33,434 bases of DNA, taken from Acidimicrobiia bacterium (GTDB lineage Bacteria > Actinomycetota > Acidimicrobiia > Acidimicrobiales > VFJN01). The notes under the pieces are model-generated. The model searched no databases and was not told the DNA's origin. It worked only from the letters and a program-made list of their open reading frames with translations. Position numbers and translations under genes: made by a program. Location: contig SHVB01000023.1 of assembly GCA_009694375.1 (NCBI GenBank), forward strand, positions 1 to 33,434, given 5' to 3'. Below are positions 1-33,434 of the stretch, piece after piece (within the stretch, counting starts at the first letter, position 1; each line of letters starts with the position of its first letter).

Positions 1-101
1 AGGGCGACGAGCAGGGCGTACTCCACCATGGCTGCGCCACGGTCGCTGTCGGAGAACCGGGCTCGCATCCAGGTGGCGAGGAATTCGTAGGTGGTAATCA
101 T
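1..101 (-). CDS. Flp/Fap-type pilin, N-terminal part (runs off window)
   Basis: Only about the first 33 residues are visible; the gene continues to the left of the window. They read from an ATG (MITTYEFLATW) through a charged stretch to GAAMVEYALLVAL. The Gly-Ala-x-x-Val-Glu-Tyr pattern, with the Glu five residues after the processing-site Gly and a hydrophobic helix beginning, is the signature of Flp type IVb pilins. These are cleaved by a prepilin peptidase and assembled by the Tad secretion machinery into adhesive surface pili. A strong ribosome binding site (AAGGAG, 109-114 on the minus strand, 7 nt spacing) fixes the start. The gene lies downstream of a two-component system on the same strand, with a hairpin in the 135-bp gap. 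Whether the pilin is cotranscribed with that system is not known. The family call is firm for so short a piece because the signature is complete. Confidence 0.8.
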   Translation of the reverse strand, partial: MITTYEFLATWMRARFSDSDRGAAMVEYALLVA

Positions 102-125
102 GAGTGAGCTCCTTGATGGTTGTGG

Positions 126-144
126 CCCCTGGGCAACCCAGGGG
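126..144 (-). promoter_or_regulatory. Perfect hairpin in the pilin leader
   Basis: A perfect 8-bp inverted repeat with a 3-nt loop (CCCCTGGG-CAA-CCCAGGGG on the plus strand) lies 11 nt upstream of the pilin ribosome binding site and 92 bp after the response-regulator stop. It has no T-run. It could be a weak terminator for the two-component operon, or a 5' stabilising hairpin on a highly expressed pilin mRNA. Its position next to the ribosome binding site favours the second reading, which is inference. Confidence 0.5.
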
Positions 145-236
145 TTGTGGCACTAGGAGATATCGTCGGCTCGAACCAGGATCTGACTAGGTAATTTGGC
201 CCTAATGCATGGTCAGCGACGTAATCCCCAGAGCAA

Positions 237-887
237 CTACCGCAATTGGACGATCCCCATCCGCATGGCCTGCAAGATTGCCTGGGTGCGATCCCGGGCA
301 TCGAGTTTCTCGTAGATCGACGCTAGGTGGTTCTTTACGGTTTTCGGGCTGATGAAGAGGCTGGCGGCTACCTCGTTGGTTGCGCAGCCATCGGCGATCA
401 ACTGGAGGACTTCTTCCTCGCGTTTAGTGAGTAGTGATGTTGCGGTGGGCACATCAGGCGCATCAATGCGACGCACCTCCTCCAGCATCCTGGCCGCCAC
501 TCCGGGGGAGATCACCGTCTCACCCCGTGCGGCCGTGCGCACTGCTTCGGCTATCTCCTCGGTGGAGCAATCTTTGACGAGAAAGCCTGAGGCACCGGCC
601 CGTATTGCTTTGGCGAGTACCTCATGGTCGGCGTGCATCGTGAGCATGATGATCCGAGTGGGGGTGTCGGTTGCCATGATGATCCGGGTAGCTTCCAGCC
701 CGTCCATCTCGGGCATGGAAACGTCCATCAAGATGATGTCGGGCGCCAGTTGGGCTGCTAACTCCACGGCGATCTCACCGTTAGCTGCCTCGCCAACGAC
801 ATCGAAGCCCTCGGAGGTCATCGACCGATTCAGGCCCTCTCGGAGCATTCGGTGGTCATCTGCCAGTAGCAGCCGGATAGTTGTCAC
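237..887 (-). CDS. NarL/LuxR-family response regulator
   Basis: A 216-aa DNA-binding response regulator. The receiver domain (about residues 3-120) shows the acidic pair D10-D11, the phosphoacceptor D55 in ILMDVSMPEMDG, the switch Thr in IIMLTMHAD and the conserved Lys in FLVKD. The C-terminal LuxR helix-turn-helix (about 150-212) begins LTKREEEVLQLIADG and continues ATNEVAASLFISPKTVKNHL. I chose the GTG at 887 because AGGAGG (894-899, minus strand) sits 6 nt upstream. An earlier in-frame TTG at 902 would overlap that ribosome binding site. The gene starts 28 bp after the histidine kinase, so the two form an operon. The target genes cannot be read from sequence; the pilin gene immediately downstream is the obvious candidate, but that is inference. 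Confidence 0.93.
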   Translation of the reverse strand: MTTIRLLLADDHRMLREGLNRSMTSEGFDVVGEAANGEIAVELAAQLAPDIILMDVSMPEMDGLEATRIIMATDTPTRIIMLTMHADHEVLAKAIRAGASGFLVKDCSTEEIAEAVRTAARGETVISPGVAARMLEEVRRIDAPDVPTATSLLTKREEEVLQLIADGCATNEVAASLFISPKTVKNHLASIYEKLDARDRTQAILQAMRMGIVQLR

Positions 888-915
888 GCAGGTCCTCCTC
901 AACTAGCGGTGGTGC

Positions 916-2685
916 TCAGCGAGCAACCGACTTGCAGCGTACCCGCGTGCCCCCCGTCGGGGTGGAGTCAACAAAAAGTTGAGCACCGATGCCGGCGGCC
1001 CGTTCCCTCATGCCGACGAGACCGTAACTGTCGAGGCGGGTTGATTTGGTAGTGGCAAAGCCGATGCCGTTGTCGCGGACCTCTAAAGTAAATACCTTGC
1101 CATCGGAGACCCAAAGAAGGTACAGGTCCGTAGCCCGAGCATGACGCTCGATATTGGTGATCGCTTCTTGAGCGATGCGCCAGATCTCTCGTTCCTGGGG
1201 CATTGGAAGTCGAGCGGTCTCTCTGATCTCCAAACGTATATTCAATGCACTGCGTGTCTCGACCCGACCGAGGTAGTTCTCGAGAGTCTCGATCAGTCCC
1301 TGGGCGTCGGTGACGTCGGTGCGCAGATCTTGAAGAGTGTCTCGGACTTCTCCGATTAGTCCGCGCACGTCAACTCGTAGATCCTGCAGAGCGGTGATGG
1401 TCTCTGGTGACGCATCTCGTTGCTCCTTGATGATGCGGTCGAGTTCGAACGCGAGGTAGGACAGAGACTGTCCGATGCGATCGTGCAGGTCCCGGGCGAT
1501 GCGGGTCCGCTCCTCATCAGCACCAACCGTGCGGAGGCGCCCAAACCAGAGAGCGTTGTCGATAGCGAGGGCCGTGTTGTCCACAAAGCTCGCCAGTAAG
1601 GCCGCATCCCGCTCGGTAAAATGGTTCGTGTCTGAGTGTTCCAACGCCAGTAGCCCGACGTTGGTCTGCCGGGCGCGCAATACCGCATAGATGCCGGACC
1701 CGGAACTCGGGGTGAGGCCTGGTCCGCGGGCAACCAACAGGTTCTCCACTCGCACCACGCTCCGGTGGTTGAGTGCCATGGCCAGGGGAGGGGGGAGGTC
1801 CTCCAGGGCAAGCGTGACGGGGGGACGACCGCGTCTTCGACGGAGGGTCTTCCATTGCCCATCAGTGGGGTCGAATAAGAGGAGCGCTAACGCGTCGGCA
1901 CTAAAGAGGTTCGCGAGTTGCTCCATGGCAGTGTCGAGGGTCTCATCGAGGTCCAGCGAGGCGGGGAGTGTCTGGCTGATCTCATGGAGTTGCACTAGGA
2001 GGGCGTTGGCCTCCGAGAGCGCGTCGATGCGAGTGGCAGACCCTTCCACGATGCTCGAAGCCGATCCGTACAGGCGTTGGGCATAACTCACCGCGAGGCT
2101 GGTCAAAGCTAGTTCGGACGACCAGATCAGGGACTGTTTGAGGGCTTCCGGCACGAATTGCTGTTGTTGGCAATAGGCGATGCTTAGGGCCAAGGCCGCG
2201 CCCAGTGTGAGCATGGTGGAGAAGCGCAACGGGCACGCGAGGGCGGTTACGGTAACTGCTGCGAGCAGACAGATCGTCAGCGGTGAATCCCAGTAGCCCG
2301 TGGCCGCGACGCAAGCGGTGACACCAACGAGCTCAAGGCTCGCCATGAGGGTGCCTCTGTTGCTCCTTTGCACCGTCAGCGGTCGCAGTGAACGAAAGGC
2401 GGTGTTGGCCAGGATGAGTAGTGTGATGCGAGCGAGACCGGTGTCTCCCCCAGAGATGATGGCGGGAGCCGCCAGGAGGCTCGCTACGGCGGTAGTGGTC
2501 CAGCGGACCAGCAGGATGGCATGGTGAAACCCTTCGCCGCGGTGAGCGGGCGGGGAAGGTTCATCCTCTGGCCGTCGGTGGCTCGTGGAGGAAACGGCAA
2601 GATCAGGGAGAAGTTCGATGACTCTCGCACCTCCTGGGGTGTGGCGCCGGTGGTGGCTTTGGGTAGGAAAGACCCAACCGGTCAA
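916..2685 (-). CDS. NarL-type sensor histidine kinase with GAF domain
   Basis: A 589-aa membrane histidine kinase (from the TTG at 2685) that would phosphorylate the adjacent regulator. The order is: a variable N-terminus; several hydrophobic segments between about residues 55 and 205; a linker helix; a GAF domain (about 240-380); a HisKA_3 dimerisation helix with the phosphoacceptor H401 in RIARDLHDRIGQSLSY; and a HATPase domain with N box (IAQEAITNIERHARA), G1 box (VRDNGIGF) and G2 box (YGLVGMRERA). The start is uncertain. The TTG has no ribosome binding site, and a candidate -10 box at 2689-2694 would place transcription start at or just past it. A good AGGAGG (2630-2635, minus strand) lies 10 nt before an in-frame ATC at 2619, with no ATG, GTG or TTG nearby. 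The signal sensed is unknown. Confidence 0.93.
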   Translation of the reverse strand: MTGWVFPTQSHHRRHTPGGARVIELLPDLAVSSTSHRRPEDEPSPPAHRGEGFHHAILLVRWTTTAVASLLAAPAIISGGDTGLARITLLILANTAFRSLRPLTVQRSNRGTLMASLELVGVTACVAATGYWDSPLTICLLAAVTVTALACPLRFSTMLTLGAALALSIAYCQQQQFVPEALKQSLIWSSELALTSLAVSYAQRLYGSASSIVEGSATRIDALSEANALLVQLHEISQTLPASLDLDETLDTAMEQLANLFSADALALLLFDPTDGQWKTLRRRRGRPPVTLALEDLPPPLAMALNHRSVVRVENLLVARGPGLTPSSGSGIYAVLRARQTNVGLLALEHSDTNHFTERDAALLASFVDNTALAIDNALWFGRLRTVGADEERTRIARDLHDRIGQSLSYLAFELDRIIKEQRDASPETITALQDLRVDVRGLIGEVRDTLQDLRTDVTDAQGLIETLENYLGRVETRSALNIRLEIRETARLPMPQEREIWRIAQEAITNIERHARATDLYLLWVSDGKVFTLEVRDNGIGFATTKSTRLDSYGLVGMRERAAGIGAQLFVDSTPTGGTRVRCKSVAR

Positions 2686-2688
2686 CGA

Positions 2689-2694
2689 ATCTTA
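2689..2694 (-). promoter_or_regulatory. Candidate -10 box for the two-component operon
   Basis: TAAGAT on the minus strand, in the 65-bp divergent gap between the histidine kinase and coaE. I see no convincing -35 box. If used, transcription would begin near 2682, at or inside the nominal TTG start of the kinase, which argues for a start further in. Confidence 0.35.
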
Positions 2695-2738
2695 GGCTGA
2701 CCGGTCTCCGGAACCGGGGACGCGCCCTCCTGTCGGGC

Positions 2739-2744
2739 TACGTT
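2739..2744 (+). promoter_or_regulatory. Leaderless-type -10 box of coaE
   Basis: TACGTT (TAnnnT) ends exactly 6 nt before the GTG start of coaE, and there is no ribosome binding site. This is the usual layout of an actinobacterial leaderless transcript, whose first base is the start codon. No clear -35 box is visible. Confidence 0.5.
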
Positions 2745-2750
2745 GCTGGA

Positions 2751-3359
2751 GTGCTCCTCATCGGACTTACGGGCGGCATCGGCTCGGGAAAGTCCACGGT
2801 GTCGGCCGGGCTCGCTGGCCGGGGCGCAGTGGTGATTGATGCCGATGCCATTGTGCACTCACTTCAGGTACCTGGGAACCCAGTCTTCCATGCCATGGTG
2901 GAGCGCTTTGGTGCTGAGGTGGTAGCGGACGATGGCACGCTGAACCGTCAGGCGGTAGCTGATGTGGTATTCGGTGATCCTGAGGCGTTGAGTGATCTCG
3001 GCCGGATTGTTCATCCGCCGGTGGTTGAGGAGATCGCCCGCCGCATTGCACATGAAGCGGCAACTGACCATGTGGTGATCCTCGACGTGCCTCTCCTGGT
3101 GGAGTCGGGCCGTGACGACTTGGCGGCTCTTGTCGTGGTGGACTTGGATCCGGAGATTGCCCTGCGGCGATTGGTGGAGAGCCGAGGGATGGACGAGGGC
3201 GACGCCCGGGCCCGCATGGCTCGCCAGGTGAGCCGCTCTGAGCGCTTGGCCAGGGCGGACTATGTCCTCGACAACTCGGGGTCGCCCGAGGACCTCTGGG
3301 CGGCCTTAGATGCACTGTGGCCGGTCTTGCTGGCGTTGCGAGATAAGGCTCGGGAGTGA
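2751..3359 (+). CDS. coaE: Dephospho-CoA kinase
   Basis: A 202-aa cytoplasmic kinase that catalyses the last step of coenzyme A synthesis, ATP-dependent phosphorylation of the 3'-hydroxyl of dephospho-CoA. The N-terminus MLLIGLTGGIGSGKST carries the P-loop (residues 8-16), followed by the family motif GAVVIDADAIVH with its conserved DAD. LDVPLLVESG and the lid-region VVVDLDPEIALRRLVES stretch complete the CoaE pattern. Length is normal for the single-domain enzyme; there is no C-terminal GrpB-like extension as in mycobacteria. The GTG start is supported by the family N-terminus and by the -10 box 6 nt upstream. The stop overlaps the next gene's GTG by 4 bp (GTGA), so the two are translationally coupled. 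Confidence 0.95.
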   Translation: MLLIGLTGGIGSGKSTVSAGLAGRGAVVIDADAIVHSLQVPGNPVFHAMVERFGAEVVADDGTLNRQAVADVVFGDPEALSDLGRIVHPPVVEEIARRIAHEAATDHVVILDVPLLVESGRDDLAALVVVDLDPEIALRRLVESRGMDEGDARARMARQVSRSERLARADYVLDNSGSPEDLWAALDALWPVLLALRDKARE

Positions 3360-4810
3360 CACCGCGTCGGGGCCCCCATGACGAGGGGCTGGGCGCTGGG
3401 CCGGAGTCGGTCGAATCGCTAGCCCTGTTCTCCGTGATGTGGGCGCTGGCCGCCGTCTGGCATTTGCTGGGGAACCCCACCGGCGCGCCGATGGCCGCGC
3501 GTCTTCTCCTCACCGTGGGTATCGCGCTGGTCCTTTGGCGTCCAGGGGCGGTGGTTCCGCTCGGCGTGCTGGCCGTCGGGGGCCTGGCCACGGTGTGGGG
3601 CGAGGCGCCCGTGCTCGGCAACCACTGGTTGTTGGTGGGTTTCGTCGACTTAGCCGTGGTGCTGGCCCTGGCGGTGGGAGTGGCGCGGCGGCGGCCCTTC
3701 AACCGACCCGATCTCGCTCGTCGGTTACTCCCAATGGCTCGGCTTTGCCTGTTGGTCTTTTACGGCTTCGCCGCCTTCGCCAAGCTCAATGCGGCCTTCT
3801 TTGATCGCTCGGTGAGTTGTGCCGTGTTCTATTTCAATGAGTCGACGACCTCCCTCGGGCTGTCCCGCTTGCAGTTCGGTGGCGCTGGCTGGCTGCAGTG
3901 GGCGGTGATTGTCGGCACGGCCACCATTGAACTCTCCATTCCGGTTCTTCTGATATGCCGTCGCACCCGACACGCGGGGGTAGTGGTGGGACTGGTGTTC
4001 CACGGGGTACTGGCTCTTGACCGCGCCCATCAGTTCTTCGACTTTTCGTCCGTCTTGGCGGCGCTTTTCGTGCTGTTCCTTGCGCCGGAGGGGGGACCAT
4101 GGGTGGCTGAACGGGTGGGTGCCTTGCGCGCCTGGGTAGCGCTGCGCTCGGCGCAGGGACCGTCCGTGGTGCACCTGATGGCGGTGACGCTTCCGGTGAT
4201 GCTGGCGGCGGCCTGCGCCCTCGGATTTGTCGACACCACGAAGGGCTATAGCCTCGGGTGGTTCTCCTGGCAGGTCTACTCCGTGGTGGTCATCTTCGCG
4301 GTAGTCCGCTTCCTCCGCGGCCACCCGGCCGTCGCCAGTCATGCCCTGCGCCCGACCCACGCGATGCTGCTTATCATTCCGTTGCTGGTGGCCCTGAATG
4401 GACTTACTCCCTATGCGGAGATCAAGACCGGCTACGGCTTCAACATGTACGCCAACCTACGCACCGTGGACGGAGATTCGAATCACTTCCTGGTGCGGAG
4501 CACGCTCCCACTCACCGATCAGCAAGCAGACCTTGTGCGGGTGGTCTCCACCGATGATCGGGACCTGCAGCGATACGCCGATAGTCATTACGCCCTCACG
4601 TGGGGCCAGTTGCGGGCATTTATGGTGGGCCGTCCCGGCGTGGCGGTCACCTATGAGCGGGCTGGTGAGCGGGTGGTGCTGGCCCACGCCAAAGATGATC
4701 CGGAACTGGTGCGGCCCGTGGCGGCGTGGAAAGAGAAGGTGCAGTTCTTCCGCCCGGTCGATCTCACTTCCCCGGAGCGGTGCCAACCCACCTTTGGTGC
4801 GGCCCGCTGA
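3356..4810 (+). CDS. HTTM-like polytopic membrane protein
   Basis: A 484-aa integral membrane protein with roughly nine or ten hydrophobic segments between residues 20 and 350 and a soluble C-terminal part of about 120 residues. The segments around FYGFAAFAKLNAAFFD and GLVFHGVLALDRAHQFFDFS resemble the HTTM domain of the vitamin-K-dependent gamma-carboxylase superfamily: a Lys after a small-residue helix, then an extended loop, then His-rich and acidic residues at helix ends. The substrate of the bacterial members is mostly unknown, so I give no reaction. The GTG start overlaps the coaE stop by 4 bp and there is no other start signal, so expression depends on the coaE transcript. A gap of 36 bp, containing the uvrB promoter, follows. 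The family call is a pattern match by eye. Confidence 0.6.
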   Translation: MTPRRGPHDEGLGAGPESVESLALFSVMWALAAVWHLLGNPTGAPMAARLLLTVGIALVLWRPGAVVPLGVLAVGGLATVWGEAPVLGNHWLLVGFVDLAVVLALAVGVARRRPFNRPDLARRLLPMARLCLLVFYGFAAFAKLNAAFFDRSVSCAVFYFNESTTSLGLSRLQFGGAGWLQWAVIVGTATIELSIPVLLICRRTRHAGVVVGLVFHGVLALDRAHQFFDFSSVLAALFVLFLAPEGGPWVAERVGALRAWVALRSAQGPSVVHLMAVTLPVMLAAACALGFVDTTKGYSLGWFSWQVYSVVVIFAVVRFLRGHPAVASHALRPTHAMLLIIPLLVALNGLTPYAEIKTGYGFNMYANLRTVDGDSNHFLVRSTLPLTDQQADLVRVVSTDDRDLQRYADSHYALTWGQLRAFMVGRPGVAVTYERAGERVVLAHAKDDPELVRPVAAWKEKVQFFRPVDLTSPERCQPTFGAAR

Positions 4811-4833
4811 GGTGGCCGGGCCAGCGGCGTCGG

Positions 4834-4839
4834 TAGGAT
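4834..4839 (+). promoter_or_regulatory. Leaderless-type -10 box of uvrB
   Basis: TAGGAT (TAnnnT) ends 7 nt before the GTG of uvrB and there is no ribosome binding site, suggesting a leaderless transcript. I see no SOS box here, unlike upstream of uvrA. Confidence 0.5.
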
Positions 4840-4846
4840 CGGTCAG

Positions 4847-6862
<2,016 letters not shown>

Positions 6863-7015
6863 GCCGGATGAGCAACACGGCGGCTAACCGTCGCCGACTG
6901 GCCAGCGTCCACCCACCGAAGGCGCGTGCCGTCCCGAGCACGTGTCCAAACAGGAGACCGGCGAAGGGGAGCAACAGCGTGCTGAGCGCGGTCGCCAGTG
7001 CGACGGGGACACCGA

Positions 7016-7033
7016 CCGCGGGGATCCCCGCGG
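7016..7033. repeat. 18-bp perfect palindrome in the uvrB-uvrA gap
   Basis: CCGCGGGGATCCCCGCGG is identical to its reverse complement over all 18 bases. It is 154 bp after the uvrB stop and 133 bp before the uvrA start. It could be a dimeric-regulator operator or, as RNA, a GC-rich hairpin ending uvrB transcription. There is no T-run. Confidence 0.7.
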
Positions 7034-7122
7034 GTTGGCGCGACGCCGAACACCGACTGCTCACGGGGTTACGGAAGGGCGCGGGGGCGCGGACCGTCGG
7101 ATGCGAAGGATGTACACAAGTA

Positions 7123-7136
7123 CGAACGGGCGTTCG
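7123..7136 (+). promoter_or_regulatory. SOS box (LexA operator) of uvrA
   Basis: CGAACGGGCGTTCG has perfect CGAAC and GTTCG half-sites with a 4-nt centre, matching the known LexA consensus of actinobacteria and other Gram-positive bacteria (CGAAC-N4-GTTCG). It ends 18 nt before the uvrA -10 box and so covers the position of the -35 element. A bound LexA repressor would block RNA polymerase, and DNA damage would relieve it. It is the only full match I noticed in the window. Confidence 0.85.
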
Positions 7137-7154
7137 GGGGCTCGGTGCCGCCAC

Positions 7155-7160
7155 TAACCT
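7155..7160 (+). promoter_or_regulatory. Leaderless-type -10 box of uvrA
   Basis: TAACCT (TAnnnT) ends 6 nt before the uvrA GTG. The -35 position falls on the right half of the SOS box. No ribosome binding site is present, consistent with a leaderless, LexA-regulated transcript. Confidence 0.6.
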
Positions 7161-7166
7161 AGCGGT

Positions 7167-10022
7167 GTGTCTGATTCTCTAGTAGTGCGGGGTGCTCGCG
7201 AGCACAACCTGAAGAACGTCGCCGTGGAGCTTCCGCGGAACAAGTTGATCGTGTTCACCGGGTTGTCGGGCTCGGGGAAATCTTCCCTGGCCTTCGACAC
7301 CATCTATGCCGAGGGTCAGCGTCGCTACGTGGAGTCGCTCTCGTCGTACGCACGGCAGTTCCTCGGCCAGATGGACAAGCCCGACGTGGACTTCATCGAG
7401 GGCCTGTCGCCGGCCATTTCGATCGACCAGAAGTCCGCCTCCCGTAATCCCCGCTCCACGGTGGGCACGATCACCGAGGTATACGACTACCTTCGCCTGC
7501 TCTATGCCCGTATCGGGGTACCCCACTGTCCGGAGTGCGGCGCCCAGATCACCCGTCAGAGTCCCCAGCAGATCGTCGACCGAATCCTCGAGTTGCCCGA
7601 GGGAACCCGCTTTCAGGTGTTGGCACCGGTGGTACGGGGCCGGAAGGGCACCTACGAGACGTTGCTCACCGACCTCGCCGCGCAGGGCTATGCGCGAGCT
7701 CGTATCGACGGTGAGGTGCATGAGCTCACCGAAAAGATGGACTTGGCCCGCTACGAGCAGCACACCATTGAGGTAGTGGTGGACCGGCTCATCGTGCGGG
7801 ATGGTCTGGAGCGACGACTCACCGACTCCTTGGAGACGGCACTCGCCCTCGCTGATGGTGTGGCCGAAGTGCAGCTCGTCGAGCAGGAGGGTGAAGGCCG
7901 CCTGGGCGAGGAGGACAACACTCTCACCTTCTCTCAGCACCTGGCCTGTCCGAACGGCCACGGCTCCTTCGAGGAATTGGCGCCGAGGAACTTTTCGTTC
8001 AACTCGCCCTACGGTGCCTGCGCCAGCTGTGATGGCCTCGGCACCCGGTTTGAGGTTGATGCCGAATTGATCGTCCCGAATATCGACCTCAGTATCACCG
8101 GCGGTGCCATCGCCCCGTGGGCCAGCGGGCACAGTCAGTACTTCCGTCGCCTCCTCGAGTCAGTGGCCGAGGAACTTGGCGTTGATCCCGATGTGCCATG
8201 GTCGAAGCTCTCCAAGAAGCACCAGCAGTCCTTCCTGCATGGGCAGGGCGTAGGCAAGGTAGAGGTGCGGTACAAGAATCGCTTTGGTCGGGTTCGCGCC
8301 TACACGGCCACCTTCGAAGGCGTGCTCCCGTATCTGCAGCGGCGTCACCGTGAGGCCGAAAGCGACAACCAGCGGGAGCAGATCGAGGGTTACATGCGGG
8401 AGGTGCCCTGTCCTACCTGTGCGGGCGCCCGGCTTGCGCCACTGCCCCTGTCGGTCACCATCGACGGCCACTCCATTTCCGACATCTGCGCCATGTCGAT
8501 CCGAGATGCCGCTCGCACCCTTGAAGGCCTCACGCTGTCTGAGCGTGAACGCATGATCGCCGAGCGAGTGGTGAAAGAGGTGAACGCACGCATGGGGTTC
8601 CTCCTCGATGTGGGGCTCGACTACCTCTCCCTCTCGCGATCCGCCGCCACCCTGGCGGGCGGTGAGGCCCAGCGCATCCGGCTGGCCTCCCAAATCGGGT
8701 CCGGGCTGGTGGGGGTGCTCTATGTGCTCGATGAACCCTCGATCGGCTTGCATCAGCGCGATAACCACCGCCTCATCGAGACGCTGCTTCGCCTTCGGGA
8801 TTTGGGCAACACCGTGATTGTGGTGGAGCACGATCAGGACACGATTTCGGTGGCGGACTACGTCGTGGACATCGGTCCTGGGGCCGGAGAGCACGGAGGC
8901 GAGGTGGTGCACGCTGGCCCGGTGAAGGCGCTGCTGAAGAATAAGGCGTCGGTGACGGGTCAGTACCTTTCCGGGAAACGCTCCATCCCCGTGCCGGAGA
9001 TGCGTCGCCCGCGCGGTCCAGAGCGGCTGATCGTGAAAGGGGCCCGGGAGCACAACCTCAAGGATCTCACGGTGGAGTTTCCGCTCGGTCTCTTCGTGTC
9101 GGTGACCGGTGTATCGGGTTCAGGGAAGTCGAGCCTGGTAAACGATATTCTGTTCCGGGCGCTGATGCAGCGGATCTACCAGTCGAAGACCCCCCCGGGG
9201 CTGCACAAAACCGTGGTCGGCCTCGAGCACATCGACAAGGTCATCAACATCGACCAGAGCCCGATCGGGCGCACCCCTCGATCCAACCCTGCCACTTACA
9301 CCGGCGTGTGGGACCACGTGCGCAAACTGTTCGCCGCCACGCAGGAAGCCAAGGTGCGTGGCTACCTGCCCGGTCGATTCAGTTTCAACGTGAGTGGCGG
9401 CCGCTGCGATGCCTGCTCCGGTGACGGCACCATCAAGATCGAAATGCACTTCCTCCCCGACGTGTACGTGCCCTGCGAGGTGTGTAAGGGCCAGCGATAC
9501 AACCGCGACACGTTGGACATCACCTTCAAGGAGCGCAACGTCGCTGACGTGCTGGCCTTGTCCTGTGAGGAAGCGCTCGATTTCTTCGGGAACCAGCCGG
9601 CGATCGCCCGTCATATGCAGACGCTCGTGGACGTGGGCCTGGGCTATGTGCGCTTGGGTCAGCCGGCCACCACCCTGTCCGGTGGAGAGGCCCAGCGGGT
9701 GAAACTGGCCAGCGAACTGGCTAAGCGATCTACCGGCCGCACGATCTACATCCTCGACGAGCCCACCACCGGCCTGCACTTCGAGGACATTCGCAAACTC
9801 CTCACGGTGCTGAGCCGGTTGGTGGATCAGGGCAATACCGTGCTGGTGATTGAGCACAACCTCGATGTGATCAAAACGGCGGACTGGCTCATCGACCTTG
9901 GCCCTGAGGGTGGGGACGGTGGGGGCGCACTGGTGTGTGAAGGTACCCCTGAGCAGGTGGCTGAGGTGGAGGCGAGTTGGACAGGGCGGTTTCTCAAGCC
10001 TTTATTGCCGGGGGGTACCTGA
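7167..10022 (+). CDS. uvrA: UvrABC excision nuclease subunit A
   Basis: A 951-aa twin-ATPase DNA damage sensor that loads UvrB at lesions. It starts [18 protein letters not shown], with the first Walker [15 protein letters not shown] (about 31-44). It contains a first zinc-finger region (HCPECGAQI) and the [11 protein letters not shown]...CASCDGLG module. The first ABC signature is [12 protein letters not shown], where Ser is more usual than this Ala, with Walker [17 protein letters not shown]. The second half begins [15 protein letters not shown] and has Walker [16 protein letters not shown], the C-terminal zinc finger ([20 protein letters not shown] then CEVCKGQRY), signature [13 protein letters not shown] and Walker [15 protein letters not shown]. 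Length is normal. The GTG start is set by the family N-terminus and by a -10 box 6 nt upstream. An SOS box in the promoter indicates damage-induced control. Confidence 0.98.
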
Positions 10023-10122
10023 ACGACAGGCGGGTACGGGGCGAGCTCAGATGAGGCGCTCTGCTCGGCCGGTGATGTATCGGGGGATCGTCCTCATGGT
10101 GGACGGCCGCCCAGTTCGACCC

Positions 10123-11259
10123 CTAGACGATCTCGAGCATTCGTTGGAGAGCAACGCCGGCCCAGGTGGCGGTGTCAGGGTCCACGCTGATTTTGTTCAC
10201 CAGGTTGCCCTCGACGAGGTTCTCCAGCACCCAACAAAGGTGGGCGGCATCGATTCGGAACATCGTGGAGCAGGGGCATACGAGCGGGTCCAGAGAAACA
10301 ACGGTTTTGTCCGGTGTCTCATGGTTGAGCCGATTGACCAGATGTATCTCGGTGCCTACCGCAATCACAGCACCGGGAGGGGCATTCTGCACCGTGCGAA
10401 TAATGAAGTCGGTAGAGCCGACGTAGTCCGCTTGCTCGCATGTCTCGTACCGGCACTCCGGGTGGGTGACCACAATGCCGTTGGGGTTGGCGGCTCGAAA
10501 GCTCTCGATGTGCTCGGGGAGGAACCGTTGGTGAACCGAGCAGTGCCCTTTCCACAGCAGAATGGTGGCCTCGTGGCACTCTGTGGCGGTCAGTCCACCG
10601 CGCTCAAGGCGCGGGTTCCAGATGCGCATGTCATCGAGGTCGTAGCCCATCGCCATCCCAGTGTTGCGGCCGAGGTGCTGATCGGGGAAGAAGAGCACCT
10701 GGTTGCCCCCTCCGGTGGCCCCGGCCGCCGCCGTGCCCGCTCGGGGACCCTGCCCGAGGGCCCATTCGAGCACTGCTCGGGCGTTGGTGGACGTGCAAAC
10801 TGCTCCTGAATGACGGCCCACGAAGGCCTTGAGGGCAGCCGAGGAGTTCATGTAGGTGACCGGGATCACCCGCTCGATATCGGTCACCGCGGCCAGTGCC
10901 TCCCAGGCCTCTTCCACTTCGTCAAGGTCGGCCATGTCGGCCATGGAGCACCCGGCGTTGAGGTCCGGGAGGATGACGTGCTGGTGATCTCCGGTGAGCA
11001 CATCGGCCGACTCCGCCATGAAGTGCACGCCACAGAACACAACGAATTCGGCCTGGTCGTTTTGTTGGGCAAGGACCGAGAGCCGGTAGCTATCGCCTCG
11101 GGCATCGACCCAGCGCATCACTTCGTCCCGTTGGTAATGGTGGCCGAGGATGAAGAGACGATCTCCGAGGGTGGCCTTGGCCGCCGCGATGCGGGTATTG
11201 AGGTCGCCCATCGTGGCGGTGGTGTAGCGATCCTCTAGTGGCGATTGAAGTCGGAGCAT
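10123..11259 (-). CDS. nadA: Quinolinate synthase
   Basis: A 378-aa cytoplasmic [4Fe-4S] enzyme that condenses iminoaspartate with dihydroxyacetone phosphate to quinolinate in de novo NAD synthesis. Visible motifs are FILGHHYQRDEV, VVFCGVHFMAESADVL, the first cluster Cys (about 104) in LPDLNAGCSMADMA, YMNSSAALKAF, the Cys pair in HPECRYETCEQADYVGS and the last cluster region DPLVCPCSTMF. Start: the ATG at 11259 has a GGAGGG ribosome binding site 8 nt upstream (minus strand), preceded by a leader with interlocking inverted repeats. It converges on uvrA with a 100-bp gap in which I see no clear terminator. The usual partners nadB and nadC are not adjacent, so nadA stands alone, inserted opposite the repair genes. 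Confidence 0.96.
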   Translation of the reverse strand: MLRLQSPLEDRYTTATMGDLNTRIAAAKATLGDRLFILGHHYQRDEVMRWVDARGDSYRLSVLAQQNDQAEFVVFCGVHFMAESADVLTGDHQHVILPDLNAGCSMADMADLDEVEEAWEALAAVTDIERVIPVTYMNSSAALKAFVGRHSGAVCTSTNARAVLEWALGQGPRAGTAAAGATGGGNQVLFFPDQHLGRNTGMAMGYDLDDMRIWNPRLERGGLTATECHEATILLWKGHCSVHQRFLPEHIESFRAANPNGIVVTHPECRYETCEQADYVGSTDFIIRTVQNAPPGAVIAVGTEIHLVNRLNHETPDKTVVSLDPLVCPCSTMFRIDAAHLCWVLENLVEGNLVNKISVDPDTATWAGVALQRMLEIV

Positions 11260-11283
11260 GTTCGGGGCCCTCCACGGTTGGGA

Positions 11284-11371
11284 GTTCCAGGTTCACGCCG
11301 GCGGGGACAGCCCGGTCGCCTCTCCTGCGGGGATGTCGTCCCTGGAACGGATCTGTCGCCGGAGACCGGGC
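11284..11371 (-). promoter_or_regulatory. nadA leader with two interlocking inverted repeats
   Basis: Two perfect 8-bp inverted repeats overlap in pseudoknot order: GTTCCAGG (11284-11291) with CCTGGAAC (11341-11348), and GCCCGGTC (11310-11317) with GACCGGGC (11364-11371). Read on the minus strand they form an a-b-a'-b' arrangement just upstream of the nadA ribosome binding site. Such helices are either a pseudoknot or mutually exclusive, the usual form of a riboswitch or attenuator. I cannot match it to a named riboswitch class, and the transcription start is unknown, so a regulatory role is inference. The rest of the gap up to 11605 shows no gene I can support. Confidence 0.4.
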
Positions 11372-11605
11372 CAACGACATTTGCATGGTATCGGCTCGCA
11401 GTGGTGATGTGGCGGCGTTTTACCGGCCGGACGGTGACTACCGGGTCAGGGGCACTATCGCGAGGGGATTTCGGGGCGCGCGGTGTGAGCATTATCGTTG
11501 GCGACATGGAAATCTCCCGCTGGTTGCCGCAACGCCTTACTTCTGGGCCATGGGTAACTGGCCGGGGCAGCGTGTTGGTTTCAAGCCAAGCAAGGCACCC
11601 TGAGC

Positions 11606-12841
11606 GTGCCCGGGACTAGCGAGGCGTCAACCGTCCCGGAGACCGATCGCAAGATATTCACGGACTGGCGGTGGGCGGCGCTCCTCCACGGACTGGTGGT
11701 GGTGGTGCTCACCGTGGTGGTTTGGCAATCCTCGGTCCATCTGCCTCCCGCCCAGGAGTTCGCGCCACAGCATCGTCCGATCAGCTTCCAATACGGTGAG
11801 GGTGTGCTCCGCCCTTGGGCCTACTGGGACGGAGGTTTTTACGCTCGCATCGCCGAAGATGGGTACCCCGCCGAGGATCGACTGGTGTTTGCAAGAGGGG
11901 GCGAGACGTTAGTGGCGTTTTTGCCGGGTTACCCGCTGCTCGCCGGCGGGATAGCCCGCCTTGGCATGGGAACAGGGCTTGGTCTTCTGATGACGACCTT
12001 AGCAGCGGGGTTTGGTGCCACCATCGCGCTTCACGGATGGTTCACCACGAAGATGTCGCTCCCGTCGGCACGATGGGCGAGCCTGACGGTGGCCGCCTTT
12101 CCCTGGGCGTATTTCCTGGTGGCCGCCGCCTACGGCGAGGCGCTTTTCTTGTTGCTGGCGGTGGCCGCCTTCCTTTGTGCCGAGCGGGATCGACCGGTGG
12201 CGGCTGGACTGCTGGCGGCGGCCGCCTCGCTGACGCGTCTGGTCGGTATCGGAGTGGTGCTCGGTGTGGCGCTGCGAGTGGCCGAGCGCCGCGGTGCGTT
12301 GACTTTCGTTGGATGGCGGCCCTGCCTCGACCTATCGAAGTTCCGGCGCCGTGATACCGGGTTGCTTGTTGGGATCTCGGGACTCGGTGGGTGGATGTTG
12401 TACTGCTGGATTCGTTACGGGGATCCGCTCGCTTTTAGTACGGCGCAGCGGGGGTGGAACGGCGGTATCGGGCTTAACTCGTTGTTGAAGCTGAACCTGC
12501 TGGACCAGCTTCAGAACAACCCGGACAGGGGTTTTGTCGCCCGACTGGTGGCGCAGGGCGTGGTCATGATTGCGTTCGCCCTGGCCCTGCCCGCAGTATG
12601 GCGGCGGTTCGGCGCCGGCTACGGCACCTACGCCCTGGTGGTGGTGGCCCTTCCGCTGTTGGGGAGTGGCAGCTTTGCCAGTCACGGCCGCTTTGCCCTC
12701 ATGATCTTTCCGGTATTCGGCCTAGTGGGGGAGCGATTGGCGTCGGAGCGAGCATTGTCGGCCCGAGCGGTGCTGGTGGTGAGTGGGGTGGCCCTGGTGC
12801 TGGTGACCTCGTTGTGGGGCAGGGGCCACTGGATGGCCTGA
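11606..12841 (+). CDS. PIG-V/Gpi18-like membrane mannosyltransferase
   Basis: A 411-aa polytopic membrane protein of the GT-C fold. After a first transmembrane segment (about 25-43) comes a long outer loop with WAYWDGGFYARIAEDGYP, the acidic active-site loop typical of the PIG-V/Gpi18 mannosyltransferase group (WDxxxY..IA..GY). Then follow AFLPGYPLLAGG, FPWAYFLVAAAYGEALFLLL (the pattern seen as Y-x-E-x-L-F in this family) and SLTRLVGIGVVLG. These enzymes use polyprenyl-phosphate sugars to decorate lipids or proteins on the outer side of the membrane; the exact donor and acceptor here are unknown. The start (GTG) is approximate, with no strong ribosome binding site. The gene is on the same strand as uvrC, which starts 67 bp after it. 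Confidence 0.75.
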   Translation: MPGTSEASTVPETDRKIFTDWRWAALLHGLVVVVLTVVVWQSSVHLPPAQEFAPQHRPISFQYGEGVLRPWAYWDGGFYARIAEDGYPAEDRLVFARGGETLVAFLPGYPLLAGGIARLGMGTGLGLLMTTLAAGFGATIALHGWFTTKMSLPSARWASLTVAAFPWAYFLVAAAYGEALFLLLAVAAFLCAERDRPVAAGLLAAAASLTRLVGIGVVLGVALRVAERRGALTFVGWRPCLDLSKFRRRDTGLLVGISGLGGWMLYCWIRYGDPLAFSTAQRGWNGGIGLNSLLKLNLLDQLQNNPDRGFVARLVAQGVVMIAFALALPAVWRRFGAGYGTYALVVVALPLLGSGSFASHGRFALMIFPVFGLVGERLASERALSARAVLVVSGVALVLVTSLWGRGHWMA

Positions 12842-12894
12842 AGGGAACGGGGGTGGGGGCTTCCGGTTGGACCAGAAGTGGATCGGTACCTGCG

Positions 12895-12900
12895 TATCCT
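12895..12900 (+). promoter_or_regulatory. -10 box of uvrC
   Basis: TATCCT lies 8 nt before the uvrC ATG at 12909, with no ribosome binding site. It is one or two nt further away than in coaE, uvrB and uvrA, but otherwise has the same near-leaderless layout. Confidence 0.45.
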
Positions 12901-12908
12901 GGGGCTTG

Positions 12909-14771
12909 ATGGTGCAGCGACCGGCCACCGGAACGATCCCTGATGCTCCCGGGTCCTATCAGTTCAAGGATCAGGATGGTCGCGTCATTTATGTGGGCAA
13001 GGCGCGTTCACTGCGCCAGCGCCTGAACAATTACTTCGTAAAGCCATCCAATCTTCCGCCGCGAACAGCGTCGCTGATGGCCGCCGCTCACAGCGTCGAG
13101 TGGATCCAGGTGCGCAACGACCTCGAAGCGCTGTTGCTGGAACAGACCCTCATCAAGTCGCATCAGCCCCGATTCAACGTGCGCCTACGAGACGACAAGA
13201 GTTACCCGTTCCTGGCGGTCACGCTCGATGATGAGTGGCCCCGTCCGATGGTGATGCGAGGGAAGAAGCGCCCCGGGGTGCGGTACTTCGGTCCCTACGG
13301 TCACACCTACGCGATCCGTGACACGCTGGACCTGTTGCTGCATACCTTCCCCCTGCGCACCTGCTCCGATGCCAAGTTCCGGCAGCATCATCAGCTCGGT
13401 CGACCGTGCTTGCTCTTCCACATCGAGAAGTGTTCCGGACCGTGTGTAGGCGAGGTGAGCAAGGAGGACTACGCCCGCCACGTGGACGCTCTCCTGCGGT
13501 TTCTCGATGGCGATACCGATGAGGTCGTGGCACAACTCGAAGGGCGCATGAGGCAAGCCGCCGCTGGGCTGGAGTTTGAGCAGGCGGCTCGTTTGCGAGA
13601 TCGGCTCGACAGTGTGCACAAGGCCATCGAGAAGCAGCAGATGGTGGGCGAGCGCTCCGAGGACTTTGACGTACTAGCGGTGGCCGAGGACGAGCTGGAG
13701 GCCGCGGTGCAGGCCTTTTTCGTGCGCAACGGTCGGGTCGTGGGTCGGAAAGGTTGGATCATCGACAAGGTGGAGGAACTTTCACCGGGCGAACTGATGG
13801 CCAACATTGTGATGCAGTTATACGACGATCCGCCTCAGGGGATTCCCAAGGCCGTGTTGGTTCCGGTGGACCTTGAGGACCCGGCGCTGTACGAGGAGTG
13901 GCTAAGTTCCCGGCGCGGCTCGAAAGTAACACTGCGCGTTCCGCAGCGGGGTGAGAAGCGCAAACTTCAGGAAACGGTGACGCGCAACGCTCGCGAGGAG
14001 TTCGCCCGTCATCGTCTGCGCCGTGCTGCCGATCACAATAGTCGGGCGAAGGCGCTCAACGAGCTACAGGACCACCTGGGCCTTCCCGACGCACCGCTGA
14101 GGATCGAGTGTTACGACATGAGCCACATCTCTGGTACCGACTACGTGGGATCCATGGTGGTGATGGAGGACGGGCTCCCCAAGAAGTCCGAGTATCGCCG
14201 CTTCCGAATCAAGGGCGATCAAGGCAACGACGACATCGCCGCCATGGAGCAGGTACTCACCCGCCGTTTCAGCGCCTACCTGGCCGAGCGGCGACGCCCA
14301 TCGAGCGAGGGGCCTGGCAAGTTCTCCTACCCGCCTCGGCTGCTGCTGGTCGATGGCGGCAAACCTCAACTCGGCGCCGCCATGCGGGTACTCGAGGAAC
14401 TGGGGTTGTCCGAGGAGATCCCCGTGGCGTCGCTCGCTAAACGGTTCGAAGAGGTGTACCGGCCCGGTCAGGCCAACCCAGTACGGCTGCCCCGGTCGTC
14501 TGAGGCGCTGTACCTGCTCCAGCGCATCCGCGACGAAGCCCACCGTTTCGCCGTCACGTATCATCGACAGTTGCGCCAGAAGCGCATGACCACCAGCGTT
14601 CTTGATGGCGTGGCGGGCCTTGGTGACGTGCGCCGCGCCCGCTTGACCAAGGAATTCGGCGGTGTCGCCGCCGTCCAACAGGCCACCTTGGCTGAGTTGC
14701 GGGCGCTGCCTTGGCTGCCCGACGCAGTGGCCCAGGCCGTGCACGACAAAATCCACCGCTCCGAGCGGTGA
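12909..14771 (+). CDS. uvrC: UvrABC excision nuclease subunit C
   Basis: A 620-aa dual-incision nuclease of nucleotide excision repair. The N-terminal GIY-YIG domain (PGSYQF...GRVIYVGKARSLRQRL, about 14-45) makes the 3' cut. A UVR motif (GLEFEQAARLRDRLDSV) binds UvrB. The RNase-H-like domain (IECYDMSHISGTDYVGSMVV, later LLLVDGGKPQLGAAMRVL, then the conserved His in RIRDEAHRFAV) makes the 5' cut. A C-terminal helix-hairpin-helix pair (GVAGLGDVRRARL and LRALPWLPDAVAQAV) binds DNA. I chose the ATG at 12909, giving MVQRPATGTIPDAPGSYQF, over a TTG 42 bp earlier because it matches the family N-terminus and the -10 box position. It converges on the next gene with only 14 bp between stops. Confidence 0.97.
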   Translation: MVQRPATGTIPDAPGSYQFKDQDGRVIYVGKARSLRQRLNNYFVKPSNLPPRTASLMAAAHSVEWIQVRNDLEALLLEQTLIKSHQPRFNVRLRDDKSYPFLAVTLDDEWPRPMVMRGKKRPGVRYFGPYGHTYAIRDTLDLLLHTFPLRTCSDAKFRQHHQLGRPCLLFHIEKCSGPCVGEVSKEDYARHVDALLRFLDGDTDEVVAQLEGRMRQAAAGLEFEQAARLRDRLDSVHKAIEKQQMVGERSEDFDVLAVAEDELEAAVQAFFVRNGRVVGRKGWIIDKVEELSPGELMANIVMQLYDDPPQGIPKAVLVPVDLEDPALYEEWLSSRRGSKVTLRVPQRGEKRKLQETVTRNAREEFARHRLRRAADHNSRAKALNELQDHLGLPDAPLRIECYDMSHISGTDYVGSMVVMEDGLPKKSEYRRFRIKGDQGNDDIAAMEQVLTRRFSAYLAERRRPSSEGPGKFSYPPRLLLVDGGKPQLGAAMRVLEELGLSEEIPVASLAKRFEEVYRPGQANPVRLPRSSEALYLLQRIRDEAHRFAVTYHRQLRQKRMTTSVLDGVAGLGDVRRARLTKEFGGVAAVQQATLAELRALPWLPDAVAQAVHDKIHRSER

Positions 14772-14785
14772 GATTTGTTGTCGTA

Positions 14786-16159
14786 CTAGTTGCTACCAGC
14801 AGGAGGGGATGTGCCTCGCTCCTGGACGACGAGGGTCACGATCAACGCGACGCCCGCCGCCGTTGTCACGAGGAGAACCCAGGGCTGATCCCTCCCGGTG
14901 AGCACGTTGCGAGCCAGGTGGCCCGACCACAGGAAGTCGAGCCAGTAGCGCAACCCCTGCTCCGTCACTGGGTTCGTGATGGTGGCGAGGAGCATCACGG
15001 CCGCCCCCATCACGGTGGTCGCGCCACACAGGATTGGGATTCGCCGCCACGCGCTGGCGAGAGGGACGGCGAGGAGGGGCAGCGCCGGAATCATGTAGCG
15101 GGGCCCGGGGGATCCGCCGCCGTAGCCGTCGATGCCCGTGGAGGCGGCCAGCATGATGCCGAGTGACGTGATGGCGACCCAGGCGTCGCGCCTTGTGCGG
15201 CTTCGATTTGTGATCGCTAAGATTGCGCCGGCAACCGCCATCAGCACGACCGGGGTGAGAATAAAGAGTCCTTTGGGGCCAGCGAGTGTTCGGCTGAACT
15301 CGCCCCAGCCGGGAGTCTCCAGGTTGTAGACGCCCAGGGCGCCCTCGCCCTGGAAGTTCTTCAGGTGACCCTGGTAAGCCAACTCGAAGGGGTCGCCGAA
15401 CACGAGCCAGTTGTAGGCCAGCAGGGGAAGGGTAGCGATGACAGTGCCGGCCGACAGGGCCACCACCCGAGACCAACTGCGCAGCGTGGCGACGTGTATG
15501 AGCATGATCGCCGCGATGGCTGCCACGAGGTATTCCGTTCCGATACCCACACCGGCAATCACGCCAGCGGCGAAAACGGCGGCGGTGGAGGGGTAGTCGC
15601 GACGTCGTAACAAATGCCACGCCGTCGCGACGCACAAGGCGGCGAGAACGTGCGCAAAGAGCTGGCTGGCGAAGGGCAAGATCGTGGTCGCCAGCATGAT
15701 GGCCACCGTCACCCGAGTGGCTACCTCCGAATGTGTGCGGGCCACCATCCGTCGAATCACCACGGCGAGTGCTGCGGCGGGGATGGCCGCCGACCACAGC
15801 GTTACCCACCACAGGCCGTAGTTCGTGGCGGCGCCAAAGTCGCCCGACGAAAACCGCGCAGGGTACGGGTCGCCCCCCGCCAGCCGGTACAGATAATAGA
15901 ACGGTGCCGCCAACGCTGGTTGATACGGGGCCTTATCGCTGTAGATGTGTCCGTCGAATTGGGCTTGGTCGATACCGAGGAAGTCCTCGTAGGGGTCAAG
16001 TTGCAAGCTGTGATCGTCCACGATGGCCACGGTGAGTGCGTAACGAGATGCCGGCTGAGCGGTCCAGTCGTGGGTCACAAAACTACTGATGAGCAAGACA
16101 CCCAGGGCGAGGAGCAGTTCTGATCGACGGGACGTTGATCGTTCAGCGGCACTCAACAT
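14786..16159 (-). CDS. GT-C membrane glycosyltransferase (GT39-like)
   Basis: A 457-aa membrane protein with about ten transmembrane helices. After the first helix (LLLALGVLLISSFV) a long outer loop contains VDDHSLQLDPYEDF and GHIYSDKAPYQPALAAPFYY. The acidic pair near the first helix and the SDKxPxxPxLAxP loop are typical of lipid-carrier-dependent GT-C enzymes such as the ArnT/GT39 group. A later outer loop (GSPGPRYMIPALPLL) is also typical. The sugar and acceptor are unknown. Start: I prefer the ATG at 16159 because a -10 box ends 6 nt upstream; an ATG at 16198 with a GGAG close by is the alternative and would add 13 residues. It is divergent from the methyltransferase, and with it and the family 2 glycosyltransferase forms a small surface-glycan group between uvrC and rapZ. 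Confidence 0.75.
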   Translation of the reverse strand: MLSAAERSTSRRSELLLALGVLLISSFVTHDWTAQPASRYALTVAIVDDHSLQLDPYEDFLGIDQAQFDGHIYSDKAPYQPALAAPFYYLYRLAGGDPYPARFSSGDFGAATNYGLWWVTLWSAAIPAAALAVVIRRMVARTHSEVATRVTVAIMLATTILPFASQLFAHVLAALCVATAWHLLRRRDYPSTAAVFAAGVIAGVGIGTEYLVAAIAAIMLIHVATLRSWSRVVALSAGTVIATLPLLAYNWLVFGDPFELAYQGHLKNFQGEGALGVYNLETPGWGEFSRTLAGPKGLFILTPVVLMAVAGAILAITNRSRTRRDAWVAITSLGIMLAASTGIDGYGGGSPGPRYMIPALPLLAVPLASAWRRIPILCGATTVMGAAVMLLATITNPVTEQGLRYWLDFLWSGHLARNVLTGRDQPWVLLVTTAAGVALIVTLVVQERGTSPPAGSN

Positions 16160-16165
16160 TGCTGA

Positions 16166-16171
16166 AGTATC
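16166..16171 (-). promoter_or_regulatory. Leaderless-type -10 box of the GT-C gene
   Basis: GATACT on the minus strand (A2, T3, A4 and T6 of TATAAT) ends 6 nt before the ATG at 16159. It supports that start over the upstream ATG at 16198. No clear -35 box. Confidence 0.4.
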
Positions 16172-16230
16172 CCATGGAGGCAGTCCGATCCGAGGCATGT
16201 CGCTCCGTGGGTGTCTGGCAGGCTGTGACC

Positions 16231-16974
16231 ATGGGCGAAGAGGCGCAGAAGGATGCGGAGTTGTGGGAGGACCACGCCCGCTGGTGGCAGGCCGGTTTCA
16301 CGGAGGGGGCCGATCCGGAGTACGAGGAGCAGATCCTCCCGCTGGCCGCGAAGCACCTCCTCGGTTCGAGTCGGGTCCTCGACGTTGGTTGTGGCGAGGG
16401 CCAGGTGGCTCGCCTGGCTCTGGCCGGTGGCGCCTCCCGAGCCGTGGGGGTAGACCCCACTTGGGCGCAGGTGGGGGAGGCTGCCGCCCGGGGTGGGGGG
16501 CCGACCTACGCCCGCGCCGGGGCGGGGCGGTTGCCCTTTCGCCACGATGCCTTCGACGCGGTGGTGGCTTGTCTGGTGTTTGAGCACATCCGCGAGGTGG
16601 ACGAGGCGATCGCCGAGGTAGCCCGAGTGCTCGAGCCAGGGGGGCGATTCCTCTTCTTTCTCAACCATCCGTTGTTGCAAACGCCCCATAGCGGGTGGAT
16701 CGACGACCAGGTGCTCGACCCGCCCGAGCAGTACTGGCGGATCGGCCCGTACCTGATCGAAGACGAGACAATCGAAGAGGTGGAGAAGGGCGTGTTTATC
16801 CCCTTCATTCATCGCCCGCTATCTCGTTATGTGAACTCGCTATCGGAAAACGGATTGCGCCTCGTCCGGATGGAGGAGCCCGCCCCGCCAGCGGGCTTCC
16901 TGGCCCGGGCGGCGGAGTACGAAGCCGCCGCTACTATTCCGCGGCTGCTGTTCTTGGCCAGTGTGAAGCAATAG
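16231..16974 (+). CDS. Class I SAM-dependent methyltransferase
   Basis: A 247-aa soluble protein with the Rossmann methyltransferase fold. Motif I is VLDVGCGEGQVARLAL, followed by the acidic ribose-binding residue in AVGVDPTWAQV; motif II/III falls in LPFRHDAFDAVVACLVFEHI, and EVARVLEPGGRFLFFLNHPL is the post-motif III of the UbiE/Methyltransf_11 group. The methyl acceptor cannot be deduced. The ATG at 16231 gives the N-terminus MGEEAQKDAELWEDHARWW. The frame stays open upstream to 16135, but that part overlaps the divergent GT-C gene and lacks family features. It lies upstream of a family 2 glycosyltransferase on the same strand (63-bp gap), so a role in modifying a sugar or lipid is possible; this is inference from context. 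Confidence 0.85.
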   Translation: MGEEAQKDAELWEDHARWWQAGFTEGADPEYEEQILPLAAKHLLGSSRVLDVGCGEGQVARLALAGGASRAVGVDPTWAQVGEAAARGGGPTYARAGAGRLPFRHDAFDAVVACLVFEHIREVDEAIAEVARVLEPGGRFLFFLNHPLLQTPHSGWIDDQVLDPPEQYWRIGPYLIEDETIEEVEKGVFIPFIHRPLSRYVNSLSENGLRLVRMEEPAPPAGFLARAAEYEAAATIPRLLFLASVKQ

Positions 16975-17001
16975 GCCCAGGCCCTTGGTGTGGGCGAGGG
17001 G

Positions 17002-17007
17002 TAGTAT
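17002..17007 (+). promoter_or_regulatory. -10 box upstream of the family 2 glycosyltransferase
   Basis: TAGTAT lies 7 nt before an ATG (17015) that opens a 10-codon frame ending at TAA 17045-17047. The glycosyltransferase GTG (17038) lies inside that mini-frame in another register. The layout suggests a leaderless mini-ORF with reinitiation, or simply a 5' leader. I cannot tell which. Confidence 0.35.
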
Positions 17008-17037
17008 GAATGAGATGGGAATGGCGGCGGGGGCGGC

Positions 17038-17736
17038 GTGGGCATAACGGTGGAACCCTGCCTGGCGGTGGTGATGCCGTGTTTCAACGAAGAGGCCACC
17101 GTCTTGGAAATCGTGAAGCGGGTGTTGGCGTCGCCGTACGTTGGTGAGTTGGTGATCGTGGACGACGGGTCCACCGACAACACGCCTGGGTTGCTGGCGA
17201 CGGTTGATGATCCGCGGGTGCGGGTTTGTCTGCAGCCAGCGAATCAGGGCAAAGGGGCGGCCTTGCGGCGGGGTTTCAGCGAGGTCTCGCTGGCGTACGT
17301 CGTGGTGCAGGACGCCGATCTTGAATACGACCCGAGCGAGTATGGCCGCCTGTTGGGACCACTGCTCGATGGGCGAGCCGATGTGGTCTATGGGAGCCGG
17401 TTCATGGGGGCCGATGCCCATCGGGTGCTCTTCTTCTGGCACGCCATGGGCAATCGGTTCCTCACGCTGCTCTCCAATGTTTTCACCGATCTGAACCTCA
17501 CCGACATGGAGACCTGTTACAAGGCCTTTCGTACCGAGGTGATCCAGGCTGTTCCGATCGAAGAGGATCGCTTTGGCTTCGAGCCTGAAATCACCGCCAA
17601 GATCGCCCGTCGCGGGCTACGCGTGTACGAGGTAGGTATTTCCTACAGCGGTCGGACCTACGCGGAAGGCAAGAAGATCGGGTGGCGTGACGGTGTACGG
17701 GCGGTGTGGTGCATCCTTCGGTATCGCAAGGGGTGA
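17038..17736 (+). CDS. Family 2 glycosyltransferase (polyprenyl-phosphate type)
   Basis: A 232-aa GT-A fold enzyme. The N-terminus is LAVVMPCFNEEATV, followed by the nucleotide-binding VIVDDGSTDNT, the QPANQGKGAALRRGF motif, the DxD-like VVQDADLEYDP, and FGFEPEITAKIARRG near the C-terminus. This order matches the DPM1/DPG-synthase-like group, which transfer a sugar from a nucleotide to polyprenyl phosphate on the cytoplasmic face, making the lipid-linked donors that GT-C enzymes use. It has no transmembrane tail. The two GT-C proteins in the window (11606-12841 and 14786-16159) are plausible consumers of such a donor, by inference. The GTG start lies inside an overlapping mini-ORF. rapZ follows 19 bp later. 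Confidence 0.88.
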   Translation: MGITVEPCLAVVMPCFNEEATVLEIVKRVLASPYVGELVIVDDGSTDNTPGLLATVDDPRVRVCLQPANQGKGAALRRGFSEVSLAYVVVQDADLEYDPSEYGRLLGPLLDGRADVVYGSRFMGADAHRVLFFWHAMGNRFLTLLSNVFTDLNLTDMETCYKAFRTEVIQAVPIEEDRFGFEPEITAKIARRGLRVYEVGISYSGRTYAEGKKIGWRDGVRAVWCILRYRKG

Positions 17737-17740
17737 GACG

Positions 17741-17746
17741 TAGCCT
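17741..17746 (+). promoter_or_regulatory. Candidate -10 box of rapZ
   Basis: TAGCCT lies 9 nt before the rapZ ATG, just after the glycosyltransferase stop. A GGAGAGGG stretch between it and the ATG could also act as a ribosome binding site for read-through transcripts, so both a near-leaderless start and cotranscription are possible. Confidence 0.3.
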
Positions 17747-17755
17747 GGAGAGGGT

Positions 17756-18610
17756 ATGAGCGAGTTCGTCGTGATCACGGGGTTATCAGGGGCCGGACGG
17801 TCCCTGGCGGCCGACGAACTAGAGGACCTGGGCTGGTTCGTCATCGACAACCTCCCCGCCGAGCTCATTCCGAAAGTGATGGAACTGGTGCAGGCTCCCA
17901 CCTCCAGCACTCCCCGGGTGGCGTTGGTGGTGGGCGTCGGCGCTTACGACGCCGATCTACTCGCCGCTCTTGGTGCCCTTCGGGCATCGCGGGCACGGGT
18001 ACGGGTGCTGTACCTCGATGCTGCGACCGAAGTGCTGGTTCGGCGCTATGAGAGCACCCGCCGGCGCCACCCGCTGCTTGGTCCCGGCGATGGGGTGGGC
18101 GATGCCATCGAAGCCGAGCGGGCGTTGCTCGAACCGGTGAAGGCCGAGGCCGACGTGGTGGTGGATACTTCCGAGCTCACCGTGCACGATCTCCACGACC
18201 GGATGGTGGATCTCTTCGGCGACACCCACACTGACACCGGGATGCAGACGCGGGTTATTTCCTTCGGGTACAAGCACGGGCTCCCGCTGGATGTAGATCT
18301 CGTCCTCGATTGCCGGTTCCTCCCCAACCCGCACTGGGTCGAGGACCTGCGCCCCCTCACCGGCCTGGACGACCCGGTGCGGACCTTCGTGGTGGGCCAG
18401 GAGGCTGCCCAGGATTTCCTGGGCCACCTCGATGGGTTGATGGAAATGCTCCTTCCCGCCTATGTGGCAGAAGGCAAGGCGTACCTCACCATTGCGCTGG
18501 GCTGCACCGGCGGCCGTCATCGGTCGGTGGTCATCGCCGAGGAGGTGGCCCGCCTGCTGCGGGACCACGGGTTCGCTCCCACCGTGGTGCACCGGGATGC
18601 CGCCAAGTAG
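17756..18610 (+). CDS. rapZ: RapZ/YvcJ-family nucleotide-binding protein
   Basis: A 284-aa P-loop protein, normal length for the family. It begins MSEFVVITGLSGAGRSLAA, with the characteristic Walker A variant GLSGAGRS, and continues DLGWFVIDNLPAELIP and RYESTRRRHPL. The C-terminal domain has FGYKHGLPLDVDLVLDCRFL and the strongly conserved GCTGGRHRSVVIAE. In E. coli RapZ is an RNase E adaptor that targets the small RNA GlmZ and so controls amino-sugar synthesis. The actinobacterial homologue binds nucleotides but its role is less clear, so the E. coli function should not be transferred. In most actinobacteria rapZ is followed by yvcK and whiA before gap; here gap follows directly after 92 bp. 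Confidence 0.95.
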   Translation: MSEFVVITGLSGAGRSLAADELEDLGWFVIDNLPAELIPKVMELVQAPTSSTPRVALVVGVGAYDADLLAALGALRASRARVRVLYLDAATEVLVRRYESTRRRHPLLGPGDGVGDAIEAERALLEPVKAEADVVVDTSELTVHDLHDRMVDLFGDTHTDTGMQTRVISFGYKHGLPLDVDLVLDCRFLPNPHWVEDLRPLTGLDDPVRTFVVGQEAAQDFLGHLDGLMEMLLPAYVAEGKAYLTIALGCTGGRHRSVVIAEEVARLLRDHGFAPTVVHRDAAK

Positions 18611-18621
18611 TCGGCGTCGGC

Positions 18622-18627
18622 CATACT
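18622..18627 (+). promoter_or_regulatory. Candidate -10 box of the gap operon
   Basis: CATACT lies 75 nt before the gap start. The leader it would generate carries a triple heptamer repeat (18668-18688) and a GGGAG ribosome binding site 9 nt before the gap ATG. It is the best -10 match in the 92-bp gap, but no -35 box is convincing. Confidence 0.3.
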
Positions 18628-18667
18628 GGGGTCTCGGCGGCTGATCAGATCGCATTGGCCGTTCTTC

Positions 18668-18688
18668 GACCCCTGACCCCTGACCCCT
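18668..18688 (+). repeat. Three tandem copies of GACCCCT before gap
   Basis: Three exact, head-to-tail copies of the heptamer GACCCCT, ending where the GGGAG ribosome binding site of gap begins. A GGGGTC at 18628-18633 could pair with any copy. It may be a slippage-prone spacer or may affect ribosome access. Confidence 0.7.
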
Positions 18689-18702
18689 GGGAGTAACACT
18701 CG

Positions 18703-19716
18703 ATGACAATCCGCGTCGGTATCAACGGATTTGGCCGCATTGGCCGCAACTTTTTCCGAGCCGCCAAGCAGCGCGGAGCCGACATCGACTTTGTGGCCGC
18801 CAACGATCTCGGCTCCAAGGATCTGATGGCGCATCTCATGAGATACGACTCGATCCTCGGCCGCTGGGATGCCGAGATCGCTACGTCGGAGGCCGGAATC
18901 GTGGTCAACGGCGACGAGGTGCAGATCCTCGCCGAGCGCGATCCGAAGGCCCTTCCGTGGGGTGATCTCGGCGTGGACATGGTGATCGAATCCACCGGCA
19001 TCTTCTCCAGCAAGGAGCAGGCGTCGATGCATCTCGAGGCCGGTGCCCCCTTTGTCATCGTGTCGGCGCCATCCGCCGGTGCCGATGCCACCTTCGTCGT
19101 GGGGGTAAACGACGACACGTTCGATCCTGCCGTGCACAAGGTGGTGTCCAACGCCAGCTGCACCACCAACTGTTTCGTACCGATGGTGAAGGTGCTTGAT
19201 GATGCTTTCGGTATCGAGCGGGGCCTGATGACCACGATCCACGCCTACACCGGCACGCAGTCTGTGGTGGACGGACCGGCGAAGGACTTCCGCGAGGCGC
19301 GTGCGGCGGCGATCAACATCATCCCTTCCTCCACCGGTGCGGCTCGGGCCACCAGCCTCGTCTTGCAGTCGATGGCCGGCAAACTCGACGGTACGTCGCT
19401 GCGGGTGCCGGTTCCGGATGGGTCCATCACCGACTTCACGGGGGTACTGAACCGGGATGTGACGGTAGAAGAGGTCAATGGGGCATTCCGGGCGGCGGCG
19501 AGCAGTGGTCCGCTGTCCAAGGTGCTCGTCTACAACGAGGAGCCCATCGTGAGTTCCGACATAGTGGGTTCGTCGGCCTCGTGTACCTTCGATGCGCCTA
19601 TCACCATGGTGAATGGGAATCTGGTGAAGGTGATGGGCTGGTACGACAACGAGTGGGGCTATTCCAACCGATTGGTGGACCTCATCGAGGTCACCGGCGC
19701 CAAGCTCAAGGGCTGA
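18703..19716 (+). CDS. gap: Glyceraldehyde-3-phosphate dehydrogenase, type I
   Basis: A 337-aa tetrameric NAD-linked enzyme of glycolysis and gluconeogenesis that interconverts glyceraldehyde 3-phosphate and 1,3-bisphosphoglycerate. The N-terminus MTIRVGINGFGRIGRNFFRA is the dinucleotide-binding motif. The catalytic Cys is C153 in SNASCTTNC, with the partner His in TTIHAYTGTQ. The substrate-binding motif is PSSTGAARA and the C-terminal signature is WYDNEWGYSNR. Length is normal for the class. GGGAG 9 nt upstream supports the ATG. It is the first gene of gap-pgk-tpiA, with pgk starting 2 bp after its stop. Confidence 0.97.
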   Translation: MTIRVGINGFGRIGRNFFRAAKQRGADIDFVAANDLGSKDLMAHLMRYDSILGRWDAEIATSEAGIVVNGDEVQILAERDPKALPWGDLGVDMVIESTGIFSSKEQASMHLEAGAPFVIVSAPSAGADATFVVGVNDDTFDPAVHKVVSNASCTTNCFVPMVKVLDDAFGIERGLMTTIHAYTGTQSVVDGPAKDFREARAAAINIIPSSTGAARATSLVLQSMAGKLDGTSLRVPVPDGSITDFTGVLNRDVTVEEVNGAFRAAASSGPLSKVLVYNEEPIVSSDIVGSSASCTFDAPITMVNGNLVKVMGWYDNEWGYSNRLVDLIEVTGAKLKG

Positions 19717-19718
19717 CC

Positions 19719-20858
19719 ATGACCAATACGGGGGTCCCCTCGCTGGAGGACCTGCTGCCACTGGAGGGCCAGCGTGTCCTCTTGCGGGCCGATTTCAACG
19801 TGCCGGTCGAGGACGGCCGGATCACCGACGACCTGCGCATTCGAGCGGCGTTGCCCACCATTGGGTGGCTTCAGGATCACGGGGCCAGCGTGGTGGCGTG
19901 CACCCATTTCGGCCGCCCGAAGGGTGCGCCTGATCCTCGCTACGACGTGGCGCCGATCCGGGCCCGTCTGGCGGAGTTGGCCCCCGGGGTTGGCTTGCTC
20001 GAAAACCTCCGCTTCAGCCCGGGCGAGACCGCCAACGATCCGGCTTTCGTGGCGGAGTTGATCAGTGGATTCGATGCCTACGTAAATGATGCGTTCGGCG
20101 CCTCGCACCGCTCCCACGCATCGATCGTGGGGCCCCCGCAGCACCTGCCGAGCGCCGCCGGTCGGCTCCTCGAACGGGAGGTTGCGGTACTCAGTGGTCT
20201 CCGGGAGCACCCGAATCGACCCTTCGTGGCGGTGCTCGGTGGTTCCAAGGTGAGCGACAAGCTCACGGTGATCGAGTCGCTGCTGGAGGTGGCCGACGAG
20301 GTACTCATCGGGGGGGCGATGTGTTTCACGTTCTTCAAGGCCATGGGGCATGAAGTGGGGGAGTCGTTGTGGGAAGACGACATGGTGGAGCGGTGCCGGG
20401 GACTGCTCGAGGGCGGTGCGGCGGTGCGCCTGCCCAGTGATGTCACCGCCCTCGGGCCCGGAGGCAAGATCGGCCATCCCGACGCCGGCGGGGTGGTGCG
20501 TCACTTGGGTTGCTCGCTCCCGGAGGGGTGGATGGGCCTCGACATCGGTCCAGGCACGTCAGCCGAGTTTTGCGACGCCGTACTTGAGGCCCGAACGGTC
20601 TTTTGGAATGGGCCGATGGGCGTGTTTGAGGACCGTCGTTTCGAAGCCGGCACCCGCACGCTCGCCGAGGCGGTGGCCGAGTCGTCGGCCTTCACCGTGG
20701 TGGGTGGAGGAGACTCCGCCGCGGCCGTTGCTCACTTCGGCCTGGCCGAGCGAATCGATCACATCAGCACCGGTGGCGGGGCGTCCTTGGAATTGCTTGA
20801 ACAGGGGGACCTCCCCGGGCTCCGTGCCCTCCGCCAGTCGAGGAAGGAAACCGCATGA
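19719..20858 (+). CDS. pgk: Phosphoglycerate kinase
   Basis: A 379-aa monomeric two-domain kinase that makes ATP from 1,3-bisphosphoglycerate. Seen in order: the N-domain LLRADFNVPVEDGRITDDLRI; the substrate-binding THFGRPKG; LLENLRFSPGE; the YVNDAFGASHRSHASI helix; the hinge and C-domain with AVLGGSKVSDKL; FWNGPMGVFE; GGGDSAAAV; and the terminal STGGGASLELLE. The length is slightly under the usual 390-400, within the normal range. The frame stays open upstream into gap, but the ATG at 19719, right after the gap stop, gives the expected N-terminus. The stop overlaps the tpiA ATG by 4 bp (ATGA), so translation is coupled. Confidence 0.97.
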   Translation: MTNTGVPSLEDLLPLEGQRVLLRADFNVPVEDGRITDDLRIRAALPTIGWLQDHGASVVACTHFGRPKGAPDPRYDVAPIRARLAELAPGVGLLENLRFSPGETANDPAFVAELISGFDAYVNDAFGASHRSHASIVGPPQHLPSAAGRLLEREVAVLSGLREHPNRPFVAVLGGSKVSDKLTVIESLLEVADEVLIGGAMCFTFFKAMGHEVGESLWEDDMVERCRGLLEGGAAVRLPSDVTALGPGGKIGHPDAGGVVRHLGCSLPEGWMGLDIGPGTSAEFCDAVLEARTVFWNGPMGVFEDRRFEAGTRTLAEAVAESSAFTVVGGGDSAAAVAHFGLAERIDHISTGGGASLELLEQGDLPGLRALRQSRKETA

Positions 20859-21637
20859 CCGAGGCCCGCAAGCCGCTGATCAGTGGCAACTGGAAGATGC
20901 ATCACAACCACTTCGAGGCGTTGCAGCTTGTTCAGAAACTGAGTTACCTCCTCACCCCCGACGACTTCGCCGCAGTTGACGTGTCGGTTCATCCACCGTT
21001 TACGGATCTCCGGACGGTACAGACGTACTTCATCAGTGAGAAGGAGCCGATCCCGATCGCCCTGGGTGCCCAGCACTGCCATTACGACGACACCGGGGCG
21101 TTCACGGGGGAGGTGTCGCCGGCGTTCCTCGCCAAACTCGAGGTGTCCTACGTGATCGCGGGGCACTCCGAGCGTCGGGAAGTGTTCGCCGAAACCGACG
21201 AAATGGTGAACGCCAAGGTGCACGCCATCTTGCGGCACGGGATGACCCCAATCCTGTGTTGCGGAGAGACGCTGGAAGAGCGCGAGGCAACCGCCACCGA
21301 GGCCAAGGTCACCGGTCAGGTCGAAGCAGGGTTGGCCGGCCTGGCGGCGGATCAAGTGGCCGGTCTGGTGATTGCCTACGAGCCGATCTGGGCCATCGGC
21401 ACGGGCCGAACCGCTAGCAGCGCAGATGCCCAGGGGGTCTGCGGCCTGGTGCGCACGGTGGTGGCGGCCCGCTTCGGCGCCGACGCCGCAGCCGCGGTGC
21501 GTATTCAGTACGGCGGGTCGGTGAAGCCCACCAACGCCACCGAATTGATGGCCCAGCCGGACATCGATGGGGCCCTAGTGGGTGGGGCGAGTCTCGACGC
21601 CGACGATTTCGCCCGCATCGTTGGGTATCGCTCGTAG
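20855..21637 (+). CDS. tpiA: Triosephosphate isomerase
   Basis: A 260-aa TIM-barrel enzyme that interconverts dihydroxyacetone phosphate and glyceraldehyde 3-phosphate. Active-site residues are visible: K14 in GNWKMH, H104 in VIAGHSERREVF and E176 in IAYEPIWAIGTG, followed by the mobile loop 6. The phosphate-binding YGGSVKP and GALVGGASL close the barrel. Length is normal. The start overlaps the pgk stop. In many actinobacteria secG follows directly; here a peptide-transport operon comes next after a gap of 120 bp. That gap contains an AT-richer patch with a possible -10 box (TATCTT, 21662-21667), likely the promoter of the transporter genes. Confidence 0.97.
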   Translation: MTEARKPLISGNWKMHHNHFEALQLVQKLSYLLTPDDFAAVDVSVHPPFTDLRTVQTYFISEKEPIPIALGAQHCHYDDTGAFTGEVSPAFLAKLEVSYVIAGHSERREVFAETDEMVNAKVHAILRHGMTPILCCGETLEEREATATEAKVTGQVEAGLAGLAADQVAGLVIAYEPIWAIGTGRTASSADAQGVCGLVRTVVAARFGADAAAAVRIQYGGSVKPTNATELMAQPDIDGALVGGASLDADDFARIVGYRS

Positions 21638-21757
21638 CGGTGAGGGCTTCTCGTAGACTCCTATCTTGGCTAATGTGAAAAATGTTCTCGCCGCCGGTCA
21701 GCATTGGCCGTGGGCAACGTGTTGCTAAGCGAGCATTCCGTCTTCTGAGGAGTATCC

Positions 21758-23506
21758 GTGCGTAGATCCTGGTTCCCGCTATTAGGTGTCCTGCTCGCCT
21801 TTTCTCTTGTGGCTACCGCGTGTGGCGGCAATGGCAGCGATGAGGCCTCGAGCACCACGGAGGGCTCCGGGATTGCGGACACGTTCCCGCCGCTGACCAC
21901 CCCCACCAAGGGGGGCGTCCTCAAGATGGCGATGGAGGAGAACATCGACTGCTGGAGCGGGTTGTCCTATTACAGCGCGTCATTTTCGCTCTTCTTCTTC
22001 ATGGCCCGCGGCCTCTATGGCTCTCCGGAAACCATTGAGTCTCCGGCGACTGACGAGGTCTACCCCGACCTAGCGGCCGAGATGCCCACGGTGAGCGAAG
22101 ATGGCCTTACCTATTCGGTAACTCTTCGGAAGGGCCTTACCTTTCCCGATGGTCAGCCGGTGACGGCAAAGGATGTGAAGGCCACCTTCGAGTACATGCT
22201 CGATCCCAACATTCAGTGTGCCTCCGGCGGGCCTCCTTCTTCGGGCTACTACGAGGTGATCAAGGGGTACGACGAATTCACCACGGCCCTCACCGACGAC
22301 CCGGCATCGAAGGTGTCTCTGGCGGGGGTCACCGCGACGAGCGAACTGACCACCGAGTTCCGGCTGGAAAAGCCTGACGGTTCCTTCCTGCGATTGCTGG
22401 CCATGGCATGGTCCTTCATCCGTCCCGCCAGCACCCCCCGTGAGTTACTCGACGTACCTCCGGCCTACGTGGGCCCGTACAAGATCTCCAACTACACCGG
22501 CGACAAGTCCGTCACCGTGGTGCGTGAGCCCACCTGGGACGACAACGTGGCGGCCGGTGTTCCTGAAGGGGACAACCACAACAACATCGATGGTGCCGAG
22601 ATCGTCATCGGCGTACCGGCGGACATTCAACTCGCACAGATCAAGGCCAATGAGTTGGATATCAGTTTTGATTTGGCGGTGCCCAGCGGTTCCGATGTGC
22701 CCGCCGTAGCCAATGATCCGGCGTACAAGGGCCGCTTCTTTTCCACTCCCGATGCCGCAGTGGGTTACGGCGTGTTCCGTACCGACAAGGCACCGTTCGA
22801 CAACGTCAAGTTGCGTCAGGCGGTGAACTGGGGCATCGACCGAGAACTCGCTGTAAAAATTGCTGGCGGGGAGTTGGTGAGGAGCGCGTGGTCGGAGATT
22901 CTCTCGAAGAATCTGATGGTTGGCCCCTTTGCCGAGACCGGCGAGGTGTTCGCCCTAGACGTGAAAAAGGCCAAAGCTCTCGTGAAGGAATCCGGACTAC
23001 CGACTCCCATCAAGGTTTCCTTGGTCCATGGCACCACTGATCCCGTTCCGGAGCAGGCGGCGGCCATCAAAGAAAACCTGGATGCCATCGGCTTCGACGT
23101 AGCTCTCATACCCCTGTCGGCGGACGTTTATTACGGCTACATCGCCGACCCCGCGTCCCCTTTCGAGATGGCGTTCGCCAGCTGGGGGCAGGATTTCGCT
23201 GATGCGATCACCTTCTTCCGGCCGCTACTGACATGCCCGGATGGCGAGCCCTCGGGTTCCAACTATGGCCGGTTCTGCAGCGAAAAGTTCGATGCTCGGG
23301 TCGAAGAGATTGCATTGATGCCGGTGGGCGACGAACGAACCGCCGCCTTCTCGGATCTATCCACCAGTACGATGCAGGACGACACTCCGTGGTTCCCAAT
23401 GTCCAACCGGCGCGTCGTATCGTTCGTGTCGGATCGAGTTGGCAACTACATCTACGGCCCTAATAAAGGTTTTTACTACGGCACGTATTTCATCAAAGAC
23501 TCCTGA
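21758..23506 (+). CDS. Peptide ABC transporter substrate-binding lipoprotein
   Basis: A 582-aa lipoprotein, solute-binding family 5 (OppA/DppA type). The N-terminus MRRSWFPLLG is followed by a hydrophobic segment and the lipobox VATAC (Cys22), after which a Ser/Thr/Gly-rich linker starts. The body has YPDLAAEMPTVSEDGLTYSV, a TLRKGLTFPDGQPVTAKDVK stretch, the domain-closing LRQAVNWGIDRE and a late SNYGRFCSEKFDARVEE, all typical of the family. GAGGAG 5 nt upstream supports the GTG start. It is the first gene of the transporter operon and would deliver peptides or similar solutes to the permeases that follow. The ligand cannot be read from sequence. Several Cys residues occur in the mature part, unusual for cytoplasmic but not for exported proteins. 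Confidence 0.93.
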   Translation: MRRSWFPLLGVLLAFSLVATACGGNGSDEASSTTEGSGIADTFPPLTTPTKGGVLKMAMEENIDCWSGLSYYSASFSLFFFMARGLYGSPETIESPATDEVYPDLAAEMPTVSEDGLTYSVTLRKGLTFPDGQPVTAKDVKATFEYMLDPNIQCASGGPPSSGYYEVIKGYDEFTTALTDDPASKVSLAGVTATSELTTEFRLEKPDGSFLRLLAMAWSFIRPASTPRELLDVPPAYVGPYKISNYTGDKSVTVVREPTWDDNVAAGVPEGDNHNNIDGAEIVIGVPADIQLAQIKANELDISFDLAVPSGSDVPAVANDPAYKGRFFSTPDAAVGYGVFRTDKAPFDNVKLRQAVNWGIDRELAVKIAGGELVRSAWSEILSKNLMVGPFAETGEVFALDVKKAKALVKESGLPTPIKVSLVHGTTDPVPEQAAAIKENLDAIGFDVALIPLSADVYYGYIADPASPFEMAFASWGQDFADAITFFRPLLTCPDGEPSGSNYGRFCSEKFDARVEEIALMPVGDERTAAFSDLSTSTMQDDTPWFPMSNRRVVSFVSDRVGNYIYGPNKGFYYGTYFIKDS

Positions 23507-23586
23507 CAAGGAACACTTTGAGTGATCACGGGGGGGTGTAAACCGCTGGTTCAGACCCGCTGCCACTGTCCCCTCCTGACCCGCTG

Positions 23587-24618
23587 ATGCTTCGCTACAC
23601 GATTCGCCGACTGTTGTGGGGTGCGCTGGTAATCCTGGGGGTATCTCTGTCGGTGTTCGTTCTCTTCGGTCCGGTCCTTCGGGCCCGGAGCGACCTCAGC
23701 CCGGCGCGCCTTTACGCCGGGAAGAACCCCAGTGCGGCCGAGATCATCCAGGTGGAGAAGAACCTCGGTCTCGACAAGCCGGTGATGCAGCAATACGGCG
23801 ACATGATGTACCGCCTTGTGCTCGGCCCATCCGATGCCGAGAAGAAGAGACTGTGTCCCAATGCCAGCGAGGACCGGTGTCGGGAACTCGTGGGGCGTCT
23901 CGGTCGCTCCTATGCCAAACAGCGGTCGGTCGATTTGTTGATCTGGGACCGGATTGGGGCGACCGCTTCGCTGACCCTGGTTGCGGGGGTTATTTGGATG
24001 TCCATTTCCATCCCCGTGGGAATCATTTCCGCCATCCGTCCCCGCTCGTGGTTCGATCGCACCACCGTGACCGGTGTACTCGTCGCCCAGTCGTTGCCGA
24101 TCTATTACTTTGGGCTCCTGGCGCTCTATTTCTTCACCTACAAGTTGCACTGGTTTCCTCAGGGCGGGTACGTCAAGTTCTCCTTCGGTAATCCCTGGCC
24201 CTGGCTGTCGCATTTGATCCTCCCCGCCACCACCCTGTCGCTTACCTTTATGGCCTTGTATGTGCGGATTGTCCGGGGTGGGATGATGGATGCCATGGGG
24301 GAGGATTATGTACGCACGGCGCGCGCCAAGGGATCGAGCGAACGGCGGACCGTCTTTCGTCATGCGATGCGCAATGCCCTACTGCCGGTCGTGACAATCT
24401 TCGGCTTGGATCTGGGACTCCTGTTGGGAGGAGCCATTCTCACCGAGGCCACCTTTGGTCTCCAGGGATTGGGTCAATTGTCGGTATCGGCCGCCAGCAG
24501 CCTTGACGTTCCTCTCACTAGCGGCGTGGTGCTCTTCGCCGCCGTACTCATCGTGGTCGCCAACATCGTTGTTGATGTTGCGTACGCCTTCATCGACCCT
24601 CGTATTCGGCTCAGCTAG
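23587..24618 (+). CDS. Peptide ABC transporter permease (OppB/DppB type)
   Basis: A 343-aa inner-membrane permease. The N-terminus MLRYTIRRLLWGALVILGVS is the typical DppB first helix. The family's outer segment (AEIIQVEKNLGLDKPVMQQY) follows, then an insertion carrying two cysteines (CPNASEDRC) that should be extracytoplasmic. The coupling EAA loop EDYVRTARAKGSSERRTVF contacts an ATPase. The last helices end AYAFIDPRIRLS, as expected. About six transmembrane helices are visible. There are 80 bp between the binding-protein gene and this start. OppD begins 7 bp downstream, so they are cotranscribed. Confidence 0.92.
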   Translation: MLRYTIRRLLWGALVILGVSLSVFVLFGPVLRARSDLSPARLYAGKNPSAAEIIQVEKNLGLDKPVMQQYGDMMYRLVLGPSDAEKKRLCPNASEDRCRELVGRLGRSYAKQRSVDLLIWDRIGATASLTLVAGVIWMSISIPVGIISAIRPRSWFDRTTVTGVLVAQSLPIYYFGLLALYFFTYKLHWFPQGGYVKFSFGNPWPWLSHLILPATTLSLTFMALYVRIVRGGMMDAMGEDYVRTARAKGSSERRTVFRHAMRNALLPVVTIFGLDLGLLLGGAILTEATFGLQGLGQLSVSAASSLDVPLTSGVVLFAAVLIVVANIVVDVAYAFIDPRIRLS

Positions 24619-24625
24619 GACATTC

Positions 24626-25636
24626 ATGGCCCTTCTCGAGGTACACGACCTCCATACTTCCTTCTCCACCGATGACGGTCTGGTGCGGGCGGTCGAAGGG
24701 GTGTCGTTCAGTGTTGATCATGGTCGGGTATTGGGCATCGTGGGGGAGTCTGGGTGCGGCAAGTCGGTGTCGATGTTGTCGATCATGCGGCTGCTTTCGA
24801 TGCGGCAGTCGAGTACCTCCGGTCGCGTGATCTTCGACGGGGTCGACTTGCTCGAGGCGTCGACGTCTGACATGCAGAACCTCCGGGGCAAGGAGATCGC
24901 CATGATCTTCCAAGATCCGATGACCTCGCTCAACCCCGTGTACCGGATTGGCTGGCAGTTGGCGGAGGCTGCCCTTATTCATGACGCAGGGCTGTCGAAA
25001 GCGGATGCCAAGAAGCGCGCCGAAGTAATGCTGACCGCCGTAGGTATCCCCAGTCCTCGGGAACGGCTGGCGAGCTACCCCCACGAGTTGTCCGGCGGCA
25101 TGCGTCAGCGGGTGATGATCGCGATGGCGCTCATCAACAATCCCAAACTGTTGATCGCCGACGAGCCCACCACCGCTCTGGATGTGACGACGCAGGCGCA
25201 GATTCTCGAACTTATTCGCACACTCCGCACCGACTTGGGTTCGGCGGTGGTGTTCATTACGCACGATTTGGGCGTCGTGGCTGAACTATGCGATGAGGTG
25301 GTGGTGATGTACGCCGGAAAGGTGGTGGAGCGCGGCAGCGTGCGTGACGTGTTCTACGCCCCCCAGCATCCGTACACCTGGGGGCTGCTCGGATCGTTGC
25401 CGGGCCGCAACTTGCGCTCGAAGCGGTTGTTTTCGATCGCCGGTTCGCCGCCCAGCCTGTTGGATCCACCGACGGGGTGCCGCTTTGCGATGCGCTGCAT
25501 CCATGTGATGGACCGGTGTCGTGACGATGAGCCCGCATTGGTGTCGGCCCCGGGCGACGCGCACTTCGTGGCGTGCCACTTGGCCCCGGAGATCCGTAAT
25601 GATGCCGCGAACCAGTTCCCCGGAGGTACGGCGTGA
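24626..25636 (+). CDS. Peptide ABC transporter ATPase (OppD/DppD type)
   Basis: A 336-aa ATPase. Walker A is GESGCGKSVS, the signature LSGGMRQRV, Walker B LLIADEPTTALDVT, and the switch His lies in VVFITHDLGVV. The C-terminal oligopeptide-transporter extension has the Cys pattern C-x5-C-x6-C (CRFAMRCIHVMDRC) plus a later Cys in FVACHL, the arrangement known to hold a [4Fe-4S] cluster in DppD/OppD proteins. The ATG at 24626, 7 bp after the permease stop, gives the family N-terminus ALLEVHDLHTSF; the frame is open much further upstream inside the permease gene but that part is not protein-like. The stop overlaps the next GTG by 4 bp. Confidence 0.94.
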   Translation: MALLEVHDLHTSFSTDDGLVRAVEGVSFSVDHGRVLGIVGESGCGKSVSMLSIMRLLSMRQSSTSGRVIFDGVDLLEASTSDMQNLRGKEIAMIFQDPMTSLNPVYRIGWQLAEAALIHDAGLSKADAKKRAEVMLTAVGIPSPRERLASYPHELSGGMRQRVMIAMALINNPKLLIADEPTTALDVTTQAQILELIRTLRTDLGSAVVFITHDLGVVAELCDEVVVMYAGKVVERGSVRDVFYAPQHPYTWGLLGSLPGRNLRSKRLFSIAGSPPSLLDPPTGCRFAMRCIHVMDRCRDDEPALVSAPGDAHFVACHLAPEIRNDAANQFPGGTA

Positions 25637-26691
25637 GCAGTGGCGAAACCATCCTGCGGCTAGAGAAGTTGACGAAGCACTTTCCGGTGAAGCGCGGCAT
25701 TATTTTTCAGCGGGAGATCGCCACCCTGAAGGCGGTGGACGACGTGTCGTTCGAGATCAAGGCGGGCCAGACGCTGGGGCTGGTAGGGGAGTCGGGTTGC
25801 GGCAAGTCCACGTTGGCTCGCTGCATCGTGCGGCTCTTGGATCCCACCAGCGGTCGCATTGAGTTCGAGGGCCAGGATATCTCTCGACTCAGTGGGAAGG
25901 CGCTGCGGTCGGTCCGGCGTGATCTCGTGATGATCTTCCAGGATCCGATGTCGTCGCTCAATCCACGGATGCGGGTGAGCGAGATTATCGGAGAGCCGCT
26001 CGAGGTCTATCGAGTAGGGACCAGCGCCACTCGCCGGGCCCGGGTCATGGAACTACTCGAGCTGGTGGGCCTCAACTCGGAGCACTTCAATCGCTTCCCC
26101 CATGAATTTTCTGGTGGACAACGCCAACGTATCGGCATCGCGCGAGCGCTGGCGTTGTCGCCCAAGTTGATCGTGTGCGATGAGCCCGTTTCGGCCTTGG
26201 ATGTGTCGGTGCAGGCCCAGATCATCAACCTGCTCGAGGATCTGCAGGCCGAGTTCGGGCTCACCTATCTCTTCATCGCCCACGACCTCGACATCGTGCG
26301 CCGCGTGTCCGATGAAGTGCATGTGATGTACCTCGGCAGGGTGGTGGAGCGAGGGACCGATGAGGATCTCTATGAGGCGCCCCATCATCCGTACAGCGCC
26401 GCGCTGCTGTCGGCCCGCCCCGTAGCCGATCCGGATCAGGCCCAGAACCGGGCGCGCATCGTGCTCGAAGGGGATGTGCCCAGCCCGCTGGATCTGCCGT
26501 CGGGCTGTCGGTTCCGCACCCGGTGCCCGCGTGCCCAACCCGCGTGCAGTGAGGTAGAGCCGGAGTTGGAGGGCCCGGTGGGTATCCATGAATGGGCCTG
26601 CCATTACCCGGTGGAAACCTGGCCCCTGGCGAGTCCAGAGGACATCAGACGGCCGGGGGCGGCCCTTGGCGTTGCGGAGGTGGGCCCATGA
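25633..26691 (+). CDS. Peptide ABC transporter ATPase (OppF/DppF type)
   Basis: A 352-aa partner ATPase. It starts LRLEKLTKHFPVKRGIIF, the typical DppF opening with its KHFP motif. Walker A is GESGCGKSTLAR, signature FSGGQRQRIGIARAL, Walker B LIVCDEPVSALDVS, switch His in FIAHDLDIV. The C-terminal extension again has C-x5-C-x6-C (CRFRTRCPRAQPAC) and a final Cys in EWACHYP, consistent with a [4Fe-4S] site. The GTG start overlaps oppD (GTGA) and the stop overlaps the next small gene (ATGA), so three genes are translationally coupled. With OppD it would form the heterodimeric motor of the importer. Confidence 0.94.
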   Translation: MSSGETILRLEKLTKHFPVKRGIIFQREIATLKAVDDVSFEIKAGQTLGLVGESGCGKSTLARCIVRLLDPTSGRIEFEGQDISRLSGKALRSVRRDLVMIFQDPMSSLNPRMRVSEIIGEPLEVYRVGTSATRRARVMELLELVGLNSEHFNRFPHEFSGGQRQRIGIARALALSPKLIVCDEPVSALDVSVQAQIINLLEDLQAEFGLTYLFIAHDLDIVRRVSDEVHVMYLGRVVERGTDEDLYEAPHHPYSAALLSARPVADPDQAQNRARIVLEGDVPSPLDLPSGCRFRTRCPRAQPACSEVEPELEGPVGIHEWACHYPVETWPLASPEDIRRPGAALGVAEVGP

Positions 26692-27014
26692 TGACCAGGG
26701 AGGAGCGCGTTGCCGGATGGCGGCGCGTGGCCGGGATAGGGGTGGCGCTGCTCGGGGCGGCGGGGCTCGTGGCGCTCGTGCTGGTGGGATTCGGCTCGAG
26801 TGCGGCTCAGGGGTTGTCGGTGGGCGTGGGAGTAGTGGGTGTTGGCTTAGTGATGGGTGGAGTGATGGCCTTTGGCCGTACCACCGCCATCCGCCGTACG
26901 GCGGGTGTCTACGCCCGGGCTTCCGAGGTGGAGCGTAGGGAGGCGGAGCGGTTGGCCCTCGGTCTGTTGGCCGCCGGGATCATGTTTTGTCTTTTTGCGC
27001 TGGCGATCGGGTAG
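26688..27014 (+). CDS. Small membrane protein of unknown function in the peptide-importer operon
   Basis: A 108-aa protein I do not recognise. It starts MMTREERVAGWRRVAG and has three hydrophobic segments: GVALLGAAGLVALVLVGFG (about 17-35), GLSVGVGVVGVGLVMGGVMA (about 42-61) and GLLAAGIMFCLFALAIG at the C-terminus. An amphipathic charged segment rich in Arg and Glu (ARASEVERREAERLA) links the last two. The ATG overlaps the oppF stop by 4 bp. The next permease starts 13 bp after its stop with AGGAGGT directly at the junction, so the gene is embedded in the operon rather than spurious. Peptide importers do not normally have such a subunit between ATPase and permease genes. It could be an accessory subunit or an unrelated passenger. 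Confidence 0.75.
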   Translation: MMTREERVAGWRRVAGIGVALLGAAGLVALVLVGFGSSAAQGLSVGVGVVGVGLVMGGVMAFGRTTAIRRTAGVYARASEVERREAERLALGLLAAGIMFCLFALAIG

Positions 27015-27027
27015 GAGGTACCCACCG

Positions 27028-28026
27028 ATGTCGATGCCCCCCGCACTGCAGCCGATTCCGGTAGATGTTCTCGCCCCCAGCGAGGTTGGCGGCAACTCGG
27101 CTCCCACCCGAGGCCCCTGGGCCCTGATGTGGCGCCGACTGAGGGGCGATAAGGCGGCGCTGGCCAGCATGGCGTTCATCATCTTGCTGTTTTCGTTTGC
27201 GGCAGCCGCGCCGCTATTCGAGTCGTGGACCAATCATCCCAAGAACACCTCGAACGCGGCGGGCAGCGACAACTTCACCCTGCTCCCGATGGGGCCATTG
27301 GGGGGCTGCGATGGAGTGACCGATGTTGGGAAAGACACGTGTTTCATTCTCGGGGCATCCAACGTGAGCGGCCACGACATGCTGGTGCAATTGAGTTACG
27401 GCGCTCGTACGTCTTTGTTTATCGGGGTGGTTTCCACCGCCATCACGGTGGTGGTGGCCCTTGTGATGGGCTTACTGGCGGGCTACAGCGGAGGCTTGAC
27501 CGACGGCGTGATCTCGCGCCTGATGGATGTGGTGGCGGCCTTTCCGTTCCTGCTCTTTGCCATCGCAGTGTCCACGGTGTTCCGCAGCAACGTCTGGACA
27601 GTGATCTTTGTGATCGCCGCCTTTTCCTGGTTCTACCCGGCCCGGTTGTTTCGGGCTGAGGTGCTGTCGCTGCGGGAGCGGGAGTTTGTGTCGGCGGCCC
27701 GGATGCTGGGGGCGTCGACCCCACGAATCCTGCGTAAACACATTTTTCCTCATCTGGTGGGGGCGACAGTGGTGTACGCATCGCTCTCGATCGCCGGTGC
27801 CATTCTCTTTGAGGCCGCCCTGTCCTACCTAGGCTTTGGGCTGCCGGCGGACATTCCGTCATGGGGCCGGATGATTTCTCAGGCGGTGCCCGGGGGGCTC
27901 TACCGCAACGCCCCTTATTTGATGGTCTTTCCAGGAACGTTGCTGGTGCTCACGGCCCTGGCCTTCAACATGCTGGGCGACGGCCTGCGTGACGCGCTGG
28001 ACCCGAAGGGGAACGTGGGCCGCTGA
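27028..28026 (+). CDS. Peptide ABC transporter permease (OppC/DppC type)
   Basis: A 332-aa permease, the partner of the OppB-type protein. The N-terminal cytoplasmic stretch ends GPWALMWRRLRGDKAALASM before the first helix, as usual in OppC proteins. An extracytoplasmic loop carries two cysteines (CDGVTDVGKDTC). The canonical GTDxxGRD motif after it is changed to GASNVSGHD, while the following YGART is kept. The EAA loop is EREFVSAARMLGASTPRIL, and the end SYLGFGLPADIPSWGRMI...GDGLRDALDPK is typical. Start: ATG with AGGAGGT 8 nt upstream. It is the last gene of the importer operon; 86 bp separate it from secG. Confidence 0.92.
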   Translation: MSMPPALQPIPVDVLAPSEVGGNSAPTRGPWALMWRRLRGDKAALASMAFIILLFSFAAAAPLFESWTNHPKNTSNAAGSDNFTLLPMGPLGGCDGVTDVGKDTCFILGASNVSGHDMLVQLSYGARTSLFIGVVSTAITVVVALVMGLLAGYSGGLTDGVISRLMDVVAAFPFLLFAIAVSTVFRSNVWTVIFVIAAFSWFYPARLFRAEVLSLREREFVSAARMLGASTPRILRKHIFPHLVGATVVYASLSIAGAILFEAALSYLGFGLPADIPSWGRMISQAVPGGLYRNAPYLMVFPGTLLVLTALAFNMLGDGLRDALDPKGNVGR

Positions 28027-28071
28027 GGGTGGCGTCCACCCGGCGGGCTAGAGCCAACCGCCCACCCCTGA

Positions 28072-28077
28072 TAGTCT
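28072..28077 (+). promoter_or_regulatory. -10 box upstream of secG
   Basis: TAGTCT (TAnnnT) lies 35 nt before the secG GTG, leaving a leader of about 30 nt that contains an AGGAGAG ribosome binding site. It suggests that secG has its own promoter and does not depend on the importer operon. Confidence 0.4.
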
Positions 28078-28112
28078 TGGCCGGCGGGACAACCGCTACT
28101 AGGAGAGATTTT

Positions 28113-28343
28113 GTGCTCGAAGCGATTGTCATCGGTATCCATATCATCGTGTGTCTCCTGTTGATCGTCTTGGTGTTGCTCCACAGTGGCAAGGGTGGCG
28201 GCCTCTCCGACATGTTCGGCGGCGGCGCCGGTGCCACCGCCATTGGATCAGCGGCGGCCGAGCGCAACCTGGACCGCATCACGGTGGTCGTGGCCCTGAC
28301 GTTCGTGTTTACCTCCACCGGCCTAGCTTTTCTCCTCGACTGA
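28113..28343 (+). CDS. secG: Preprotein translocase subunit SecG
   Basis: A 76-aa small membrane subunit of the SecYEG protein-export channel. It has two transmembrane helices (IVIGIHIIVCLLLIVLVLLH, and VVVALTFVFTSTGLAFLL) with the family loop HSGKGGGLSDMFGGG between them. I use the GTG at 28113 because AGGAGAG lies 5 nt upstream and it gives the normal N-terminus; the open frame extends upstream to 28029 without family features. secG is usually next to tpiA in this type of neighbourhood; here the peptide importer has come between them. A second binding lipoprotein begins 8 bp after the stop, so the two are probably cotranscribed. Confidence 0.93.
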   Translation: MLEAIVIGIHIIVCLLLIVLVLLHSGKGGGLSDMFGGGAGATAIGSAAAERNLDRITVVVALTFVFTSTGLAFLLD

Positions 28344-28351
28344 GGTCCTCC

Positions 28352-29935
28352 ATGACCGGCGCTGTAACGCAGGTCGCTCGGGTGATCGCCGGGGTGGCGG
28401 TGATGGCGACGCTGGGATCGGGGTGCACGAACAACGGTGAGAGTGGCGAACAGTCGTCCTCGTCGGGCGGAGGCACGATGCGCGTGGGCGTTCCCGGGGC
28501 GCTGGTGGTTGATCCCACCAAAGCCTCGCTGGCCTCGCCGAGCGATCAGATGGTGTTGGACCTGCTCTACGACGGCCTCACCAGCATCGACAGCGAGGGG
28601 TTGGTGCAGCCCGGGCTGGCGGTGTCCTGGGAACACAATGAAGATTTCACGGCCTGGCGTTTTCATCTCGATCCGGAGGCTCACTTCACCAGCGGCGATT
28701 CGATCAAGGCCGATGACGTGATCGCGTCGATCGAGCGAATAGCGGCGTTGGGTACGAAATCGTTGGCGGCTCTGGCGCTCGAGCCGGTGACGGGGTTCGC
28801 CGAGTTCGTGGACGGTACCAGCGATCATCTGGAGGGGCTGAGCGCGGTGAACGACAAGGTGGTGCGCTTCGGGCTCAGCGAGCCGTTGTCGGTGCTGCCT
28901 GCGGTGGTGGCGAGCCCGGCCTTTGGGGTGGTGGAGCCGGAATCGTTGGCGGCGGCCGAGGGCGGGCCCACCGCCGAGTTGGATCTGAGTGGGAGTTGGG
29001 TTGTGGTGTCGGCGGCGCAGGGTGGCCTGAGACTGGAGCCACGGTCGGATGCGACCATGCGGCTCGAGGCGGTGGAGTTGGGGGCGTTTTCCAACGCCAA
29101 CGCCGCCTACGACGCGTTTGTCGATGGTGAGGTCGACTGGGCCACGGTGCCCGCCGACCGGTTCGAGAGCGCCGTGAACACCTATGGCGACGAGTCTTTC
29201 GCCCCGTTCCAGGCCGAAGTGTTCTTTGGAATGCATCTGGGCGACGCAGCCTTGAATAACCCGGTGCTGCGTCAGGCCATTGAGGCCGCCATCGACCGGG
29301 TGGAGATTGTGAAGGCGGTGTACGCCGATTTGGCCGATCCGCTGACCACGGTGATCCCGGCGGGCGTGGCGGGTCACGATGATGCGCGTTGTGGGGGCTG
29401 CGGTCCGGATCCGAAGCGGGCGGTGGCGTTACTGGCGAAAGGATTTCCCAGCGGCGGGGTTCCCACGGTGAATATCGACTATGACGAGTCGCCCGCTCAG
29501 ACAGCGATGGCGAAGTTGATCGCGGCGGATCTCGAAGCGGTGGGCATTCCCACCAGCCTGCGGCCGCTGCCGTTGGACGACTACAAGGCCTTCGTAGCTT
29601 CTGGGGGCCAGGCGCTCTTCACTTTTGGCTGGATCGGCGCTTTCCGCTCGCCGGATGCGTACCTCACGCCGCTGTTCGTCTCGGACTCCGATGACAACCT
29701 GACGGCCTTCCGCAGCCCCGAGGTGGATGGCCTCTTGCAGCGAGCCCGGGGGTCGGATGACGATGCGCTCAACACCGAGCGGTGGGCGAAAGCGGAGGCC
29801 ACGGTGATGGATGCCGTCGTGGTGATCCCTATCGCCCAGTTTCGGACCCAGGTGGTGGTGGCCGATGAGGTGAGCGGATGGGCTCACGCGGTGGATGGCA
29901 CGGTCGACTGGGAGCGGGTGACCGTCGCCGAGTAG
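28352..29935 (+). CDS. Second substrate-binding lipoprotein, family 5 (orphan)
   Basis: A 527-aa lipoprotein of solute-binding family 5. The signal MTGAVTQVARVIAGVAVMAT is followed by the lipobox LGSGC (Cys25) and a Ser/Gly-rich linker. The body has VLDLLYDGLTSIDSEGLVQP, an AHFTSGDSIKADDVIASIE motif, LRQAIEAAIDRVEIV and a late LFTFGWIGAFRSPDAYL, which follow the DppA/OppA order. GAGG 6 nt before the ATG supports the start. It has no permease or ATPase next to it and sits 8 bp after secG, so it may share the importer encoded just upstream and widen its substrate range. That is inference. It is quite divergent from the first binding protein, so it is not a recent duplicate. Confidence 0.9.
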   Translation: MTGAVTQVARVIAGVAVMATLGSGCTNNGESGEQSSSSGGGTMRVGVPGALVVDPTKASLASPSDQMVLDLLYDGLTSIDSEGLVQPGLAVSWEHNEDFTAWRFHLDPEAHFTSGDSIKADDVIASIERIAALGTKSLAALALEPVTGFAEFVDGTSDHLEGLSAVNDKVVRFGLSEPLSVLPAVVASPAFGVVEPESLAAAEGGPTAELDLSGSWVVVSAAQGGLRLEPRSDATMRLEAVELGAFSNANAAYDAFVDGEVDWATVPADRFESAVNTYGDESFAPFQAEVFFGMHLGDAALNNPVLRQAIEAAIDRVEIVKAVYADLADPLTTVIPAGVAGHDDARCGGCGPDPKRAVALLAKGFPSGGVPTVNIDYDESPAQTAMAKLIAADLEAVGIPTSLRPLPLDDYKAFVASGGQALFTFGWIGAFRSPDAYLTPLFVSDSDDNLTAFRSPEVDGLLQRARGSDDDALNTERWAKAEATVMDAVVVIPIAQFRTQVVVADEVSGWAHAVDGTVDWERVTVAE

Positions 29936-29946
29936 CCCGGCGTGGG

Positions 29947-29977
29947 TTGGAAGCCCTCCCCGGAGGCCGTGTACGGT
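29947..29977 (+). promoter_or_regulatory. Candidate promoter of tRNA-Leu
   Basis: TTGGAA (29947-29952) and TACGGT (29972-29977) with a 19-nt spacer, 30 bp upstream of the mature tRNA. The spacer is long, so the -35 match is uncertain; the -10 box position fits. Confidence 0.35.
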
Positions 29978-30007
29978 GAGCGCTCCCTGGGGAGACCCGA
30001 GGGCCAC

Positions 30008-30091
30008 GTCGGAGTGGCGGAATTGGCAGACGCGCCAGCTTGAGGGGCTGGTGTCCTTAGGGACGTGGGGGTTCAAGTCCCCCCTCCGACA
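30008..30091 (+). tRNA. tRNA-Leu (anticodon GAG)
   Basis: A type II tRNA of 84 nt. The acceptor stem GTCGGAG pairs with CTCCGAC (30084-30090), with discriminator A at 30091. The anticodon stem CCAGC/GCTGG encloses the loop TTGAGGG, anticodon GAG at 30042-30044, which reads CTC and CTT codons. A long variable arm (TGTCCTTAGGGACG) and a T-arm GGGGG-TTCAAGT-CCCCC follow. CCA is not encoded. Its 3' end is repeated at 30754-30771, so it appears to have served as an integration target; the gene itself is intact. Confidence 0.97.
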
Positions 30092-30092
30092 C
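30075..30092 (+). repeat. Attachment-site copy 1 (3' end of tRNA-Leu)
   Basis: AAGTCCCCCCTCCGACAC, from the T-loop through the acceptor stem to one base past the tRNA. An identical copy in the same orientation lies at 30754-30771. This is the usual geometry of attL/attR for elements that integrate into a tRNA 3' end and restore the gene. Confidence 0.75.
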
Positions 30093-30121
30093 AACACCTG
30101 AACCCAACATTCCGGCGGGTA

Positions 30122-30150
30122 CCGGACGGGGTGCGAGTGCACGTGTCCGG
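30122..30150. terminator. Hairpin between tRNA-Leu and the convergent SnoaL-like gene
   Basis: CCGGAC (30122-30127) pairs with GTCCGG (30145-30150), enclosing an inner stem GTGC/GCAC (30131-30134 with 30139-30142) and a 4-nt loop. It lies 30 nt after the tRNA and 22 bp from the stop of the convergent gene, so it may end transcription from both sides. No T-run. Confidence 0.4.
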
Positions 30151-30172
30151 GTTTGGCGGCGGGCGTGGCGCG

Positions 30173-30628
30173 CTACTCGCTCCTCGGAGGCAGGGCGTCA
30201 AGGGCTGCGACTCGCTCGGTGTCCTCGTAGTCCTCCTGCTCGACGATCTTGCCCCAGCGGGTTCGCACCATGAGCACTGCTCGGTTTGTGTACCGCTCAC
30301 CGCCGGCATCGTCCCTGATCCAGTCGTTCACGCGAATGGCGGCACGCATGTTCCAGGGAGGACCGTTCACGAGGATGTCCTCGACCTCCATGTGCACCCC
30401 TTGGTCCGCGTAACGGCGGAGGAACCCCTCGATCTCGTCCCGCCCGACGTGCGTTGGGTGCGGTCGCCGGTCCGCCACGGGTTCGCGGAACTGCCGTGAC
30501 CAGGAGTTGTCGCCGGGGAAGGTCAATGTCGCGTCGGGAGCCATCATGGCGAGCGCAGGACCGTAGTTGCCCTCGTTGGCCAAACCAATGTTGCGTCGGA
30601 TCATCCAGCGGACCGCTGCTTTGTACAC
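30173..30628 (-). CDS. SnoaL/NTF2-like protein
   Basis: A 151-aa protein of the NTF2-like alpha+beta barrel superfamily. The N-terminal helices (WMIRRNIGLANEGNYGPALA) run into MMAPDATLTFPGDNSW, the usual 'helix then acidic-Ala-x-hydrophobic-Phe-Pro-Gly' pattern of SnoaL_2 proteins. HVGRDEIEGFLRRYADQG is the next helix, and the beta strands include IRVNDWIRDD, RYTNRAVLMVRTRWGKI and VEQEDYEDTERV. Members are small-molecule isomerases or hydrolases, or have no known activity; I assign none. The GTG at 30628 is supported by TACGTT ending 6 nt upstream (leaderless layout). It lies between the two tRNA-Leu 3'-end repeats, convergent to the tRNA, and is the only intact gene there. Confidence 0.8.
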   Translation of the reverse strand: MYKAAVRWMIRRNIGLANEGNYGPALAMMAPDATLTFPGDNSWSRQFREPVADRRPHPTHVGRDEIEGFLRRYADQGVHMEVEDILVNGPPWNMRAAIRVNDWIRDDAGGERYTNRAVLMVRTRWGKIVEQEDYEDTERVAALDALPPRSE

Positions 30629-30634
30629 GCCTAC

Positions 30635-30640
30635 AACGTA
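30635..30640 (-). promoter_or_regulatory. Leaderless-type -10 box of the SnoaL-like gene
   Basis: TACGTT on the minus strand ends 6 nt before the GTG. The hexamer and spacing are identical to those at coaE, which suggests the gene is expressed by host rules. Confidence 0.5.
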
Positions 30641-30700
30641 TCCCAGTGGAGGGGCACACACCCTGTGCACCAAGGACCCGGCGTCTGCGGGGTGGGAATG

Positions 30701-31163
30701 TCACGCCGCCATCGGCCAGGTCGTCTCCACGATCAGCGTTGGGGTCAGGTTTGAAGTCCCCCCTCCGACACGCACCGTGGTACACGGTGTGGCTTCGGCC
30801 ACCACCACACCACGGCCCGGCTCGAACGTGAGCCGGACACCGAACTCGGCGTAGAGCTCGGCCTTGTCGCCGGGCTCCGCCGGAGACGAGCAGCCTCACC
30901 CCATCGGCGACACCGCCGATCAGGCGTCGCCGGTCGGCCGTGGTGACCTGCGACGATGACGTGGCAACAGCGGCCAAGTCCCGTTCGGCGAACATCCGCT
31001 CGGCGTTGACCTCCGCCATCCAGCCGGCGACCACCACAGGGTCGGCGTCGGCCTCGAGCGCCGACCTGTAGCGGCTGAGACGATGGTCGCCGTCGGCCAA
31101 CTTGCGACGGGCACCCTCCGCTCTGGCTGCGCCGATCTCATCGACGACGCTGACGGCCGCCAT
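30701..31163 (-). pseudogene. Serine recombinase, C-terminal remnant (frameshifted)
   Basis: On the minus strand, from about 31130, the reading LADGDHRLSRYRSALEADAD then PVVVAGWMAEVNAERMFAER matches the coiled C-terminal region of large actinobacterial serine recombinases (typically 'CDxxLxxYRAALEAGADPxVVAxWxxEVQAER'). It continues to GVADGVRLLVSG. Near 30881 one extra base shifts the frame; the next frame continues as GDKAELYAEFGVRLTFEPGR, the conserved final strand region, and stops at 30701-30703. The catalytic resolvase domain and zinc-ribbon part are absent, so it is truncated and inactive. The last codons read VRVGGGTSNLTP across the second attachment-site repeat (30754-30771). An integrase gene ending in its own attachment site is the typical end of an integrative element. 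Confidence 0.75.
30754..30771 (+). repeat. Attachment-site copy 2 (tRNA-Leu 3' end)
   Basis: AAGTCCCCCCTCCGACAC, identical over 18 bp and in the same direction as the end of tRNA-Leu 679 bp upstream. Bases left of it (GGTTTG against GGGTTC) show further partial similarity. It lies inside the 3' end of the serine recombinase remnant. Confidence 0.75.
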
Positions 31164-31377
31164 GGCATCGAGAGATGGTTTCCGGCGCGTGGCCGCAACG
31201 TGACCGAGGCCCGCCGGGTGTGGGCTTCATGCCCGGCACAGCTTCGTGACTCTGGCGTTGGAGAGTGGCGCTCCGCTTCACTGTGTCGCCGACGCTGCCG
31301 GGCACGTTTCGGCCACGACCACGCAACGCGATGGCCGCGCACGTCGTGCTCTCGACGGCCATCCCGCCTCGACATGA
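31155..31377 (+). pseudogene. Tyrosine recombinase, C-terminal remnant (no catalytic Tyr)
   Basis: In one frame (31216-31377) the plus strand reads GLHARHSFVTLALESGAPLH then CVADAAGHVSATTTQRDGRA and ends RRALDGHPAST. This is the end of a phage-type integrase: the HxxRH-box (slightly short, HARHSF for HxLRHSF), the AGHxSxxTTQR box, and the terminal 'ALDGHP'. The nucleophile should follow as RYDR; here it is RDGR, so the Tyr codon has been lost in frame. Upstream sequence in a different frame (ERWFPARGRNVTEARRV, from about 31155) fits the preceding helices, implying a frameshift near 31217. Everything further N-terminal is missing. It lies head to head with the serine recombinase remnant, and the join falls at about 31130-31155. 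Confidence 0.7.
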
Positions 31378-31435
31378 ATAACCGGGATGCCTAGGTGATG
31401 ATGGTGGCCCGCGGGGTCAAGTCGGTCGGTCCCAG

Positions 31436-31441
31436 TAGAGT
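31436..31441 (+). promoter_or_regulatory. Candidate -10 box of the protease gene
   Basis: TAGAGT lies 59 nt before the GTG at 31501. The leader would contain a six-codon frame (MFKKMW, 31478-31498) and AAGAAG at 31484-31489 as a weak ribosome binding site. No good -35 box is seen. Confidence 0.3.
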
Positions 31442-31500
31442 GGGAATTGCCTCCACCGCCGAACGGGAAGCCTCCTGATGTTCAAGAAGATGTGGTGATA

Positions 31501-33434
31501 GTGCGAGCCTCTCCGCTCGGCCGAAAGCTGCCACCGCGAAGCATCGCCATGATCGGAGCCTTCGCCCTGGTGGCGATGTTGCTTGCGACGCTACCGCTGG
31601 GCCCGACGGTCGCTTCGGCGTCCCCTCCGAGTGGGGCAGTGGCGAAGAGGGCGGGGAGTCCGCCCCCCAGTCACGTAGTGCAGGGGTCCTACATCGTGCG
31701 CTTCGCCGCCGGCGTGGAGCCATCGGCGCGCGCGGCGGAAATGAAGACGCGGGGGGGCGCCTTCGCGGGTGCTTCGGTTGAGCACACCTACCGGTCGGTC
31801 TTTCCGGGGGCATCGATGCGGTTGAGTGTCGAGGCCGCTGATGCCCTCCGGCGCGACCCCAAGGTTCTCTCCGTGGAACCAGATCAGGTCATCAGCCTCG
31901 ACAGTACGCAGACGGGAGCACCCTGGGGCCTCGACCGCTCCGATCAGCGAAGCCTACCCCTGTCCGGCAGTTACACCTATGGCGGCACCGGTGCGGGCGT
32001 CACCGCCTACATCGTCGACAGTGGGATTCGGGCGAGCCATGTGGACTTCGGCGGGCGAGTGCGGTCCGGCTTCACGGCCGTCGACGATGGCTATGGGACG
32101 ACGGGATGCCAAGGGCACGGCACCCATGTCGCCGGCAGTGTGGGTGGGTCGACCTACGGGATGGCGAAGCAAGTGTCGCTCGTGGCGGTGCGAGTGTTTC
32201 CCTGCGCTGGAGATGGCTCAACCTCGGACCTGCTCGCCGGCCTGGATTGGATCGTGGCCGACCACTCCCCGGGAACGGCGGCGGTGGCCAACCTGAGCCT
32301 TGGCTACCCGGGCGTGGTGTCGTCGCTGGATGCTGCCGTTGAAGTTCTCATCGCCGACGGGGTGACGGTGGTGGTGGCGGCGGGCAACGACGGCATTGAT
32401 GCCTGCGGGGTCAGCCCGGCGCGCGTCCCTGGCGCCGTGACCGTGGGGGCCACCGACAGCACGGATTTCTCGCCGGATTGGTCGAACTACAGCTCCTGCC
32501 TCGATCTCTTCGCGCCAGGCGTCAGCATTGTGTCGTCGTGGAACACGAGCAACACCGCCACCGCAGTAGCCCAAGGCACCTCAATGGCGGCCCCCCATGT
32601 CGCCGGGGCCGCCGCGGTGCTCCTCGGTGCCAATCCCACCCTCACTCCGGCGGGGGTAAGCGCCGCTCTCGTGGCTGCGGCAACCACCGGTGTGGTTACC
32701 AACGGGGGCTCCGGCTCTCCGAATCGTCTCCTCTTTTCGGGGGCTGTGGCGCCGGTAAAGCCGGGCAACGACGTATTCACAGCGGCCACCGGGTTTTCGT
32801 TGACCGGAATAAACACCCAGAGGGGCTCCAACGTGAGCGCCACCGCTGAGCTCGGTGAACCGGCTCATGCGAGTTCGCCCAGTGGGTCATCGGTGTGGTG
32901 GAAGTTCACGGCCCCCGCCTCCGGCACGGTGACGTTGTCCACCCCAGGGTCCAGCTTCGACACGTTGCTCGCGGTGTATACGGGTGGATCAGTGAACTCG
33001 CTGATCGAAGTGGCTGCCAACGACGACATCGTTGGTGGAACCACGAGCGAGGTGTCGTTTCCGGTGATGCCGGGGGTTACCTATCGCGTGGCGGTGGATG
33101 GCTATAACGCTGCGATGGGAACCATCGCTCTCTTCCATACCTGGGCTCCCGACACCCCTCCGGTGGGGGTGCTGTTTACGGCGTTGACTCCGGCGCGGAT
33201 TTTGGATTCGCGGGTGGCGACGACCGTGGGCCCCTACAGCAGTGCGTGGGGTGCGGGCGTGCAGCGAGATGTACCGGTGGCTGGAGTGGGTGGGGTGCCA
33301 GCCGATGCCGTGTCGGTGGTGGTGAACGTGACGGTCACTGGTACTACGGCGGGTAGTTATCTCACGGTGTGGCCAGCGGGTGAGGGTCGCCCGAACGCGT
33401 CATCGTTGAATTGGTCCTCGGGGGCCACTCGTGC
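31501..33434 (+). CDS. Secreted subtilisin-family (S8) protease with C-terminal surface repeats, partial
   Basis: An open frame of 644 codons that continues past the window. The signal peptide is about residues 1-38, with MIGAFALVAMLLATLPLG as its hydrophobic core, ending TVASA. A short inhibitor I9-like propeptide (GSYIVRFAAGVEPSARAAE) follows. The proteinase-K-like catalytic domain has Asp173 in AYIVDSGIR, His206 in GHGTHVAGSVGG and Ser361 in GTSMAAPHVAGAAAVLL, with the oxyanion-hole Asn in VVVAAGNDG. A beta-rich domain (VWWKFTAPASGTVTLSTPGS, then SFDTLLAVYTGG) resembles the PPC group. The last visible part (TPARILDSRVATTVG, GVGGVPADAVSVVVNVTVTG, YLTVWPAGEGRPNASSLNW) is a repeat type common on exported acidimicrobial proteins. 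Start: GTG 31501; in-frame GTGs at 31492 and 31495 are alternatives. All triad residues are present, so it should be active outside the cell. Confidence 0.9.
   Translation, partial: MRASPLGRKLPPRSIAMIGAFALVAMLLATLPLGPTVASASPPSGAVAKRAGSPPPSHVVQGSYIVRFAAGVEPSARAAEMKTRGGAFAGASVEHTYRSVFPGASMRLSVEAADALRRDPKVLSVEPDQVISLDSTQTGAPWGLDRSDQRSLPLSGSYTYGGTGAGVTAYIVDSGIRASHVDFGGRVRSGFTAVDDGYGTTGCQGHGTHVAGSVGGSTYGMAKQVSLVAVRVFPCAGDGSTSDLLAGLDWIVADHSPGTAAVANLSLGYPGVVSSLDAAVEVLIADGVTVVVAAGNDGIDACGVSPARVPGAVTVGATDSTDFSPDWSNYSSCLDLFAPGVSIVSSWNTSNTATAVAQGTSMAAPHVAGAAAVLLGANPTLTPAGVSAALVAAATTGVVTNGGSGSPNRLLFSGAVAPVKPGNDVFTAATGFSLTGINTQRGSNVSATAELGEPAHASSPSGSSVWWKFTAPASGTVTLSTPGSSFDTLLAVYTGGSVNSLIEVAANDDIVGGTTSEVSFPVMPGVTYRVAVDGYNAAMGTIALFHTWAPDTPPVGVLFTALTPARILDSRVATTVGPYSSAWGAGVQRDVPVAGVGGVPADAVSVVVNVTVTGTTAGSYLTVWPAGEGRPNASSLNWSSGATR

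Follow-up and report, generated by a model that had tools for sequence, protein, structure and literature searches.

Probable remnants of two stacked integrative elements at the 3' end of a tRNA-Leu(GAG) gene in an Acidimicrobiia bacterium

Islands at the ssrA gene of Dehalococcoides carry a serine recombinase of ~540 residues (DsiB) that is encoded on the reverse strand and adjoins the end of the RNA gene (PMC3146451). These islands are bounded by a 20-bp direct repeat of the 3' end of the RNA and may lie in tandem, and some of them have no integration module; the authors say that the latter might be cis-mobilizable. (Cis-mobilizable elements consist of two cores and cargo, without recombinase or transfer genes, and lie beside another element at the same site.) Serine recombinases that use a tRNA-Leu gene have been reported for the AICEs of Mycobacterium (Ghinet et al. 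2011, PMC3218068); the same source calls the use of tRNA genes by serine recombinases rare and names one phage case. In Islander, a tRNA gene together with a displaced 3' fragment marks an island, and tandem arrays are described. The Islander paper mentions integrases that extend across attP and states that only tyrosine recombinases were known to target tDNAs (PMC4383910). Islander's filters reject candidates that are shorter than 2 kb or that lack an integrase, so the locus that we describe here would be missed.

We analysed a tRNA-Leu(GAG) gene and the DNA beyond it in an Acidimicrobiia bacterium. Our searches of the open-licence literature listed no description of this site in this order. 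The locus belongs to a known kind of element and has decayed; the variant is a large serine recombinase (LSR) on tRNA-Leu(GAG) that is stacked with tyrosine-integrase elements. Its layout is mostly like that of the ssrA islands, including the reverse-strand LSR at the end of the RNA gene and units that have no integration genes. In contrast, the target in Dehalococcoides is the tmRNA and not tRNA-Leu, DsiB is CcrB-like and is accompanied by DsiA, and the host belongs to another phylum; the likeness to these islands is one of layout. With the Mycobacterium AICEs the locus has the serine recombinase, the tRNA-Leu target, and the actinobacterial host in common. As in cis-mobilizable elements, two cores flank cargo beside an element at the same site.

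The tRNA-Leu(GAG) locus

The window (the whole stretch of 33,434 nucleotides that was analysed) is contig SHVB01000023.1 of GCA_009694375.1, positions 1-33,434, and the contig ends at 33434. The source assembly (G000) comprises 2.58 Mb in 36 contigs. Upstream of the tRNA gene is a peptide-transporter operon whose last gene encodes the solute-binding protein. Beyond it, the locus has the form of a tRNA island, with an intact tRNA gene on one side and, on the other, a piece of its 3' end in the same orientation (Table 1).

Table 1. Features of the locus, in positions of the window
Feature	Coordinates	Strand	Evidence
Peptide-transporter solute-binding protein, left flank	28352..29935	+	Pfam PF00496
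tRNA-Leu(GAG), integration target	30008..30092	+	ARAGORN; islands at the same tRNA in relatives
Copy 1 of the 18-bp attachment core, at the tRNA's 3' end	30075..30092	+	Exact-match search
Interval of 661 bp (repeat unit 679 bp) with one gene, no recombinase detected	30093..30753		
Open frame of the SnoaL-like gene; GTG start as suggested by relatives, frame reaching 30673	30173..30628	-	Pfam PF12680 (SnoaL_2), E=2.9e-9; relatives
Copy 2 of the 18-bp attachment core; its minus strand codes for VGGGT, with which the serine recombinase scrap ends	30754..30771	+	
C-terminal remnant of tRNA-Leu-type LSR, split over two frames; the N-terminal three quarters are gone	30755..31175	-	tblastn with relatives' recombinases
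C-terminal remnant of tyrosine recombinase, in-frame stop upstream	31222..31377	+	
S8 protease gene, right neighbour, start uncertain, runs off the contig	31447..33434	+	

The 3'-terminal 18 bases of the tRNA occur exactly at 30075-30092 and 30754-30771, the positions given in the preliminary description of this DNA, and these are the only two sites with at most one mismatch in all 2.58 Mb. When as many as three mismatches are allowed, the window still has two matches; 100 shuffles gave 0.04 on average, and two matches were seen in none of them. Copy 2 is the sole further exact match of 18 bases to the tRNA on either strand of the window, and to its left no match to the tRNA extends past the 18 bp. 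We found no third copy on the other contigs of the assembly (at most one mismatch), and the window's own contig stops at 33434. The right border of the locus was not found by searching for the core in the window and the assembly.

Between the repeats lies one SnoaL-like gene, as first described, which fills the 661-bp gap tightly between the exact cores. Its start is probably at ~30628 (GTG) rather than at 30673, because its relatives mostly begin with MYKA.V. We detected no recombinase between the two cores, either with Pfam or with profiles built from the recombinases of relatives, and thus no integrase of an island. Two attachment sites flank cargo without recombinase or transfer genes, and the 661 bp hold one gene, as expected for a cis-mobilizable element. 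The GC content of the unit (0.654) is near that of its flanks (0.634 and 0.665), so composition does not flag it as foreign.

The C-terminal ends of two recombinases, which had been noticed beyond copy 2, match recombinases of relatives; on the minus strand the match is to a serine recombinase, and on the plus strand it is to a tyrosine recombinase. The first (31175-30755) matches the last part of LSRs and is split over two reading frames. Its best relative is a protein from another genome of the order (G099), with which its two pieces share 46.6% and 45.5% of their residues (tblastn, E=3e-22). About the last quarter of the protein is left; the Resolvase and Recombinase domains, both present in intact relatives, are missing. 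The second piece has TTVRVGGGT as its last residues and ends exactly at copy 2, within which the codons for VGGGT lie. Since copy 2 encodes the end of the VRVGGGT of this scrap, copy 2 is, judged from the reading frame, probably a former attachment site of the window's own LSR. Unlike the tRNA copy, copy 2 does not supply the stop codon of the LSR, because the bases to the left of the 18-mer differ from those in the tRNA.

The tyrosine recombinase remnant is 74% identical over 46 residues to a 419-amino-acid frame of G099 that matches Phage_integrase from Pfam (E=6.4e-32) and that lies on a different contig from the tRNA of G099. The remnant's own match is weak (E=0.15). There is an in-frame stop upstream of it, and it has TTTQRD where this closest relative has TTTQRY, whose tyrosine we take to be the catalytic tyrosine of the family. 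The upstream stop and this substitution suggest that the remnant is dead. It may have been the integrase of the SnoaL unit. The serine and tyrosine recombinase scraps could derive from either one element or two.

On the left side, the sister species (G001) matches the window at 94%; the match runs as far as the final tRNA base, where the contig of G001 ends, and a contig of another genome (G057) stops at the identical base of the same tRNA. These contig ends suggest that several continuations past the end of the tRNA exist in the sampled populations. In a DNA search with 29300-31900, nothing of 30093-31900 was found in G001. We saw no empty site in the genus: the contig of G001 stops at the tRNA, and the 18-mer is absent from the other two members (G002 and G003). 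A member of the family (G004) has only ~500 bp after the tRNA. In another genome (G051), a solute-binding protein that is 40% identical to the window's likewise precedes the tRNA, which is followed by an intact LSR.

The protease gene was ruled out as a fixed right neighbour. We did not find the S8 domain in two members of the genus, G001 and G003. The protease has its best relatives (42 to 48% identity) in G002, G005, and G006, with no tRNA-Leu on the stretches read. We found no relative in which tRNA-Leu is directly followed by the protease gene. Because the protease is unevenly spread in the genus and its relatives lie without tRNA-Leu on these stretches, the right border cannot be set from it. 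The C-terminal side of the protease recurs in the genus, and a contig of G003 ends near a similar stretch.

It is extremely improbable that the second 18-bp copy is a chance match or a conserved sequence with ordinary genes as its neighbours. The unremarkable GC content and the lack of a visible empty site in the genus would fit such a reading, but only 0.04 matches are expected by chance, a recombinase reading frame enters copy 2, and 28 of 247 other genomes have two or more cores, many of them at the ends of islands. Islands with the same ends already contradict it. An ordinary conserved neighbourhood was ruled out because neither the SnoaL gene nor the recombinase scraps were found in the sister species. 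The preliminary description, which held that the repeat was not due to chance, is thus borne out by both the shuffles and the islands in relatives.

Use of the site across the order

We searched 248 genomes drawn evenly from the order, among them G000. The exact 18-mer is present in 171 of them, and 29 (including G000) have two or more copies by our own count of the table, some of which are whole or half tRNA copies. A reversed control pattern gave no copies in any of the 248 genomes.

The LSRs themselves often end in this core. A search for LSRs (E≤1e-20) gave 42 matches in 28 of the 248 genomes, and 30 of these were given as loci. At 13 of the 30 loci, the frame ends with VGGGT and a stop inside the core (in G052 it is split in two frames); two of these 13, in G142 and G127, end at a core copy that is not part of a complete tRNA. 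At five more loci, 44 to 287 bp separate the end of the match from a core. Three have their end within the 3' terminus of a tRNA-Met-type sequence (of these, ARAGORN called one tRNA-Met and one of unknown type, and did not call the third), and one lies beside a tRNA-Arg. The remaining eight are at contig edges, are fragments, or have no such tRNA; one of these is the second copy in G188, beside a degenerate core. From their position and reading frame in the relatives, the LSRs would act on the tRNA-Leu(GAG) site. Related LSRs in L097 and L168 (G002), L167 (G166), and L169 (G164) end with GGGGRI, GGGGWI, or RGGGRI and have their stop inside the tRNA-Met-type 3' end, so the habit of ending in a tRNA covers more than one tRNA.

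We also started from the tRNA-type ends, of which we examined 59 distinct ones (75 places). Six have an antisense frame of at least 505 amino acids that ends with VGGGT, and all six match the LSR profile; the match of the frame in G166 is weak, yet Pfam finds both the Resolvase and the Recombinase domain in it. Another four of the 59 ends have shorter endings that match LSRs (three with E<1e-12 and one with 5e-4), and these are, as we read them, scars like the one in the window. A 70-amino-acid frame in G122 (L115) that by eye resembled an LSR ending was dropped, as it had no match to the LSR profile.

The preliminary description had suggested looking for an intact island that occupies this tRNA and has identical ends, and relatives have such islands. 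The intact layout is seen in G127: the tRNA, a 10.2-kb tyrosine-integrase island, a core copy, and an intact LSR of 553 amino acids. In G205, a core copy, a tyrosine-integrase island, another core copy, and an LSR follow each other, and a second LSR lies at the tRNA on a different contig. In G164, the tRNA is followed by a 10.5-kb island in which no recombinase was detected, a core copy, and a 74-amino-acid LSR scrap that is 66% identical to the end of the LSR of G051. G193 has the tRNA, a tyrosine-integrase island, a core copy, and a 146-amino-acid frame that ends with VGGGT; its match to LSRs is weak (E=0.002), and we withdrew it as a clear LSR. G188 (L203) has tandem LSR elements at 2866-5923 and 16845-19901, ~13,980 bp apart, which are 99.9% identical over the 3058 bp compared from the core onward; of the second copy, only a part lies on the stretch read. 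Such near-identity suggests a recent insertion or duplication, perhaps of a recently active element. A 13.2-kb LSR island at tRNA-Leu(GAG) in G099 (L200, 599-13793) carries cargo that by eye looks like mercury resistance genes; for its merA-like gene, Pfam gives only pyridine nucleotide-disulphide oxidoreductase.

A few relatives have repeated tRNA ends of another kind. In G061, two tRNA-type copies lie 119 bp apart. In G177 (L110, 4068-7448), tRNA-Leu(GAG) and the preceding gene seem by eye to be tandemly duplicated, and a third, degenerate tRNA end seems to lie between them, at 5874. A tandem duplication of the tRNA end like these two, followed by the insertion of a gene and involving no element, might in principle have produced the repeat in the window. 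This is very unlikely: the repeat in the window is confined to the last 18 bp and does not take in the tRNA, and copy 2 runs on into LSR coding sequence, which is also the case in relatives.

The habit reaches beyond this order, as Streptomyces sp. BHT-5-2 has an LSR (54% identical) beside tRNA-Leu(gag). Mycolicibacterium aubagnense has a plasmid LSR that is 49% identical, in two pieces, with no tRNA within the 7.6 kb read. Among phage records, none gave a match that covered 80% of the LSR.

Origin of the single-gene unit

That LSR frames end in the core in relatives, and that stacked layouts occur in G127, G164, and G188, argues for a series of several integrative elements at the end of the tRNA-Leu. 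We think it highly probable that two elements were stacked at the 3' end of tRNA-Leu(GAG), the LSR element first and a second unit at the tRNA side, and that both have decayed. Some observations do count against this: copy 2 does not encode the stop codon, the GC content is ordinary, relatives of the SnoaL gene lie without evident recombinases, the two recombinase scraps could come from a single element, and the neighbouring protease is itself unevenly spread in the genus. We also saw no empty site in the genus, and found neither a third copy in the assembly nor a right border.

The history of such a stack would have three steps. First, an LSR element would have integrated at tRNA-Leu, with its LSR gene running into the attachment core, as the remnant and the VRVGGGT at copy 2 indicate. 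Second, another unit would have recombined at the tRNA side, restored the end of the tRNA, brought its own 18-bp end, and displaced the LSR. Going by the geometry and by the stacked relatives, this would leave the SnoaL gene between two cores, and the sequence that precedes copy 2 would be the far arm of the second unit. Third, both decayed: the LSR and the tyrosine recombinase are now C-terminal scraps, the LSR frameshifted and the tyrosine recombinase without the aligned tyrosine; the far border would have been lost or would lie past the end of the contig. The end state is of the cis-mobilizable type, with two core sites, one cargo gene, and no enzyme of its own. Because the neighbouring element is broken, the unit is probably fixed unless it is helped from elsewhere.

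The cargo gene says little about the type of element. Across the order, 12 of 297 other genomes have a relative of the SnoaL gene (E≤1e-10), and none was found in six members of the genus and family (three each); a scan of wider genome contigs gave one locus, from an Acidimicrobiia MAG. Had the SnoaL gene and copy 2 been in place in all relatives, the preliminary description would have been wrong, and the gene's absence from those six genomes argues otherwise. We read 12 loci with SnoaL relatives. Three have a tRNA within ~4 kb, and several lie beside a TetR-like gene (by eye; one was confirmed with Pfam). At all 12 the 18-mer is absent (at most one mismatch), as is a recombinase (by eye), so the SnoaL gene is uninformative on the element type, and we dropped the idea that it is a typical island gene.

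The original proposal was integration at the tRNA followed by deletion of the interior. The integration stands, given the islands in relatives and the end of an LSR that copy 2 encodes, and two or more stacked elements are the best reading of it. As to the other part, the SnoaL unit may have shrunk by deletion. It might instead have arrived small, as a ready-made single-gene unit with a core end, moved in trans by the recombinase of another element, which we regard as possible but not likely. The open SnoaL gene tightly filling the space between exact cores, with no recombinase left inside, would fit. Small units are also seen elsewhere: in G062 (L108, 3933-6865), three core copies are spaced 669 and 2246 bp apart. 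(These adjacent units have no detected recombinase, and the tRNA of G062 is on another contig; the stretch has an RHH antitoxin-type gene, which lies in one of the units, and a DUF6247 gene.) Furthermore, among 18 units that each have both bounding cores on one contig, no recombinase was detected in eight, although the profiles were made from these relatives' recombinases, so that recombinases of other kinds may have escaped them; one of the eight units was read incompletely. Three of the eight have tRNA-type copies at both ends, and at least one of these (G061) looks like a tRNA duplication. Against a small arrival, deletion from a larger island would yield the identical end state, movement has been seen for no unit, and the 12 loci read include no second core-bounded unit with a relative of the window's SnoaL gene.

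Significance of the stacked site

A broader and more speculative idea, which we consider rather unlikely, is that the 3' end of tRNA-Leu(GAG) serves as a cassette port in this order. Small recombinase-free units with cores of 18 to 22 bp would be moved in trans by their neighbours' tRNA-Leu-specific serine or tyrosine recombinases, in an integron-like array. The 679-bp SnoaL unit of the window and the 669-bp RHH and 2.2-kb units of G062 would be such units. The likeness of the window's unit to an integron gene cassette is in layout alone, because the unit ends in the 3' end of a tRNA. Tycheposons, from marine cyanobacteria, are cargo units that are stacked at tRNA genes and have tyrosine recombinases; we found no sign of a relation between them and the window.

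The targeting of tRNA genes by LSRs, which has been called rare in print, is extended here to a recurring habit in a little-studied order of actinobacteria, in which two types of enzyme share one tRNA site and stack there. The VGGGT ending in the core is a simple search mark for both live elements and scars, and the last codons of an LSR within a tRNA point to the natural attachment sites of new integrases.
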